NCBI GenBank assembly: GCA_028697145.1
Contig: JAQVFR010000017.1
Coordinates: forward strand, 1-62,059
DNA from: Actinomycetota bacterium
GTDB lineage: Bacteria > Actinomycetota > Geothermincolia > Geothermincolales > RBG-13-55-18
Reading direction: 5' to 3'
DNA length: 62,059 nt
Shown here: piece by piece, positions 1 to 62,059 of the stretch
Layout of the letters: each line of letters starts with the position of its first letter
Numbering within the stretch: the first letter of the stretch is position 1
Program-made: the position numbers and the translations under genes
The notes under the pieces: model-generated
Told to the model about the DNA's origin: nothing
Databases searched by the model: none
The model's input: only the letters and a program-made list of their open reading frames with translations

Positions 1-208
1 CGCGGACGCGTCACGGCGCTGGACACTGTTGCGCCGCCCCGCGGGCATACTATCGAGACGCATACGTGCCAGGCCCTGCCGCGCGGACGCGTCACGGCGC
101 TGGACACTGTTGCGCCGCCCCGCGGGCATACTATCGAGACGCATACGTGCCAGGCCCTGCCGCGCGGACGCGTCACGGCGCTGGACACTGTTGCGCCGCC
201 CCGCGGGC
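1..208. repeat. 81-bp tandem direct repeat (2.6 units, continues off window)
   Basis: Two complete 81-bp units (1-81 and 82-162) are followed by a partial third unit (163-208) that matches its first 46 bases, after which the sequence diverges. I see no differences between units. Each unit contains short GCGC-type inverted repeats. Because 81 is a multiple of three, open frames run through the array, but I see no credible protein. The left end is cut by the window, so the true copy number is unknown. Confidence 0.9.
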
Positions 209-245
209 GGCGCAATCGCTTTCGCGATGCAGGCTGTCGGGCGTA

Positions 246-1781
246 TTACTTTATTCCGTAGTCGTGGGAAGTTATGGCTGAGGCGCAGAGGATGCCGCTG
301 GAGCACGCGCAATCCATCGCCACGCCGTATCCCCGCGCCGTGTCGCCAGCGAAGAACAATCCTTCCACCCCCGGTGCCTTTACGTCGGGCTTGAGGCTGC
401 CCGCCTGGGTGACGCTCTTCGCCACGCCCTCCAGTTTCACGCACACGGGATAGAGCTCCCAATCGATGCAATCCTTGAAACCGGGGTAGACGCCCTCGAG
501 GAAGTCGGGGACGGCCCTCACCACCTTCATCACCAGCTCGCGGTTGTGGGACTCGGCCTCCGTCAGGGGCAGATACGCCGTGAAGAGGTGCTTGCCCGCC
601 GGTGCGCAACCAGGCTCGATATACGACTGGATGTTCCACGCCATATAGACGTCCCAGTCGAAACCCTCCTCGCGGGGAACCACGCAAGGCGTCTTCATCA
701 GGCGTTTGGCATGGTCCTCGGGCACGGGCAACTCGGAGAGGCCGAAATAGGGGCTCAGGCTCCCATAGCCGTACAGGGACCTGATATTGGCGACGAAGTC
801 GCCCGGGAAAGCCTTTTCGTCCACGTACTTGAAGAGCTCCTGTATGGGGACGTTGAACACCACCCGCGGCGCGGAGATGAGCTCCTCTCCCGCTTCTCCC
901 CTGACCCTGACGCCCTTGACCTCGTTCCCCTCCAGCTCTATGGCGGTCGCCGCGGTATCGAGGCGCAGCTCCCCCCCGAAGGAGCGGAACCTGTCCGCAA
1001 CCGCTTCCGACCAGGTGATGATGCCGTTCTCGGTGAAGCCGCCGACGTAGACGGTGCCGCCCTTCAACGCCGCCGGAAGGATCACCTGCAGGGAATAGCG
1101 GGTCATATCGCCCATCGAGATGTCTTTGGGGTCGTTAATGGTGGTGAAAAGGGTGCCGAAACAGCGCAGGTAGTCATAGACGACGCTGCTTTCCGACAAC
1201 CCGGTGTTCACCAGGTGGTCGTGGAGGGATACGCGGTCCAGTCCCTCCAGCTGTTCGGGGGTCGCGTTGAGGAAAGGCCCGAAGAAATCAAAGAAGCTCT
1301 TTCCGATCCTCTTGAACTCCCTATACAGCTTGTCGTCCAGCCGTTGTATGTTGCTCAAAGGTGATTCCTGGTAGAACTGCCCGTCGATCCAGGAGCCGGT
1401 CAGACAGGGATTAAAGACGACGTCCCTCTCCCCGTAGCCGCCGATAAGGTCGCGCAGCATGGCGAAATATCCCTCCCCGGCAACGCTCACGGCGTGATAG
1501 CCCAGGTCTATGGTGTAGCCGTCCAGGAGCCTCTTTGCGATCATCTCCTCCAGCGACGGCTCGGAGGCGACGAGGTAGCTGTATTGCCCTCCCAGCAGGC
1601 GACGGTACCATTCTGCCCCTTTCGCGGTCACTTCCTCCCCCCTCATGGAGAGGGCTCGTCCTCCCACTCGATCGTCCTTCTCGATGACAAGCGTTTTCAT
1701 GCCTTCCTGGGCCAGGAGCACCGCCGTGGACAGTCCGCCGACACCGGCTCCCACCACTACTGCGTCCCACTCGTCTGCCAT
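246..1781 (-). CDS. NAD(P)/FAD-dependent oxidoreductase, phytoene-desaturase-like
   Basis: The protein is about 511 residues. An N-terminal Rossmann dinucleotide motif (GAGVGG near residues 11-16) is followed by an acidic residue ending the second strand and by VGGRA. A C-terminal FAD motif, LFFAGDTARGYGVAMD, is also present. This architecture is that of phytoene desaturase, carotenoid isomerase and related flavoproteins that oxidise or isomerise hydrophobic substrates. The start is the ATG at 1781, where AGGGAGG lies about 7 nt upstream; a GTG ten codons earlier lacks a site. No carotenoid genes are nearby, so the substrate is unknown. The neighbouring genes act on acyl-CoA compounds, so a lipid or isoprenoid substrate is plausible. 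Confidence 0.85.
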   Translation of the reverse strand: MADEWDAVVVGAGVGGLSTAVLLAQEGMKTLVIEKDDRVGGRALSMRGEEVTAKGAEWYRRLLGGQYSYLVASEPSLEEMIAKRLLDGYTIDLGYHAVSVAGEGYFAMLRDLIGGYGERDVVFNPCLTGSWIDGQFYQESPLSNIQRLDDKLYREFKRIGKSFFDFFGPFLNATPEQLEGLDRVSLHDHLVNTGLSESSVVYDYLRCFGTLFTTINDPKDISMGDMTRYSLQVILPAALKGGTVYVGGFTENGIITWSEAVADRFRSFGGELRLDTAATAIELEGNEVKGVRVRGEAGEELISAPRVVFNVPIQELFKYVDEKAFPGDFVANIRSLYGYGSLSPYFGLSELPVPEDHAKRLMKTPCVVPREEGFDWDVYMAWNIQSYIEPGCAPAGKHLFTAYLPLTEAESHNRELVMKVVRAVPDFLEGVYPGFKDCIDWELYPVCVKLEGVAKSVTQAGSLKPDVKAPGVEGLFFAGDTARGYGVAMDCACSSGILCASAITSHDYGIK

Positions 1782-2004
1782 GTCCGCCTCCCTGTGTTTA
1801 ACCGTGTCCACTCCAACGTCAGACCCCGGACCAAGCCCGCTGGCCGATCCGGAGAGTATACGATTTATCGCTGTCTATGAAACATCCTTCTTTGAAAAAT
1901 AGCAAGTGCTCCTTAATAGTTTGCCACCTCTTTTTCTAAGTGTTATCCTACTTATCGTTCTGCGCAGTTATGACCGGCTATCAAGACGAGGGAGGGAAAG
2001 AGAC

Positions 2005-3006
2005 ATGTTCGAAGTCATAGCCGAAGGCACGGGACCCCTTTTCATGGATCCCGATGCCGATAAGGCGCGGGAGTTTTTCCACGGCAAGAACAGGGCCCTG
2101 GTAGGCAAGGTCATGACCGTGAGCGAGGCGGTCGCAAAATTCGTCCACGATGGAGAATACCTGGCCATCGGGGGTTTTGGAGCCAACCGCATTCCGACCG
2201 CCATCTGCCACGAGATCCTGCGGCAGCGCAAGCGTAATATGGCCTTTGCCGGTCATACCTCCACCCACGATTTCCAGATCCTTGCCGCGGGGGAGGTGTT
2301 CGACCGCTGCGATATCGCCTACATCATCGGCCTGGAGGCCCGCGGCCTCTCCGCCAACGCCCGCCGTTACATGGAGAGCGGCAAGGTCACCTCGTGCGAG
2401 TGGACGAACTACGCCATGGCCTGCCGGCTCAAAGCGGCTGCGGCGGGTATCTCCTTCATGCCCGCCCGCAACATCATGGGCACGGACACCTTCAAACACA
2501 GCGCCGCCAAGGTGGTGAAATGCCCGTTTACGGGCGAGAACTACGTGCTCTACCCCGCTCTGTGGCCCGACGTGTCGGCCATACACGTACACGAGGCCGA
2601 CATCTACGGGAACTGCCGCCTGAAGGGCATCTCCATCGCGGACCTCGAGCTGGCGCGGGCTTCCAAGCATCTCATCATCACCACGGAGCGTCTGGTCTCA
2701 AACGACGAGATACGATCCGACCCCACCGCCACCGTTATCCCTTACTACCTGGTGGACGCGGTGTGCGAGGTCCCGTATGGCAGCTACCCAGGCAACATGC
2801 CCTACGAGTACTTCTCGGACGAGGAGCACCTGAAGATGTGGCTGACCGTCGAGAAAGACCCGGAGGAGTTCAAGCAGTTCCTGGACAAGTACATTTACGG
2901 GACGCGCGACTTCAACCAGTACCTCGAACTGTGCGGCGGCATCGCGCGCATTAACCAGCTGCGAGCCATGGAGCACCTGATCGACACCGTCAATGGAAGG
3001 GGGTAG
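2005..3006 (+). CDS. CoA-transferase family I, alpha subunit (GctA-like)
   Basis: The protein is 333 residues and resembles the alpha chain of glutaconate-type CoA-transferases. The oxyanion motif GGFGANRIP lies at residues 56-64. Later blocks (PFTGENYVLYPALWPDVS and IHVHEADIYGNCRLKG) are typical of GctA. It should pair with the next gene to move CoA between carboxylic acids. IpdA-like ring-opening enzymes of steroid degradation share this fold, so substrate is not settled. The start is ATG 2005 with GAGGGAGGG 8 nt upstream; the longer upstream frame encodes a hydrophobic stretch without a ribosome site. Confidence 0.88.
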   Translation: MFEVIAEGTGPLFMDPDADKAREFFHGKNRALVGKVMTVSEAVAKFVHDGEYLAIGGFGANRIPTAICHEILRQRKRNMAFAGHTSTHDFQILAAGEVFDRCDIAYIIGLEARGLSANARRYMESGKVTSCEWTNYAMACRLKAAAAGISFMPARNIMGTDTFKHSAAKVVKCPFTGENYVLYPALWPDVSAIHVHEADIYGNCRLKGISIADLELARASKHLIITTERLVSNDEIRSDPTATVIPYYLVDAVCEVPYGSYPGNMPYEYFSDEEHLKMWLTVEKDPEEFKQFLDKYIYGTRDFNQYLELCGGIARINQLRAMEHLIDTVNGRG

Positions 3007-3009
3007 AGC

Positions 3010-3777
3010 ATGAGCGATTACAACACCATGGAGCTGATGATCAGCGTAGCCGCCCGCAACCTCGAGGACGGAGCCTCGGTGGCCGTGGGAACCGGGGCGC
3101 CCTGTGCCGCGGCCATGCTCGCCCAGAAAGCCCACTCCCCGAACCTGGTGATCATCTTCGAGGCCGGCGGCATCGCTCCGCTACTCCCGACCATGCCCAT
3201 CTCCGTCGGCGACTCGCGTACCTTCTACAAGGCGGTCATGGCCAGCGGCATGTGCGAAGTCATGGAGACCCTGGCCCGCGGCATGGTCGATTATTGCTTC
3301 CTCGGAGGCGCCCAGATCGACATGTACGGCAATATCAATTCCACCGTCATCGGCGACTGGGAGAAACCCAAGGTCCGCTTTCCGGGATCGGGGGGCGCTA
3401 ACGACTTCGGGTCTATGGCCTGGAAGATAATGGTTATCACACCGCAGGACTCCCGCCGCTTCGTGGAGAGGGTCAGCTTCATAACCACGCCCGGATACCT
3501 CGACGGGCCGGGCGCGCGGGAAAAAGCCGGCCTGGCGGTGAACACCGGCCCCCACAAGGTCATCACCAACATGGCCGTGATGGGCTTCGATCCCGAGAGC
3601 AAGCGCATGCGGGCGGAGTCGATCCACAAGGGTTTTTCCTTCGACGACGTGCAGGAGAACACCGGCTTCGAGCTGCTCAAGTCGCCGGATCTGGTGGAGA
3701 CGCCGGAGCCTACCGCCGACGAGCTGCGCCTTCTGCGCGAGGAAGTGGACCCCAACCGTTACATCATCGGCCGCTAA
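3010..3777 (+). CDS. CoA-transferase family I, beta subunit (GctB/IpdB-like)
   Basis: The protein is 255 residues and starts three bases after the alpha-subunit stop, so the two are surely translationally coupled. The segment IIFEAGGIAPL (Glu51) sits where family I enzymes carry the catalytic glutamate that forms the acyl-glutamyl anhydride. FLGGAQIDMYGNIN and FPGSGGANDFGS further match the family. Substrate is not readable from sequence. The acyl-CoA dehydrogenases and thiolases a few kilobases away fit a role in activating a carboxylic acid for beta-oxidation-type degradation. Confidence 0.88.
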   Translation: MSDYNTMELMISVAARNLEDGASVAVGTGAPCAAAMLAQKAHSPNLVIIFEAGGIAPLLPTMPISVGDSRTFYKAVMASGMCEVMETLARGMVDYCFLGGAQIDMYGNINSTVIGDWEKPKVRFPGSGGANDFGSMAWKIMVITPQDSRRFVERVSFITTPGYLDGPGAREKAGLAVNTGPHKVITNMAVMGFDPESKRMRAESIHKGFSFDDVQENTGFELLKSPDLVETPEPTADELRLLREEVDPNRYIIGR

Positions 3778-3902
3778 CTACCCGTATAAAAGGGCGGCGG
3801 CACGGTGTCCCGGTGCCTGTCCCGGCGAATCCGGGCCTGGCATGGCACGCGTACGTTAGTCTGAAAGTCAAGGCCTGGTCTGAAGCTTATCGCACGCAAG
3901 AA

Positions 3903-3921
3903 GGGCGCGTCCGACGCGCCC
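3903..3921 (-). terminator. Hairpin terminator downstream of the ATP-grasp gene
   Basis: A perfect 7-bp GC stem (GGGCGCG/CGCGCCC) with a 5-nt loop lies 14 nt past the stop of the minus-strand gene at 3936. On that strand the stem is followed by TTCTTG, a weak U-tract. The convergent CoA-transferase operon could also use it. Confidence 0.5.
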
Positions 3922-3935
3922 TCCTTTCAGTTGTG

Positions 3936-4616
3936 TTATTTGCCGTTGCCCAGGATGATGAGGGAGTCGACGACAACGGGCCTGGAGCCCTGGATGATCA
4001 CCGGGTTCATGTCGATCTCTTTTACGGCATCGTACTCCATGCCGATGTTCCCGATGGCGATGAGGATGTCCGCGAGGAGGTCGCGGTCCACCGCCTCCTT
4101 GCCTCGGAACGGCCCCAGGATGGACTTGCTCTTTATCTCGTCCATCATCTGAAGCGCGTCGTACTTCTCGATGGGCGCCACGCGGAAAGACGTGTCCTTG
4201 AGCACCTCGGTGAATATGCCCCCCAGGCCGAACATGACGCAGGGGCCGAACTGTGGATCCCTTACGAGGCCTACCACCAGCTCGCGTTCCCCCTTGATCA
4301 TCTCCTGCACCAGGACGCCGTCATAAGGGTCAGAACCCAGGTTCTCCACGATCACCTTGTAGGCCCGGCGCACCTCGTCCGCATCGTCCAGGCCGACCTG
4401 GACCAGGTCGCGCTCTGTCTTGTGGGTTATCTCGGGGCCGCATGCCTTGAGGACTACGGGGAAGCCCAGCCTCTCCGCAGCCGCAACGGCTTCGTCCTCT
4501 CCGACCACCAGTTCCTCCCTGGTTACAGGGATCTTGTGCTCGCCCAGGAACAGCTTGGCCTCGTATTCCGACAGGGCTCCCTGCCCCCTGGACACGGCCT
4601 CGTCGATTATACCCAT
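3936..4616 (-). CDS. ATP-grasp acyl-CoA synthetase (ADP-forming) beta subunit
   Basis: The protein is 226 residues, the size of the separate beta (ATP-grasp) subunit of ADP-forming acetyl-CoA synthetase. Motifs include FPVVLKACGPEITHKT, the ATP-grasp segment VLVQEMIKGERELVVG and the metal/ATP segment MFGLGGIFTEVLKD. In this family the beta subunit works with a CoA-binding alpha subunit that carries the phosphorylated histidine, interconverting acyl-CoA + ADP + Pi and acid + ATP + CoA. No alpha subunit is adjacent, so the partner must be elsewhere or the enzyme acts differently. The start has GGAGG 6 nt upstream. Confidence 0.85.
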   Translation of the reverse strand: MGIIDEAVSRGQGALSEYEAKLFLGEHKIPVTREELVVGEDEAVAAAERLGFPVVLKACGPEITHKTERDLVQVGLDDADEVRRAYKVIVENLGSDPYDGVLVQEMIKGERELVVGLVRDPQFGPCVMFGLGGIFTEVLKDTSFRVAPIEKYDALQMMDEIKSKSILGPFRGKEAVDRDLLADILIAIGNIGMEYDAVKEIDMNPVIIQGSRPVVVDSLIILGNGK

Positions 4617-4732
4617 GACATCCTCCGTCTATAGACCTTCGTTTCCCTCTACTACGCCATGAAATATTATCCCATAAGCCTCGGAGGTGGCAAATCACCG
4701 CCTTGCCGACGGTGGTCAGCCGGTCAAGAAAA

Positions 4733-4755
4733 GGGCGCGCCTCGCGGGCGCGCCC
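4733..4755 (-). terminator. Intrinsic terminator of the TetR/dehydrogenase-like operon
   Basis: An 8-bp stem (GGGCGCGC/GCGCGCCC, 7-nt loop) lies 25 nt downstream of the stop of the minus-strand gene at 4780. On that strand it is followed by TTTTCTTG, a good U-tract. Confidence 0.7.
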
Positions 4756-4779
4756 CTTGCTCTTCCACGAACGGATCGC

Positions 4780-5898
4780 TTACGGGGCGAATGGCGTGGT
4801 CATGTCGTTGCCCTCGTAGAGGCGCACCCCGCCTTCCGCCAATCTCTTGAGGAACTCTACCGGCGGCAGGCATGCCTCGGGAGCGAGAGCGCCCTTCTCC
4901 TTGACCAGGCCCTCGCCCAACATCTGCACCGCGACGGACGAGGGCAGGCAGGTGATCATGTCCATGTGTGCGACGGCGCCGTAGGCGAGGTGGACCCATT
5001 TCCCGTCCTTCTTGCCGGTCACGTCAACCCTGCTGGCGGAGCCGGTCTCCGCGGGCCTGCCCACGTTCTCCAGGTAAGGGAGTACCATGTTGAAGAAGCC
5101 GCCAATGATGTCCTTTTTCCTCACCGTGTCCGTGAGACGAAGCTTGACCAGCACATTAGTCAGCGCCACCAGGTAGCCCTCCACCAGGCCGCCTTTCAGG
5201 GTGACGGTACGGGCGTTGATATAGCGCGGGATGGTGATGGGCTCCGGGTGTCCCGCGTGGAAGACGTTGATGGTGCCAACCGGATCTGGAAAACGCAGCC
5301 GCTCCAGCCCCGAACCGGCCGGGACCCAGGTAATCCGTCCATCGATATAGGTGGGGATCATCCCCGTGACGGCGTGGATGTAGTGCAGGGTGACCGCCTT
5401 CCCCGCGGTATCGGCCGCGTGGCTCGCCCACGCGGTGGCTATCTCGTCGACCTCGTCGAGCTGATCGGCAGCGAGCCGTGCGAGGACGTTGGTGGTGCCG
5501 GGAGTCCACCCCACGCCGGTGATGGCCGTAACCCCGGCCTTCTTCGCCTCGGCGTCCAGCTCCAGGAACTCCGCGCACGCATCGTAGTCATCACAGATGC
5601 TGACGTAGTCGACCCCTGCCTCGATGCAGGCGCTCGCCACTTTCCTCTCGTACTTGTAGAACGGCCCTATGGTGCCCATGGCCACATCGAAACCGCGTAT
5701 CGTCTCCACCATCCCGGCGTGATCGTTCGCGTCAACCTTCACGGCCCTGCACTTGCTCCCCAGTTCCCTCGCCAGCGCCTCTGCCGCCTCCAGGTCGTAA
5801 TCCGCGATCAGGAGATCCTCCACGATCTCCTTCGCTGCCAGGTCCTTGACCCCGAAGCGGCCCATCATGCCCGCTCCTCCAAGCGCTATTACTCTCAT
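4780..5898 (-). CDS. Saccharopine dehydrogenase-like NAD(P)-binding oxidoreductase
   Basis: The protein is 372 residues, with an N-terminal Rossmann motif GGAGMMGRF (residues 7-15), then the saccharopine-dehydrogenase-like pattern of a VDANDHAGM strand and a VDYVSICDDYDA segment, and a GVGWTPGTTN motif near the domain junction. True lysine-pathway enzymes share this fold, but so do many uncharacterised oxidoreductases, and the substrate here is unknown. The start is ATG 5898 with AAAGGAG upstream; an ATG 24 nt earlier has no ribosome site. It follows the TetR gene by 51 nt in the same direction and probably shares its promoter. Confidence 0.8.
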   Translation of the reverse strand: MRVIALGGAGMMGRFGVKDLAAKEIVEDLLIADYDLEAAEALARELGSKCRAVKVDANDHAGMVETIRGFDVAMGTIGPFYKYERKVASACIEAGVDYVSICDDYDACAEFLELDAEAKKAGVTAITGVGWTPGTTNVLARLAADQLDEVDEIATAWASHAADTAGKAVTLHYIHAVTGMIPTYIDGRITWVPAGSGLERLRFPDPVGTINVFHAGHPEPITIPRYINARTVTLKGGLVEGYLVALTNVLVKLRLTDTVRKKDIIGGFFNMVLPYLENVGRPAETGSASRVDVTGKKDGKWVHLAYGAVAHMDMITCLPSSVAVQMLGEGLVKEKGALAPEACLPPVEFLKRLAEGGVRLYEGNDMTTPFAP

Positions 5899-5949
5899 CC
5901 TTCCTCTCCTTTCCTCCACCATACAATGAAAAACCTGTATATCGAGAGA

Positions 5950-6555
5950 TCATCTCGAGATGCTCGCAACGACGATGCTCATGACCTCCGCAAGCGCCTC
6001 CCGCATGGACAGCTCCTCCTCGTTCTCCAGCCACTCGAGCTCCAGGCCCTCCACTATGCCCAGGAGGATGAACGCCATGCGCTTGGCGTTCATCTCCCTG
6101 AATTCTCCTCTCGTCATGCCCTGTTCCAGCATATCCTCGAGGGCCTGTCTCATGCGCACGTAATAGCTGGTGACCTTCTCCGTGTAATCCTCGTTGAAGA
6201 TATAGCTGCGGTCGACCCTGAACTTCCACAACAAGCGCAGGTATTCCGTCTCGCGGTAGTAGAGCTCCGCCACCTCCTCCACCAGTTTCTCGAATCTTTC
6301 TGCCACTGTGCCCGCTTCTTTTCTCGCGGCCTCGATGAGCATCGCGAAGTCCCTGAGCATGTCCTCCACCAGGGAGAAGGCCAGCTCCTCCTTGCTCTTC
6401 CAGTACCAGTAGATGGTGCCCTTGCCCAGGTCCGCCGCCTGAGAGATCTGGGAGATGGTGGTGTTGTGGAAGCCCCTCTCCGAGAAGAGTCTAAGGGCGG
6501 CTTCCTTGATCTGTTTCTGCCTGAGTTCCTTGACGGGGTTCTCTCGCCTGGCCAA
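5950..6555 (-). CDS. TetR/AcrR-family transcriptional regulator
   Basis: The protein is 201 residues. The N-terminal helix-turn-helix is textbook TetR: IKEAALRLFSERGFHNTTIS, then ISQAADLGKGTIYWYWKSKEELAF. The remainder is a helical ligand-binding domain with no strong similarity that names the ligand. The start is a TTG with a weak ribosome site. A promoter and a palindromic operator lie immediately upstream (6574-6624), suggesting autorepression with co-control of the downstream saccharopine-dehydrogenase-like gene. The metabolic setting suggests an acyl-CoA or fatty-acid ligand, which is inference only. Confidence 0.9.
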   Translation of the reverse strand: MARRENPVKELRQKQIKEAALRLFSERGFHNTTISQISQAADLGKGTIYWYWKSKEELAFSLVEDMLRDFAMLIEAARKEAGTVAERFEKLVEEVAELYYRETEYLRLLWKFRVDRSYIFNEDYTEKVTSYYVRMRQALEDMLEQGMTRGEFREMNAKRMAFILLGIVEGLELEWLENEEELSMREALAEVMSIVVASISR

Positions 6556-6573
6556 TGCGCTTCACCCAACCCT

Positions 6574-6595
6574 ATCGACCGACCATCCGGTCGAT
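6574..6595. promoter_or_regulatory. Palindromic TetR operator
   Basis: Inverted repeat ATCGACCG-N6-CGGTCGAT, 8-bp perfect arms, lies 18 nt upstream of the TTG start of the TetR gene and directly downstream of its predicted -10 box. Size and position are typical of TetR autoregulatory operators. Confidence 0.75.
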
Positions 6596-6624
6596 ATCCT
6601 ATCATCCCCGCTCCGCCGAGTCAA
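6596..6624 (-). promoter_or_regulatory. Predicted sigma-A-type promoter of the TetR operon
   Basis: Read on the minus strand, -35 TTGACT (6624-6619) and -10 TAGGAT (6601-6596) are separated by 17 bp. The TetR palindrome begins at the next base, so a bound regulator would block the start of transcription. Confidence 0.65.
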
Positions 6625-6746
6625 TCAATCGGGGGGATCCGGACCTGCTGCGCTCAGTGCATACCCACCGACCCGTCCGTTCTCGGATTATTTCGGGCTC
6701 ATGCGGGAAGAATAATATGTGTGCAGCATTGTGGGCTCTATGTCTG

Positions 6747-6784
6747 CCTGCGGCGCATAACAGCGCTTATACCGCAGGCTTTTT
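6747..6784 (+). terminator. Terminator-like hairpin in the leader of the stress-protein gene
   Basis: CCTGCGG (6747-6753) pairs with CCGCAGG (6772-6778), with a nested GCGC/GCGC stem inside, followed on the plus strand by CTTTTTATT. It is a good intrinsic terminator but lies 70 nt upstream of the stress-protein start, with no plus-strand gene before it. It may be an attenuator or end a small RNA. Confidence 0.6.
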
Positions 6785-6854
6785 ATTGCGGCCGCCGGTC
6801 CCCGCGGGCTCGAACGGCGGGAGGGGGATCCGGCTTGAGCGTCAAGGAGGAAGA

Positions 6855-7745
6855 ATGCTGGAAAAAGTGCTTTTCACCGTTGATTTTTCGCCCTTCACCG
6901 AGAACCTTCTGGGGTGCGCGGAGGAACTGGCAAGCGTGGGGATGAGGGAGATGGTGCTTCTCCACGTCGTCGACGCAAACCCCGACGCCGTCCACGGGGA
7001 TCGTCCCAGTCCAGACGCCTCTGCCCCGGAGAAGGAGGCCGGCGCAGCACTAGACTCGCTCGTGGATAAGATGGGCATGATCCCGTTCCTGGTCAGGAAG
7101 GTTGTCAAGACCGGCAATCCCGCCCTGCAGATCCTGGAGACGGCAAAGGAGGAGAACGTTTCCTTCATCTTCATGGGCGCCCACGGCAAGGGTTTCCTCA
7201 ACCGCCTGATCCTGGGCAGTGTGAGCGAGAAGGTATTGAAGCTGTCCGACAGGCCCGTGATGATCCAGCAATGCAGGGTAAAGGGCGGCGCGGAGGACCT
7301 GGTGTGCGAGAACGCCTGCAGCCTCCTGCTGCAGCATATCCTCATCGCCAACGATTTCTCCTCCTACGCCGAGAAGATCGAGCCCGTCCTCAAGGAGTTC
7401 ACCAGCACTTTCTGCGCGCCGGTGACTCTCCTGCACGTGCAGGAGAGCGGGAGGTCCACTTACGGCTGGGACGCCAATTACCGGGCGGAGAAAAAGCGCA
7501 CAAAGGAGAGGATGCGGAGAATGCAGGACCTCGCGAGCGAGCTGGAGCCGTCGTGCGGCAACGTGCGCGTCTCATTCGTGAAGGGGAGCCCCGGCGCCCT
7601 CATCCCCAGGATTGCCGACGAGATAAACGCGTCTCTCATAATCGTCGGCGCCTTCGGTAACCGCACCACCGGCTCCCTTCTGGGCGGCGTGGCCGAGAAG
7701 GTAGCTCGCGAAAGCGAGAGGCCGGTTCTCGTGCTCAAAGCATAA
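6855..7745 (+). CDS. Tandem-domain universal stress protein (UspA family)
   Basis: The protein is 296 residues made of two Usp domains (about 1-137 and 160-296). Domain 1 has the ATP-binding pattern G-x2-G-x9-G-S (GAHGKGFLNRLILGS). Domain 2 has GAFGNRTTGSLLGGV, where the final Ser/Thr is replaced by Val, so nucleotide binding there may be weakened. Cysteines at 21, 140, 151 and 155 recur at identical positions in the paralogue at 60188-61084; the last three lie in the inter-domain linker as C-x10-CENAC. The start is ATG 6855 after AAGGAGG. Its biological signal is unknown. Confidence 0.88.
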   Translation: MLEKVLFTVDFSPFTENLLGCAEELASVGMREMVLLHVVDANPDAVHGDRPSPDASAPEKEAGAALDSLVDKMGMIPFLVRKVVKTGNPALQILETAKEENVSFIFMGAHGKGFLNRLILGSVSEKVLKLSDRPVMIQQCRVKGGAEDLVCENACSLLLQHILIANDFSSYAEKIEPVLKEFTSTFCAPVTLLHVQESGRSTYGWDANYRAEKKRTKERMRRMQDLASELEPSCGNVRVSFVKGSPGALIPRIADEINASLIIVGAFGNRTTGSLLGGVAEKVARESERPVLVLKA

Positions 7746-7773
7746 GGGCGTTCTGCCTGCACCGGCATGGCAT

Positions 7774-7801
7774 TCGGGGGCGGACTCGCGTCGGCCCCCG
7801 A
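7774..7801. terminator. Hairpin between convergent genes
   Basis: An 8-bp stem TCGGGGGC/GCCCCCGA with a 12-nt loop lies between the stress-protein gene and the convergent acyl-CoA dehydrogenase. Neither side has a strong U-tract, so it is only a possible bidirectional terminator. Confidence 0.4.
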
Positions 7802-7889
7802 TTATCTGTCGGCTTCAATCCGACGAGTATCCCGGCGCCGTCTCGGAGCAGCCGGTCTCTATCTGCTCCGCGATCGCGCCGTTCCGGGA

Positions 7890-9026
7890 CTATCCCAGCA
7901 GGTGTCTGGCGATGACCACCCTCTGCACCTGGTTGGTCCCCTCGTATATCTGGGTGATCTTGGCGTCGCGCATCATGCGCTCCAGGGGATACTCGACCAT
8001 GTAGCCGTAACCCCCCAGGACCTGCACCGCGTCCACGGTGACCTTCATGGCCACATCGGAAGCGAAGCACTTGGCCATGGCGGACACGGCCGAGGCCTCG
8101 CGCCCCGCGCTCTCCACCAGGGCGGCCGAATAGAAGACGAGCTGGCGCGCCGCCTCCACCTGAATGGCCATGTCGGCGAGCATGAATTGTATTCCCTGCA
8201 GGCGGGCGATGGGCGCCCCGAACTGCACCCTCTCCTTGGCATAAGCCACGGCGTGCTCCAGCGCCCCGGCGGCGATACCCACGGCCTGCGCCCCGATGGA
8301 GGGACGTGTACGGTCGAGGGTCATCATGGCGATCTTGAATCCCTCGCCCTCCTTGCCGAGGAGGTTTTCCGCCGGCACCTCCATATCCTCGAAGACGAGC
8401 TCACACGTCTGCGACCCCCTGATCCCCATCTTGTGCTCTATCTTGCCGATGCCGAAGCCGGGGAAGTCCTTCTCCACGATGAAGGCGGAGATGCCCTTGA
8501 CCCCCGAGCTCTCGTCGGTCTTGGCGAAGACCGAGTAGGTGTCGGCGATGCCGCCATTGGTGATGAAGCACTTCTGCCCGTTCATCACGTAAACGCCGTT
8601 CTTCTTCACCGCCCGCGTGGTCATGGCCGCGGCGTCGGAGCCCGCGCCGGGCTCGGTGAGGCCGAATGCGCACTGCTTCTCGCCCCGGGCCAGGGGCGGG
8701 ATGTATTTCTTGAGCTGTTCGCCTGTGGCCGCCAGCATGATGGGCTGGGAGCCCAGCTTGCACACCCCGAGGATTAGGCTGGTGTTGGTGCACACCTTGG
8801 CCAGTTCCTCGATGGCGATGCAGATGGTGAGCAGGTCCGCGCCCGCCCCGTCCAGCTCCTCGGGGAAGCACAGGGCCAGGAGGTCGTTGTCGCGCAGGAG
8901 CTCGAACATGTCCCAGGGATATTCCCCGCTGGCGTCGATGTCCATCGCGCGCGGCTCGACTTTCTCCTTGGCGAGCTGGCGTACGGTCTGCTGCAGCATC
9001 TTCTGTTCTTCGGTCAGTTCGTACAT
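7890..9026 (-). CDS. Acyl-CoA dehydrogenase (short-chain type)
   Basis: The protein is 378 residues, the usual length for a FAD-dependent acyl-CoA dehydrogenase catalysing alpha,beta-dehydrogenation of acyl-CoA. Family signatures are present: CAFGLTEPGAGSDAA, the FAD/ETF region GYGYMVEYPLERMMRDAK, and the catalytic base Glu362 in QIYEGTNQVQR, the position used by short-chain and butyryl-CoA enzymes. It is the last gene of an operon with a thiolase and a second dehydrogenase, separated from the thiolase by 123 nt. The chain length of the substrate cannot be read off. Confidence 0.93.
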   Translation of the reverse strand: MYELTEEQKMLQQTVRQLAKEKVEPRAMDIDASGEYPWDMFELLRDNDLLALCFPEELDGAGADLLTICIAIEELAKVCTNTSLILGVCKLGSQPIMLAATGEQLKKYIPPLARGEKQCAFGLTEPGAGSDAAAMTTRAVKKNGVYVMNGQKCFITNGGIADTYSVFAKTDESSGVKGISAFIVEKDFPGFGIGKIEHKMGIRGSQTCELVFEDMEVPAENLLGKEGEGFKIAMMTLDRTRPSIGAQAVGIAAGALEHAVAYAKERVQFGAPIARLQGIQFMLADMAIQVEAARQLVFYSAALVESAGREASAVSAMAKCFASDVAMKVTVDAVQVLGGYGYMVEYPLERMMRDAKITQIYEGTNQVQRVVIARHLLG

Positions 9027-9149
9027 CTTGCCCTCCTAGGACCTCGTTTGGGGGGCAAAGCCCTCCGTTCGAATCTCTTGCTTTACACGGTCATTATCCG
9101 CAAATCCGGACCCGACATTCAAGACCGTGCCATATGCGATTCCCCACCG

Positions 9150-10340
9150 CTAACCTACTTTGATGACCAGGCCGTCCCCCTGGCCGCCGCCGCCGCAGAT
9201 TCCCGCGGCGCCGAAACCGCCGCCCCGGCGGCGCAGCTCGTAGGCCATGGTGGTGATGATGCGGATGCCGCTCACGCCGACGGGATGGCCGAAAGCGATG
9301 GCGCCACCGTTGACGTTTACGTTCTCCATGGTCTGCGGGTCGAGGCCGATCAGCTCGGTCGAGCGCCAGGTCACGCTGGCGAATGCCTCGTTTATCTCCA
9401 CCAGCTCGAGGTCGCTCACCTTCATGTCCGCCTTTTCCAGCGCGTCCAGGATCGAGAGAGCGGGGCAGGGGTGGAGGTCGGCGAACTCCCCGGCGTTCCA
9501 GCCGTAGGATACCACGCTGCACAGCGGCTCCAGTCCCATCTCCTTCGCCTTGTCGGCGCTCATGACCACGGTCGCGCATGCGCCGTCGTTTATCTGCGAG
9601 GCATTGCCCGCGGTGACCGCGCCCTCCTTGTCGAAGGCCGGCTTGAGCTTCGCCAGAGCCTCAACGGTAGTGCCAGGCCTGATCCCCTCGTCCCTGTCGA
9701 AGACGATCGGATCGCCCTTCTTCTGGGGTATCTCCACCGGGACGATCTCCTCGGCGAGGCGTCCCGCCTCCATCGCCTCCGCCGCCCTCTGCTGGCTGCG
9801 GGCCCCGATGAGGTCCATCTGCTCGCGCGTGATGCCGTAATGCTTCGCCCACTTGTCCGAGCCCTTTCCCATGTGCACGTTCTCGAAGGCGTCCCACAGC
9901 CCGTCGTGGATCATACCGTCCACGAGCACTCCGTTGCCCATGCGGTATCCCATGCGGGCTTTGGGGATGAAATAGGGGGCGTTGGTCATGGATTCCTGGC
10001 CGCCCACGATCAGTATCTCCGCCTGGCCCAGCTTGATCATCTGGTCCGCCATCTCCAGGGCGGACATGGAGGAGATGCATACCTTGTTTACGTTGATGCA
10101 CCATTTCTCCTTGGGGATCCCGCCCTTGATGGCAGCCTGGCGCGCCGTTATCTGTCCCTGCCCTCCCGTGATCACCTGTCCCATGATCACGCAGTCGACG
10201 ACGGCGGGGTCTATCCCGGCCCTCTTGATGGCCTCGGCGATGACGATCCCCCCCAGGTCCTGCGCGGTGAAGTCCTTGAGCGCACCTGACAGCCTGCCGA
10301 AAGGTGTCCTCGCTGAGCTTACGACTACGGTTTCCTTCAT
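9150..10340 (-). CDS. Acetyl-CoA C-acyltransferase (thiolase)
   Basis: The protein is 396 residues with the complete thiolase catalytic set: nucleophile Cys88 in NKVCISSMSALEMA, His352 in GGAIAFGHPVGVSG, and Cys382 in GICGGGGQGDG. It cleaves 3-ketoacyl-CoA or condenses two acyl-CoA units. The ribosome site GGAGGAAGAG precedes the ATG. It lies 43 nt after the upstream acyl-CoA dehydrogenase and belongs to the same operon. This intact thiolase contrasts with the cysteine-less homologue at 13799-15022. Confidence 0.94.
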   Translation of the reverse strand: MKETVVVSSARTPFGRLSGALKDFTAQDLGGIVIAEAIKRAGIDPAVVDCVIMGQVITGGQGQITARQAAIKGGIPKEKWCINVNKVCISSMSALEMADQMIKLGQAEILIVGGQESMTNAPYFIPKARMGYRMGNGVLVDGMIHDGLWDAFENVHMGKGSDKWAKHYGITREQMDLIGARSQQRAAEAMEAGRLAEEIVPVEIPQKKGDPIVFDRDEGIRPGTTVEALAKLKPAFDKEGAVTAGNASQINDGACATVVMSADKAKEMGLEPLCSVVSYGWNAGEFADLHPCPALSILDALEKADMKVSDLELVEINEAFASVTWRSTELIGLDPQTMENVNVNGGAIAFGHPVGVSGIRIITTMAYELRRRGGGFGAAGICGGGGQGDGLVIKVG

Positions 10341-10383
10341 CTCTTCCTCCTATTCCCGGCGCCTTTTGCGGCGAATTTGAACC

Positions 10384-11541
10384 CTACCTCAATCCCAGTT
10401 CGCGGGCAATGACCATGCGCTGCACCTCCGAGGTGCCCTCGCCTATCTCCAGGATCTTGGCGTCCCGGAAGAAGCGGGATACGGCGTATTCGTCCATGAA
10501 ACCGTATCCGCCGTGCACCTGCACGGCCTGGGTGGTCGCCCGCATGCACATCTCCGAGGCGAAGAGCTTGGCCATGGCGGCCTCCTTGGTGTGGGGCACG
10601 CCGGCGTCGCGCATGGCCGCGGCCTTGTAAGTGACGTCGCGGGCTATCTCGATCTCGGTGGCCATGTCGGCCAGCTTGAACTGTATGGCCTGGAAAGCCG
10701 CGATGGGCCTGCCGAACTGCTTGCGTTCCCTGGCATAACCGAGGCTCTCCTCGAACGCCCCCTGCGCCGTCCCCACCGCCAGCGCGGCGATGGCGATGCG
10801 GCCTCCGTCCAGGCAGTCGAGGAACTGTTTGAAGCCTTCCCCCCTCTTGCCGATGAGGTTGGATTCCGGGACGCGGCAGTCATCGAAGCTCAGTTCGCGC
10901 GTGTCGGAGGCGTGCCAGCCCATCTTCTTGTACTTGGGAGCGATGTTGTATCCGGGCGTCCCCTTGGGGACGTAGATGTTGGAGATCTCCTTCTTGCCGT
11001 CGGGGCGGGTGTCCGTCACCACGGTGAGGGTAACCACGCCGCTCATCTCCGTCCCGGGGTTGGTGATGAAGCACTTGGTGCCGTTGATGACCCATTCGCC
11101 GCCCGCCAGCTCGGCCCGGGTCTGGGTGTTGCCGGCGTCGGAGCCGGCCTCCGGCTCGGTCAGGCCGAAGGATCCCAGTATCCTGCCCTGGGCCAGGGGG
11201 ACAAGCCATTCCCGCTTCTGCTCCTCCGAACCGTAATAGTAGAAGGGGCTGGTGCCCAGGGAGATGTGCGCCTCCACCGTGATCGCGCACGAGCCGTCCA
11301 CGCGCGCCAGCTCCTCCACGGCGATGGCATAGGCCAGGTAATCGCCTCCGGCGCCCCCGTATTCCTCCGGGAAGGGTATGCCCAGGATGCCCAGTTCCCC
11401 CATCTTCCTGACGATGTCGTACGGGAACTCGCCGGTCTCCCAGAGGTGTTCGACCTGGGGGCGTATTTCCTGCTCGGAGAAATCCCTGACGGTTTTGCGG
11501 AAGAGTTTCTTCTCGTCATCCAGTTCGTACAGCAACCTCAT
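10384..11541 (-). CDS. Acyl-CoA dehydrogenase
   Basis: The protein is 385 residues from ATG 11541; the preceding GTG at 11544 is a possible alternative, with GAGG suitably placed for either. It contains SFGLTEPEAGSDAGN, VHGGYGFMDEYAVSRFFRDA and the catalytic base Glu368 in IGEGTSEVQR. It is a paralogue of the gene at 7890-9026 but only distantly similar, so the pair may act on different substrates or steps. It is the first gene of the three-gene operon behind the promoter at 11640-11668. Confidence 0.93.
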   Translation of the reverse strand: MRLLYELDDEKKLFRKTVRDFSEQEIRPQVEHLWETGEFPYDIVRKMGELGILGIPFPEEYGGAGGDYLAYAIAVEELARVDGSCAITVEAHISLGTSPFYYYGSEEQKREWLVPLAQGRILGSFGLTEPEAGSDAGNTQTRAELAGGEWVINGTKCFITNPGTEMSGVVTLTVVTDTRPDGKKEISNIYVPKGTPGYNIAPKYKKMGWHASDTRELSFDDCRVPESNLIGKRGEGFKQFLDCLDGGRIAIAALAVGTAQGAFEESLGYARERKQFGRPIAAFQAIQFKLADMATEIEIARDVTYKAAAMRDAGVPHTKEAAMAKLFASEMCMRATTQAVQVHGGYGFMDEYAVSRFFRDAKILEIGEGTSEVQRMVIARELGLR

Positions 11542-11639
11542 CACCTGCCTCGTATCTTGCTCCCTGCCCTGCTATGACTCACTGCGCGGTAATTCTCGTG
11601 AAAATCGCTGCGCGGGAGGCGCCGGTGGCTCCCCATGGG

Positions 11640-11668
11640 ATTATATAGGAAATCCAGGTCGCATCCAA
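11640..11668 (-). promoter_or_regulatory. Sigma-A-type promoter of the acyl-CoA dehydrogenase/thiolase operon
   Basis: On the minus strand, -35 TTGGAT (11668-11663) and a perfect -10 TATAAT (11645-11640) are 17 bp apart, giving a leader of about 90 nt before the dehydrogenase start at 11541. It begins just past the stop of the methyltransferase gene, so that gene is a separate unit. Confidence 0.75.
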
Positions 11669-11679
11669 ACCCGTGCGCG

Positions 11680-13134
11680 CTATTCCCACCATGCCCCCCG
11701 GCAGGCCACGCCGAGCAGGCGGTCGTCGTCACCCAGTCCCTTCTCGGCCGGCCTGAAATATCCCCGTATCACACGTATGGTGACGGGGACGGGCCGGCGC
11801 GCTGCTAGCGGGGGGACATGCAGGTTGTATCTCGTCCATCCCCCGTGGTCGATAATCAACCTCCCCGCCGTCGCCCCTCCGATACTGACTTCCAACTCCG
11901 CAGGCCTCGACCGTGGAGTGGGATGAAAGGTAGCCAGCTCCATTGCCAGCCTTGCTCCCGGGGGCGGTGGAGGCATGAGGAACCGGGAACGGGGAGCCGC
12001 CCAGCGCATGGGCGTTTCACCGCCCTCGGGCGCATACCAGCCAGGCCCCCAATTGGCGTCCACGGCGGCCAGGGCCCGCTCCTCCACCGCGCTCACTCCC
12101 ATCCTGGCCTTGAGGTAATCCGCCGGGCTGGCGGGTGCCGGGCGCATGGGCCAGCCCGACTTGAGGTCGCGCGCCCTCCTCGAGACAAGGCGCGGAAATG
12201 CGAGGGCGAGGATCCGCGAGTAAGCCGCCGCGGCCCTTATATATTCAATCGACCATCCCGCGCCAGGGCCGGCAGCACGGCAGGCCCTGAAGTGCAGGGA
12301 AGCGTCGCCGCCAACGCGGATGCTCGACAGCGCAAGCCCCGAGTCCCTCAGGAGGCGTCGCAGGCCATGCAGGGTGAACGCCCCTTCGTGTGCACCCCTC
12401 CTCTCCTCCTCCGGGGTCTCCCGCCACGGCACGCAAAGGGGTTCGTTAGCCGCCAGCAGCACTCCACCCGGCTTGAGAACCCTGGCGACCTCCGCGAAAA
12501 GGCGCCCGAAGTCGCTGGAATGGTGCAGTGTGGCCGTGGCCACGACGAAATCAAAAGATGCCGGCTTGAAGGGCAGCTGGTGCATATCGCAGATGATCCT
12601 CTCGAAAAACGTGCTCCCGTCGAGGAAAGCCTCGGCGCAGCCCAGCCCGACGTCCTCGTCGTCCAGGATATCCGTGGCAACCACTTCCGCACCCTGGCGG
12701 GCGAGGTGTGCCGAGAGCCAGCATCTTCCCGCGCCCAGCTCCAGCACGCGCCTGCCGCGCCAGTCCTCGCCGGCGCAGAGGGAGAAAACGGCGCGGCCGT
12801 GCCGCCGCCACGTCTCCACGTCCTCGCTTGGACCGTCCCGATCCTCCAGCATGGGCAGGGCTCGCAACCACTCGCGGGCGCGCAGCCTCTCCTCCTCGCG
12901 GGAAGCCGGGTCAGGCCGCATCGAAGCCCACGCCGCCCTCTCCCGTGCCACATCGGGCGACGGCTCGTAAATAAGGTCCAGCACCCCTTCTCTCAGGGCA
13001 TACTCTGACACGCACAGGACGCAGGAAAGCGTCCCTTCCCTGATTTCCTCTCCCTCCTCGTCAATTCCGGCAGTCGCCAGTCCCCCCTCCCTGCAGGAGG
13101 GGCAGACAACAATGGGGAGCAGGTGTCTTTTCAA
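11680..13134 (-). CDS. SAM-dependent methyltransferase with N-terminal zinc ribbon
   Basis: The protein is 484 residues. An N-terminal Trm112-like zinc ribbon (Cys11, Cys14, Cys38, Cys41) precedes a class I methyltransferase domain with SAM motif VLELGAGRCWLS (about 130-141), the acidic end of strand 2 (ATDI) and a post-motif VARVLKPGGVLLAANEP. About 190 further residues follow, ending in a beta-rich segment of unknown function. The start is TTG with GGAGG 6 nt upstream, a strong site. The substrate is unknown; similar architectures occur with glycan or lipid methyltransferases, but nothing here proves that. Confidence 0.8.
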   Translation of the reverse strand: MKRHLLPIVVCPSCREGGLATAGIDEEGEEIREGTLSCVLCVSEYALREGVLDLIYEPSPDVARERAAWASMRPDPASREEERLRAREWLRALPMLEDRDGPSEDVETWRRHGRAVFSLCAGEDWRGRRVLELGAGRCWLSAHLARQGAEVVATDILDDEDVGLGCAEAFLDGSTFFERIICDMHQLPFKPASFDFVVATATLHHSSDFGRLFAEVARVLKPGGVLLAANEPLCVPWRETPEEERRGAHEGAFTLHGLRRLLRDSGLALSSIRVGGDASLHFRACRAAGPGAGWSIEYIRAAAAYSRILALAFPRLVSRRARDLKSGWPMRPAPASPADYLKARMGVSAVEERALAAVDANWGPGWYAPEGGETPMRWAAPRSRFLMPPPPPGARLAMELATFHPTPRSRPAELEVSIGGATAGRLIIDHGGWTRYNLHVPPLAARRPVPVTIRVIRGYFRPAEKGLGDDDRLLGVACRGAWWE

Positions 13135-13198
13135 CGCAAGCCTCCAGCCCCTGGATACCCGGCATCAGCCCGGCCTCGCCTTACCTGATGGCGGCAAG

Positions 13199-13223
13199 AG
13201 AGGGGAGGCGGCGCCTCCCCTCT
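13199..13223 (-). terminator. Hairpin terminator after the DUF35 gene
   Basis: An 11-bp perfect stem AGAGGGGAGGC/GCCTCCCCTCT with a 3-nt loop lies 43 nt past the stop of the minus-strand gene at 13267. The U-tract is weak (TCTCTTG), so efficiency is uncertain. Confidence 0.55.
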
Positions 13224-13266
13224 ACGTCTTCGCATCGTCACCGCATCGCAGCGGTGAAATATCACC

Positions 13267-13797
13267 TTATGCCGGCTCGAAGTGCATTAGCAGCATGGGG
13301 TGATCGACTTTTTCGTCGGTGTAGGCCACCTTGACCTTCATCCCCATCTTGATGGCATCCACCGAATCGCCGTAATTCTTCAACTGGTGTGTAAAAAGGG
13401 TGTCGGCGCCATCCAGCTTGACCATGGCCAGCACGTAGGGTATCTCGACTTTCATGAAGGCGGGCACGAAGTTGGAGACCGAGTAACTCTCCAGCGTGCC
13501 CGTTCCCGGCAGTTCCTTCCACCGCGTGATGCTCATGCAGTCGGGACACAGGGGACGCGGGATCCCCCATACCTTGCCGCAGTTCTTGCACTCGGTGGTG
13601 ACGAACTTCTTGTTCGCCAGCTCGATGAAGAACTTGGAGTACTTGCCCAGGATGTGCTTGTAGGTGAAGTCCATCTTCCACTCTATGCGCATGATCTCGC
13701 GGAAATCGGCCCAGGGATCGCCGTCGGGATGGTCGAAGGCCATGGGATCTTCCGCGGTGAAGACTTCCATGAGGTTCTTGATCTGATCGAGTCCCAT
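13267..13797 (-). CDS. DUF35 zinc-ribbon/OB-fold protein, partner of thiolase-like enzyme
   Basis: The protein is 176 residues. A rubredoxin-like zinc ribbon (Cys70, Cys73, Cys84, Cys87) is followed by an OB-fold with the DUF35 hallmark GTLESYSVSNFVP and YVLAMVKLDGADTLFTHQL. DUF35 proteins bind thiolase-superfamily enzymes, for example ChsH2 with the aldolase Ltp2 and the archaeal thiolase/HMG-CoA synthase complex. It starts one base after the stop of the thiolase-like gene, with GAGGAGGG upstream, which strongly suggests a complex. An ATG 33 nt upstream lies inside the thiolase frame and is less likely. Confidence 0.88.
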   Translation of the reverse strand: MGLDQIKNLMEVFTAEDPMAFDHPDGDPWADFREIMRIEWKMDFTYKHILGKYSKFFIELANKKFVTTECKNCGKVWGIPRPLCPDCMSITRWKELPGTGTLESYSVSNFVPAFMKVEIPYVLAMVKLDGADTLFTHQLKNYGDSVDAIKMGMKVKVAYTDEKVDHPMLLMHFEPA

Positions 13798-13798
13798 G

Positions 13799-15022
13799 CT
13801 AATCCCTCCTCTCGAAGATGTTGATGGCACAGAAGGTGCCGGTGCCGCCGTGTGAGTCCATGCCGCCGCGCTTGGCGTTGAGCTCCACCTGGCGCTTGGG
13901 GTGGGCCTCCTGGCGCAGCTGGCGCAGCACCTCGACGCCCTGGGCGATGCCGGTGGCTCCCACCGGGTGCCCGAAGCCGATGAGCCCTCCCGAGGTGTTG
14001 GTGGGGAGCTCGCCGCCGATGTCGAAGACGCCCTTCTCCATGAGCTTGCCGCTCTCCCCCGGCTTGCAGAAGCCCAGGTCCTCGTAGGAGACCAGCTCCA
14101 CGCCGGTGTAGGCGTCGTGCACCTCGAAGCAGTCCAGGTCCTTGAGCGGGTCCTTGACCCCTGCCATCTTGTATGCCATCTCGGCGCCCACCTGCTTGCC
14201 GCGGAAGTGGAGTATGCCCGGATCGGGGTAGGGGCGGTCGGCCAGGCGCATGAAATCGGTGCCGCAGCCCGTGCCGGTAAGTTCGATGGTGGGCTTCTTC
14301 TCCCAGTTGGCGCTGTGCTTCTTCGCCCATTCCTCGGTGGCGAAGATAAGGGAAGCGGCGCCGTCCGAGAGCAGGCAGTTGTCCAGCAGCTTGTAGGGGT
14401 AGGTGATCATCCTGGAATTCATGACGTCGTCCACGCTGATGTCCATGGGGTAGTGGGCCTTGGGGTTATACATGGCGTTGCGGTGGTTCTTCACGCTGAT
14501 CAGCGCGAACTGTTCTTCCTTGGTGCCGTATTTCTCCATGTGGGCGACCATCATGAGAGCGTAGTAGGCGATGTAAAAGCCCGCTACCTGGACTTCCCAG
14601 TCGGTATCGGAGGCGAGGGCGATGAACTGCTGTGCCACGTCAGAGGGGACCTGCCTTCCCATGTTCTCCGATCCGAAGATGATCATGGAGTCGCAGAGAC
14701 CCGCCTTGATGTAGGCGTAGGCGTTGCGGATGGCCAGGCCGCCGGTGCCGCCGCCGCCCTCCACGCGCACGTTGGGCTTGGGGCACATCCCGATGTTGTC
14801 GTGGAAGATGGCTCCCGCCTTGAGCTGCTTGTCGAAATGGTCGCTGAAGTAGCTGGTGGTTGAGTGCTCGATGTCCTCGATCCTCGTCCCCGAGTCCTCG
14901 AGCGCCTCCAGCACCGCTTCGTTGATCCAGTCGCGCATGCTTCCGTCCACGCGCTCCGCGGCGAACTTGGAAACGCCTCCACCGAGCACATATACCCTCC
15001 GCTGCTTGTCCAATACTTCCAT
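13799..15022 (-). CDS. Thiolase-superfamily (SCP2-type) enzyme lacking the nucleophilic Cys
   Basis: The protein is 407 residues with an SCP2/lipid-transfer-type thiolase fold. Where active thiolases read RVE-x-x-C-A-S-G-G, this protein reads RVEGGGGTGG (residues 86-95), so the catalytic cysteine is Gly91. The general-base region LIGFGHPVGATG is intact, and the usual NEAF/HDCF motif is EVHDAYTGVE. Loss of the cysteine is incompatible with the normal acyl-enzyme mechanism. Ltp2, a steroid side-chain retro-aldolase that needs a DUF35 partner, is a known thiolase-fold enzyme with a repurposed active site. A similar aldol-type role here is inferred. Confidence 0.85.
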   Translation of the reverse strand: MEVLDKQRRVYVLGGGVSKFAAERVDGSMRDWINEAVLEALEDSGTRIEDIEHSTTSYFSDHFDKQLKAGAIFHDNIGMCPKPNVRVEGGGGTGGLAIRNAYAYIKAGLCDSMIIFGSENMGRQVPSDVAQQFIALASDTDWEVQVAGFYIAYYALMMVAHMEKYGTKEEQFALISVKNHRNAMYNPKAHYPMDISVDDVMNSRMITYPYKLLDNCLLSDGAASLIFATEEWAKKHSANWEKKPTIELTGTGCGTDFMRLADRPYPDPGILHFRGKQVGAEMAYKMAGVKDPLKDLDCFEVHDAYTGVELVSYEDLGFCKPGESGKLMEKGVFDIGGELPTNTSGGLIGFGHPVGATGIAQGVEVLRQLRQEAHPKRQVELNAKRGGMDSHGGTGTFCAINIFERRD

Positions 15023-15061
15023 ACGTCTCCCTCCTCTGCTCTTTCTGCGAATCTGCTCCGT

Positions 15062-15556
15062 CTAAGTGGCCATGTGTGGTTTCGCGAAATTGAAGTATGC
15101 CCTGGCCATCTCCCTCAGGGCGCCCTCGTTATCCTCGGGAAGTTCCTTGATGACCTTGGCGGGCACCCCGGCCACCATGGACCGCGCCGGGATCTTCATG
15201 CCCTGCGGTACCACCGCGCCCGCGGCGACGACGCTGCCGTGGCCGACGACCGTCTCGTCCAGCACGACCGAGTTCATGCCTATCACGCAGTTGTCCTCTA
15301 TGGTCGCCCCGTGCAGGATCGCCCCGTGCCCGCAGGTCACGTAGTTGCCGACGTGCACGGGACCGTGCAGGACGCAACAGTCCTGGATGCTCGAGAACTC
15401 CCCCACCACGATCTCGCCGCGGTCCGCCCGCAGGACGGCGTTATACCAGATGCTGGCGTTGGCGCCCACGCGCACATCCCCGATGAGCTGCGAACCCTCC
15501 GCCAGAAATGCCTCCGGCGAGATTCGTGGTGATTTGTCATGGTAGGGGACTAACAT
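15062..15556 (-). CDS. Gamma-class carbonic anhydrase family protein
   Basis: The protein is 164 residues with left-handed beta-helix hexapeptide repeats. Candidate metal ligands are His64 (CCVLHG), His77 and His82 (GHGAILHG), the last two spaced five residues apart as in Cam-type enzymes. Gamma carbonic anhydrases hydrate CO2, but many homologues (YrdA, PaaY) have weak activity or act as CoA thioesterases; PaaY belongs to a CoA pathway, which suits this context. It lies 40 nt before the thiolase-like gene and probably starts that operon. Confidence 0.87.
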   Translation of the reverse strand: MLVPYHDKSPRISPEAFLAEGSQLIGDVRVGANASIWYNAVLRADRGEIVVGEFSSIQDCCVLHGPVHVGNYVTCGHGAILHGATIEDNCVIGMNSVVLDETVVGHGSVVAAGAVVPQGMKIPARSMVAGVPAKVIKELPEDNEGALREMARAYFNFAKPHMAT

Positions 15557-15854
15557 CTCGCTTCGACCTCCCTTTTGTTCACGCCAAGACCTGCCCGCGC
15601 TGAAGCGCTATCGGACATCAACACATCAAAAAACGACATATTGCCGGAAAACGTCAACATATTATAACACCGTTCAAAGCGCTTATAACAGTTACTGCGC
15701 CGTTTCGGGTCATACGCCGCGATGCCAGGCATTTCTCAAGTGAAGACCGAACCGGGACGATAAGATTACACGGAATCGAATTCCGCCCGTAGCGTGCATC
15801 ATCCTGGTGGCAACGCTTGTTATCTGGAGAAACGTCGGTGAGAGAGGAGGGGCG
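15557..15854. promoter_or_regulatory. AT-rich divergent promoter region
   Basis: This gene-free gap separates two divergent genes. On the plus strand -35 TTGCCG (15641-15646) and -10 TATAAC (15663-15668) are 16 bp apart, aimed at the zinc-ribbon gene. A TATAAT on the minus strand overlaps it (15666-15661), but I see no good matching -35. Nothing else recognisable was found. Confidence 0.5.
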
Positions 15855-16589
15855 GTGCCTGCGAGATTATATTGTCCCCAGTGCCTCAGTTTTGGAGATC
15901 CCCAGGCCGAATTCTGCACTTCCTGCGGCACGAAGCTTATCCCCCTGATGCGCGTGGTCATCATGCCCTTCGTGGAAAGCGGCCAGGAGCCCGATTCGCC
16001 CGGGGAGCACAGGGGCCTGGTGGAGAGAGAGGGCGAGCTGCAGCCCTCCCAGGCGATCGGCTGCCAGATGTACATGACCAGCGACCTCGAGGCCGCCCGC
16101 CTCATCGTCAGCCACAAGGAGACGTATTTCGCCGAGGCGGAACGCATGCTGCCGAATATGGTGAAGGGCTTCCTTGACCCCCTCGGTTTTTACGATATTC
16201 CCGATCCGGGCGAGGTGGACCTCGTGACGGTGAAGGCCGCCAACATGCCGACGGAACTGTTCGTCCTCATCCAGGACCAGTACGACCCCGAGTACCTCTT
16301 CCTCCCAGAGATCGAATATTTCTTCTTCCGCTATCCGCGCCTCCACACCTCGGGCAGAGGAGACGACAGCGGGTTCGGATACGCGCAGATAAGCGCCTTT
16401 CTACTGGACAACCGCGAGAACCGCATAGTAAGCCGCGGCCATGGCGCCGGCCTGGAGACCCACGACGTGAGCGGCGATATCATGGACGAGAACTACTCGA
16501 TCCCCCTCGAAAGCCAGCTGGAGATCATGCGCATAGCCAGCGCGCAAGCGGTGGAGGGCCTGCTCAAATCGATGAAGATGGCCAGGTAG
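15855..16589 (+). CDS. Hypothetical protein with N-terminal zinc ribbon
   Basis: The protein is 244 residues from a GTG start with GAGGAGG 4 nt upstream. A zinc ribbon (Cys7, Cys10, Cys21, Cys24; CPQC...CTSC) opens the protein. The rest is soluble with no transmembrane segment, rich in acidic residues, and contains a central block (LPEIEYFFFRYPRLHTS) that I do not recognise. It converges on the helicase gene with one base between stops. No function can be assigned. Confidence 0.75.
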   Translation: MPARLYCPQCLSFGDPQAEFCTSCGTKLIPLMRVVIMPFVESGQEPDSPGEHRGLVEREGELQPSQAIGCQMYMTSDLEAARLIVSHKETYFAEAERMLPNMVKGFLDPLGFYDIPDPGEVDLVTVKAANMPTELFVLIQDQYDPEYLFLPEIEYFFFRYPRLHTSGRGDDSGFGYAQISAFLLDNRENRIVSRGHGAGLETHDVSGDIMDENYSIPLESQLEIMRIASAQAVEGLLKSMKMAR

Positions 16590-16590
16590 G

Positions 16591-18762
16591 TCACTTTTTA
16601 CGGATGGGAGCGTATTCGAGGAGAAGCAGCTTCTCTCCGAATGCGGGGAAATTGATGGTGATCTCGGGGCCGCTCCTGCTGCGTGAGAGAGCCGTTACCA
16701 CACCTTCACCGAACTTGTCGTGAACCACGCTGTCCCCGACCTGGAAAGCGGCGGCAAGAACGCCCGGTTCACCCAAGCCCACGCGCTCACCTGATACCTC
16801 GATCGTGGCGGGTCCCTCCTGTTTCACAAACTCCATGTATTTACGCGGGATATCCCTGATAAAGCGGGACTCCGGGCTCATCTTCAGGCTGCCGTACTGC
16901 GACCTGTACGCAGCTCCGCTGAGATAGAGGCGGTCCTTGGCGCGGGTCACTCCCACGTAGAACAGCCGGCGCTCCTCCTCCATGCTCTCCGCGCTCCCCA
17001 TGCAGCGCATATGGGGAAAGATCCCGTCCTCCATGCCCACGATGAAGACCACCGGGAATTCCAGCCCCTTGGCGTTGTGCAGGGTCATGAGGGTCACCGC
17101 TCCCTCTTCCTCGTCGTAGAGATCGATCTCCGCCACCAGCGATACCCTTTCCAGGAAAGCATCAAGGCCTTCGCCGGGGTTGGAGGCGCTGAACTCCACC
17201 ACGGCGTTTTTCAACTCCTGCAGGTTCTCAGCCCTGCCCTCGGCCTCGAAGGTCCCCTCCCGCTCCAGCGCCTCCAGGTAACCGCTGCGATCCAACACCG
17301 CTTGCAGCAGCTCCGGCAGGGGGAGCCGCTCGACCTCGGCGCTCAATCCATTGATGATTTCCACGAAGCCCGCGAGCTTCCTGCACGCCGCCGATCCCAG
17401 GTTCGGCACCTCCCCGGTGCGCTGCAGGGCCTCCCACATCCCCACTCCCTGGGAGCGGGCAAACGCGTCCAGGTGCGCCAGGGTCGTCTCTCCTATGCCC
17501 CGCTTGGGCTCGTTGATGATGCGCCGCAGGCTTACCGTGTCATCCGGGTTGAGGAGGAACTTCAGGTAAGCAAGGGCATCCTTTACCTCCTTGCGTTCGT
17601 AGAACTTGAACCCGCCCACGATCTTGTAGGGTATGCCGAAGCGCAGCAGTATCTCCTCGAAGGGCCGCGACTGGGCGTTCGTGCGGTAGAATACAGCGAA
17701 GTCCCGTTGGCCGTATTCTCCGCCCTCCAGCAGGCGGCTGACCTCCAGCGCGACGTAAGCGGTCTCGTCGCTTCCCGAGTTGGCGAAGAAATACCTGATC
17801 GGCTCCCCCTCCTCGCGCTCCGTCCACAGCCTCTTCTCCTTGCGCCCGGGGATGTGGGAGACCACGTTGTTGGCAGCCTCGAGGATGACCCGCGTAGAAC
17901 GGTAATTGCGCTCAAGACGCACAACCCTTGATTCGGGGTAATCCTTCTCGAACTCCAGGATGTTACGAAGGTCGGCGCCACGCCAGGAATAGATGCCCTG
18001 GTCGTCATCGCCCACCACGCACAGGTTGCGGTGCCCGGCGGAGAGCAGCTTGACCAGGCGGTACTGGGCCAGGTTGGTGTCCTGGTACTCGTCGACGTTT
18101 ATGTGGGAGAAGCGCTCCTGGTAATGCTCGAGCACGGGCCCGTAGAGCTCGAAGACGGCCACGGTATTGAGGAGAAGGTCGTCGAAATCCATGGCGTTGT
18201 TGCGGAAGAGCTGTGCCTGATAGGCTTTGTACACCCCCGAAACCACCTCGGTCAGCTCGTCCTCTATCCTGTCGCGATAGGAATCGGCGTCTATCATCTC
18301 GTTCTTGGCGTCGTTAATGAGGGAACGCACCAACCGCGGCGGATAGCGCTTGGTGTCGATCTCCATGTCCTTGATGATGCGGTTTATCATGCGCAGCTGA
18401 TCGTCGTCGTCGTAGATGACGAATCCCTTGCGGTACCCCAAGCGCTCGGCTTCGCGCCTCAGTATGCGGGAACATGCGGAATGAAAGGTGGATACCCATA
18501 TCGACCCCGCGCGAGGTCCCACCAGCCGGTATATCCTTCCCCGCATCTCCTCCGCCGCCTTGTTGGTGAAGGTGATGGCCAGGATGCGCGCCGGGTCCAC
18601 TCCCCTGCTCGCGACGAGCAGGGCCACACGGTAGGTGAGCACGCGGGTCTTGCCGCTCCCCGCCCCAGCCAGGATGAGCAGGGGCCCGTCGAAGTAGAGG
18701 GCAGCCTCCCTCTGCTCGGGGTTGAGTTCTTTCAGCATCGCCTTCTCGCTTTTCACGCTCAT
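16591..18762 (-). CDS. pcrA: ATP-dependent DNA helicase, UvrD/PcrA family
   Basis: The protein is 723 residues, the usual PcrA/UvrD length. Superfamily 1 motifs are clear: LNPEQREAA (Q motif), Walker A AGAGSGKT (32-39), motif II VDEYQDTN, motif III GDDDQGIYSWRGA, motif IV RLERNYRST and VTLMTLHNAKGLEFPVVF. The C-terminal VGDSVVHDKFGEGVVT block is the PcrA Tudor-like RNA-polymerase-binding region. It unwinds DNA 3'-5' in excision repair and replication-transcription conflicts. Start 18762 has AAAGGA upstream; a second ATG at 18738 (MLKELNPEQ) is a possible alternative. Confidence 0.95.
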   Translation of the reverse strand: MSVKSEKAMLKELNPEQREAALYFDGPLLILAGAGSGKTRVLTYRVALLVASRGVDPARILAITFTNKAAEEMRGRIYRLVGPRAGSIWVSTFHSACSRILRREAERLGYRKGFVIYDDDDQLRMINRIIKDMEIDTKRYPPRLVRSLINDAKNEMIDADSYRDRIEDELTEVVSGVYKAYQAQLFRNNAMDFDDLLLNTVAVFELYGPVLEHYQERFSHINVDEYQDTNLAQYRLVKLLSAGHRNLCVVGDDDQGIYSWRGADLRNILEFEKDYPESRVVRLERNYRSTRVILEAANNVVSHIPGRKEKRLWTEREEGEPIRYFFANSGSDETAYVALEVSRLLEGGEYGQRDFAVFYRTNAQSRPFEEILLRFGIPYKIVGGFKFYERKEVKDALAYLKFLLNPDDTVSLRRIINEPKRGIGETTLAHLDAFARSQGVGMWEALQRTGEVPNLGSAACRKLAGFVEIINGLSAEVERLPLPELLQAVLDRSGYLEALEREGTFEAEGRAENLQELKNAVVEFSASNPGEGLDAFLERVSLVAEIDLYDEEEGAVTLMTLHNAKGLEFPVVFIVGMEDGIFPHMRCMGSAESMEEERRLFYVGVTRAKDRLYLSGAAYRSQYGSLKMSPESRFIRDIPRKYMEFVKQEGPATIEVSGERVGLGEPGVLAAAFQVGDSVVHDKFGEGVVTALSRSRSGPEITINFPAFGEKLLLLEYAPIRKK

Positions 18763-19039
18763 ATGCCGCGGTCCTTTCGGCCATCTTCCCTTTCGCGGCT
18801 ACGCGAAACCGCTGCGCACCATCGAAGACTATATTACAGGCAAGCGACGGATGTTTTCATAACAGGGGTCAAGTCCTGGTACCGGGCGCATCCGCGCCAG
18901 ATGACTTAATCCGGATTATAAGCTACTCTCGAATTGACCGGCTCAGCAACGGAAAATCCGACCGACGAGGCTCCGGAACGGGAACCATTGCGATTGACGC
19001 GCGAGATGCCTGACCGGGGTAGGAAGAGGACGCCGCGGG

Positions 19040-21043
19040 ATGAAAGAGGGGAACGAGTTACCGCGTTGGCTTGCCGGCAGGTCCAGGCTGCTGGTGCAGA
19101 TAGCCGCCGGGGGCATTTTCTTCATCCTGCTGTTCTTCCTGAGCCGTTACGAATACCTGCTCTTTCACTCGATCGCCGAGATATTCAGCTCCGTGATCGC
19201 CTTCACCATCTTTATCCTTGCATGGCACACGCGCCGCAATCTGGATAATGATTTCCTGCTCTTCATCGGCACCGCCTTCCTCTTCATCGGCGCCATCGAC
19301 CTCCTGCACATGCTCGCCTATTCCGGCATGGGTGTCTTTAAGGGATATGACACGGACCTGCCTACCCAACTCTGGATCGCCGCCAGGTACATGCAGGCTT
19401 TCTCGTTCCTGCTGGCCCCCCTCTTCCTCACCCGCAGGCTGCCGGTCGGGATGACTTTCCTCGCCTTCGGCTTCCTCACGGCGCTGCTGCTGCTGAGCAT
19501 CTTTTCCTTCGACATCTTCCCCGCCTGTTTCGTCGAGGATACGGGGCTCACCCCTTTCAAGAAGGTAAGCGAGTACATCATATCCTTCCTCCTCCTGGTG
19601 GCCGTATTCCTGTTCACGCGCAAGCGAAGGGCGTTCAGCGCCGCGGTATTCGGCATGATCGTATCGTCCCTGGTCCTGACCGTTGCCTCCGAGCTTTCCT
19701 TCACCCTGTATACCGACCCCTACGCCCTCCCCAACCTGCTCGGGCACTTCCTTAAGATACTCGCCTTCTACCTGATATACGTAGCCATCATCGAGACGGG
19801 CCTGGAGAGACCTTTCGACATCCTCTTCAGGGACCTGAAGCAGAGGGAGGAGATGCTCGAGGAAAGCGAGGCCAGGTACAGGGTTCTCTTCGATAACATG
19901 AAGAGCGGCGTGGCCGTTTACGGGGCGGTCGACGGTGGCAAGGATTTCGTGATCCTCGAGCTCAACGCTGCGGCGGAGAAGATCGAGCACCTGAAGAGGG
20001 GCGACGTCATCGGAAAAAGGGCCACGACCGTCTTCCCCTGCATCATCGCTTGCGGGCTGCTCGATTTGCTCAAGGGGGTGTGGAGGAATAACGAGTCGGG
20101 GTATTTCCCCGAGATGCAGTGCCACCATGACGGTCAGGAACGCTGGAAGGACTTCTTCATCTACAAGCTGCCCTCGGGCGAGGTGGTCACGGTCTACGAG
20201 GACATAAGCGGGCGCAAGCTCGCGGAAGACATACTCTCTCGTTACCGCGAACAACTCGAAGAGCAGGTGGAGGAGCGCACCCTGGAGCTCGTGGAAACCA
20301 ACCGGAGATTGAACCTCGAGGTATCCGAGCGCAGAAAGAAAGCACGGGAGCTTCGCGAGGCCGCTGACCGCCTTCGTCTGCTGTCAACACACCTTCAGAC
20401 CGTGCGCGAGGAGGAGAGAAGGCGTATAGCTATGCAGGTGCATGATGATCTCGGCCAGGAGTTGACGGTGCTGAAGATGAACCTGTCCCTGCTGGCGAAG
20501 AGGTCCAGCGGTGATGAGGAAGCCGGGAAGAGGACGAGAGAGCTTTCGGAGAGCATCGACGGGATCATCAGCACGGTGCGGGAGATCGCCTCAGAGCTGC
20601 GTCCGGCAGTCCTGGACGACCTGGGACTCGATGCCGCCCTGGAGTGGCAACTGGGTGTTTTTACCGAGAAGACGGGCATCGAGACCGCTTTCTCGACCGA
20701 GGCTGACTCCGGGCTAATCGATCCCGATCTCGGCGTCGCCCTCTTCCGCATATCGCAGGAGGCCCTGACCAATGTAGCCCGCCACTCGGGCGCCACCAGG
20801 GTCGAGGTGGGGCTTTCCTCGCAAGGTGAGGGCCTGGTCCTGACCATAAGAGACGACGGCAGGGGCATCATGGAGCACGAGATATCGAGCACGACTTCCC
20901 TTGGCATCATGGGCATGAACGAACGCGCAGACGCTTTTGGCGGCAAGGTGGAGCTAAGGGGCTCCGCCGGAGAAGGGACCACGTTGAGCGTCCGCATACC
21001 CCGTGCCGCGTCGCCCTGGAAGGGGCCTGGCCTCAAGCGTTGA
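19040..21043 (+). CDS. MASE3-type membrane sensor histidine kinase
   Basis: The protein is 667 residues. About seven hydrophobic helices (residues 18-250) with LLHMLAYSGMGVF and QLWIAARYMQ look like a MASE3 sensor. A PAS-like domain (about 285-400), a coiled coil, a HisKA_3 dimerisation domain with phospho-acceptor His468 (QVHDDLGQEL) and a HATPase domain (LTNVARHSGAT, DDGRGI, LGIMGMNERA) follow. This is the NarL-partner kinase class. No response regulator is adjacent, so it is an orphan kinase. A dispersed repeat begins two bases after its stop. The signal sensed is unknown. Confidence 0.88.
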   Translation: MKEGNELPRWLAGRSRLLVQIAAGGIFFILLFFLSRYEYLLFHSIAEIFSSVIAFTIFILAWHTRRNLDNDFLLFIGTAFLFIGAIDLLHMLAYSGMGVFKGYDTDLPTQLWIAARYMQAFSFLLAPLFLTRRLPVGMTFLAFGFLTALLLLSIFSFDIFPACFVEDTGLTPFKKVSEYIISFLLLVAVFLFTRKRRAFSAAVFGMIVSSLVLTVASELSFTLYTDPYALPNLLGHFLKILAFYLIYVAIIETGLERPFDILFRDLKQREEMLEESEARYRVLFDNMKSGVAVYGAVDGGKDFVILELNAAAEKIEHLKRGDVIGKRATTVFPCIIACGLLDLLKGVWRNNESGYFPEMQCHHDGQERWKDFFIYKLPSGEVVTVYEDISGRKLAEDILSRYREQLEEQVEERTLELVETNRRLNLEVSERRKKARELREAADRLRLLSTHLQTVREEERRRIAMQVHDDLGQELTVLKMNLSLLAKRSSGDEEAGKRTRELSESIDGIISTVREIASELRPAVLDDLGLDAALEWQLGVFTEKTGIETAFSTEADSGLIDPDLGVALFRISQEALTNVARHSGATRVEVGLSSQGEGLVLTIRDDGRGIMEHEISSTTSLGIMGMNERADAFGGKVELRGSAGEGTTLSVRIPRAASPWKGPGLKR

Positions 21044-21044
21044 T

Positions 21045-21129
21045 GGGGTCAGGTCTTGTTTTTTGCATACCGCGGTATGATGCCTGTTGGCAACTGGGGT
21101 TTTATCGCGTTCGTGCAAAACGTGACCCC
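21045..21129. repeat. 85-bp dispersed repeat, copy A
   Basis: The element starts GGGGTCAGGTCTTG and ends GTGACCCC, with imperfect terminal inverted repeats and an internal perfect palindrome CATACCGCGGTATG. Near-identical copies lie at 24313-24397 and 61933-62017. The design resembles non-autonomous palindromic repeats mobilised by REP-associated tyrosine transposases, which often carry a GGGGTCAGGTCTTG-type end; that link is from general knowledge. No transposase is in the window. Confidence 0.88.
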
Positions 21130-21344
21130 CATGGCTTGTGTCCGAGAGGTTCTTGTTCTTCCCGGCGTTGATCTGTCGATACGCTGGGTCTCGAGGTAAT
21201 GGCGACTGCTGTCAGGTCTTGTCATTTCACGCCTCCGGCTCCGCCTGCGGCGCAAAACGCAAGACCATACCCCACCCTACAGGGAAAAGAACGAGCAGGG
21301 GTGCGCAGACGGGCGGGAACGTTACCCCCGGGATCTTCTACATC
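21130..21344. repeat. Gap after repeat A: extended repeat segment
   Basis: The block at 21193-21211 (GAGGTAATGGCGACTGCTG) is shared with the sequence after copy C (62041-62059), so the mobile unit extends past the 85-bp core. Between core and block, copy A carries about 40 bp more than copy C. A second CAGGTCTTG...CAAGACC inverted pair follows (21213-21270). The remainder up to guaA shows nothing recognisable. Confidence 0.6.
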
Positions 21345-22892
21345 TCACTCCCACTCGATGGTGGCCGGCGGCTTGGAGCTGATGTCCAGCGCCACCCTGT
21401 TTACGCCCCTTACCTCGTTGATGATGCGGCTGGAGATGCGCTCCATGACCTCGTAGGGAAGGCGGGCCCAGTCGGCGGTCATGGCGTCCTCGCTGGTCAC
21501 CGCCCGCACGATTATGGGATAGGCGTAGGTGCGCTCGTCGCCCATCACCCCGACCGACCTGATATCCGGGAGCACCGCGAAGGACTGCCATATCTCGCGG
21601 TAGAGGCCGGCGCGCTTTATCTCGCCCACCACGATGTCGTCCGCCTCGCGCAGGATGTCGAGCTTCTCGGCCGTGACCTCACCTATGATGCGTATGGCCA
21701 GCCCTGGACCCGGGAAGGGCTGCCTCCACACGATCTCTTCCGGGAGACCCAGTTCCTCCCCCATTACGCGTACCTCATCCTTGAAGAGATCGCGCAGGGG
21801 CTCAACCAGGGTGAAGTCCATGTCCTCGGGGAGGCCGCCGACGTTATGATGGGATTTGATGACCGCGGCGTCCCGCGTGCCGCTCTCGATTATGTCGGGA
21901 TATAGGGTTCCCTGCACCAGGAAATGCGTGTCCTTGAGCTCCCTGGCCACTTCCTCGAAGACGCGGATAAACTCCTCCCCGATTATCTTCCTCTTGGCCT
22001 CGGGATCGGTTACTCCCTTCAGGCGCGACAGGAAGCGGTCCTGCGCCTTGACGTGGATGAGGTTCATGTGGAAGTGGCGCCTGAACTTGTCCTCTACCTG
22101 CTCCGCCTCCCCCTTGCGCAGCAGGCCGTGATCCACGAACACGCAGGTGAGCTGGTCGCCGACGGCTTTGTGCACCAGCACCGCGGCCGTGGCCGAGTCC
22201 ACCCCGCCCGAGAGGCCGCATATGATCTTCTCGTTGCCCACCTGGGCGCGTATATCCTCCACCGCCTTCTCGATGATGGAGACCATGGTCCAGGAGGGGA
22301 GCAGGTCCGCCGCGGAGAAGAGGAAATTCTTCAGGACCTCCATACCCATGGGTGTATGGATGACCTCGGGGTGGAACTGCACGCCGAAGAACTTGCGCTC
22401 CAGGTCCTCCATGGCCGCCACCGGCGATGCGCCCGTGCTCGCCGTGACCTGGAAGCCGGGGGGAGCCTCGACAACGCTGTCGCCATGGCTCATCCATACC
22501 GCCTGTTCCAGGGGCACTCCCTCGAAGAGGATGCTGTCCCCTATCACCTTGAGGCCCGTCTTGCCGTACTCACGAATGCCGGTGGCCTCGACCCTGCCGC
22601 CGAGTTCCCGCGCGAGCAGCTGGTGCCCGTAACATATGCCCAGGACGGGAAGACCCAGCTTGAAGATGCCCGCATCGGGTACGGGCGCCCCTTTCTGGTA
22701 AACGCTGGAAGGGCCTCCCGAGAAGATGAGCGCGGAAGCGCCACGACTCCTTATCTCCTCGGGCGGGATATCGTAGGGGACGATTTCCGAGTACACCTTG
22801 CATTCCCTCACCCGGCGCGCGATGAGCTGCGCGTATTGAGCCCCGAAATCGATCACGAACACCTTTTCTTTTGGATTAGCGCTCAACTGCAC
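21345..22892 (-). CDS. guaA: GMP synthase (glutamine-hydrolysing)
   Basis: The protein is 515 residues, full length. The class I glutaminase domain has the nucleophile in [11 protein letters not shown] and the HPEV triad histidine. The ATP pyrophosphatase domain begins with the PP-loop [12 protein letters not shown]. The C-terminal dimerisation domain ends in the canonical [11 protein letters not shown]. It converts XMP to GMP in purine synthesis. The start is GTG; a TTG two codons later fits the upstream AGAGGGA slightly better. It follows guaB3 on the same strand with 48 nt between, as in many Actinomycetota. Confidence 0.97.
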
Positions 22893-22940
22893 TCCCTCTC
22901 TATGTTCCGGCTCCTGATCCTCACTTGGACCCTCGCGGCT

Positions 22941-24101
22941 CTACTTGATCATCCCCACGCCCTGCTCGTACTGCATCGCCTTGCCCTCGGTGCGCACGGC
23001 GGGTGCGATCATCACCTCCGCCCTCTGGAAAGCCCTTATGTTCTCGTATCCGCAGGTGGCCAGGGAGGTGCGCAGCGCCCCGAAGAGGTTTACCGTGCCA
23101 TCGTTTTCGTGTGCGGGCCCGACCAGGATCTCCTCTATAGTCCAGCGGCCTTCCGTCTTGACCCTGGTGCCCCGGGGCAGGTCCGGGTGAAAAGTTGCCA
23201 TGCCCCAGTGGTAGCCGCGGCCGGGGGCCTCCTTGGCCGCTGCCACGGGGGAGCCCAGCATCACCGCGTCGGCGCCGCAGGCGATGGCCTTGGCGATATC
23301 CCCGCCCGTGCGCATGCCACCGTCGGCGATGACGTTCACGTAGTCCCCGGTCTCCGTGAGATGGCGGACGCGCGCAGCTGCGGCATCGGCGAGGGCGGTT
23401 GCCTGCGGAACCCCTATCCCCAGCACCCCTCTGGTGGTGCAGGCGGCACCAGGCCCGACACCGACGAGCACACCCACCGCTCCCGTGCGCATGAGGTGCA
23501 GGGCGGTCGAATAGGACGCGCATCCTCCCACGATGGTCGGTATGGGCAGGTCCGCGATGAACTTCTTGAGGTTGAGGGGCTCGCTGCGGGACGATACGTG
23601 CTCCGCGCTGATCACCGTCCCCTGGATGACCAGGATGTCCAGCCCCGCCTCCAGGGCCGTCCTGTAATATTGCTCGACCCGCTGGGGAGTGAGGGAAGCC
23701 GCCGCAGTCACCCCTCTGTCCTTGATCTCGCGTATGCGTGTTCCTATCAACTCCTCCTTGATGGACTCCTGGTAGAGCCGCTGCATACCCCGTGTGGCCT
23801 CATCCTTGTCGAACCCGGCTATCTCCTCGAAAATGGGCTTCGGATCCTCGTACCTGGTCTGGAGACCCTCGAGGTTTAGCACGGCCAGACCCCCCAGTCT
23901 GCCGATGGTGACGGCCATATCCACATCGACAACGGCGTCCATGGCGGAGGCCAGGAAGGGTAGCTCGAAACGGTACTCGCTCAGCTCCCAGCTTATGTCC
24001 ACATCGTCTGCGTCGCGCGTGCGCCGTGAAGGGACGACGGAAATATCGTCCAGCCCGTAACCCCTTCTCCCCGATTTGCCCAGTCCTATCTCGATCTCCA
24101 T
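22941..24101 (-). CDS. guaB3: GuaB3-family IMP dehydrogenase-related protein
   Basis: The protein is 386 residues, a TIM-barrel IMP dehydrogenase/GMP reductase homologue without the CBS pair of ordinary IMP dehydrogenase. The catalytic loop is VGPGAACTTRGVLGIG with cysteine before TTR, and the phosphate-binding segment VIADGGMRTGGDIAKA is present. Length and sequence fit GuaB3, common in Actinomycetota and cyanobacteria. Cyanobacterial GuaB3 is reported to have IMP dehydrogenase activity, but its actinobacterial role is less clear. GGAGG precedes the ATG. Adjacent guaA supports a role in guanine nucleotide synthesis. Confidence 0.92.
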   Translation of the reverse strand: MEIEIGLGKSGRRGYGLDDISVVPSRRTRDADDVDISWELSEYRFELPFLASAMDAVVDVDMAVTIGRLGGLAVLNLEGLQTRYEDPKPIFEEIAGFDKDEATRGMQRLYQESIKEELIGTRIREIKDRGVTAAASLTPQRVEQYYRTALEAGLDILVIQGTVISAEHVSSRSEPLNLKKFIADLPIPTIVGGCASYSTALHLMRTGAVGVLVGVGPGAACTTRGVLGIGVPQATALADAAAARVRHLTETGDYVNVIADGGMRTGGDIAKAIACGADAVMLGSPVAAAKEAPGRGYHWGMATFHPDLPRGTRVKTEGRWTIEEILVGPAHENDGTVNLFGALRTSLATCGYENIRAFQRAEVMIAPAVRTEGKAMQYEQGVGMIK

Positions 24102-24312
24102 CTCAACCTCCAGGTACGCTTAAGTAACGCGCTGATCCCTGATCTTCTTTCAGTCCCTTCCTGTTTATGGGTATGCCCACATCCTCTAGGTGCGGGTGCG
24201 ATTTCCTTCAGTCCCGGGTCTTCCGAAAGTCGGCCTTTCCTTAGTATTAGATATCAAACACTATACTCCTTTCCCCAGCCGTCAATAAAGGTCCAACGTT
24301 GATACCAAAGCT
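24102..24312. other. Gene-free leader region upstream of guaB3
   Basis: This AT-richer stretch presumably holds the guaB3-guaA promoter on the minus strand; several TATA-like boxes are present but none has a convincing -35. The motif GGGACTGAA occurs twice on the minus strand, about 65 nt apart, with possible hairpins between. I could not match it to a known riboswitch. Confidence 0.35.
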
Positions 24313-24397
24313 GGGGTCAGGTCTTGTTTTTTGCATACCGCGGTATGTCGCCTGTTGGCACCAGGGGTTTTATCGCGTGCATGCAAGACGTGACCCC
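24313..24397. repeat. 85-bp dispersed repeat, copy B
   Basis: This is the same element as 21045-21129: GGGGTCAGGTCTTG start, CATACCGCGGTATG palindrome and TGACCCC end, with a few substitutions (for example CACCAG for CAACTG). It lies in the gap between groEL and guaB3, immediately before a second, unrelated structured repeat. Confidence 0.88.
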
Positions 24398-24433
24398 GCG
24401 TCGCTGGCCTTGGGAGGTGGGTGGTTCATGTGA

Positions 24434-24563
24434 GCTGCCACCAGCCCGAGAACCGGGGATATAAAGAAGCCTTCCATCTGCTTGACCGACGCAGCCCGGG
24501 GAACTACCAGGTCGGTCGCAGCGAGGCTTTGCGAGCGAGACCGTTACCTGGAGGCCCCGGGCT
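24434..24563. repeat. Structured palindromic repeat, locus 1
   Basis: GCTGCCACC and GCCCGAGAACCGGGGAT (24444-24460) precede a 71-nt hairpin at 24493-24563. Outer stem AGCCCGGGG/CCCCGGGCT is 9 bp. Inner stems CCAGGT (24507-24512)/ACCTGG (24546-24551) and CGGTC (24513-24517)/GACCG (24539-24543) are interrupted by a TT bulge. The loop holds GCGAGGCTTTGCGAGCG. The same architecture recurs at 40042-40108. Confidence 0.75.
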
Positions 24564-24626
24564 ATTCCGGAAGAACACAAGACCGTTACCCCCGGGCCCG
24601 GGTCCTGCGAAAAAGGGAGGGAATCA

Positions 24627-24655
24627 AAAGGGGAGGGGCGGCGCCCCTCCCCTTT
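24627..24655 (-). terminator. Intrinsic terminator of groESL
   Basis: A 13-bp perfect stem AAAGGGGAGGGGC/GCCCCTCCCCTTT with a 3-nt loop lies 15 nt past the groEL stop, followed on the minus strand by TTTTGATTCC including the stem end. Confidence 0.8.
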
Positions 24656-24669
24656 GCAGATACTCTAAC

Positions 24670-26313
<1,644 letters not shown>

Positions 26314-26346
26314 TTAAAAGGTTTTTTAGCGTGTGCGGTTTCGGGT

Positions 26347-26649
26347 TTACTTTTTCTTCTTTTCCTTCTCGACCACGGCGAGGATGTCACGCTCGCTGAG
26401 GATGAGGTGCTCCTCTCCCCCGATCTTAACCTCCGTACCGCCGTACTTGGAGTAGATGATGGTATCCCCTTCCTTGACGTCCAGGGGATAGTACTTACCG
26501 TCCTCCCATCTCCCCGGACCGACGGCGATCACCGTGCCCTCCTGGGGCTTCTCCTTGGCGGTATCGGGTATCACCAGTCCGGATGGGGTCTTTTCCTCTC
26601 CCTCACCCGGCTTGACGATCACCCGATCACCCAAAGGCCTGAGTTTCAT
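26347..26649 (-). CDS. groES: Co-chaperonin GroES (Hsp10)
   Basis: The protein is 100 residues. It starts [14 protein letters not shown], has the mobile loop around [19 protein letters not shown] that contacts GroEL, and ends with a typical [12 protein letters not shown]. The ribosome site GGAGGGATG precedes the ATG. It is the first gene of the groESL operon; the CIRCE operator lies 107 bp upstream and a good promoter just beyond that. Confidence 0.99.
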
Positions 26650-26755
26650 CTACACATCCCTCCAATCCTCGTCTTTACCTGCCTGATTACAACCGGCGCC
26701 GAGAACTACCCGGCACTCAAAGTGCAAGGGTCTTATCACTCGCCAGTTTAGAATG

Positions 26756-26782
26756 TTAGCACTCACAATGCTTGAGTGCTAA
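26756..26782. promoter_or_regulatory. CIRCE operator (HrcA binding site)
   Basis: TTAGCACTC-N9-GAGTGCTAA is a perfect match to the CIRCE consensus. It sits 5 bp downstream of the predicted groES -10 box, so HrcA binding would repress groESL until heat shock. hrcA itself is not in the window. Confidence 0.97.
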
Positions 26783-26787
26783 GAACG

Positions 26788-26816
26788 AGGATAGTACAAC
26801 GTTTTCGAAATTGCAA
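26788..26816 (-). promoter_or_regulatory. Promoter of groESL
   Basis: On the minus strand, -35 TTGCAA (26816-26811) and -10 TATCCT (26793-26788) are separated by 17 bp, immediately upstream of the CIRCE element. The transcript would begin within CIRCE and have a leader of about 130 nt. Confidence 0.75.
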
Positions 26817-26822
26817 GAGGTT

Positions 26823-27866
26823 TTAGGGGGATGTTACGGAAGAAGATCCCAGGGGGAGTACTGCTGCGGCATCGATGTCCAGGGGTGAGACCTCTCCGGC
26901 ATCGAGCATTCGCCAACCCAGGGAGGCCACCATGGCCGCGTTGTCGGCACAGAGGTCGAGGGGGGGATAATATAGATTTATTCCCCTGCCCTTCAATTCC
27001 TTGCCAAGCCTCTCCCGCAGGCGGGTGTTGGCGGCTACCCCGCCGGCGAGGACCACACGGCCGACGCCCGTATCGCGCGCAGCGCGCGTGACCTTGTGCA
27101 CCTGCACCTCGACCACCGCGTCCTGGAAAGACGCCGCGATGTCCTCGACCGGCGCGTCTTCGCCGCGTTCACGCAGCTTCCTGACGTGATTGATGACCGC
27201 TGTCTTCAGCCCCGAGAGGGAGAAATTATAGGTGCCGTCGTGCATGATGGCCCGGGGAAAGGAAACGGCCCGGGCATCTCCCCGGGTAGAGAGACGGTCT
27301 ATCACCGGCCCGCCGGGATAACCGAGCCCCAGAAACCTGGCCACCTTGTCGTAAGCCTCGCCCGCGGCATCGTCCAGCGTCTCCCCGAGCACGTGGTAGC
27401 TGCGGTGAGCGGGCATGTGCACCAGCAGCGTATGGCCTCCCGAGACCACGAAGGCCACTAGCGGCGGCTCCAGCTCGGGGAAATGAAGAAAATTCGCATA
27501 GATATGCGCCTCCAGGTGGTTGACGGCCAGGAGGGGGATGCCCAGGGCGAAGGAAACGGCCTTGGCCGCGGTCAGCCCCACGAGCAGGGCTCCGATGAGG
27601 CCGGGACCCCTGGTGACCGCCACGCCTTCCAGGTCCGCGAGACCGATGCCGGCCATGGCAAGGGCTTCGCGCATGGCGGGCAGGACGGCCTCCAGGTGAG
27701 CGCGGCTGGCCAGCTCCGGGACAACTCCCCCGTAACGCGCGTGCAGGTCGGTCTGGGAGGAGATGACCAGCGACAGCACCTCTTTTCCGCCGCGCAACAC
27801 CGCTGCCGAGGTCTCATCGCAGGAGGTCTCTATCCCCAGCACCAGACCCTCCCTAGGAGCAGGCAT
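26823..27866 (-). CDS. tsaD: tRNA N6-threonylcarbamoyladenosine transferase TsaD
   Basis: The protein is 347 residues of the ASKHA fold. It begins LVLGIETSCDETSAAVL; metal ligands appear in VNHLEAHIYANF (HxxxH, with Ala where Gly is usual), followed by FVVSGGHTLLVHM and the later LAGGVAANTRLRE and CADNAAMVA. TsaD transfers the threonylcarbamoyl group to A37 of ANN-decoding tRNAs with TsaB and TsaE, all encoded just upstream. Its start overlaps the rimI stop by 14 nt, and GGGAGG precedes the ATG. Confidence 0.96.
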   Translation of the reverse strand: MPAPREGLVLGIETSCDETSAAVLRGGKEVLSLVISSQTDLHARYGGVVPELASRAHLEAVLPAMREALAMAGIGLADLEGVAVTRGPGLIGALLVGLTAAKAVSFALGIPLLAVNHLEAHIYANFLHFPELEPPLVAFVVSGGHTLLVHMPAHRSYHVLGETLDDAAGEAYDKVARFLGLGYPGGPVIDRLSTRGDARAVSFPRAIMHDGTYNFSLSGLKTAVINHVRKLRERGEDAPVEDIAASFQDAVVEVQVHKVTRAARDTGVGRVVLAGGVAANTRLRERLGKELKGRGINLYYPPLDLCADNAAMVASLGWRMLDAGEVSPLDIDAAAVLPLGSSSVTSP

Positions 27867-28356
27867 GCCCGTACCTCCCGCGCATCTCGTCCAGGAGAAG
27901 GCGATACTCCGGAGCGGTTACGTCCTCCGTCCACATGATCAGGGCGTTCTCCATATTGTCCACATAGTAATTCCTGCGTTCTCCCATTATCTGAAAGCCG
28001 AAACGCTTATACAGCTCGATGGCCTCGCGGTTCGACCCTCTCACCTCCAGGGTGAGAAATCGCGCGCCCATATCACGGGAGTAGTCCAAGAGCTCGAGGA
28101 GCAGGCGCGCTCCCAGCCCGCGCCGGCGCAGGTCCTCCCTTACCGCCAGGGTCATGACATGTGCTTCGTCCAGTATCAGCAGCGTTCCCCCATACCCGGC
28201 CAGGGTCCCGTCGCGGCGGGCAACCAGGTAGCAGGAATCGCGCTTCTCTATCTCGTGCAGGTACATACCCCTGGTCCAGGGGCTGCTGAACGCCACCCCC
28301 TCCATCTCCATGACCTCATCCAGGTCTTCTTCCCGCATGCGTCTTATGGTGAGCAA
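27853..28356 (-). CDS. rimI: Ribosomal-protein-alanine N-acetyltransferase RimI
   Basis: The protein is 167 residues of the GNAT fold, with acetyl-CoA loop RRRGLGARLLLELLDYSR, FLTLEVRGSNREAIELYKRFGF and a final NYYVDNMENALIM. It acetylates N-terminal alanine of S18 in E. coli; the actinobacterial homologue is generally annotated the same way. Start is TTG 28356 with GAGGAGGGAAGGGG directly upstream; the frame is open further upstream, but that part lies within tsaB and is Arg-rich. It overlaps tsaB by 13 nt and tsaD by 14 nt. Confidence 0.92.
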   Translation of the reverse strand: MLTIRRMREEDLDEVMEMEGVAFSSPWTRGMYLHEIEKRDSCYLVARRDGTLAGYGGTLLILDEAHVMTLAVREDLRRRGLGARLLLELLDYSRDMGARFLTLEVRGSNREAIELYKRFGFQIMGERRNYYVDNMENALIMWTEDVTAPEYRLLLDEMRGRYGHACS

Positions 28357-29066
28357 CCCCTTCCCTCCTCTTCGCGCCCGCCTCTCTCGCGGGCGTCCGG
28401 ACGCCTGAGATAGAAAGGAAGGAGGGCGACGGGGTCCTCCGTCTCCCCGCAAGCGTATGCGAGACGGCATATGCCCGCCAGGCTCTCCGCGCGCGGCGTC
28501 GCCGTTCCCGACCTGGTCAAGCCAGCGGGCCAGGCGCCGGGATACGCTTCCATGCCGTTCCCCACCCCGGCGACCTCGCTTCCCTCTTTCTCCATCCAGT
28601 CGCGCACGGACGCCGCCGCCGCCTCTGGCGGGGCGACGCGGGGCTCCATCAGTGCCACGGGATACCCGCGGTCCTGGCGGTAGAGGGCATGGTAAACCTC
28701 ACCCCTCCTGGCATCGATGGCCGCGAACACGGCATCCCCGTGCTCCCCCACCCCCATCGCGGTGACCGTCAGGCTGTCGGGGGCCACAAGGGGGGCTTCG
28801 AGCGCCGCCGCCAGGACCTTGGCTGCGGTTACCGCCACCCTGACACCGGTGAAAGATCCCGGACCCCTGGCGACGCCGATAAGACCGATATCGCAGCGGT
28901 CGATGCCCGCCTCGGAAACCAGTTCCGCCGCGGCCACGAAGAGGCGGGATACGCGCGAGGCGCCGTTCACGTCCCGGTAGAAGACGCCGGATGGCCCGTC
29001 CACGACCAGCACCCCCCGGGGCGTGGACAGGTCCATGGCCATGAGCCAGAGATCTCCTCCAGCCAA
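28344..29066 (-). CDS. tsaB: tRNA threonylcarbamoyladenosine biosynthesis protein TsaB
   Basis: The protein is 240 residues of the TsaD-like fold. MAMDLSTPRGVLVV and the conserved GVARGPGSFTGVRVAVTAAKVLA segment identify it. It is the scaffold that dimerises with TsaD and recruits TsaE. The start is TTG 29066, right after the tsaE stop, with AGGGGAT upstream; an ATG at 29042 is an alternative. The C-terminal about 40 residues are Arg/Glu-rich and overlap the start of rimI. Confidence 0.93.
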   Translation of the reverse strand: MAGGDLWLMAMDLSTPRGVLVVDGPSGVFYRDVNGASRVSRLFVAAAELVSEAGIDRCDIGLIGVARGPGSFTGVRVAVTAAKVLAAALEAPLVAPDSLTVTAMGVGEHGDAVFAAIDARRGEVYHALYRQDRGYPVALMEPRVAPPEAAAASVRDWMEKEGSEVAGVGNGMEAYPGAWPAGLTRSGTATPRAESLAGICRLAYACGETEDPVALLPFYLRRPDARERGGREEEGRGCSP

Positions 29067-29068
29067 CT

Positions 29069-29545
29069 TTATCCCCTCCCCGGCGCCAACTCACGCAAGC
29101 GGCGCGTCCAAGCGTTTCCGTGCGGCGTGAAGACCAGCCGCCTCTCCTCGTCGCCGGCGCCGAAAAACAATGCCACCTCGAGGCTCTCCGCGCCGAAGAA
29201 ACCGCTCGCGCGGTCGCCCCATTCCACCAGGAGCACGCCATCGCCGTCCAGGTATTCATCGACCCCGATGGCGAAGAAATCCGCCTCGCCCTCCAGGCGG
29301 TAAGCGTCGAGGTGATAGAAAGGCATGCTTCCGCGGTATTCCCGCATCAGGGTGAAGGTTGGGCTGGTGACCTGCTCGCCGACGCCGAGTCCGCGCGCCA
29401 CGCCCTGCGCGAAACACGTCTTCCCCGCGCCGAGTTCGCCTACGAGCAGCACCACGTCACCGGGTCGCAGCAGTCGCGCCAGGGCCTGGCCGAGCTCCTG
29501 CGTCTCGCGCGCATTACGCGTCTCGAACGTGCGTGAAGCCTCCAT
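29069..29545 (-). CDS. tsaE: tRNA threonylcarbamoyladenosine biosynthesis ATPase TsaE
   Basis: The protein is 158 residues. The P-loop [28 protein letters not shown] and the [11 protein letters not shown] and LLVEWGDRA blocks are diagnostic. TsaE is the ATPase that drives cycles of the TsaB-TsaD complex. The start was taken as ATG 29545; a TTG at 29557 is also possible because the spacing of AGAGGAG to the ATG is short. It heads the tsaE-tsaB-rimI-tsaD operon. Confidence 0.93.
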
Positions 29546-29680
29546 GTCTCCTCTCAAGCCTCGCTTATCATATTATTCGAATCTTGGTGACGGGGTCACC
29601 TTATCGTTCGTCGTTCTCCAGAGGTGGTTATCATCGGCTTGTTCCCGGCGAGAAGATGACGGACGGTGGAGGCAACCCCC

Positions 29681-30346
29681 TCAGAAGAGGCCCATCTGTT
29701 CCGGTTCCTTGTCGGGCGGGGAACCCGCCTCCGCGTCTTTCCCGCCGGCTTCCGCCATCTCCCGCCAGCGCACCCTCTCGGATTCTAGGTGCTCGCGCAG
29801 CCTCTGGAAATCCTCGACGAGGGTGCTCTTCAGCGGCGGTTTGTGCAGCGCGGCCGCGGGATGGAATAGAGGCACGTAGGCAAGGCCCCCCTTGCGCATG
29901 AGCTTGCCGTGAAGCTGGGTGATCCCGGTATTCGTAACGAGCAGGGTCTTGGTGGCGTGGTTTCCCAGGGTGCAGATGATGCGCGGCCCGATAAGCTCGA
30001 TCTGCTTGAAGAGAAAAGGCGTGCAGGTCGCCAGCTCCTGCGGTTGGGGATCGCGGTTCTCCGGCGGTCGGCATTTGAGCGTATTGGCGATGTACACCTG
30101 GGATCGCTCGAGGCCGATAGAACCCAGGAGCTGGTCGAGGAGCTGTCCCGCCGGTCCCACGAACGGGATGCCCTGTCTATCCTCGTGAAAACCCGGCGCC
30201 TCCCCCACGAACATTATCTCCGCCTGCTCGTCCCCCGTTCCCAGCACCAGGTTTGTCCGCGTATCGCCGAGGGGGCAGCGCCCGCAGTCCTTTATCGCCT
30301 CGTAAAGCTCGGCGATGGTGGAAGCCGCTTCCCATTCCTCCGCCAT
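29681..30346 (-). CDS. Uracil-DNA glycosylase family 4 (Fe-S type)
   Basis: The protein is 221 residues. Four cysteines (21, 24, 92, 108) match the 4Fe-4S ligands of type 4 enzymes. Catalytic motif [23 protein letters not shown] and the later LFHPAAAL motif are intact. It removes uracil from DNA in base excision repair, typical of thermophiles and Actinomycetota. The start is ATG 30346; longer upstream frames run into the fmdB-like gene. The last 30 residues are low-complexity and end EPEQMGLF. Confidence 0.93.
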
Positions 30347-30354
30347 GGCACCGC

Positions 30355-30591
30355 CTAATGAGAGCAACTGCCGCAGCTCGTCGAGGAGCACGAGCCGCAC
30401 GAGGAGGACCCGGCGGAAGAACGGAACTCCCCGGAGGACGCTCTTCCGCTCTTGAAACCGAATGCGGAAAGAAGCTTCTTTATGTCCTTGTTTCCGCAAG
30501 CGGCGCAACATTCGGCTTCATCCGACATGGTGCGCGCAAAATGCTCGAACTTCTCGCCGCATGCCTCGCACTTGTATTCGTAAAACGGCAT
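30355..30591 (-). CDS. FmdB-family zinc-ribbon regulatory protein
   Basis: The protein is 78 residues. It begins MPFYEYKCEACGEKFEHF with zinc ligands Cys8, Cys11, Cys29 and Cys32, the FmdB-type ribbon. The tail is a Ser/Cys/Gly-rich repeat ending SCGSCSH, usual for this family. Function is not established biochemically; the family is named after a putative regulator of formamidase. It ends 8 nt before the glycosylase start, so the two are probably co-transcribed. GTG two codons upstream is an alternative start. Confidence 0.85.
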   Translation of the reverse strand: MPFYEYKCEACGEKFEHFARTMSDEAECCAACGNKDIKKLLSAFGFKSGRASSGEFRSSAGSSSCGSCSSTSCGSCSH

Positions 30592-30788
30592 TTCCACCCA
30601 CTTCCTTTCACTATCTCAAATCACATTGTAAACGCTGCAAGCGGGGACGGGCAACGAAATGCATCACCCGGTCAGAGGAGCCCGCCTGCCGCGGCAATGT
30701 CCCGGCCACGGCCGGTGTTGCGCGGACGGCCGGTTTGTGACAATGTTTCTTATCATGGTATCTAGAGGGCATCTACATCAGGTACCGC

Positions 30789-33700
30789 ATGAGAAGATCG
30801 CATAACTGCTTGCTTGAGGAAGTACGGCCCAGAAGGATATGGCCCCTGGTTGTCACCGCTCTCGTTGTAGGGGCCTATTTCCATTCCATGTTGTTCCTGG
30901 ACAAGGTGCCCAATATCTCCGATATCAGGACCTATTATTACCCGGCCTGGACTTACTTTTCCCACGCGTTCAAGTCCGGAGGGCCTCCCCTGTGGTGCTC
31001 GGGCATATACTGCGGGTTCCCTCTCTTCGCTGACAGCGAGATGGGGGTCTTCTATCCCGTTAACCTCCTTTTCTTTCAACTCCCCGCGACGGCGGGGTTC
31101 AATTACTCCATCATCTTTCATTATCTCCTGGGGGGCTTCTTCGCCTTCGCTTACTGCCGGCTCATCCGCCTCAGCCGTCCCGCCTCGCTATTCGTCGCCA
31201 TACCCTTCGTCCTCGGGGGATTCTTCCTATCCCACATGGTCCACCCTAACGCGGTCGCCACTGCGGCCTGGATGCCTCTCTTTCTCTATTGCCTGGAGAG
31301 AGCCCTGGCTGAAAAGCGGCTCTCGTTCTACGCGCTGGCGGGTGGGGTGCTCGGCGTGCAATCGCTCTCCGGCTTTCTCATGCTTCCTCTCGTTGAGATG
31401 GTACTGGCCCTGTTCTACGTGATCTTCCACCCCTCGCACCGGGGGGAAGGGCGCGGTAGTTCCGTCTTGCGCGCGCTGGGAGGGCTGGCCCTCGCCGCGG
31501 GCCTGGGAGCAGGGGTGGGCATGATACAGAACCTGCCCTCCTACAACCTGGTGCAGAACTCCTATCGGGCCGGAGGGCTCTCGGAGCAGGTCTCGAACAT
31601 CGGCAGCCTGCCGCCGGCCCAGCTGGCGGGAATCGTCTTACCCCGCCTGTTCGGGGCGGGGCTGGCGCAGGGTGATTACCTGGGGGCATGGACCTTCGAG
31701 GAGACATATACCTATATCGGGATAATGCCGCTGCTCTTCGCGCCGGCGGCGCTGTTCAGGCCACGCAAATGGCACGCGGTCTTCTTCCTCTTCGCGGGGG
31801 TGGTATCCGTGCTCCTGAGCTTGGGGGACCGGGGCCTGCTGTGGGCGCTGTTGCGCCATCTGCCCGGCTTCAACGTGCTCAAGGGATCGAGCAGGTTTAT
31901 CCTCACCTTCAACCTCGCGGCGCTCATCCTGGGGGGCATTGGCTTCGACCGCTGGCGGGAGGGCAATCTCTCCGAACGCATGCGCTCCCGCCTCTCGCGC
32001 TTCTGGGCGGTGACCGCCGTGGTTGTCGCCGGTCTTGTCGTCCTCTTCGTATTGCTCTACCGCTTCGACGCGGGGGACTTCCGCACCCTGTCGGAGGCGG
32101 TCGCCCGCCCCCTTACGGCGGGCATAAGCGCTGCCGCGGCAACAGTGGTCGACGGCGTCTATTCCTTCCTCTCCACCCCCCGTCTAGATCTCCTGGTCCC
32201 CCTGGTGATACTGGGGCTGTTCTTTCTGCTAATCCGCAAGGGATACGAGGCATCGGGGCCAAACCGTCTGAAAGTCGGTCTGGCGGTCTTCATAGCCGTC
32301 GTGGACGTCTTCGTGTTCGCGAGCTTCGTCCTCAACCCGGTGTCGAGGGCAAGCGCCGAATACCGGCCGGAGGTGCTGAGCGTGCTCGAGGAATCCGCGC
32401 GCGGCGGCAGGGTGGCCCTGATCAAGGAGCCGGGCGTGAACCGCGGCGAGTTCTCCCTTGCCTCGAACCAGCTCCTCCCCCACGGCCTCGAGGACGCCTT
32501 CGGATTCTCCACCATCCCGCCCGCGCGCCTGGACCGCTTCCTCGGGCTGGTGAACCAGGAGGTCGCCGAGCCGGCCCTGCGGCTGCTCGGGGTGGGACTC
32601 CTCTACAGCAACCTCGTACGCATCGGGGGCATGCCCTACGACCTGTCGATGCCGCATGTCATCCGCGGAGGCATGGGCGCGAACGCCTATGTGTACCCGG
32701 ACGAAACCGTGGGCAGGGAGCTGCGCATGCTACTTGACGGCAGGGTCCTGGAGAAAAACAGCTCGGGGCGCCTGTACATCAAGCTCGACTCCATCTGCCG
32801 GGGACAGGTAAGAACACATCCCACCTTCATGGTGGAGAAGGAGGCGGGCAGCACCGATTACCTGCTCGAGGTGATTGGCGGAGACAGCCCCGCCTCATTC
32901 GAGCCGATCACGTTCACCTCCCCTGGTTTCGGGAAGGGGAGGCTCGCCCTCGAGATAGAGATGCCCCTGGGAGAACTGGGCGAGGCGGACGAGATCATCG
33001 TGACCACTTTCTGCGAAAGCGGCCTAGCTGAAACGCGCCTTGCGGCCGTGAGCGTCATAGACGAGGATGGGCGTGGAGTACCGCTGGGAGCATGGCCGCT
33101 CCTGTTCAGCGACAGCAGGTATGCGGTCTACCAGGTGCCGGATACGCTCCCCCGCGCCTTCGCCGCCTCGGATATCATCTGGACTGCGGACTGGAGGGAA
33201 GCGGTGGACCTCACGTGGAGCGAGGGCATGCTCCCGGACCGGGTGGTGCTCGTCGCCGGCGAGGTCGGCGCCGCTACGAGGGAAGCCATTGAGTCCATCT
33301 CGCCGCGGTCACGAGAGATCCGCGTCGAGTTCGAGGAGGAGGCAGGTGACCGCATGACGCTGCATGCCTCGGGCGATGATGACGCCGTCCTCGTCATAGG
33401 CATGGACCATCTGCCCGGCTGGAGCGCCCTCGTGGACGGGACGGAGGCCGAGATCTTCTCCGCCTACGGCTTCTTGAGCGCCATATACCTTCCGGCGGGA
33501 GACCACCGGGTGGAACTGTCATATCGCTCTCCAGGGCTTTCCGCTGGCATGGCCGTATCGGCGGCATCCCTGTTCCTGCTGCTCCTCCTGTGGGCCTTCC
33601 TGTGGAGGAGGGAGCGCGCCGCCTCCGCGGCCGCCAGGAACGGAACGGCGGAAGTCCCGCCTCCGGCCGGGGGTGGGATCAGCGCTTTCTTCCCCTGTTA

Positions 33701-34370
33701 CAACGACTCCTCCACCCTGCAGGCGCTCATCGAGGAAGCCTTGGGCGTTCTGGGAGCTATCACCTCCGAATACGAGGTGATCATAGTGGACGACGGCAGC
33801 TCGGACAGCTCCGGCGCGGTCATCGACTCCCTGGCCGCCAGTTGCGAGAGGGTGCGTGTGGTGCGCCACGACCGTAACCGCGGTTACGGGGCGGCGCTGC
33901 GCAGCGGCATCAAGACCTCGACCATGGAATGGGTGTTCTACACCGACAGCGACGGGCAGTACGACGTGGGCGACCTGCTCCGCCTGCACCGGCTCAGCGG
34001 CACCGCGGACGTTGTCAACGGTTACAAGCGCAGCCGCAGTGACCCGTGGTATCGCGTCTTCCTAGGCGCCGCCTATAACGCGGTCATCCGCCTCATCTTC
34101 GCCATCCCCATCCGTGATACTGACTGCGACTTCCGCCTCATGCGGGGAGAGCTCGTGCGCGGCCTCGACCTGCGTTCGGAAGGAGGGGCCATCTGCGTGG
34201 AGCTGGTCAAGGGACTGCAGGCGGCAGAGGCCACATTCGCCGAGATGCCGGTTGAGCATTATCCCCGCGAGGAGGGAAAGAGCCAGTTCTTCAGGTTGAA
34301 GAATCTGGTTGTAATGGGAGGGGAGCTTGCGTCATTATGGTGGAGGCTCCTGAAGAGAGGTGAGGTTTAG
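30789..34370 (+). CDS. YfhO-like membrane protein fused to GT2 glycosyltransferase
   Basis: The protein is 1193 residues in one uninterrupted frame. Residues 1 to about 950 form a YfhO-like protein with many membrane segments, an early luminal loop with YYYPAWTYF, a large extracytoplasmic beta-rich region and a last helix near 920-940. Residues from about 963 are a complete GT2 domain: FFPCYNDSSTLQALIEEAL, VIIVDDGSSDSS, the DxD-type YTDSDGQYD and DTDCDFRLMRG. In Bacillus subtilis the corresponding functions are separate genes, csbB and yfhO, which cooperate in polyprenyl-phosphate-dependent glycosylation of a surface polymer. The start has a weak ribosome site. Substrate and acceptor are unknown. 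Confidence 0.85.
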   Translation: MRRSHNCLLEEVRPRRIWPLVVTALVVGAYFHSMLFLDKVPNISDIRTYYYPAWTYFSHAFKSGGPPLWCSGIYCGFPLFADSEMGVFYPVNLLFFQLPATAGFNYSIIFHYLLGGFFAFAYCRLIRLSRPASLFVAIPFVLGGFFLSHMVHPNAVATAAWMPLFLYCLERALAEKRLSFYALAGGVLGVQSLSGFLMLPLVEMVLALFYVIFHPSHRGEGRGSSVLRALGGLALAAGLGAGVGMIQNLPSYNLVQNSYRAGGLSEQVSNIGSLPPAQLAGIVLPRLFGAGLAQGDYLGAWTFEETYTYIGIMPLLFAPAALFRPRKWHAVFFLFAGVVSVLLSLGDRGLLWALLRHLPGFNVLKGSSRFILTFNLAALILGGIGFDRWREGNLSERMRSRLSRFWAVTAVVVAGLVVLFVLLYRFDAGDFRTLSEAVARPLTAGISAAAATVVDGVYSFLSTPRLDLLVPLVILGLFFLLIRKGYEASGPNRLKVGLAVFIAVVDVFVFASFVLNPVSRASAEYRPEVLSVLEESARGGRVALIKEPGVNRGEFSLASNQLLPHGLEDAFGFSTIPPARLDRFLGLVNQEVAEPALRLLGVGLLYSNLVRIGGMPYDLSMPHVIRGGMGANAYVYPDETVGRELRMLLDGRVLEKNSSGRLYIKLDSICRGQVRTHPTFMVEKEAGSTDYLLEVIGGDSPASFEPITFTSPGFGKGRLALEIEMPLGELGEADEIIVTTFCESGLAETRLAAVSVIDEDGRGVPLGAWPLLFSDSRYAVYQVPDTLPRAFAASDIIWTADWREAVDLTWSEGMLPDRVVLVAGEVGAATREAIESISPRSREIRVEFEEEAGDRMTLHASGDDDAVLVIGMDHLPGWSALVDGTEAEIFSAYGFLSAIYLPAGDHRVELSYRSPGLSAGMAVSAASLFLLLLLWAFLWRRERAASAAARNGTAEVPPPAGGGISAFFPCYNDSSTLQALIEEALGVLGAITSEYEVIIVDDGSSDSSGAVIDSLAASCERVRVVRHDRNRGYGAALRSGIKTSTMEWVFYTDSDGQYDVGDLLRLHRLSGTADVVNGYKRSRSDPWYRVFLGAAYNAVIRLIFAIPIRDTDCDFRLMRGELVRGLDLRSEGGAICVELVKGLQAAEATFAEMPVEHYPREEGKSQFFRLKNLVVMGGELASLWWRLLKRGEV

Positions 34371-34371
34371 G

Positions 34372-35418
34372 GTGCAGGGATCACCACGACTCTCTGGGTA
34401 TTACAGCGGGAAACGGGTCCTCGTAACCGGAGGGATGGGGTTCATCGGCAGCAACCTGGTCAGACACCTGGTGCGGCTGGGCGCGAGCGTGACCGTCATC
34501 GACGCGTGTTTCCCCGACCAGGGCGCCAACCTGTTCAACCTGAGGGAGGTCCTCGAAGACCTGGTGCTGGTCGTGGCGGATATAGGTTCCTCCAACGAGA
34601 TATCCAGCTACATCGTCGACCAGGAACTGGTGTTCAACCTGGCTTCCTGCATCAGCCACATCGGGTCCCTGCACAACCCATTCCAGGACCTCGAGCGCAA
34701 CTGTTTCAGCCAGCTCCGCTTTCTGAGCGCCCTCTCGGAACTCAGCCCGCGTGCCCGCGTCATCTACACCGGATCCCGCAGCCAGTACGGGAACCCGGTC
34801 TATGCCCCCATCGACGAGGACCACCCCCTCAAGCCCCTGGACATAAACGGCGTACACAAGACCACGGTCGAGGAGTATCATCGCATCTTCCATGGTTTGG
34901 GGCATATTACGTTCACCTCGCTGCGGCTGACCAACATCTTCGGCCCGCACCACCAGATGCACCACGACGGCCAGGGATTCCTCAACTGGTTCATCCGCCA
35001 GGGACTGTCCGGCCAGGAGATCTGTGTCTTTGGCGACGGCAGCCAGGAGAGGGACTTCCTCTATGTGGATGACGTCGTCGAAGCCCTTCTGCTCGTAGCC
35101 CCGGAAAAGCGGAGCGAAGGGGGCATCTTCAACCTGGCATCCGGAATACCCGTGACCGTGGCCGAGGCCGCCGAGGCGGTATGCGGCCTCACGGGCACGT
35201 CCTGGCGGCGAATCCCCTATCCGCCGGAACGCTGTTCCGTCGAGCCCGGCAGCCTGCGCATTGACGGTTCCCGCTTGCAGAAGCTGCTCGGGTGGACTCC
35301 CGGTTCGGACTTGCGCAACAGTCTCGCGGAGACCATTTCATTCTACCGCCGACACGGCTCGCGCTATTTCCACGGCCAGAGGGGCAACGTCTTTTATTCC
35401 GAGAAAGGCCTGGATTGA
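34372..35418 (+). CDS. NAD-dependent epimerase/dehydratase (extended SDR), Tyr replaced by Asn
   Basis: The protein is 348 residues. The Rossmann motif is VTGGMGFIG with glycines at 20, 23 and 26. The catalytic-region Ser/Thr block is YTGSRSQYGNP. Where extended SDRs have YxxxK, this protein has NGVHK (Asn159...Lys163), so the usual catalytic tyrosine is missing. Later blocks (SLRLTNIFGPHHQM, DFLYVDDVVEAL, FNLASGIPVTV) are typical of nucleotide-sugar enzymes. Start is GTG 34372, one base after the upstream stop, with GAGGT upstream; GTG 34360 is an alternative. It likely modifies a nucleotide sugar. Confidence 0.85.
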   Translation: MQGSPRLSGYYSGKRVLVTGGMGFIGSNLVRHLVRLGASVTVIDACFPDQGANLFNLREVLEDLVLVVADIGSSNEISSYIVDQELVFNLASCISHIGSLHNPFQDLERNCFSQLRFLSALSELSPRARVIYTGSRSQYGNPVYAPIDEDHPLKPLDINGVHKTTVEEYHRIFHGLGHITFTSLRLTNIFGPHHQMHHDGQGFLNWFIRQGLSGQEICVFGDGSQERDFLYVDDVVEALLLVAPEKRSEGGIFNLASGIPVTVAEAAEAVCGLTGTSWRRIPYPPERCSVEPGSLRIDGSRLQKLLGWTPGSDLRNSLAETISFYRRHGSRYFHGQRGNVFYSEKGLD

Positions 35419-36530
35419 AAGCGTTCGACATCCCTTTCCTGGACCTCTCGCGCCAGGATGCAGAGCTGGCCGCAGAGCTTAACGAGGCCTTCTCCCTCTT
35501 TCTGCGGCGGGGCATCCACGTGCTCGGCCCGGAGGTGTCCTCGCTCGAGAGCGAATTCGCCGCCTTCTGCGGTACCTCCGCGGGCGTCGGCTTGGCGTCG
35601 GGGACCGACGCACTGCTGCTCGCCCTCAAGGCCCTGGGCGCGCAATCCGGGGACGAGGTCATAACGCCCGCCCTCTCTGCCCCTCCTACGGCCGTTGCGG
35701 TATCCCTCGCAGGAGCGGTCCCCGTCTATACCGACATCGACGCCACGACACTCTGCATCGACCCCTCCCTGGTCGCGGAGAGGATCACCGCCCGTTCCCG
35801 TTTCCTGCTCGTGGTCCACCTCTACGGGCGCATGGCGGACATGGGGCCGCTGGCCGCAGTGGCACGCGAGCACGGGCTCATCCTGCTCGAGGACTGCGCC
35901 CAGGCCCACGGCGCCGCCGTCTCGGGGAAGGCGGCCGGGACCTGGGGACGTGCCGGCTCCTACAGCTTTTACCCCACCAAGAACCTGGGGGCCTACGGGG
36001 ACGGGGGCATGGTGGTCACGGACGACGCCGGGCTGGCAGAGCGCCTGCGCTCGCTGCGGGACTACGGTCGCATCGACCGCGATCGCCTCGGGGAGATTGG
36101 CTTCAACAGCCGCCTGGACGAGCTGCAGGCCGCCTTGCTGCGAGTGAAGCTCGGGCACCTGGAAAGGTGGAACCGGAGGCGGCGTGAGCTCGCGAGGCGC
36201 TACCTCGAAGGGCTTGACGGCTTGCCCTTGCGCCTGCCGCGATGGGACGGGGGCGAGGAGCACTGCTTTCATCTTTTCGTCGTGGAATGCGAGGAACGCG
36301 AGGCTTTGCGTTCGCACCTCGAGGAAAGGGGCATCCAAGCCGCGGTGCACTATCCCGTCCCGCTCCACCGGCAGCCCCCCTACAGGGACGGGGGAGCCCC
36401 CCCACGTTCCTTCCCCGTCACCGAGCGAGTGGCGGCGCAGGCGCTCTCGCTGCCCCTTTACCCTTACTTGAGAGAGGACGAGCAGGAAAGGATCGTGGAG
36501 GCCGTGCGTGATTTCTTCGGGGTCTCCTGA
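35415..36530 (+). CDS. DegT/DnrJ/EryC1/StrS-family sugar aminotransferase
   Basis: The protein is 371 residues. The PLP lysine is Lys189 in FYPTKNLGAYGDGGMVV, and the fold-I aminotransferase blocks LASGTDALLLAL, LLEDCAQAHGA and GFNSRLDELQAALL are present. Family members aminate keto-sugar nucleotides. The start is TTG 35415, overlapping the epimerase stop by four bases, with GAGAAAGG upstream. Together with the preceding genes this suggests synthesis of an amino sugar that the YfhO-GT2 protein could use. It converges on the nitroreductase with 7 nt between stops. Confidence 0.88.
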   Translation: MKAFDIPFLDLSRQDAELAAELNEAFSLFLRRGIHVLGPEVSSLESEFAAFCGTSAGVGLASGTDALLLALKALGAQSGDEVITPALSAPPTAVAVSLAGAVPVYTDIDATTLCIDPSLVAERITARSRFLLVVHLYGRMADMGPLAAVAREHGLILLEDCAQAHGAAVSGKAAGTWGRAGSYSFYPTKNLGAYGDGGMVVTDDAGLAERLRSLRDYGRIDRDRLGEIGFNSRLDELQAALLRVKLGHLERWNRRRRELARRYLEGLDGLPLRLPRWDGGEEHCFHLFVVECEEREALRSHLEERGIQAAVHYPVPLHRQPPYRDGGAPPRSFPVTERVAAQALSLPLYPYLREDEQERIVEAVRDFFGVS

Positions 36531-36537
36531 TGCGCGC

Positions 36538-37056
36538 TCACATATAGGTCGTGAGGCGACTGCAGCCCATCTTCCGCGGCGGGCGCGTCTCCCCAGCCGC
36601 GTATCCCATCAGGACAAGGGCCAGGGGCCGGATGTCCTTCGCAAGGCGCAGGATCCTGACCACGTCGTCCTCCCTGAAAGCCCCGACCCAGCAGCTTCCC
36701 AGCCCCAGGGCCGTCGCCGCCAGCAGCATGTTCTGAACCGCCGCCGCAGTATCCTGGACGGAGTAGAGCTCGATCCCCCTCTTCCCGTAACTCAGGGAGT
36801 GCGCAGCCAGGTCGGCGCATACCACGATCACCACCGGCGCCTCGGCTACGAAACCCTGGCCTAGCGCGGCGGCCGCCAACGCTTTCTTCACCTCCGCCTC
36901 CCCGACCACGACGAAACGCCATGGCTGCACGTTTCCGGCCGAGGGCGCCAGGCAACCGCAGCGCAGGACCTCCTCAACCAGCTCTCCGGGCACGTCGCGT
37001 CCCGCCTCGAATGAGCGTACGCTGCGCCTCTCCTCCATGGCCTCGAAGACGTCCAT
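36538..37056 (-). CDS. Nitroreductase family flavoprotein
   Basis: The protein is 172 residues. It begins MDVFEAMEERRSVRSFEAG with the FMN-binding RRSVR, then APSAGNVQPWRFVVV and TAAAVQNMLLAATALGLGSCWVGAF. These fit an FMN-dependent NAD(P)H nitroreductase or related dehydrogenase; substrate unknown. The start overlaps the P1-peptidase stop in TAATG, so the two are translationally coupled. GGAGGAG precedes the ATG. Confidence 0.9.
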   Translation of the reverse strand: MDVFEAMEERRSVRSFEAGRDVPGELVEEVLRCGCLAPSAGNVQPWRFVVVGEAEVKKALAAAALGQGFVAEAPVVIVVCADLAAHSLSYGKRGIELYSVQDTAAAVQNMLLAATALGLGSCWVGAFREDDVVRILRLAKDIRPLALVLMGYAAGETRPPRKMGCSRLTTYM

Positions 37057-38018
37057 TACCTCTCTCCTCCCCAGACCAGGTCGGCGTTGGCCGGGATGCC
37101 CGCCACCGACTCCGCGTAGAGAACGGCGTTGCGCACTGCCCGCGACACGGCCACGGAGCCTATCACGCCGACCATGTCCGCGGAAGCATCGACCTGGCCG
37201 GTCGCTGCGGCGAAGACCAGGTCGCCGTCGAGCTTGGTGTGGCACGGCGAGATGGCCCGGGCGAAGCCGTTGTGACCTCTCTGTGCCACCCAGTTGACGT
37301 CCGTCTTGGACAGCCTGGCATTGGTCACTATCACCCCCAGGGTGGTGTTGGTAAGGGGCGGGGATTCGCAGGTGGCGCAGAGTATGTTCTCGATGCACGC
37401 CTCGGTACAGGCAAAACCGCCCTCGGGGGCGCGAGCGCCGGCGATGATCTCGCCCTTCCCGTCCACGACGTCACCGAAGGCGTTCACCACGACAAGCGCG
37501 AACACCTTCAGGGCACCAGCCTCGATAAACGCCGTTCCCAGGCCGCTCTTGGTGCAGCTCGCCGGCCCGAACATCATCCCCACCGTGGCCCCCATGCCCG
37601 CGCCCAGGTTCCCCTGCCGGGTTATATCATCCGAGGCGTCCTGGCAGGCGCGGTAACCCATCTTGGCATCGGGACGGGCCATGGGATCTCCCACCCCCAG
37701 GTCGAAGATGACTGCGGCGGGGACTATGGGCACCCGCGCCACCCCGGTCTCAAAACCTATGCCCTGCTCCTCCAGGTATCTCACCACTCCCACGGTCGAA
37801 GCAAGGCCAAAGGCGCTGCCCCCCGAGAGCACGAAGGCATGTACCTCCTCCACCAGGTTGACGGGGTTGAGCAGGTCCGTCTCGCGCGTGCCGGGAGCCC
37901 CTCCGCGCACGTCGACGCCCCCCTTGCCACCCGGGGGAAGCAGGACTACGGTGCACCCCGTGAGGCCTGTTTCGTCCTGGGCATGTCCCACCTTTACGCC
38001 ATCGATAGTGAAGGCCAT
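37056..38018 (-). CDS. P1 family (S58/DmpA-NylC-like) peptidase
   Basis: The protein is 320 residues. It begins MAFTIDGVKVGHAQDETGLTG, typical of P1 peptidases, and carries GSAFGLASTVGVVRYLEE. The likely self-cleavage site and N-terminal nucleophile is in LTNTTLGVIVTNA, the position of the active Thr in the NylC branch (Ser in DmpA). These N-terminal-nucleophile hydrolases cleave unusual amides or N-terminal residues. Physiological substrate is unknown. GGGAGGAGG precedes the ATG. Confidence 0.9.
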   Translation of the reverse strand: MAFTIDGVKVGHAQDETGLTGCTVVLLPPGGKGGVDVRGGAPGTRETDLLNPVNLVEEVHAFVLSGGSAFGLASTVGVVRYLEEQGIGFETGVARVPIVPAAVIFDLGVGDPMARPDAKMGYRACQDASDDITRQGNLGAGMGATVGMMFGPASCTKSGLGTAFIEAGALKVFALVVVNAFGDVVDGKGEIIAGARAPEGGFACTEACIENILCATCESPPLTNTTLGVIVTNARLSKTDVNWVAQRGHNGFARAISPCHTKLDGDLVFAAATGQVDASADMVGVIGSVAVSRAVRNAVLYAESVAGIPANADLVWGGER

Positions 38019-38097
38019 GACCTCCTCCCTTCCAACCCCTCGCGCGACAGGCCGGATCGCAGTATATCGGGGCGAACTGCGGGCACCGCGCGCGGCT

Positions 38098-39573
38098 CTA
38101 GTCCCCGAAGCGGATAAGGTCCGCCGCGAACCTCAAGGCCTCCTCCCGTGTCTTGAGCGCTCCCTCCAATTGGGCAATGCGCACTTCCTTGAGGATCTCG
38201 CCGATGGCGGGCCCTTCTGCGAGCCCGAGCTCCCGCATGAGATCGCGGCCCCCAATTAGCGGGGCAACGTCCTTTTCCCTGAAATAGGCGTCCAGCAGCA
38301 GATCGCAGGTTGCGATGTAGGCCTCCCGTTCCTCGGGCGTGTTGAGGGGCCCCTGGGTGGCCAAACGGTCCGCCGTCGACAGGAGGACCACGTCCACGAG
38401 CTCTTCCCCCAGCCTGGTTACCATCTTTCTCCGCTGACGCTCCGAGGCGTGCTCCGGCAAGGTGATCCCGATATCCATGTGCCTGCCCACGGTGCAGGCC
38501 AGGTAATCGGTGGCCCTGCGGGAGAGACGCAACCTCTCCGCGAGCCTCAGGACCGCATCCTGGCTGTATTTCTGATGGGAGTAGAAATGGATGCGCCCCG
38601 AGTCATCCCGTGTCAGGGTCTTCACTTTCCCGGTGTCGTGATATAGCGCGGCCAGGCGCAGAAAGGAGCTTCGCGGCTGCAGGTCCTGCAGGGTCTGCTG
38701 CATATGCTCCTCGATCCTCTCGGCGTGTCGCGGGAAAGCCTTCCCCGGATCCTGCAGCAGGTCGTCCAGCTTCTCCAGGGTGAGCAGTGTATGCGACCAT
38801 ACGTCCAGGTGATGATAGGCGTTCTGTTCCAGGCCCACCGTTTCCGTCAGATCCGGGAAAACGTACTGCAGCAGCCCCGTGGATTCGAGCTCCGCGAAGA
38901 TGCGGGCGGTCTCGGGGTAAAGCAGGGTCTCCACGAGCTCAACCGTTATCCTCTCCCCGGGTACCTTGGTCACCAGGGGCGCGTATTTCCTCATGTGGTT
39001 CAGGGTGCGCTCCTCGTATTCCAGCCCGAGCAAGTGCCGGAAGCGCATGGCCCTCATCAGGCGAACCGGATCCATGAGGAAAGACTCGTTTGAGCATTCA
39101 CGCAGGATACCGCGGGAGAGGTCACGCCAGCCGTAATTCTTGTCTATGAGGTCCCTCGGCAGGCGCAGTTCCTCGCGCACGAGCCTCTCGAGGTCGACGG
39201 CCATGGCATTGATGGTGAAGTCACGGTAGGACAGGTCCTCCTCGACGCTTATCCCCCTGATGGGCGCGAAGTCCAGGGTACGCCTGCGGCCGTCCCCGTC
39301 GATGACCACGCGGTACGTCCTCTCTTCCTCGTGGAGGAGGAACCCCTTTCCGTCCCATCGCGAGGCCACCTCCATCGCCACTTCCCCGGGATCTACCGAG
39401 GTGATGAAGTCGATGTCCTGCGCCACATCTCCGAGGAAGTAGTCCCTGAGATAGCCTCCTACCAGGTATATCTCCCTCCCGCCCAGGGAAGCGAGGTAGG
39501 CAAGGAGCGATCCGAGAAAGGGATCGATATGGCTAAGGTCATCCAGGGTCAGAGTATTGGGGAGGACCTTCAA
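38098..39573 (-). CDS. CCA tRNA nucleotidyltransferase / poly(A) polymerase family with HD domain
   Basis: The protein is 491 residues. The nucleotidyltransferase head has YLVGGYLRDYFLG and the catalytic DIDF aspartates, then YRDFTINAMAVD and LMDPVRLMRAMRF. The C-terminal half has an HD-type motif, LAALYHDTGKVKTL, and a second His-containing segment. It adds or repairs the 3'-CCA of tRNAs; the HD domain may give phosphatase/phosphodiesterase activity. The start is TTG with AAGGAGGG ideally placed. It lies within the alr-to-tsaE interval, beside the repeat cluster. Confidence 0.92.
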   Translation of the reverse strand: MKVLPNTLTLDDLSHIDPFLGSLLAYLASLGGREIYLVGGYLRDYFLGDVAQDIDFITSVDPGEVAMEVASRWDGKGFLLHEEERTYRVVIDGDGRRRTLDFAPIRGISVEEDLSYRDFTINAMAVDLERLVREELRLPRDLIDKNYGWRDLSRGILRECSNESFLMDPVRLMRAMRFRHLLGLEYEERTLNHMRKYAPLVTKVPGERITVELVETLLYPETARIFAELESTGLLQYVFPDLTETVGLEQNAYHHLDVWSHTLLTLEKLDDLLQDPGKAFPRHAERIEEHMQQTLQDLQPRSSFLRLAALYHDTGKVKTLTRDDSGRIHFYSHQKYSQDAVLRLAERLRLSRRATDYLACTVGRHMDIGITLPEHASERQRRKMVTRLGEELVDVVLLSTADRLATQGPLNTPEEREAYIATCDLLLDAYFREKDVAPLIGGRDLMRELGLAEGPAIGEILKEVRIAQLEGALKTREEALRFAADLIRFGD

Positions 39574-40143
39574 ATTCCCTCCTTCTTGCGTTCAGCGCTG
39601 CCCCGCCTCAACATTATAGCTCATGGATGACCGAGAATTGGAGTAAGCCCGAGAACCGGGGATCGGTCGTCTGGCACGAACGTGCATATGAGCGGTTAAG
39701 GTGAAGGGGGCGTTCCGGGTGTCGCCAATAGTAAAGACACGCTGGCCCGGCGGATGAGGCGTTCGGGCGAAACTTAGGTCTGTGCTGCCACCGCGCCCGA
39801 GAACTACCGGCTCGGACTGCCTCATCGACATGTGCATCGATGTGGTCGTTAAAACCTCATTCCGGCCGGGTGTCGCTTATATAAATACACCCTGCCCGAG
39901 AACCGGGGATCGGTCGTCTGGCACGAACGTGCATATGAGCGGTTAAGGTGAAGGGGGCGTTCCGGGTGTCGCCAATAGTAAAGACACGCTGGCCCGGCGG
40001 ATGAGGCGTTCGGGCGAAACTTAGGTCTGTGCTGCCACCGCGCCCGAGAACTACCGGGTCGGTATCCGCGAGGCTTTGCGAGCGGGACCGTTACCAGGAG
40101 GCTCGGGCCGTTCATACATCGCCCGAACGCCCAGCTTCCCGGG
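39574..40143. repeat. Gene-free repeat cluster with a 164-bp perfect direct duplication
   Basis: The segments 39647-39810 and 39894-40057 are identical over 164 bp and 247 bp apart. Each begins GCCCGAGAACCGGGGAT and ends GCCCGAGAACTACCGG. Only the second copy runs on into the complete structured repeat (40042-40108); the first breaks off there. The short open frames here are made of repeat sequence and are not credible genes. Confidence 0.92.
40042..40108. repeat. Structured palindromic repeat, locus 2
   Basis: Outer stem GCCCGAG (40042-40048)/CTCGGGC (40102-40108) and inner stem CGGT/ACCG carry the same TT bulge (40091-40092) as the copy at 24493-24563. CCGGGT pairs with ACCAGG with one mismatch. 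The loop has the same GCGAGGCTTTGCGAGCG core (40068-40084). Between copies the outer stem changes from G-C to A-T pairs and loses one pair while staying paired. Confidence 0.75.
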
Positions 40144-40563
40144 CTAGTCCCGTGTCCAGTAGACGCGCGCGAAATCGGAGTGGTGCTGCCACTGTATGTC
40201 GAGATGGCCGGAGAACGCCTTCTCGAACTCCTTCCCGAGCCGCTCGGCCAGGACGCGGTCGGTGGTCTCGATCATGATCTCTTCTTTCTTCTCCTCGATA
40301 TGATAGATGCGTGCGGCGATATTCTTGCGCAGTTTTTTCTGCGCCACGCTGCGTATGAGGTTCTTCGCTTCCTCCCGATGCTTATCGATGAAATCCCCCC
40401 TGAGATAGACCACGCCGTCAACCTGACCTTTTGCCACCCTCTCGCAGCCGGGGCACAGGTGCTTCTCCCACCCGTTGCCCTTCATGGCCTTGGCCCTGAC
40501 CGCCTCGTCGAAGTCCCATTTCTGGTCGATGCAAACGGCATAGCAGGAAGGACAAATCTTCAT
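40144..40563 (-). CDS. BCAM0308-like zinc-ribbon protein
   Basis: The protein is 139 residues. N-terminal cysteines (Cys4, Cys7) and a second pair (LCPGCERV) form a zinc ribbon resembling that of NMD3-type proteins, as in the BCAM0308 family. The C-terminal half is charged and mixed alpha/beta (IYHIEEKKEEIMIETTD). No function is established. The ribosome site GAAGGAGGA precedes the ATG. The THEP1-like NTPase gene ends 32 nt upstream, and the two may be co-transcribed. Confidence 0.75.
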   Translation of the reverse strand: MKICPSCYAVCIDQKWDFDEAVRAKAMKGNGWEKHLCPGCERVAKGQVDGVVYLRGDFIDKHREEAKNLIRSVAQKKLRKNIAARIYHIEEKKEEIMIETTDRVLAERLGKEFEKAFSGHLDIQWQHHSDFARVYWTRD

Positions 40564-40595
40564 AATCCTGTTCCTCCTTCAGGCTCCACGGAAAA

Positions 40596-41132
40596 TCATC
40601 TGTCCGTTAAGATCCTGCGTATAGACCCATATATCACCTCCAACAGGGCTTCACGGTTCGCGGGACCGAGCGCGTACACGGAGACGTCATCCCTGGAAAG
40701 GATATCGGCCAGGAATGCGTCGTTCCCGGAATGCGCCGTGGCCAGCAGGGGCACGGGCGCATCAAGAAGGTCCTTGAGGGTTGAACGGAAAGCGGCAGAG
40801 AACAGTTCCATGCGTCCGATCTCGTCTATTATCATCACGTCCGCCCCCGCCCCCCCTTCCAGGGCACGCAGGGCTATCCTCTCGAACGACGCGACGTCAA
40901 CGCCGTATTTCCCTACCCGTTGTCCTCCCTTGTAAGCGACGTGTGCAAGAATACCGGCATCTCCCCCCAGGTCTCGTACCTGGAACCCGATGCGATCGCG
41001 GCCTTCCCTTATCTCCTCGGTCACGAATCCCGCCGTCTTGAACCCGTGCTGGGCGAACCGCTCGACCAACCTCACCACAAGGGTGGTTTTACCGCTTCCG
41101 GGCCTTCCCGTTACCAGGATGTTATCTGACAT
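40596..41132 (-). CDS. THEP1-like nucleoside-triphosphatase
   Basis: The protein is 178 residues. Walker A ILVTGRPGSGKTTLVVRL (9-17), the conserved GFVTEEIREG, and Walker B MIIDEIGRMEL identify the NTPase family of human NTPCR and Aquifex THEP1. These hydrolyse various NTPs slowly and are not well understood physiologically. ATG 41132 follows AGGGGGCGG; a longer frame upstream has no site. Confidence 0.9.
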   Translation of the reverse strand: MSDNILVTGRPGSGKTTLVVRLVERFAQHGFKTAGFVTEEIREGRDRIGFQVRDLGGDAGILAHVAYKGGQRVGKYGVDVASFERIALRALEGGAGADVMIIDEIGRMELFSAAFRSTLKDLLDAPVPLLATAHSGNDAFLADILSRDDVSVYALGPANREALLEVIYGSIRRILTDR

Positions 41133-41224
41133 CCGCCCCCTTGTCCTTCGCGGATGGGGCAAGCCGTGGCTTTCATGCCGGCGGTTATTCCGCTCGATAA
41201 TAATAATCTACCCCGGGAGACGTT

Positions 41225-42358
41225 TTATAAACGGTTGAGATATATGCGCGGGACTCGTTTTCCTATGCCGCACACGACCTCGTAGTTTATGGTTCCACGC
41301 TCCTCGGCCATGCGTTCCACGCCGATATCCTCCATCCCGTACCCGCCGATGATCGTGGCTTCCTCGCCAGGTTCATACAGGTCGTCCCCCAGGTCGACCA
41401 TGCACAGGTCCATGCAGACGGTACCGACCTGTGGATAGCGCCTGCCGGCGATGAACACCTCCCAGCGGTTCGATAGATCGCGCGAAAGCCCGTCCGCGTA
41501 GCCGATGGGCAGGACCGCGATCCATGCGTCGCGCTCGCACTTGTAGGTGAGCCCATAGCTCACTCCCTCGGCCTCGCATGCCCTGAAGACGTGGCCTACC
41601 TCCGTCTTCAGAGAGAGCGCCGGCCGCAGGTCCAGGGAACCGCGAAATCCTGCGCCCGGCAGGAGCCCGTACATGGCGATGCCCAGGCGTATCATCTCCA
41701 GGCGAGACTCCGGAACGGATATGGCCGCTCCCGAAGCCGCCGCGTGCCTCAGCGGGATCCTCAGTCCCGCTTCCTCCACCTCCTGGAGAACCTGCCGGAA
41801 GGTCTCCCATTGCCGTAAGGTGAAGGTGTCGCCGGGAAGCGATGCGTTGGCGAGATGGGTGTAGATGCCCTCGACCTCCAGTCCCCGCAGGGAAGCCACC
41901 TCTCCCGCCAGCGCGGCCGCTTCCCGCGGGCTGGCCCCCACGCGGTGCATACCAGTATCGACCTTGATATGCACGTCGACCTTCGCGCCCTTCGCGGCTG
42001 CGGCACGCGAGAGCGCATGCGCGTATGGCCGCGTGTACACCGTGGGGACCAGGCTCAGCTCGACCACCCTCGCGGCGGCTTCGGGGGGCGGTTCGAAGAG
42101 GAGGTGGATGGGTTCGCGCAAGCCGGCGGCCCTCAGCTCTTCTCCCTCCTCGACCAGCGCCACCCCCAGGCGGCTCGCCCCCGCCTGCAGGGCGGCGCGG
42201 GCAGATTCCACCGCGCCGTGTCCGTAGCCGTCCGCCTTGACGACGGCCATGACCCGACACGTCGCGCCCACCAGCTCGACGAAGAGGCCCACGTTGTGCC
42301 GGATGCACTCCAGGTCAACCTCCGCGCGGGTCGGCCGCCATGAACCCCTCCCGTCCAT
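41225..42358 (-). CDS. alr: Alanine racemase
   Basis: The protein is 377 residues. PLP lysine is Lys41 in VVKADGYGHGAVE; the catalytic tyrosine region SYGLTYKCERDAWIAVLPIGYADG and VGTVCMDLCMVDLG are intact. It makes D-alanine for peptidoglycan. It follows the CBS-domain gene by 7 nt and lies in the actinobacterial glmS-acpS-nnr-alr block, so it is co-transcribed with cell-wall and cofactor genes. GAGGGGT precedes the ATG. Confidence 0.96.
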   Translation of the reverse strand: MDGRGSWRPTRAEVDLECIRHNVGLFVELVGATCRVMAVVKADGYGHGAVESARAALQAGASRLGVALVEEGEELRAAGLREPIHLLFEPPPEAAARVVELSLVPTVYTRPYAHALSRAAAAKGAKVDVHIKVDTGMHRVGASPREAAALAGEVASLRGLEVEGIYTHLANASLPGDTFTLRQWETFRQVLQEVEEAGLRIPLRHAAASGAAISVPESRLEMIRLGIAMYGLLPGAGFRGSLDLRPALSLKTEVGHVFRACEAEGVSYGLTYKCERDAWIAVLPIGYADGLSRDLSNRWEVFIAGRRYPQVGTVCMDLCMVDLGDDLYEPGEEATIIGGYGMEDIGVERMAEERGTINYEVVCGIGKRVPRIYLNRL

Positions 42359-42365
42359 GGACCCC

Positions 42366-42827
42366 TCAACCCCCGGTGAGGGTCTTGAGGATGTCGGTCC
42401 TGGTGATTATGCCCCGAAGGACCCGGTCCTCTTCCACCAGCACGTATTCGAGGTCTTTGTCCACCATCAGGGTAGCCACCTTCTCCACGCTGTCCTGGGG
42501 GCTCACCGCCTCGTATTCCTCCTCCATGACGTCCTGTGCCACCGCGCCGACCGCCTGCCGCAACTCTTTCTCGAAACGTTTGAGCGACGTAGGCAGCATG
42601 ATGTAGCTGTCCAGGAAATGAACGAAGGTGGGGAAATGGATCTTGGCGTCCTGGTGGACCAGGTCCTCCTCGTCCACGACGCCCAGCACCTTGCCGCCTT
42701 CGTCGACGACCGGAAGGCAGCGGACGCGGTTGTCCAGCATGATCTGGGCGAGCTCCTTTACCGGGGTATCGCGGTCTACGGTCAGGGGGTTGGCGCTCAT
42801 GAGGTCTTGCGCCGTTTTCACGTCCAT
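42366..42827 (-). CDS. CBS-domain-pair protein
   Basis: The protein is 153 residues made of two CBS motifs: MSANPLTVDRDTPVKELAQI...LPVVDEGGKVLGVVDEEDLV and DVMEEEYEAVSPQDSVEKVATLM...GIITRTDILKTL, joined by a 50-residue linker. CBS pairs bind adenine nucleotides and act as switches, but no effector domain is present. It overlaps the nnr stop by 10 nt and precedes alr by 7 nt, an unusual insertion in this otherwise standard block. Role unknown. Confidence 0.9.
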   Translation of the reverse strand: MDVKTAQDLMSANPLTVDRDTPVKELAQIMLDNRVRCLPVVDEGGKVLGVVDEEDLVHQDAKIHFPTFVHFLDSYIMLPTSLKRFEKELRQAVGAVAQDVMEEEYEAVSPQDSVEKVATLMVDKDLEYVLVEEDRVLRGIITRTDILKTLTGG

Positions 42828-44377
42828 CGCTCCTCCTCTCTTTCTCGCAGCAACCCCGACAACGCCAGGGGCAGGTGTGAGATGATGTCTCCGGCCACCA
42901 TGCCGAGGGGTCCCACCATGTGTGCCGCCAGTTCCGCCGCCTTGCCGTGGATAAAAACGCCGCACAACGCCGCGTGCAGGGGCTCCAGACCCTGGGCGCA
43001 CAAGGCAGCAGTGCACCCGGTGAGTACATCGCCGCTGCCCGCCGTGGCAAGGCTCGGCAGCGCCAGCGTGTTCACGTAAATCCTTCCGTCCGGGCTCGCC
43101 ACCAGGGTATTGGCGCCTTTCAGCACGGTGGTGCAGCCGAACCTGCCGGCCGCCTCCGCCGCGGAGGCCATGCGTGAGGACTGGATATCTCCCGCCCTGC
43201 GCCCCAGCAGACGTCCCAGCTCACCGGGGTGAGGGGTTATCACCGTTGCGGCTTCCCTGGCGGACAGGAAGTCGGCGCGCGGCGCGGCGCAGTTGATGCC
43301 GTCCGCGTCGAGGACCACGGGCTTGCGCGCCCGTCTCAACAGGCCCTCGACCACCTCGCAGGTGGCGGTCGCCGTACCCACCCCCGGTCCGATGGCGAGC
43401 ACGTCGTAATCCTCCAGCTTGTCCAGCACGATATCCAGCGCCTCTGCGGCGATGTATCCAGCTCCCGCGTCAGGCAAAGGGATGGTCATGACCTCGGTGA
43501 GCTTGACCTCCATGACGGGGTTGAGCGAAGCGGGGACCGCGAGCGTAACCACTCCCGCTCCCGAGCGCATGGCCGCCCGGGAACAGAGCGCGGCGGCCCC
43601 GGTGAGTCCCACCGATCCCGCCACCACCAGCACGCGACCGCTGCTGCCCTTGTGGGCGTCGAGGCCGCGGCGCGGCAGCAGCTCCGCGACCATCCCGGCT
43701 TCGATGGTGAACATCTCGCTCTCCACCACGTCTTGAAGGAGGCGGGCGGGTATGCCGATATCCACGACGACGATGTCGCCCGTAAGTTCCGCCCCGGGAA
43801 AGAGATAGAGGCCCGCCTTCGGCCATGCGAAGGTCACGGTCCGCACGGCTCTCACGGCGGGGCCAGCCACGCCGCCCGTTTCCGCATCGACACCCGAGGG
43901 CACGTCCACCGCGAGCACCGGAGCCCCGCTGGCGTTGATGGCCTCGATGGCCGCCGCGAACTCTCCCTCCGCGGCTCCGTGGAAACCGGTCCCGAAGATG
44001 GCGTCTATGACGAGGTCCGGTCCCCACATATCCCCGGCAAGCCCTGGAGCGGCGCCCGCGACCTCTCCGCCCTCCGCGACGAAGCGACGATGATTGGCGG
44101 CGGCGGCGGCGGAGAGCTCGTCCTCCCGGCCAAGCAGGTAGACCTTCACTTTGGCTCCCCATGATGCGAGGTAGCGGGCGGCCACGAAACCGTCTCCCCC
44201 GTTGTTCCCCTTTGCGGCAACAACGTATATCGTCTTGCCGGCGCACAGGCCGAGGATGTCCCGTGCCTGCTCGGCCACGAACCTCCCCGCCCTCTCCATG
44301 AGGTCCAGGGAGGGTATGCCCTCCTCTATCGCCCTGCGGTCCAGGGCGGCCATCTCGCGCGGCAGCACCACCCTCAT
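42818..44377 (-). CDS. nnr: Bifunctional NAD(P)H-hydrate epimerase / ADP-dependent dehydratase
   Basis: The protein is 519 residues. The N-terminal epimerase (YjeF_N) has VVAAKGNNGGDGFVAARYL and VDAIFGTGFHG; the C-terminal dehydratase (YjeF_C) has HKGSSGRVLVVAGS, ITPHPGELGRLLG and ATAGSGDVLTGCTAAL. The fusion repairs NADHX and NADPHX and is the usual bacterial arrangement. Its start overlaps the acpS stop in ATGA. An in-frame extension upstream lies over acpS and is spurious. Confidence 0.95.
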   Translation of the reverse strand: MRVVLPREMAALDRRAIEEGIPSLDLMERAGRFVAEQARDILGLCAGKTIYVVAAKGNNGGDGFVAARYLASWGAKVKVYLLGREDELSAAAAANHRRFVAEGGEVAGAAPGLAGDMWGPDLVIDAIFGTGFHGAAEGEFAAAIEAINASGAPVLAVDVPSGVDAETGGVAGPAVRAVRTVTFAWPKAGLYLFPGAELTGDIVVVDIGIPARLLQDVVESEMFTIEAGMVAELLPRRGLDAHKGSSGRVLVVAGSVGLTGAAALCSRAAMRSGAGVVTLAVPASLNPVMEVKLTEVMTIPLPDAGAGYIAAEALDIVLDKLEDYDVLAIGPGVGTATATCEVVEGLLRRARKPVVLDADGINCAAPRADFLSAREAATVITPHPGELGRLLGRRAGDIQSSRMASAAEAAGRFGCTTVLKGANTLVASPDGRIYVNTLALPSLATAGSGDVLTGCTAALCAQGLEPLHAALCGVFIHGKAAELAAHMVGPLGMVAGDIISHLPLALSGLLREREEERWT

Positions 44378-44763
44378 GGTCCCGACCCCCCGCCCAACGC
44401 CTCGGCCATCGCTATGGCCATGCCCCCGCTGTGGGAGACACTGACCAGTATCTTTTCCACGCCGCGGCGTGAGGCCACTTCCCTCGCGCGGCCGGAAAGC
44501 TCCAGATAGGGCTCTCCGTTCTCGCCCGCCAGCATCTCCAGGTCCGGCCAGGAGAATCCCCTGATCCCCGTCCCCAGCGCCTTGGCGGCCGCTTCCTTGG
44601 CGGCGAAACAACCGGCGTAACGCCGGCCGGGCCGGGCGCAGGCCTCGCACCTCTCCCTCTCACGCGCCGAGAAAACGCGCGACACGAATCCCTCGTGCCG
44701 CGCCATCGCTCTCTCTATCCTTGCGACCTCTACCAGGTCCACGCCGATTCCCAGGATATCCAT
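44374..44763 (-). CDS. acpS: Holo-[acyl-carrier-protein] synthase
   Basis: The protein is 129 residues. It begins MDILGIGVDLVEVARIERA with the Mg-binding Asp and carries the second motif CFAAKEAAAKALGTGI. The final block KILVSVSHSGGMAIAMA is typical. It transfers 4'-phosphopantetheine from CoA to acyl carrier protein. ATG 44763 follows AAAGGG. It lies between glmS and nnr, overlapping nnr by four bases. Confidence 0.95.
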   Translation of the reverse strand: MDILGIGVDLVEVARIERAMARHEGFVSRVFSARERERCEACARPGRRYAGCFAAKEAAAKALGTGIRGFSWPDLEMLAGENGEPYLELSGRAREVASRRGVEKILVSVSHSGGMAIAMAEALGGGSGP

Positions 44764-44849
44764 AAGCCCTTTCTCTCGGCCGCGCCCCTTTCGCCGGGCG
44801 ACCGACACCTTACATCTTCATTCTCCGCCCCGGCGCCGTTCCCTCCCCC

Positions 44850-46676
44850 CTACTCCACCGTAACCGTTTTCGCGAGGTTGCGAGGCTGGTCCACGTTGCA
44901 TCCCCTGAGCTTGGCGATGTTATAGGCCAGGAGCTGCAGGGCGGGGGCCAGCACCACCGGGTTGTACTGCGGCTTTACCTCGGGAACGAAGATGGTCTCC
45001 TCGCAGCACGCCGCGACCTCCTCGTCCCCCTCGGTGGCCAGGGCGATCACCGGGGCCTGGCGCGCCCGCACCTCCTCGATGTTGCTGCGCACCTTGTCGT
45101 ACACGGGATCCCGGGGGGTGAGCACCACGACCGGGAAACCGGGGTGGAGCAGGGCGATGGGTCCGTGCTTCATCTCGCCGGCGGGGTAGCCCTCGGCATG
45201 GATGTAGGAGATCTCCTTGAGCTTCAGGGCGGCCTCCATGGCCATGGGGTAATTTATGTTGCGCCCGAGGAAGAGGAAGTCCTCGCAGCGGCAGTACCTG
45301 TCCGCGCAGCGCTCCACCGTCTCCAGATCCTGCAGCACCTTCTCCACCTCGCCGGGGAGCGCCTCCAGCTCCCCGAAGGTCTCCCTTACGAACCCCTCCT
45401 GGAGCAGGCCCCGTTCCTGGCCCAGGTACAGCCCCAGCAGGTACACCGCCGCGATCTGGGTAAAGAAGGTCTTGGTGGCGGCCACCCCGATCTCCGGCCC
45501 CGCGTGCGTGTACAGCACGCCGTCGGACTCGCGGGCCATCATGCTGCCCACCACGTTCACTATGGAGAGCGTATGCGCGCAGCTGCCGGCGGCACAGCGT
45601 ACGGCGCTCATGGTGTCGGCGGTCTCGCCGGACTGACTGACCGCGACCACCAGGCACGAGGGGTCGAGGCGCGGCTCGCGGTAGCAGAACTCCGAGGCGA
45701 TGTCCACCTCCACCGGTATGTCCATCCAGTTCTCGATGATATAACGGCCGAGGAGGGAAGCGTGGTACGAGGTGCCGCAGGAGACGAAGATGATGCGGCG
45801 GATCGCTTTCAGGTCCAGCTTCGCATCTTCCAGTTCCTCGATACGCAGCAGGCCCGACCTGGACAGCCTGCCCCGCAGGGTGTCCGTCCATGCCTGGGGC
45901 TGCTCGAAGATCTCCTTGAGCATGAAGTCGGAGTATCCCCCCTTCTCCACCGCGGCCACGTCGAAGGGCACCTCGTAGGGCTCTCTCTCCACCTTGCGGC
46001 CTTGCGAATCCACCACAGCCCAATCGCGGCGGGTTATCCGCGCCAGCTCGCCGTTCTCCAGGGCGACCGCTTCCCGGGTGCAGTCCAGCAGGGCGGGAGT
46101 GGCCGAGACGAGGAAGTTCTCGTCCTTGCCTATGCCCATCACCAGCGGGCTGTCCTTGCGGGCGCCCACCAGCACCCCCGGCTCGCGGGAGCTCATGAGC
46201 ACCAGCGCGTAGGCTCCTTCCATATCCTCGAGGGCGCGCCGCGTCGCCTCCAGCAGGTCGCCCTGGTAGTATTCCTCCACCAGGTGGGCGACGATCTCGG
46301 AATCGGTCTGGGAACGGAAGCGGTGCCCCCTTGCCTCCAGTTCATCGCGCAGCTCGCGGAAGTTCTCGATGATTCCGTTATGGGCCACCGCGATCTCGCC
46401 GCTGCAATCGAGGTGGGGGTGGGCGTTCTCCATGGAGGGTTGCCCGTGGGTGGCCCAGCGCGTGTGCGCAATACCCATCTCGCTGTCGCCCCGGAACCAG
46501 CCCAGGTGCGGCGCGAGGGTGTCCAGGTTTCCCTTGCGCTTGAGCAGGTCTATCCTCTCGCCGTCGAAGACGGCTATGCCCGCGGAATCGTAGCCGCGAT
46601 ATTCCAGGCGCCGCAGTCCCTGAAACAGGGTCCGCGGCACGTCGCGCCCCCCTACGTAGGCGACGATGCCGCACAT
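44850..46676 (-). CDS. glmS: Glutamine-fructose-6-phosphate aminotransferase (isomerising)
   Basis: The protein is 608 residues. Cys2 of MCGIVAYVGGRD is the glutaminase nucleophile exposed after Met removal. The glutaminase domain has AHTRWATHGQPS; the two SIS domains have VSCGTSYHASLLG and VAVSQSGETADTM; the end is LRGCNVDQPRNLAKTVTVE. It makes glucosamine-6-phosphate, the first step to UDP-GlcNAc. It starts one base after the glmM stop, so the two consecutive pathway enzymes are coupled. No glmS ribozyme is seen. Confidence 0.98.
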   Translation of the reverse strand: MCGIVAYVGGRDVPRTLFQGLRRLEYRGYDSAGIAVFDGERIDLLKRKGNLDTLAPHLGWFRGDSEMGIAHTRWATHGQPSMENAHPHLDCSGEIAVAHNGIIENFRELRDELEARGHRFRSQTDSEIVAHLVEEYYQGDLLEATRRALEDMEGAYALVLMSSREPGVLVGARKDSPLVMGIGKDENFLVSATPALLDCTREAVALENGELARITRRDWAVVDSQGRKVEREPYEVPFDVAAVEKGGYSDFMLKEIFEQPQAWTDTLRGRLSRSGLLRIEELEDAKLDLKAIRRIIFVSCGTSYHASLLGRYIIENWMDIPVEVDIASEFCYREPRLDPSCLVVAVSQSGETADTMSAVRCAAGSCAHTLSIVNVVGSMMARESDGVLYTHAGPEIGVAATKTFFTQIAAVYLLGLYLGQERGLLQEGFVRETFGELEALPGEVEKVLQDLETVERCADRYCRCEDFLFLGRNINYPMAMEAALKLKEISYIHAEGYPAGEMKHGPIALLHPGFPVVVLTPRDPVYDKVRSNIEEVRARQAPVIALATEGDEEVAACCEETIFVPEVKPQYNPVVLAPALQLLAYNIAKLRGCNVDQPRNLAKTVTVE

Positions 46677-46677
46677 G

Positions 46678-48033
46678 TCAGCGAGCCTCCCTCTCGATCA
46701 GCTCGGACAGTGTCCGGGCAGCCTCCTCGGCCTGCTGCGGGTCCAGCGCTTCCACCATGACCCTCACCACCGGCTCGGTGCCCGAGGGACGGACCAGCAC
46801 GCGCCCCTCCCCCGCCAGTTTCTCCTCACAGTCGCGCAAGGCCTCGGCGATGACCGGCGATCTCCCCGCCGCCTCCTTGTCCCTGACCCTGACGTTTATG
46901 AGCACCTGGGGGATCCTCTCCATCACGCCGCTGAGATCGGAAAGGGCCCTCCCCGACTCCACCATGACCTCCATGAGCTTGAGGGAGGTAAGCAGGCCGT
47001 CGCCGGTGGTAGCGTGGTCCCCGAAGATTATATGCCCCGACTGCTCGCCGCCGAGGTTGAGCCCCTCCTCCAGCATCCTCTCGAGGACGTACCGGTCTCC
47101 CACCCTGGTGACCCGCACCGCTATGCCCTCGCGCCGCATGGCGTGGTGAAAGCCCAGGTTGGTCATGACCGTGGTGACCATTGCCCTGCCCTTGAGCGTC
47201 CCCTTGTCCCTCATGTGCAGGGCACAGATGGCCATGATGAAGTCGCCGTCCACGAGCCGACCCCGTTCGTCCACCGCCAGCAGGCGGTCCGCGTCGCCGT
47301 CGAAAGCCAGTCCCAGGTCGGCGCCTGTGTCCAGCACCACCCGCTGCAGTTGCTCGGTATGCGTGGAGCCACACTGGAGGTTGATGTTCAACCCATCCGG
47401 CTCGGCGTTGAGCACGGTCACCCGCGCTCCCAGGCGCTCCAGCAGCATCGGCGCGACGCGATAGGCGGCCCCGTGGGCGCAATCGAGAACCGCGCTCAAT
47501 CCCGATAGGTCGGGGCTGACAACGGACAGGAGGTGCTCGAGGTACGCCTCCTCGGCATCGCTGGCCGGCTGGACGCAGCCGACGGCGTCGCCGTTGGGGC
47601 GGTCGCCGTGCTCCGTGGCGTCAACGAGGCACTCCATCTCCAGCTCCAGTTCGTCAGGCAGCTTGTAGCCCGAGCGGTGGAAGAACTTGATGCCGTTGTC
47701 CCGCGCCGGGTTGTGTGAAGCGGAGATGACCACCCCGGCGTCCGCTCCCTTGTGCGCGGTGAGGAAGGCAACAGCGGGCGTGGGGACCACGCCCAGGAGC
47801 CCCACCCTCCCCCCGCCGGAGCAGATACCAGCCACAAGGGCCGACTCCAGCATGCTGCCGGAGATACGGGTGTCCCGCCCTACCACCAAAAAAGGCCGGG
47901 AGTTGTCCCTGGCCAGCACTCTCACCGCCGCGCAGCCCACCCGTACGGCAAGCTCCGGGGTCAGTTCCAGGTTGGCGATTCCCCTGATGCCGTCGGTCCC
48001 GAAGAGCCGTGGTTTCCCCTCTGGGTTATGCAT
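46678..48033 (-). CDS. glmM: Phosphoglucosamine mutase
   Basis: The protein is 451 residues. FGTDGIRG opens the protein, the phosphoserine is Ser106 in VVISASHNP, the metal loop is LAFDGDADRLLAVD, and the sugar/phosphate motifs GGEQSGHIIF and RPSGTEPVVRVMVE are intact. It converts glucosamine-6-phosphate to glucosamine-1-phosphate. ATG 48033 has CGGGAG 6 nt upstream; an ATG six codons earlier has no site. It is followed by glmS. Confidence 0.97.
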   Translation of the reverse strand: MHNPEGKPRLFGTDGIRGIANLELTPELAVRVGCAAVRVLARDNSRPFLVVGRDTRISGSMLESALVAGICSGGGRVGLLGVVPTPAVAFLTAHKGADAGVVISASHNPARDNGIKFFHRSGYKLPDELELEMECLVDATEHGDRPNGDAVGCVQPASDAEEAYLEHLLSVVSPDLSGLSAVLDCAHGAAYRVAPMLLERLGARVTVLNAEPDGLNINLQCGSTHTEQLQRVVLDTGADLGLAFDGDADRLLAVDERGRLVDGDFIMAICALHMRDKGTLKGRAMVTTVMTNLGFHHAMRREGIAVRVTRVGDRYVLERMLEEGLNLGGEQSGHIIFGDHATTGDGLLTSLKLMEVMVESGRALSDLSGVMERIPQVLINVRVRDKEAAGRSPVIAEALRDCEEKLAGEGRVLVRPSGTEPVVRVMVEALDPQQAEEAARTLSELIEREAR

Positions 48034-48164
48034 GGCTAGCTCCCGTTCCATCTATACCAGGACTATAGCACCCCTCGTTTCAGGCCTTCAAGAAAAGCGT
48101 GCTCCGGTCCGCGAGACGGATATGACCTGCCGGAGGCGGTATCGGGCGCCCGGCCGGGGAAAGA

Positions 48165-48566
48165 TCAGCGCTTGGAGAACTGCGGGCGCTTGCGGGCTTT
48201 CTTCAATCCGTATTTCTTGCGCTCCTTCATGCGCGGGTCGCGCCTGAGGAGGCCGGCTTTCTTGAGGTCCGTACGCAGGGTCTCGTCGCAATCCACCAGG
48301 GCGCGTGCGATGCCGTGACTGAGCGCTCCCGCCTGGCCGGACATCCCCCCGCCCTTGATGGTGGCGTATATGCGATAGCGACCCCCGCTGCCGCTTACCT
48401 CGAGGGCCTGCATCACCTGGGTGCGGAGCGTCGGACGCGGGAAATATTCCTCGAGACTCTTGCCGTTGATCTCGAATTGGCCTTCTCCCGGGTACAACCA
48501 TACCCGCGCAACGGCCTCCTTGCGCCTTCCCGTTCCGTAACCTAGCTGCTGGGGCAAAAGGGTCAC
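48165..48566 (-). CDS. rpsI: 30S ribosomal protein S9 (uS9)
   Basis: The protein is 133 residues. It contains [19 protein letters not shown], the central [19 protein letters not shown] and the universal C-terminus [11 protein letters not shown], whose Lys-Arg tail reaches the decoding site. The start is GTG with AAAAGG upstream. It follows rplM by 8 nt in the standard rplM-rpsI operon. Confidence 0.98.
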
Positions 48567-48574
48567 CTGCCTTT

Positions 48575-49018
48575 TCAGTCCGCGCCGGAGGCCATGGGCA
48601 GCGCCTCCGGTTTCTGGGCCTGGTGGGGATGGTCGGGGCCCGCATATACGTGCAGTTTCTTCAACATCGCGCGTCCAAGGCGGTTCTTTGGCAGCATACC
48701 CCTGACCGCCTTCTCCACCACCAGCTCGGGTTTGTCCCTCATGAGCACCTCGTAGGGGATCTCCTTGAGGCCTCCGGGATATCCCGAATGACGGTAATAA
48801 ATCTTCTTCTGGAGCTTGTTCCCGGTGAGCGCGACCTTGTCGGCGTTGACCACGATGACGTTGTCACCTACGTCCAAATGGGTGGTGTAGATAGGCTTGT
48901 TCTTGCCCTTGAGGATCTTGGCCACTTCTGCCGCCAGCCTCCCCAGTGGGATGCCTTCAGCGTCCACCAGCCACCATGACCTGGTTATATCCGCCTGTTT
49001 TACGCTGTATGTCTTCAT
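48575..49018 (-). CDS. rplM: 50S ribosomal protein L13 (uL13)
   Basis: The protein is 147 residues from ATG 49018 ([19 protein letters not shown]). It contains [34 protein letters not shown] and [18 protein letters not shown]. It is an early-assembling large-subunit protein. The promoter lies 48 bp upstream. It begins the rplM-rpsI-glmM-glmS-acpS-nnr-alr run. Confidence 0.98.
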
Positions 49019-49065
49019 CTTTTCGCGTGCCTCTTCCCATCCTTTTCCTTGCACGACAAACAATA

Positions 49066-49094
49066 ATGATAGAGGTCAGAGGGGTGTAAGTCAA
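49066..49094 (-). promoter_or_regulatory. Promoter of rplM-rpsI
   Basis: On the minus strand, -35 TTGACT (49094-49089) and -10 TATCAT (49071-49066) are separated by 17 bp, close to the sigma-A consensus and placed 47 bp upstream of the rplM start. Confidence 0.75.
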
Positions 49095-49123
49095 GGAAAC
49101 AAGCGGATGTATTGATTGGTTGG

Positions 49124-49153
49124 TTGACAAATAAATAAACTCGGTAATATATT
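49124..49153 (+). promoter_or_regulatory. Promoter of the class III aminotransferase gene
   Basis: On the plus strand a perfect -35 TTGACA (49124-49129) precedes -10 TATATT (49148-49153) with an 18-bp spacer; TAATAT three bases earlier is an alternative. It is divergent from the rplM promoter, with about 30 bp between the -35 boxes. Confidence 0.7.
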
Positions 49154-49194
49154 GGTCTCGCTGTCAGGTTTTCGTTCGGATCGAAGGAGGCGTC

Positions 49195-50595
49195 ATGGCC
49201 ACACCGCAGATCACCCTGGAGAGAGTGAAGGAACTCGTCCGTCGTGAGCAGGAGCGCTACGAGGCGGAGCACCCCAAGTCGAAGCAGATGTTCGAGGAGG
49301 CCAGGAATAACCTGGTGGGGGGCGTCCCCATGTCCTGGATGCGCATCTGGGTGGGTGGTTTCCCCGTCTTCGTGGAGAAGGCAGAGGGAGTGCACATAAC
49401 CGACGTCGACGGCCATAACTACCTGGACCTCTGCCTGGGGGACACCGGCGGGCTGTGCGGCCACGCCCATCCCCGCATCACCGAGGCTATCTACGAGCAG
49501 ATCAAGAACAGGGGCACCACCACCATGCTCCCCACCGAGGACTCCATCTGGGTGGGGAAGGAGCTGGAGCGGCGCTTCAAGCTCCCCTGCTGGCAGATCC
49601 TCATGACCGCCACCGACGCCAACCGCATGGCGCTCAAGGCGGCGCGCGAATACACCGGGCGCCGCCTCATCCTGGCCTTCAACGGCACCTACCACGGCTC
49701 CGTGGACGAGACCCTGTGCGTGAACATCATGGGCTACCTCATCAACGCGCCCGGCCTGATGGGGCCCATCGTCGAGGACCCGTCGGTGATGACGCGCATG
49801 ATCGAGTTCAACGACGTCGACGCCCTGGAGGAGGCGCTGGCCCCCCAGGACGTCGCCTGCGTCATCACCGAGCCGGTATTGACCAACGTGGGCATCATCA
49901 AGCCTGAACCTGGATATCACGACGCCCTGCGGGAGCTTACCCGCAAGTACGGCACCCTGCTCCTCATAGACGAGACCCATTCCATGTGCGCGGGCCCACG
50001 CGGCGTGACCGGCGAGATGGACCTGGACCCGGACATCTTCGTCGTGGGCAAGTTCATCGCCGGCGGCTACCCCGCCGCCGCCCTGGGATTCACGCGCGAA
50101 ATCAGCGACTGGATGGCCGCGCGCCAGCCCTGGCACGTCTTCTTTGGCTTCGGAGGGACCCTCTCCGGCAACGCCACCGCCGTCGCCGGCATCCGCGCCG
50201 CCCTGGAGCACGCCCTCAACGACGACAACTTCAAGCGCATGATAAAGCTGGCCACCAGGATGGAGGAGGGGCTCGCCGCCGTCATCAGGGAGCACGAGCT
50301 GGAGTGGTACGTGGCCCGCATCGGCTGCCGGGTCGAGTTCCGCTTCCTCCCCCAGGCCCCCAGAAACGGCGCCGAGGCGCTATTCGCCGACGTGCCCTAC
50401 AACGCGGTGGACCTTATCGAGGAGGGCCTCACCGGCCCCCTGGAGGTGCTCATCCATCTCTACTGCGCCAACCGCGGCATCCTGCTGACCCCCGTTCATG
50501 AGATGGCGCTGGTGGGCCCGACCACCACCGAGGGAGAAGTCGACAAATACGTGGGCGTTGTAGGGGAACTGGTTAAGGAGCTCGTCGCGGGCTAG
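49195..50595 (+). CDS. Class III PLP-dependent aminotransferase
   Basis: The protein is 466 residues. The fold-I signatures are LDLCLGDTGGLCGHAHPRITEAI, ITEPVLTNVGIIKPEPGYHDALR, LLIDETHSMCAGPRGVTG and the PLP lysine in FVVGKFIAGGYPAAALGF. It resembles the aspartate aminotransferase family/glutamate-1-semialdehyde aminomutase-like group but carries no haem pathway neighbours, so it is more likely a transaminase of an amine or amino acid. GAAGGAGG precedes the ATG. The TetR gene follows 97 nt later and may regulate it. Confidence 0.88.
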   Translation: MATPQITLERVKELVRREQERYEAEHPKSKQMFEEARNNLVGGVPMSWMRIWVGGFPVFVEKAEGVHITDVDGHNYLDLCLGDTGGLCGHAHPRITEAIYEQIKNRGTTTMLPTEDSIWVGKELERRFKLPCWQILMTATDANRMALKAAREYTGRRLILAFNGTYHGSVDETLCVNIMGYLINAPGLMGPIVEDPSVMTRMIEFNDVDALEEALAPQDVACVITEPVLTNVGIIKPEPGYHDALRELTRKYGTLLLIDETHSMCAGPRGVTGEMDLDPDIFVVGKFIAGGYPAAALGFTREISDWMAARQPWHVFFGFGGTLSGNATAVAGIRAALEHALNDDNFKRMIKLATRMEEGLAAVIREHELEWYVARIGCRVEFRFLPQAPRNGAEALFADVPYNAVDLIEEGLTGPLEVLIHLYCANRGILLTPVHEMALVGPTTTEGEVDKYVGVVGELVKELVAG

Positions 50596-50692
50596 GACAA
50601 TGCCGCCCCGCGCCGCGGCGGGCACGCCGTGTCCGCGCTTCTCCTCAGACGCTGCGAGGAAGCTTTACCCGTGAACGACAGCGAGACATGAT

Positions 50693-51283
50693 ATGGGAAG
50701 AAAACCGATAAAGGAACTGCGCCGCAGGGAGATCATGGAGGCGCTCTATCGCTGCCTCCTGGACAAGCCCTTCAGCGTGACCACCATAAAGGATATCGGG
50801 AGGGAGGCAGGCCTCAATCCTCCCATGCTCCATTATTATTTCGAGAGCAAGGAGGATGTCCTTCTCAACCTGGTCGACCACATATACGGCGAACACCGCG
50901 CCCGTTTCGACCGGCACCTGCGCAAGGCCAGGGCGGAGGGATTGGATCCCATGGAGCTCATGCGTTCCGTATTCGGTTTCCTCAACGAGGACCTCACCCT
51001 GGACAAGAAGCTCCAGAAGGTGTTCTTCGAGATATGGGAAGTGGCCCTGCACAACCGCGAGGTGAACGCGCGGGTGAAGATGGTATACAGTGAATGGGCC
51101 GAGCGCCTGGCCGAGTTGATGCGCCAGGCCGGCGGTGACCGGGAGGATATCGCCGACCTGGCTCTCGCCGCCGTGGCTTTCCAGGAGGGCGTGGGCATCT
51201 TCTCGGTGTTCTTCGGCTTCAAGAAGGATTACACTCGCTCTCTTCTCCTGGGCTTCCAGGAACGGATCCTGGAAACGCTGTGA
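50693..51283 (+). CDS. TetR/AcrR-family transcriptional regulator
   Basis: The protein is 196 residues. The DNA-binding domain reads IMEALYRCLLDKPFSVTTIK, then DIGREAGLNPPMLHYYFESKEDVLLNL. The C-terminal domain is helical and unmatched to a known ligand. The ribosome site is weak. It probably belongs with the preceding aminotransferase gene; an SDR remnant follows in the same frame after its stop. Confidence 0.88.
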   Translation: MGRKPIKELRRREIMEALYRCLLDKPFSVTTIKDIGREAGLNPPMLHYYFESKEDVLLNLVDHIYGEHRARFDRHLRKARAEGLDPMELMRSVFGFLNEDLTLDKKLQKVFFEIWEVALHNREVNARVKMVYSEWAERLAELMRQAGGDREDIADLALAAVAFQEGVGIFSVFFGFKKDYTRSLLLGFQERILETL

Positions 51284-51325
51284 GGCGCCCGTGCAAGCCG
51301 GCCCGGACGCCTCGCGGATCAACGG

Positions 51326-51463
51326 GGCAAGTTCGTCATCATGCCCGGCTCCGCGAAGATGATCTACGTGCTCAAGAGGCATTTGCCCTGGCTGGTGGAC
51401 TATGTCATGGACCGCGAGATCAGGAACCTCCGTAAAGGACGGGCTGTGGATTTGCGGGGCTGA
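51326..51463 (+). pseudogene. Remnant of a short-chain dehydrogenase C-terminus
   Basis: The 45-codon frame ending at TGA 51461-51463 encodes GKFVIMPGSAKMIYVLKRHL then PWLVDYVMDREIRNLRKG, which resembles the C-terminal helix and tail of SDRs related to 3-ketodihydrosphingosine reductase. There is no start codon with a ribosome site and no Rossmann domain upstream; the preceding sequence is the TetR gene. It looks like a deletion scar rather than a gene. Confidence 0.55.
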
Positions 51464-51534
51464 CGCCAGCGGGAGTCCATCGGCCAGGCGCAGCCGGGAC
51501 GGGCTTCAGCGATATCCGAGCCTGAGAGAAAGGG

Positions 51535-51560
51535 TGGAGCCCGGCTCGGGCCGGGCTCCA
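51535..51560 (-). terminator. Terminator of the opuA operon
   Basis: A 10-bp perfect stem TGGAGCCCGG/CCGGGCTCCA with a 6-nt loop lies 40 nt past the stop of the minus-strand gene at 51600. On that strand it is followed by CCCTTTCTCT. Confidence 0.65.
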
Positions 51561-51599
51561 GTTGTGATAGTTCGTCGGTTGCCGGTTGTCGCGGCCCGA

Positions 51600-52538
51600 T
51601 TACTTGCCCAGCCAGCCGTCCACGAGCCTCCGATTGGCGGGATCGCTCAACCACTCCTCGACCGCTTCTTCCTCGCGGCCGGTTCCGTAGTCCTCGATCA
51701 CCATCTTCTCCAGGGACGCCAGGGCGTCGTCCGACATCTCGAAGTTCTCCAGCCATTCAGCAACTTCGTCGAACTCCTCTGAGAAACCGAGCCTGGCGAG
51801 GACGTGTATCTCCTCTGCCCCTCCGTACAGCCCCTCGGGATCCTCGAGGTCCTTGAGGTCGTAGGCAGCGTAAGCCCAGTGGGGGTGCCACAACGTTACG
51901 ATTATGGGCTCCTCTGCGCTATACGCACGGTCCAGCTCGGCCAGCATGGTCGGGGTGCTCCCCTCGAGCAGGGTGTAACCGTCCAGGCCATAACCAGGCA
52001 TAACCTCCTCGCGCGTCAAGCGCGTGAGCCCGGCGCCTGGCTCGATCCCTACGATCTGCCCGTCGAACATATCCTCCTGGCCCTGGAGATCAGATATGGA
52101 ATTGAACTCCTCCATGTAGACAGGCACGGTGAGCTCCAGAGAACCCTGATCATACCAGATCTTGATATCCTCGATCTCGTCACCGTACTCGTCCCAGTAA
52201 TCCTCGTGGGTTACCGGCAGCCAGGAATCGAAGAACAGGTCGAGGTCATTCGCGGCAAGTCCGGCATAAACCGGAGCCACGTCCAGCTGGGTGAGCTCCA
52301 CCTCGTAGCCCTCTGCCTCCAGGATGTTCTTCCAGAGGTAGGTTACGGCTACGTCCTCGTCCCAGGGTATCCACCCTATGTGGATGCTACCCTTCTCCTC
52401 GGGCTTGTCACCGTCTCCTTCTTCCCCGCCGCATGCCACGATGGCCAGCGAAAACGCGACCAGCAGCATTGCGGCCAGGACGGTGATGAGCACACGCTTG
52501 GCTAAGAGCCCGAGTGTTTCCCCTCTTTTCTTACTCAT
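51600..52538 (-). CDS. opuAC: Glycine betaine/proline-type ABC transporter, substrate-binding lipoprotein
   Basis: The protein is 312 residues. A signal peptide with lipobox IVAC puts the lipidated Cys at position 36, so it is membrane-anchored outside the cell. IHIGWIPWDEDVAVTYLWKN, DLFFDSWLPVTHEDYW and VTLWHPHWAYAAYDLKDLEDP match OpuAC/ProX, with Trp and His residues that bind the quaternary amine. AAAGGAGG precedes the ATG. It is the last gene of the opuA operon; the substrate is probably glycine betaine or proline betaine. Confidence 0.92.
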   Translation of the reverse strand: MSKKRGETLGLLAKRVLITVLAAMLLVAFSLAIVACGGEEGDGDKPEEKGSIHIGWIPWDEDVAVTYLWKNILEAEGYEVELTQLDVAPVYAGLAANDLDLFFDSWLPVTHEDYWDEYGDEIEDIKIWYDQGSLELTVPVYMEEFNSISDLQGQEDMFDGQIVGIEPGAGLTRLTREEVMPGYGLDGYTLLEGSTPTMLAELDRAYSAEEPIIVTLWHPHWAYAAYDLKDLEDPEGLYGGAEEIHVLARLGFSEEFDEVAEWLENFEMSDDALASLEKMVIEDYGTGREEEAVEEWLSDPANRRLVDGWLGK

Positions 52539-52592
52539 ACACTCCTCCTTTCCTCGCGGTTTACACAAAGGCCTGACCCCGGCATCACCACC

Positions 52593-53588
52593 TCAGGCGG
52601 TGCGTGCCCTCTCCTCTACGCGGGTCTGGCCAAGAGAGGCCGTCAATCTATCCAGGAATATCGCCAGGATGACTACCGCTATACCACCCTCGAAGCCCAA
52701 ACCGATATCAAGCCTGGTAACGCCCCTGAACACCACGGCTCCCAGGCCTCCGGCTCCAACTATGCCCGCGATTACCACCATGGACAGCGCGAGCATTATC
52801 ACCTGGTTGATCCCCGCCATGATGGTAGGCATGGCCAGCGGCACCTGAATTTTCCTGAGCACCTTGAACGGGGGGGCACCGAAGGCCTCCGCGGCCTCCA
52901 CCACCTCTTTGTCAACCTGCCTGATACCCAATTCCGTCAGCCTCACCGATGGCGGCATGGAGAAGATAACCGTGGCGACGACGCCGGGCACTTTACCGAT
53001 GCCGAAGAAGATGATGGCCGGGATGAGATAGACGAAGGCCGGCATGGTCTGCATGAAGTCCAGGAGAGGTTTGAATATGGTGCTGGCCGTGTCGTTCTTC
53101 CCAGCCAGTATGCCCAGGGGTATCCCGATGATTATCGCTAAAATGCTGGCGACCAGGACAAGCGAAAGCGTGGACATGGCATCTTTCCAGAGCAGCATGC
53201 TGTTGATGAGCAGGAATCCCAGGAAGGCGAAAGCTCCGAAGGCCAGGCGGCGCATCCACCAGCCCAACAGGCCGAAGATTGCGCATATCACCAGGGACGG
53301 AGGCCACAGCAGCAATGCCTCGAGCTTGTCGGTCATCCATTTGATAATCGTGCTGATCAGATCGAAAAACCCTCCCAGGCTAGTCGTCAACCACCTCACG
53401 ATTGATTCTATCCAGTCCCCCAGTGGTACGCGGTACTGGAAGAACAGAAAGCCAAGCCCAGCCGTCACGGCCAGCAGCGCGACCACCCTGATCGCATACT
53501 TCATGCGCCGGCTCAGGAAAGGCTTCTTTCCGACCACACGCTTTTCCGCTACCTCGAACGCCGCGCTGTCTTCTGCTTGATCCGCCAC
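52593..53588 (-). CDS. opuAB: Glycine betaine/proline-type ABC transporter, permease
   Basis: The protein is 331 residues. It has about seven hydrophobic segments and the inner-membrane signature EAAEAFGAPPFKVLRKIQVP that couples to the ATPase. LLDFMQTMPAFVYLIPAIIFFGIG is a diagnostic OpuAB/ProW segment. The start is GTG with AGGGAG upstream. The N-terminal about 30 residues are hydrophilic and cytoplasmic. It lies 12 nt after the ATPase gene and 54 nt before the binding protein. Confidence 0.93.
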   Translation of the reverse strand: MADQAEDSAAFEVAEKRVVGKKPFLSRRMKYAIRVVALLAVTAGLGFLFFQYRVPLGDWIESIVRWLTTSLGGFFDLISTIIKWMTDKLEALLLWPPSLVICAIFGLLGWWMRRLAFGAFAFLGFLLINSMLLWKDAMSTLSLVLVASILAIIIGIPLGILAGKNDTASTIFKPLLDFMQTMPAFVYLIPAIIFFGIGKVPGVVATVIFSMPPSVRLTELGIRQVDKEVVEAAEAFGAPPFKVLRKIQVPLAMPTIMAGINQVIMLALSMVVIAGIVGAGGLGAVVFRGVTRLDIGLGFEGGIAVVILAIFLDRLTASLGQTRVEERARTA

Positions 53589-53600
53589 GCTATCTCCCTG

Positions 53601-54857
53601 CTAGTCTTCCTCGCCGCGTTTTTCCTCGACCGTCCCGCTGTCCGTCGCGCCCTCTTTATTCGACTCGATATTGTTGACGGAAGGGGTTTCTCCCAGAGCC
53701 ATGAGCAATTTCACCCTTGGTATCACCCCAATCAGCCTGCCGTTTTCCACCACAGGCAGGGGCAAATGGCTCTCCGCCGAGGTTACCAGTAACTCGGATA
53801 TCGGCGTATCGGGCTCCACGAAGGGAACGTCGTAATGCACGATATTGTCCAGGGTGCTCTCCCCTTTTCTCACCGCTTTTATCACTTCCTCGTCCAGCGC
53901 CGTCCCGTAGAGCCTCCGCTCCGGTCCGACCACGAAGAGAGCTGACACCTGGCGTTCACGCATGGCCTTGATGGCCGCCGAGGGGCCCTCGCGAGCCAGT
54001 ATGTACGCTATCGGCTCCTCCATTATCGAGGCCGCCGTGAGCACCCGGGAACGGTCCACGTCCTGGATGAAAGCCGCCACGTATTCCGTTGCCGGATGGC
54101 GAAGGATGTCCTCGGCCGTTCCGACCTGGTCTATGCGCCCGCTCTTCATGATGGCGATGCGGTCTCCCAGGTACATGGCCTCGTTCAGGTCGTGGGTGAT
54201 AAAGACGATGGTCTTGTGCATCTTGTCCTGCAGATCGATGAGCTGCTCCTGCATCTCGCTGCGAATCAGCGGGTCCAGAGCGCTGAATGCCTCGTCCATG
54301 AGCAGGACGTCGGAATCGGTCGCCAGTGCCCTCGCCAGGCCAACCCGTTGCTTCATGCCACCGGAGAGCTGTTCGGGCACCTTATCCTCCCAGCCGTCAA
54401 GACCCACGAGCTTCAGGGCTTCCCTGGCACGTTTTGCGATGGTGGCCTTTTCCTCCTTCTTTACCTCCAGACCCCAGCCGGTGTTCTCCAGGACGGTGCG
54501 GTGGGGAAACAGCGCGAAATGCTGAAATACCATGCTTACCTTCCTGGCACGCAATTCCCTGAGCTCCTTGGTATTCAGGCTCGTGACGTCCATGCCGTCG
54601 ATCATCACCGTGCCGGCGGTCGGCTCGTACAGTCGGTTTATGCTGCGCACCAGGGTGGATTTTCCCGAGCCGGAGAGCCCCATTACCACGAAGATCTCTC
54701 CCTCCTTCACTTCGAAGGAGACGTCCAGGACCGCAAGTACCGCGCCCAGTCTTTCACGCACCTCATCGTCTGGAGCCCCCGCCTGCAACATCTCGTATAC
54801 GCGCTTGGGGTTTTTCCCGAATATCTTGTATATGTTCAGCAACTCGATCTTGTTCAT
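53601..54857 (-). CDS. opuAA: Glycine betaine/proline-type ABC transporter, ATP-binding protein with CBS domains
   Basis: The protein is 418 residues. Walker A GLSGSGKSTLVRSINRLYEP, the signature LSGGMKQRVGLARAL and Walker B VLLMDEAFSALDPLIR are intact. A C-terminal CBS pair (roughly residues 275-395) is the ionic-strength sensor known from OpuA systems. The final 20 residues are acidic. It is the first gene of the opuA operon; the upstream sequence holds a possible operator but no clear ribosome site. Confidence 0.93.
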   Translation of the reverse strand: MNKIELLNIYKIFGKNPKRVYEMLQAGAPDDEVRERLGAVLAVLDVSFEVKEGEIFVVMGLSGSGKSTLVRSINRLYEPTAGTVMIDGMDVTSLNTKELRELRARKVSMVFQHFALFPHRTVLENTGWGLEVKKEEKATIAKRAREALKLVGLDGWEDKVPEQLSGGMKQRVGLARALATDSDVLLMDEAFSALDPLIRSEMQEQLIDLQDKMHKTIVFITHDLNEAMYLGDRIAIMKSGRIDQVGTAEDILRHPATEYVAAFIQDVDRSRVLTAASIMEEPIAYILAREGPSAAIKAMRERQVSALFVVGPERRLYGTALDEEVIKAVRKGESTLDNIVHYDVPFVEPDTPISELLVTSAESHLPLPVVENGRLIGVIPRVKLLMALGETPSVNNIESNKEGATDSGTVEEKRGEED

Positions 54858-55278
54858 AAATCGATACCAACCCGGGGTTTTATGCGGATTTCTGCTTCAA
54901 AGAATGGGAGGCGACGCTTGGCTTGATTTCCGAATCCGGTTATAGGTAAGATAACAACTCGCTCCTTATTGACTACCGCACACTTCTTCGGTCGGGCATC
55001 CTCCTATCAGAAGAAATGCCCGTTCGGGCATGAAAATAAACACGTCTTCTCGGATCCCGAAACAAAACGCCAATTATTCTACACTACATTCAAAATATAT
55101 TAAAGATGTAATCTGTCCACAGCCAATGAACACGCGGGTAAGGGGGCATATTTCAGCGTAGTCTCCATGCCTGTTATCCCGTGGTGATTTTCCGTCGGCC
55201 CAAGGAATAAGCGACCGTCTTCATCCCTCCGTGTTACAATCCTGAACAGGCGCCGGAGACACTGGAGGGGTGAGGGTG
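54858..55278. promoter_or_regulatory. AT-rich intergenic region upstream of opuA with CGGGCAT half-sites
   Basis: The gap is AT-rich and gene-free. The palindrome ATGCCCG-TT-CGGGCAT (55016-55031) and a further CGGGCAT half-site at 54993-54999 lie about 150 bp upstream of opuAA. They may be a regulator site or, on the minus strand, a hairpin followed by TTTCTTCT. No convincing promoter pair was found. Confidence 0.5.
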
Positions 55279-55917
55279 ATGAAAGTCGTGGGCATCGTTG
55301 GGAGCAAGCGCAAACAGGGGAACACCGCTATTCTGGTGCGTGAAGCCCTTAAAGCCGCGGAGAAGGGGGGCGCCGCCACCGTCCTCGTCCACCTCGGAGA
55401 TCTCGATATCCAGGGATGCAGGGGCTGCGAGAAATGCGCTGAAACCCACAAATGTGTCATAGAGGATGACATGCAGGGAATATACCCCTTGCTTCTAGAA
55501 GGTGCCGCTGTGATCCTGGGATCGCCAACCCATTTTTACGGCGTTTCAGCCGATATGCAGGCGTTCCTGGAGAGATGCTATTGCCTCGAGGTTTTCTCTC
55601 GCGATGACAGGTCCTGCTGGGTGGGCTTGATGGAGGCGCTGGGTGGTGCTTACGCCGCCGTAGTGGTTGTCTATGAGCAAAACGATGAGACCTTCATGGG
55701 ATCGACGGCCGATATCATGACCAGATCCCTCGCCGACCTGGGATACCGCGTCGTCCACAGCGTCAAGGCAGGTGGCCTGTGGGCGGCCGGGGAGGCTGAT
55801 CGGGACCGGGATTCGCTGCTCGAAGCAAGGGCTGCCGGAGAAAAACTGGTAAGGATGATGCGACTCAGGGAGGAAGTCGAGGCCTATCTTGCCGGAACGA
55901 GGTCAGGCCAGCCGTAG
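55279..55917 (+). CDS. NADPH-dependent FMN reductase / flavodoxin-like protein with Cys motif
   Basis: The protein is 212 residues. It has the flavodoxin-fold FMN loop GIVGSKRKQGNT, the second FMN loop LGSPTHFYGVSADMQAFLER, and a C-x2-C-x2-C-x5-C motif (Cys47, 50, 53, 59) that in related iron-sulfur flavoproteins can bind a 4Fe-4S cluster. It may be an iron-sulfur flavoprotein that passes electrons between ferredoxin and an acceptor. The start was taken as ATG 55279; a GTG at 55270 is an alternative. Substrate unknown. Confidence 0.85.
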   Translation: MKVVGIVGSKRKQGNTAILVREALKAAEKGGAATVLVHLGDLDIQGCRGCEKCAETHKCVIEDDMQGIYPLLLEGAAVILGSPTHFYGVSADMQAFLERCYCLEVFSRDDRSCWVGLMEALGGAYAAVVVVYEQNDETFMGSTADIMTRSLADLGYRVVHSVKAGGLWAAGEADRDRDSLLEARAAGEKLVRMMRLREEVEAYLAGTRSGQP

Positions 55918-55986
55918 GGGCGGGAACCCGTGGGCTCGCATTTGCGCCCTCTTCGTGTCGCCGCCCCCCAGCAGCACGTAAGGGCC

Positions 55987-56823
55987 CTAGCCGGCAAGTC
56001 CCTGCAGTTCGATCCAGGAGGCGATGATTCCCCGCAGCATGGGCGCCGCCTCCACCGCGGTTTTCAGCACGTCCCGGTGGGAGATGGAGTGGGGTTTGCG
56101 CAGATCCCAGACGTTGGTGATCAAGCTCACCGCGGTGATGGACATCCCCATGTGATGTGCCATCAGGGCCTCCGGCACCAGGCTCATGCTCACCGCGTCG
56201 CCGCCTACCAGGCGCATATAGCGCAACTCGGCCCCCGTCTCGAACGTGGGGCCGGACACCGCCACCAGTGTGCCCCCCTCCATGGGCCAGCCTGAGGCCT
56301 TGCTTCTCTCCAGAAGCTCGTCTCCCGTCCGTTCGTCGTACAGGTTCGAGACATCCAGAAAGGCGGGATTTCCTTCCCCGTCGCTCACCCCTCGCAGGGG
56401 ATTCACTCCCATGAGGTTGATGTGATCGCGCACCAGCATCATGCAACCCCGTTCGTACACCGGGTTCAGGGCGCCGGCGGCGTTGGCCATGAAGGTCTTC
56501 TCCACGCCCAGGGAGGCCATGACGCGCACCGGGAAGGTGACCGCCTCCATGTCATATCCCTCGTAGTAATGCACGCGCCCTGACTGCACGAGCAATCCGG
56601 TATCCGAGCGGCGGCCGAAGCGAAGCACTCCCGCATGGCCCGGCACGCCGCAGGGCGGCCAACCGGGCACATCACGGCAATCGATCTCCAGCGCATCGTC
56701 CAGTCCGGGGGCGGCTTCACCGAGACCGCTGCCAAGGACCACCCCCATACGGGGAGGGGGGATTCCCGCCTCGCGCAGGCGCGCTATCAGGTAACCTCCG
56801 GCTTTCCCTTCCACCGCTACCAT
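55987..56823 (-). CDS. Purine-nucleoside phosphorylase (trimeric type)
   Basis: The protein is 278 residues. VVLGSGLGEAAPGL, GRVHYYEGYDM, MANAAGALNPVYERG, the purine-binding GPTFET and SLITN are the class signatures. It phosphorolytically cleaves inosine and guanosine. The segment MSLVPEALMAHHMGM has Leu where most members have Thr. AAAGGGGG precedes the ATG. It ends 70 nt from the convergent flavin reductase. Confidence 0.93.
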   Translation of the reverse strand: MVAVEGKAGGYLIARLREAGIPPPRMGVVLGSGLGEAAPGLDDALEIDCRDVPGWPPCGVPGHAGVLRFGRRSDTGLLVQSGRVHYYEGYDMEAVTFPVRVMASLGVEKTFMANAAGALNPVYERGCMMLVRDHINLMGVNPLRGVSDGEGNPAFLDVSNLYDERTGDELLERSKASGWPMEGGTLVAVSGPTFETGAELRYMRLVGGDAVSMSLVPEALMAHHMGMSITAVSLITNVWDLRKPHSISHRDVLKTAVEAAPMLRGIIASWIELQGLAG

Positions 56824-56859
56824 AACCCCCTTTGCCGCCTCGCGCCGGAAATAACGGTA

Positions 56860-57942
56860 TCAATCCTCCCCCGCCATGCGCTCCTTCAACAGCGCGATGC
56901 TCTCCACCGGAGTGGGGTCGACGCCGTGCAGCAGGGCGAGGTAGGCGGAGACGAAGTCTCCCAGGTGTATCGCGGAAAACAGCTTGTCGGTACGGGTGCG
57001 CCCGCCCACGTGGATAACGGTCACTCCCCCGACCTTATCCTGGAGAATCTCGGCGGTCACCTCCACCCGCCTGGCCACGCGCGATTCGCCCTCCTCCTCC
57101 TCCTCAGCCAGGAAGATGACCTCGACCTTGCTGGAGAAATCGTCCGGCGTATGCCATCCCACGATCTCGTTGTGGTTCATCTCCGGCAGGGTATGGCTGA
57201 AGGCCGGGGCCTTGGAGTTCTCGTTGAACTGGCATTTCCAACGGTAGGCTGCCACCGACATCAGTCCCTCCGTGCCGTAGATGACCGGGACCTTGCCCCG
57301 CAGCCGCAGGGCAAGCTGTTTTGCGAAGTTCCTGTCGACAGGGGTCAACCGTCCCCAGTCATCCCTCTTGCCCTGCAGGAATTCTGCCGCCTCGTAAGCC
57401 ACCTTCGTAAAGCCCTGCAAAAAACCCATTCTCTCCAGGACCGCGGCCGCGGGCAGGCAGAGATAAGCCAGCGCGGCGCGTGGCTGCAGCCCTGCCGGCA
57501 CCACGAGCGCGGGGAAACGGTACCCGCGTACTTTTTCGAGCAGTACACCTCCGGTGGTGACGGCCATGATACGGCAGCCAAGGTAGATGGCGTCATCAAG
57601 CGCCGAGAGCGTCTCCTCGGTGTTGCCGGAGTAGCTGGTGAAAACCGCGAGGGTATCGGACCCGAGCATACTCGGGAGACGGTAGGAGCGGTACACGTCA
57701 ACGGGCATGGCCAGGGCGTCCTCGAGCAGTGACTTCAGGATGTCTCCCCCGATGGCGGAGCCTCCCATGCCCACGTAGGTTATCCTCTTCAGCCCTTCCG
57801 CTTCGGGGATATCCAGGTGTTCACGCCCCAGGCGCAGCGCGTCCTGGCAATGCCTGGGGAAGGACTCGATTGCCGCGAGCATGCCGCCGGGATCACCGTT
57901 CTCCATGGCCATAACGTCATCCAGGTTTATTGGTTCCGCCAT
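56860..57942 (-). CDS. Bifunctional phosphoglucose/phosphomannose isomerase
   Basis: The protein is 360 residues, with an N-terminal SIS domain starting YVGMGGSAIGGDI and FTSYSGNTEETL, and the C-terminal LPEMNHNEIVGW histidine block diagnostic of the bifunctional PGI/PMI family known from archaea and Actinobacteria. It interconverts glucose-6-, fructose-6- and mannose-6-phosphate. ATG 57942 follows AAGGGGG. The adjacent phosphomannomutase, transcribed divergently, is the next step towards GDP-mannose. Confidence 0.92.
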   Translation of the reverse strand: MAEPINLDDVMAMENGDPGGMLAAIESFPRHCQDALRLGREHLDIPEAEGLKRITYVGMGGSAIGGDILKSLLEDALAMPVDVYRSYRLPSMLGSDTLAVFTSYSGNTEETLSALDDAIYLGCRIMAVTTGGVLLEKVRGYRFPALVVPAGLQPRAALAYLCLPAAAVLERMGFLQGFTKVAYEAAEFLQGKRDDWGRLTPVDRNFAKQLALRLRGKVPVIYGTEGLMSVAAYRWKCQFNENSKAPAFSHTLPEMNHNEIVGWHTPDDFSSKVEVIFLAEEEEEGESRVARRVEVTAEILQDKVGGVTVIHVGGRTRTDKLFSAIHLGDFVSAYLALLHGVDPTPVESIALLKERMAGED

Positions 57943-58076
57943 GAAAACCCCCTTCGTCAAAGTCCTGCGCTATGCGCCCGGGTTCACCACGCCCCGCCAT
58001 ACACAGGGGCCTGGAGCAGCAGTTATCCCGTGAGGATTGCCCGCTCCGAACATTTGCCGGTCCTTAATCTCGGCTG

Positions 58077-58092
58077 TGATAGAATTCTATCA
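58077..58092. promoter_or_regulatory. Perfect 16-bp palindrome upstream of phosphomannomutase
   Basis: TGATAGAATTCTATCA is a perfect palindrome ending 20 bp before the ATG at 58113. It overlaps TAGAAT, a possible -10 box, so a bound dimeric regulator could block transcription. The regulator is unknown. Confidence 0.5.
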
Positions 58093-58112
58093 TGTAATCA
58101 GAAAGGTGAACC

Positions 58113-59453
58113 ATGCGTGAGATAGACCCAGGGATCTTCAAGGCATACGACGTGAGAGGGATCTACCCCGAGGAGATCGACGAGGAGGTCTCGTACCGCA
58201 TCGGTCGGGCCTTCGTGGAATTCATCGGCGAGGACGAGATGGTCACGGGACGGGACATGCGCCTGTCCTCCCCCGCCCTGTCGCGGGCCTTCATCGAGGG
58301 CGCCACCGATCAGGGGGCGGACGTGGTCGATATCGGTCTCTGCTCCACGGACATGCTCTACTTCGCCTCGGGCGTGCTCGACCGCCCCGGAGCCATGTTC
58401 ACCGCGTCCCATAACCCCAAGGAGTATAACGGCCTCAAGCTATGCCGGCGCAAAGCCGGGCCGATCAGCGCCGATACCGGCATCCTCGACATCCGTGACC
58501 TGGTGGTTTCGGGCGATTTCAGCGCCTCTGCGCGCAAGGGCGCGGTGGAGGAGGCGGACATGCTGCACCGTTACATCGATCACGTCCTGGGCTTCATCGA
58601 CGTCCCGTCCCTGCTGCCCCTGAAGGTCGTGGCCGACGCCGGGAACGGTATGGGCGGCCTGATATTGCCCGCGCTCTTCGAGCGCCTGCCCTGCACGCTC
58701 ATCCCCCACTGTCTCGAGCTCGATGGTTCCTTCCCCCACCACCAGCCCGATCCCATAAACCCCGAGAACATAAAGCTGCTCTCGGGGTGGGTCCTGGAGG
58801 CGGGCGGCGACCTTGGCATGGCATTCGATGGGGATGCGGACCGCGTCTTCCTCGTCGACGACCGCGGCGAGGCGGTGAGCGGCTCCCTCACCACGGCGCT
58901 GGTTGCCAAGCGGATCCTCCAGACTCACGCGGGCGAGAACATCATCTACAACTGTATCAACAGCTGGGTGGTGCCGGAGACCATCCGCCAGTATGGGGGA
59001 ACGCCCATCCGGGAGAGGGTCGGACATTCCTTCATAAAGCAGACGATGGCGGAAACCGGTGCCGTCTTCGGGGGAGAGCATTCGGGACATTACTATTTTC
59101 GCGACAACTACCGCGCCGATTCCGGGCTCATCGCCGCCATGTTCATCCTGGAGATAGTGAGCCTGGAAGGAAAGCCCCTTTCCGATACCCTCGAGCCTTT
59201 CAAGAAATACCACGCCTCGGGCGAGATCAACTCCCGCGTCGAGGACATACCCGCGAAGCTGGAGGAGATCGCCCGCATCTACGCGGGGGGCAGGGTCGAC
59301 CGCCTGGATGGGATAACCGTCGAATTCGACGACTGGTGGTTCAACGTGCGTCCCTCCAACACGGAACCCCTCATCCGTCTCAACCTCGAGGCAACGACCA
59401 GGGAGCTCATGGAGAAGAAGCGCGACGAGGTCCTGGCGGTGATCCGCTCCTGA
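58113..59453 (+). CDS. Phosphomannomutase/phosphoglucomutase
   Basis: The protein is 446 residues. The phosphoserine loop is MFTASHNPKEYNGLK, the metal loop MAFDGDADRVFLVD, the sugar loop GGEHSGHYYF and the phosphate loop RPSNTEPLIRLNLEA. It resembles AlgC/ManB and makes mannose-1- or glucose-1-phosphate from the 6-phosphates. It follows the isomerase functionally and is divergent from it. AGAAAGGTGA precedes the ATG. Confidence 0.94.
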   Translation: MREIDPGIFKAYDVRGIYPEEIDEEVSYRIGRAFVEFIGEDEMVTGRDMRLSSPALSRAFIEGATDQGADVVDIGLCSTDMLYFASGVLDRPGAMFTASHNPKEYNGLKLCRRKAGPISADTGILDIRDLVVSGDFSASARKGAVEEADMLHRYIDHVLGFIDVPSLLPLKVVADAGNGMGGLILPALFERLPCTLIPHCLELDGSFPHHQPDPINPENIKLLSGWVLEAGGDLGMAFDGDADRVFLVDDRGEAVSGSLTTALVAKRILQTHAGENIIYNCINSWVVPETIRQYGGTPIRERVGHSFIKQTMAETGAVFGGEHSGHYYFRDNYRADSGLIAAMFILEIVSLEGKPLSDTLEPFKKYHASGEINSRVEDIPAKLEEIARIYAGGRVDRLDGITVEFDDWWFNVRPSNTEPLIRLNLEATTRELMEKKRDEVLAVIRS

Positions 59454-60184
59454 TGACAGCCCTGCGTCGCGGCGTCATTCCCTTCCTGCTCGTCTTGCTC
59501 CTTCTCATCGTGGAGCCCGGCTGCGGAGGCCGGGGAGGCGAAGAGGAGGAGGCCTGGAGAAGGGAAGTGGACAGCTCCCTGCGCAGTCTCGAGGAACTGT
59601 CCTCCTTCCGCTACCGCGCGCACCTTCAGACCTGGATAGTGGTATCCGGGCAGAGCGTTTACGGAGACGAGAGGGGCGAGGGCTCGTTTCTGGAGGGCGA
59701 TTTCTCCGTTGAGATCACTCGCATCTCGCCAGCGGGAGAGGAACACCTGGCCTTCGCCAACCGGGCGGGAGAGCTCTATGAACAGGTCGGGGATTCCTGG
59801 AATCAGATCGTGCCACCGCAGGCGCCCAGTCCGCTCTACGATCCCGAGGTAATACTGGAGCTGCTCACCCCCTACACTTCAATCTCTCTGCAGGGAGAAG
59901 AGGAGCGTTCCGGCACCACGTGCAGGCGTTATATGCTGCGCCTGGGGGACGGAGCGGCACGGACCGCCCTCCCCGAGACCGCCTGGTCCTATTTCTCCTC
60001 CCTCGCATTCGAGTCGAGCTGCTCTCTATGGGTAAGCGACGAGTCCATGCCTCCCGCGGCGTTCGAGATCGAGATCCTGGGGTCCGACACCCGGGAGAGC
60101 CTGCAGCGCTACCGCCTCCTTGCCACCCTGGAACCCAGCGATTTCGATTCGGCCGAGGTCCAGCCCGCATCCCCCGGCGAATAG
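59453..60184 (+). CDS. Putative lipoprotein of unknown function
   Basis: The protein is 243 residues. It starts at the last base of the mutase stop (TGATG), so it is translationally coupled. An N-terminal hydrophobic segment ends VEPGCGG, a cysteine placed like a lipidation site though the lipobox is not ideal. The remainder is beta-rich with acidic and hydrophobic alternation and paired cysteines (SGTTCRRYML and ESSCSLWV). It may be an exported lipid-binding or structural lipoprotein, but I do not recognise the family. Confidence 0.7.
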   Translation: MTALRRGVIPFLLVLLLLIVEPGCGGRGGEEEEAWRREVDSSLRSLEELSSFRYRAHLQTWIVVSGQSVYGDERGEGSFLEGDFSVEITRISPAGEEHLAFANRAGELYEQVGDSWNQIVPPQAPSPLYDPEVILELLTPYTSISLQGEEERSGTTCRRYMLRLGDGAARTALPETAWSYFSSLAFESSCSLWVSDESMPPAAFEIEILGSDTRESLQRYRLLATLEPSDFDSAEVQPASPGE

Positions 60185-60187
60185 ACC

Positions 60188-61084
60188 TTATCGGCGTGAT
60201 TTCAGTATCATCACTGGACGATCGCTTTTGCGCATCACCCTCTCCGTCACGCTGCCCAGGAGGTCGGGCGTAATGCCGCGGCTCCCGAAGGCTCCCAGTA
60301 TGACCAGCGAGGCATCCATCTCCTCGGCGTAAGACAGGATGGCCGAAGGGGGACTGCCGTTGACGATATCCAGCTTCACGCTCTTGCAGAAGCCGCTCAA
60401 CTCGTAGCTGAGCTCTTCGAGCCTGTGCATCTCCTCCTTCACCTGTTCTTTCTTGAACTTGTCCAGGGGTTCGTAGCCCATATCGCTCTTTCCCTCCACG
60501 ACATGCAGCAGGGTGATGGGTGTGCACAGGGTCCTTGCCAGGTCCACCAGTATGGGTTGCACGCTGTCCGCGTACTTGGAGAAATCGCATGCGACCAGGA
60601 TATTGCCGAAGATCGACGAGCAGGCGTTCTCGCAGGAATAGCCCCCGTCGTCCCTGGTCTCCCGGCAGTGCTGTATCATGACCGAGCGGTCGGCGAGCTT
60701 CACCACCCGCTCGCTCACGCTGCCCAGGAACGCCCGGCTGATGAAACCCTTGCCCCTGGCCCCCAGGAATATGAGGTCGGCGTCCTCCTCCCTGGCGGCC
60801 TCGATGATCTCCTCGGCCGGGTTCCCCCACCTCAGGAGCTTCCTGACCTTTATCCCCCCCTGCTCGAGCTCCTTTGCGAGATTGTCAAGATGCTCTTCCG
60901 CCTCCTTCTTCTCCGCCTCGAATGCCGGATTCTTGTGGTCGCCGTAATCGGCGTGCTTCTTGGATTCGAGCACGTAGAGAAGGGCTATCTCGTTCAGGCC
61001 GTATTGGGCGAGCTCGCCGGCGCAGCCAAGGAGCTTCTCCGTATAAGGCGAGAAATCCACCGCGAAGAGCGGTTTGCGTGGCAT
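60188..61084 (-). CDS. Tandem-domain universal stress protein (UspA family), paralogue
   Basis: The protein is 298 residues and closely similar to the one at 6855-7745. Both domains keep the ATP-binding pattern: GARGKGFISRAFLGS and GAFGSRGITPDLLGS, so unlike the paralogue its second domain keeps Ser. Cysteines 21, 140, 151 and 155 are at the same positions as in the paralogue, in MIQHC...CENACSS. ATG 61084 follows AAAGGAG. It converges on the lipoprotein gene with three bases between stops. Confidence 0.88.
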   Translation of the reverse strand: MPRKPLFAVDFSPYTEKLLGCAGELAQYGLNEIALLYVLESKKHADYGDHKNPAFEAEKKEAEEHLDNLAKELEQGGIKVRKLLRWGNPAEEIIEAAREEDADLIFLGARGKGFISRAFLGSVSERVVKLADRSVMIQHCRETRDDGGYSCENACSSIFGNILVACDFSKYADSVQPILVDLARTLCTPITLLHVVEGKSDMGYEPLDKFKKEQVKEEMHRLEELSYELSGFCKSVKLDIVNGSPPSAILSYAEEMDASLVILGAFGSRGITPDLLGSVTERVMRKSDRPVMILKSRR

Positions 61085-61172
61085 GGCCTCTCCTTTCTTT
61101 GACGCGGGCTTACTGCATATTATTATTGCTTGGCCAGGGCGCAAATAAACAAAGCCGCCACGGCGGCGTCCG

Positions 61173-61904
61173 TCAGTAATAGACCTCCTCCAGGAACAAC
61201 CCGCGCGGCGGCAGCGCCGGACCGCTCGCGGAGTTGTCGCGGCCGTCGAGCACTTCGGCGAAATGCTCCGCGGTCCACTTCCCCCTCCCCACCTCGAGCA
61301 GGCTGCCGCAGAGCATGCGCATCATCATCCACACGAAAGCGTTCGCCTTCACCCTGATCTGGAGCGTTTCTTCCTCCCGCCGCATCTCCGCCTCGAGTAC
61401 CTCGCGAACGCCTGTCTTTCCTTCCTCGCAGCGGGCAAAGGCCGCGAAGTCATGTACACCGCGTATCCTGGCCAGGGCTTCCTCCATGGCCTGTTCGTTC
61501 AGGTAGCCGGGATAATGATGCGCGTATCTGCGATTGAAGGGCCACGGAAATTCACCGCGGTGGATGAAGTAACGATATTCCCTGGCGACCGCGCTGCGGC
61601 GGGCATTGAAGTCCTCGGCCACCTCCTCGCATTTCATCACCACTATATCGTGGGGGAGGAAAGCATTAAGAGCGGCGGGGAGCCTTTCGGGCCGGGGCTT
61701 TATCGCGCCATGGAAGTTGACCACCTGCCCCCGGGCGTGCACCCCGGCATCGGTGCGTCCGGCGGCGTACAGGGGCGATTCGAGCGAAGCAACCTCTGCC
61801 AGCGCTTCCTCGAGCGCACCCTGCACCGTGGGCAGGTCCGGTTGCCTCTGCCAACCGCGGTAATCTGTCCCGTCGTATGCCAGTACGAGCCTGTAATTAG
61901 CCAT
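61173..61904 (-). CDS. truA: tRNA pseudouridine synthase A
   Basis: The protein is 243 residues. The catalytic aspartate is Asp52 in AGRTDAGVHARGQV; YDGTDYRGWQRQP and the final region FVWMMMRMLCGSLLEVGRG are typical. It modifies U38-U40 of the tRNA anticodon arm. In many Actinomycetota truA sits between rplQ and rplM; here it lies about 12 kb from rplM, separated by unrelated genes. The stop is followed by the window's second stress-protein gene. Confidence 0.96.
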   Translation of the reverse strand: MANYRLVLAYDGTDYRGWQRQPDLPTVQGALEEALAEVASLESPLYAAGRTDAGVHARGQVVNFHGAIKPRPERLPAALNAFLPHDIVVMKCEEVAEDFNARRSAVAREYRYFIHRGEFPWPFNRRYAHHYPGYLNEQAMEEALARIRGVHDFAAFARCEEGKTGVREVLEAEMRREEETLQIRVKANAFVWMMMRMLCGSLLEVGRGKWTAEHFAEVLDGRDNSASGPALPPRGLFLEEVYY

Positions 61905-61932
61905 GCCGTGATTTTACCCCACCTTGGTTGAG

Positions 61933-62059
61933 GGGGTCAGGTCTTGTTTTTTGCATACCGCGGTATGTTGCCTGTTGGCAACTGGGGTTTTGTCGCGTTC
62001 GTGCAAAACGTGACACCCTTGGCTTTCGACACGCTTGTCTGAGGTAATGGCGACTGTTG
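61933..62059. repeat. 85-bp dispersed repeat, copy C, with extension
   Basis: Copy C (core 61933-62017) starts GGGGTCAGGTCTTG, has the CATACCGCGGTATG palindrome and ends TGACACC, one substitution from the others. It continues with TTGGCTTTCGACACGCTTG and GAGGTAATGGCGACTGTTG to the window end, matching the tail of copy A without its extra 40 bp. It lies 29 bp upstream of the truA start. Confidence 0.88.

Follow-up and report, generated by a model that had tools for sequence, protein, structure and literature searches.

Cassette layout and domains of the fusion protein

The window (the whole stretch of 62,059 nucleotides that was analysed) comes from a poorly known group of actinobacteria and carries a three-gene cassette on the plus strand at 30789-36530, encoding in order a YfhO-GT2 fusion, an SDR and a DegT-type aminotransferase (Table 1). 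The first-pass annotation had described one frame of 1193 residues with both YfhO and GT2 domains, and the ORF at this position was confirmed, with each domain recovered by both Pfam and Foldseek. The tight spacing that it reported also held: the TAG stop of the fusion (34368-34370) is separated by 1 nt from the GTG start of the SDR (34372), and the TTG start of the aminotransferase (35415) overlaps the SDR stop by 4 nt (TTGA). An alternative, longer SDR start (GTG 34360) would run into the end of the fusion, and the listed aminotransferase ORF from 35292 carries an N-terminal extension that is not conserved. An Rfam search of the locus returned 0 RNA elements, and a promoter and terminator scan gave two promoter-like sites, both weak and neither of them on the plus strand upstream of the cassette.

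Table 1. Coding sequences, domains and selected codons of the cassette (window coordinates).
Feature	Position	Strand	Length or basis
CDS, YfhO-type GT-C membrane glycosyltransferase fused to GT2 polyprenyl-phosphate sugar transferase	30789..34370	+	1193 aa
GT-C transmembrane core, residues 18-540	30840..32408	+	12 TM by hydropathy, invariant residues, Foldseek
Invariant Asp45, after first membrane helix	30921-30923	+	
Large loop domain, residues 541-912, predicted extracytoplasmic	32409..33524	+	model secondary structure, topology
Last transmembrane helix, residues 917-950	33537..33638	+	model, topology
GT2 (GT-A fold) domain, residues 962-1190	33672..34358	+	Pfam, alignment, Foldseek
CDS, extended SDR, NGxxK instead of YxxxK	34372..35418	+	348 aa
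SDR Asn159 codon	34846-34848	+	
CDS, DegT/DnrJ/EryC1/StrS sugar aminotransferase	35415..36530	+	371 aa
Aminotransferase PLP lysine K189, invariant	35979-35981	+	

The membrane half of the fusion matched the YfhO profile PF09586 at residues 863-924 (45.9 bits; cut-off 28.5), a match that covers only the last 62 profile positions (774-835), and Pfam placed Glycos_transf_2 at residues 965-1068 (81.1 bits). The structure prediction suggested in the first-pass annotation recovered a GT-C fold and a polyprenyl-phosphate GT2 fold: Foldseek searches with an AlphaFold model of the fusion (mean pLDDT 78.5) matched the membrane half to the GT-C enzymes AftD, PglB and OST, and the GT2 half to ArnC, DPMS and GtrB over ~230 residues. 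Alignment-averaged hydropathy gave 12 TM segments for the GT-C half, in which D45, D82 and E84 are invariant. The predicted topology has the N-terminus inside, a 405-aa loop outside and the GT2 inside, and the loop domain is mainly beta strand in the model. Profile score, Foldseek relatives, membrane segments and loop together identify this half as a GT-C enzyme with a large extracytoplasmic loop; likewise, kinship to ArnC, DPMS and GtrB in fold and sequence, with invariant DDGS and DxDGQYD motifs, places the other half among the polyprenyl-phosphate sugar GT-A transferases. The linker behind the last TM helix (951-961) is poorly conserved. The GT2 half would charge a membrane lipid with a sugar on the cytoplasmic side, and the GT-C half probably unloads the lipid-linked sugar outside.

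Conservation within the class and in other phyla

A search for proteins with the same domain order and neighbours, as the first-pass annotation had advised, found the full-length fusion in 13 genomes from four families, at 36-69% identity to the window's copy. In most of these the SDR and aminotransferase come next in unchanged order, as they do in nearly all cases whose contig extends beyond the fusion; the expectation that these neighbours are conserved with the fusion was thus borne out. Among 39 relatives, an SDR match (E <= 1e-90) was present in exactly 18, namely those with the fusion or its GT2 (>= 45% identical), and in 0 of the 21 others. Within the family, the cassette and its conserved neighbours occupy one fixed chromosomal site. 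The arrangement of fusion, SDR and aminotransferase is far beyond chance.

All fused GT2s fall in one clade of the GT2 tree, which also includes split and GT2-only copies. In genus g3 (G004, G008) the YfhO and GT2 halves are in different frames, and the G004 copy is broken up, its GT2 region having frameshifts as well as two in-frame stop codons. Separately encoded halves in close relatives had been anticipated as a sign of a sequencing artefact; the separation does occur in g3, but the split copies branch inside the clade with the fused GT2s, and the frame in the window is therefore not an artefact. Although the g3 copies could be read in its favour, the idea of an assembly artefact behind the single frame, or of a chance neighbourhood of unrelated genes, has a negligible probability against 13 full-length fusions with conserved neighbours and the nesting of the g3 copies, and conservation and the GT2 tree rule it out for the lineage. 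For G015 and G017 the closest Asn-type SDR (see below) is on another contig, and no YfhO was seen beside the GT2 of G017.

At least five phyla have an unfused module of GT2, SDR and aminotransferase, in some cases accompanied by a separate YfhO in the same order; the cultivable Herpetosiphon is one of the carriers. One Vicinamibacteria locus (L072) reads YfhO-GT2-SDR-aminotransferase, exactly as in the cassette, and locus L105 reads GT2-SDR-aminotransferase-YfhO; PMT_2 or DUF2079 membrane proteins adjoin the triad in several other loci. In locus L117 the SDR and aminotransferase themselves form one 849-aa frame. At 26 of 74 unfused GT2 loci, an Asn-type SDR and an aminotransferase are both present within 4 kb and on the same strand, compared with 4 for Tyr-type SDRs, which served as the control; other GT2 genes were unusable for this purpose, as 20 of 22 are themselves no more than 4 kb away from the focal GT2. 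The other 48 loci are without both partners within 4 kb, partly as a result of contig ends. The unfused module of GT2, SDR and aminotransferase is older than the fusion, which most likely arose once, in the actinobacterial class, from this older module (plus a GT-C enzyme). In several long GT2 frames from outside the class (L065, L090, L107), Pfam recognised no domain at the N-terminus, and these may simply be extended frames.

A candidate pathway for transmembrane glycosylation

YfhO is needed together with CsbB for GlcNAc modification of LTA in B. subtilis (PMC5836110). This comparison, drawn in the first-pass annotation, is apt, given the gene order at L072. The predicted topology puts the large loop outside and the GT2 inside. 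Like the CsbB/GtcA/YfhO systems of B. subtilis, S. aureus and L. monocytogenes (PMC8035078, PMC5836110), the cassette combines a GT-A polyprenyl-phosphate sugar transferase with a YfhO-type GT-C enzyme whose large extracytoplasmic loop lies between the last two helices. It differs from them in that both transferases are one polypeptide, the GT2 itself has no membrane helix, and the cassette also encodes two sugar-modifying enzymes. A further difference concerns the flippase: no GtrA-type protein (PF04138) was found genome-wide or in the 31 searched genomes of the class, and no SMR protein, including ArnE/F-like ones, was found in the genome. The cassette is therefore not filed as a CsbB/GtcA/YfhO system proper; we read it as a variant of multi-component transmembrane glycosylation systems, for which Wzx-type flippases are a proposed variation (PMC8035078). 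The description of a self-contained module was accordingly not supported, as another flippase must act, either one of the Wzx/MOP proteins encoded elsewhere in the genome or another type.

Precedent for a membrane envelope enzyme fused to a C-terminal GT2 comes from M. tuberculosis Ppm1, which joins an N-terminal Lnt domain to a polyprenyl-phosphate-mannose synthase (PMC3460810). There, too, the domains are adjacent genes in relatives, but the partner is an acyltransferase rather than a GT-C enzyme that would use the GT2's own product. Our search of the open-access literature returned nothing relevant on a GT2/GT-C fusion.

The Arn pathway employs the SDR domain of ArnA, the aminotransferase ArnB, the GT2 ArnC and the GT-C enzyme ArnT, the same four kinds of activity as in the cassette, and among solved relatives ArnC stands nearest to the GT2 half in sequence and is one of the nearest in fold. 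However, the GT-C half here is YfhO-type and not ArnT-like, the SDR is without the tyrosine, the aminotransferase scores far better against DesV/QdtB than against ArnB, and an ArnE/F-like SMR is missing from the genome. Scores for the Arn equivalog models fell far short of the cut-offs (ArnC 67/529 bits; ArnB 211/631 bits).

Domain composition, fold kinship, predicted topology, strict synteny and co-occurrence are what the analysis shows, and they suggest a pathway to which, taken whole, we assign a probability of about two in three: an amino sugar is made, loaded on a lipid, flipped, and transferred outside, with one two-sided enzyme acting at both membrane faces. The SDR and aminotransferase would convert a nucleotide sugar to an amino-sugar nucleotide. 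The C-terminal GT2, held at the inner membrane face by the last YfhO helix, would transfer this sugar to polyprenyl phosphate, as its ArnC/DPMS/GtrB kinship suggests; an unlinked flippase, probably Wzx/MOP because GtrA is absent, would bring the lipid-linked sugar to the outer face; and the GT-C half would pass it to an acceptor outside the cytoplasm, for which a wall glycopolymer is the likeliest candidate. If this is right, one protein catalyses both transfer steps in a transmembrane glycosylation system, and both the passage of the lipid-linked sugar between enzymes and the need for a flippase become directly testable on a single polypeptide.

The acceptor might instead be a surface protein, with the GT-C half glycosylating secreted proteins in a Pgf-like O-glycosylation. 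Pgf of S. mutans, which comprises the GT-A transferase PgfS, the membrane proteins PgfM1/M2 and the SDR PgfE, modifies surface proteins (PMC5856776) and resembles the cassette in composition and probable surface role. The YfhO tail matches PgfM2 (38/1500 bits) and PgfM1 (25/1400 bits), and the GT2 matches PgfS (44/500 bits), all below the curated cut-offs, and a search of the genome for a TagF-type teichoic acid polymerase gave none. Pgf differs in having neither fusion nor aminotransferase, and PgfE is described as a UDP-glucose 4-epimerase. We regard a protein acceptor as rather less probable, as no candidate is encoded beside the cassette, the genome encodes two LCP proteins, which suggest a wall-linked glycopolymer, and LTA or WTA is the target of those YfhO proteins that have been characterised (PMC8035078).

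The Asn-type SDR and its aminotransferase partner

The second gene had been labelled an epimerase-like SDR, a description that stands for the fold and not for the active site. The Rossmann fold and glycine-rich NAD motif of an extended SDR are present; the tyrosine of the catalytic YxxxK motif, however, is replaced by an invariant Asn (the orthologs read NGxxK, all 15 of 15 with Asn), so the enzyme is not a canonical epimerase or dehydratase, and sugar oxidation by the usual route is not expected. All 41 members of the wider SDR clade have Asn for Tyr, and 5 have lost the Lys. Asp44, Arg136, Asp157, Asn159 and the NAD motif are invariant across at least five phyla. His96 was dropped from this putative active-site signature, since RmlB-type dehydratases have the same His ('SHV').

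The third protein matches the DegT/DnrJ/EryC1/StrS profile at 360.5 bits (cut-off 19.8). Its nearest named solved relatives are DesV (2oga), QdtB and WbpE (464-361 bits; 464 for DesV and 432 for QdtB), compared with 255-267 bits for ArnB and about 255 bits for perosamine synthetase. DesV, QdtB and WbpE act at C3 of the sugar, which makes the cassette enzyme a candidate C3-type aminotransferase, although rank alone does not define specificity. No FdtA/QdtA-type 3,4-ketoisomerase that would feed a 3-aminotransferase was found in the genome. The SDR and aminotransferase probably make an unusual amino sugar.

The open-access literature yielded nothing relevant on an Asn-type SDR. WbpM and PglF, which are Mx3K-type UDP-GlcNAc 4,6-dehydratases, are likewise nucleotide-sugar SDRs active without the catalytic tyrosine (PMC8987622). 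They use Met and a Thr-Asp-Lys set, whereas the clade described here has Asn159, Arg136 and Asp157. Judged by motif rather than by superposition, the position of their catalytic Asp appears to be taken by the invariant Arg. Could the SDR be catalytically dead or a structural partner, with the aminotransferase using a keto-sugar made elsewhere, such as the RmlB product? Universal loss of the tyrosine and occasional loss of the Lys would fit, as would the genuine RmlB (462.7 bits) encoded at G000:C25. We consider this unlikely, because a dead enzyme would not need its NAD motif and four further residues kept over at least five phyla, WbpM and PglF function without the tyrosine, and the genome search gave no FdtA/QdtA ketoisomerase to supply a 3-aminotransferase.

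That the pair modifies the lipid-linked sugar after the GT2 step is quite improbable, even with the tight GT2-SDR-aminotransferase gene order seen in many phyla. DprE1/DprE2 act in this way on a lipid-linked sugar in making decaprenyl-phosphate arabinose. Azospirillum and Indioceanicola plasmids, however, carry the SDR and aminotransferase with no close relative of the GT2 next to them, and the Azospirillum case shows that the two enzymes are not tied to lipid-linked transfer; moreover, nucleotide sugars are the substrates of the named solved relatives of both.

More tentatively, the Asn-type SDR may constitute a new enzyme class that, with the paired aminotransferase, would supply an undescribed amino-sugar donor by tyrosine-independent chemistry. 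Many bacterial phyla, and perhaps some archaea, could use such a donor as a lipid-linked surface sugar, and the welding of both transferases in the actinobacterial class might keep the lipid-linked sugar local to one protein. The widespread triad with its tyrosine-less SDR points to unexplored nucleotide-sugar chemistry, and NGxxK with Arg136 and Asp157, encoded beside an aminotransferase, provides a marker for locating such chemistry in genomes.

The YfhO-GT2 fusion is an old single frame

The first-pass annotation had read a YfhO-like membrane protein and a GT2 domain as one frame, and that frame is real and old, with full-length copies kept across four families. Full-length copies among 39 relatives share 51-69% identity with the window's copy inside its own family; two further families of the order have copies at 38-40%, and a fourth family, elsewhere in the class, reaches 39%. 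Candidatus Solincola and other Actinomycetota MAGs are the named relatives that carry this fusion. In an end-to-end alignment of 13 rows, D45 (GT-C loop 1), DDGS, DxDGQYD and DCDFRL, all catalytic-type residues, were invariant, and the linker joining the halves was the least conserved part. A quick LG+G4 tree without bootstrap placed the fused GT2s in one clade (17 rows, SH-aLRT 99), which also includes a contig-end fragment (G003), a GT2-only copy (G017), and the split copies of genus g3, whose YfhO and GT2 halves occupy different frames. In G004, a 78%-complete MAG of g3, the YfhO-GT2 region (locus L046, 3195-6809) lies in four pieces, two in-frame stops interrupting its GT2 part; the SDR and aminotransferase frames next to it remain open. 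These broken frames reflect either decay or poor assembly, and are a true exception in both cases.

Coordinates of the cassette genes and of two further features in the window
Feature	Coordinates	Strand	Remarks
YfhO-GT2 fusion ORF, 1193 aa	30789-34370	+	
SDR	34372-35418	+	GTG start; 1-nt gap to fusion
DegT-type aminotransferase	35415-36530	+	TTG start; 4-nt overlap with SDR
NMD3-family protein (PF04981)	40144-40563	-	33 bits
PF03266 NTPase	40596-41162	-	164.7 bits; adjoins NMD3-family gene

The source genome (2.98 Mb, 97.6% complete) flanks the cassette on both sides with housekeeping genes of the opposite strand. Same-family genomes carry it at a single fixed chromosomal site, between UDG/tsaE/tsaB/rimI/tsaD/groES and nitroreductase/peptidase S58/CCA-transferase (UDG, nitroreductase and S58 named by Pfam, the remainder by sequence recognition). 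The window also encodes an NMD3-family protein and a PF03266 NTPase, families associated with archaea and eukaryotes.

Pfam matched YfhO only at residues 863-924 of the fusion and GT2 at 965-1068. Fold comparison of an AlphaFold model (1193 residues, mean pLDDT 78.5, pTM 0.70) reveals more: the N-terminal part resembles AftD, PglB and OST, at the high rmsd and modest TM-scores to be expected of distant GT-C relatives, and ~230 residues at the C-terminus match ArnC, DPMS and GtrB. Alignment-averaged hydropathy gave 12 helices, an even number predicting that the N-terminus and GT2 lie inside and a 405-aa loop outside; a single missed helix would break this parity.

An SDR without its catalytic tyrosine, and its aminotransferase

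Within the cassette, the SDR-aminotransferase pair is the least well explained component and also the most interesting. The SDR has the fold of an ordinary extended SDR; alignment to solved epimerases places Asn at the catalytic-tyrosine position. Asn159, Arg136 and Asp157 occur in all 15 orthologs and all 41 wider members of this Asn-type clade; of the 11 neighboring SDRs from other families at these loci in which the position could be read, 10 have Tyr. WbpM and PglF tolerate loss of the tyrosine, with Thr-Asp taking over its work (PMC8987622). Their catalytic Asp position appears to match the invariant Arg of Asn-type SDRs, whose chemistry is therefore likely to differ. Near relatives retaining Tyr, on a plasmid (L149) and in a phage record (L151), lack an adjacent aminotransferase, which all three Asn-bearing plasmid copies have. 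The L151 gene (8001-8954) lies in a 735-kb uncultured phage record, a huge-phage carrier of this clade's kin.

Among named solved relatives, the aminotransferase profile scored DesV, QdtB and WbpE at 464-361 bits, whereas ArnB and perosamine synthetase, at about 255, came far behind. This kinship hints at, and does not prove, a 3-amino sugar; no QdtA/FdtA ketoisomerase was found in the window's genome.

Distribution of the GT2, SDR and aminotransferase genes

The SDR (E <= 1e-90) was present in exactly the 18 of 39 relatives with the fusion or its GT2 and was not found in the other 21, including G001 of the same genus, counts that shared ancestry makes non-independent. For G015 and G017, the closest Asn-type SDR lies on a separate contig. 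G036 has a 40%-identical GT2 adjoining a GtrA gene without such an SDR. Genomes of the class (G018, G020, G021, G024, G026, G027 and others) commonly carry a second, unfused YfhO-like gene, followed ~1 kb downstream by a separate GT2 gene; no GtrA flippase was found in those genomes.

When the fusion alignment was used to scan 85,000 species genomes, GT2-half matches (~39-52% identity) appeared in Acidobacteriota, Chloroflexota, Wallbacteria, Verrucomicrobiota, KSB1, Deltaproteobacteria and one Aenigmatarchaeote. HMM scans of 74 unfused GT2 loci, counting same-strand partners within 4 kb, found an aminotransferase in 42, an Asn-type SDR in 35 and both in 26, versus 4 with a Tyr-type SDR. YfhO lies nearby in six loci. 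L072 (Vicinamibacteria) has the order of the fusion cassette, YfhO-GT2-SDR-AT, and L105 (Anaerolineae) runs GT2-SDR-AT-YfhO; elsewhere PMT_2 or DUF2079 membrane proteins adjoin the module. An Acidobacteria MAG joins Asn-type SDR and DegT aminotransferase in a single 849-aa frame (L117, 3967-6513), and plasmids of Azospirillum (L148, L150) and Indioceanicola (L147) carry the pair with no close polyprenyl-GT2 relative adjacent. In an Aenigmatarchaeota MAG, where contamination is possible, a PMT_2-type GT-C, GT2 and Asn-type SDR are adjacent (L063, 6409-9700), with an aminotransferase ~5 kb upstream.

A proposed route to a surface acceptor

We propose that the cassette works like the multi-component CsbB/GtcA/YfhO systems. 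The SDR and aminotransferase would produce an amino-sugar nucleotide; GT2, judging from ArnC, DPMS and GtrB, would load the sugar onto polyprenyl phosphate at the inner membrane face; a flippase would turn the lipid-linked sugar over; and the GT-C half would use it outside, as CsbB-YfhO genetics suggest (PMC5836110). Whereas those systems customarily have a GtrA flippase, none was found in the window's genome or 31 searched genomes of the class, nor was an SMR protein in the window's genome, which encodes MOP proteins elsewhere. Given its LCP proteins, we favor a wall glycopolymer as acceptor; surface proteins, for which the Pgf system offers a precedent (PMC5856776), are kept as an alternative.

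Compared with CsbB/GtcA/YfhO systems, the cassette adds two sugar enzymes and the fusion of the transferases. It shares the four kinds of activity of the Arn pathway but is not a member of it. Most GT2 ORFs in unfused relatives span 235-280 aa. Lacking its own membrane helix, the GT2 half would be anchored by the fusion next to the enzyme that uses its product. M. tuberculosis Ppm1 offers a parallel for fusing a GT2 with a membrane partner: it combines a PPM synthase with Lnt, and in other species the two are separate (PMC3460810).
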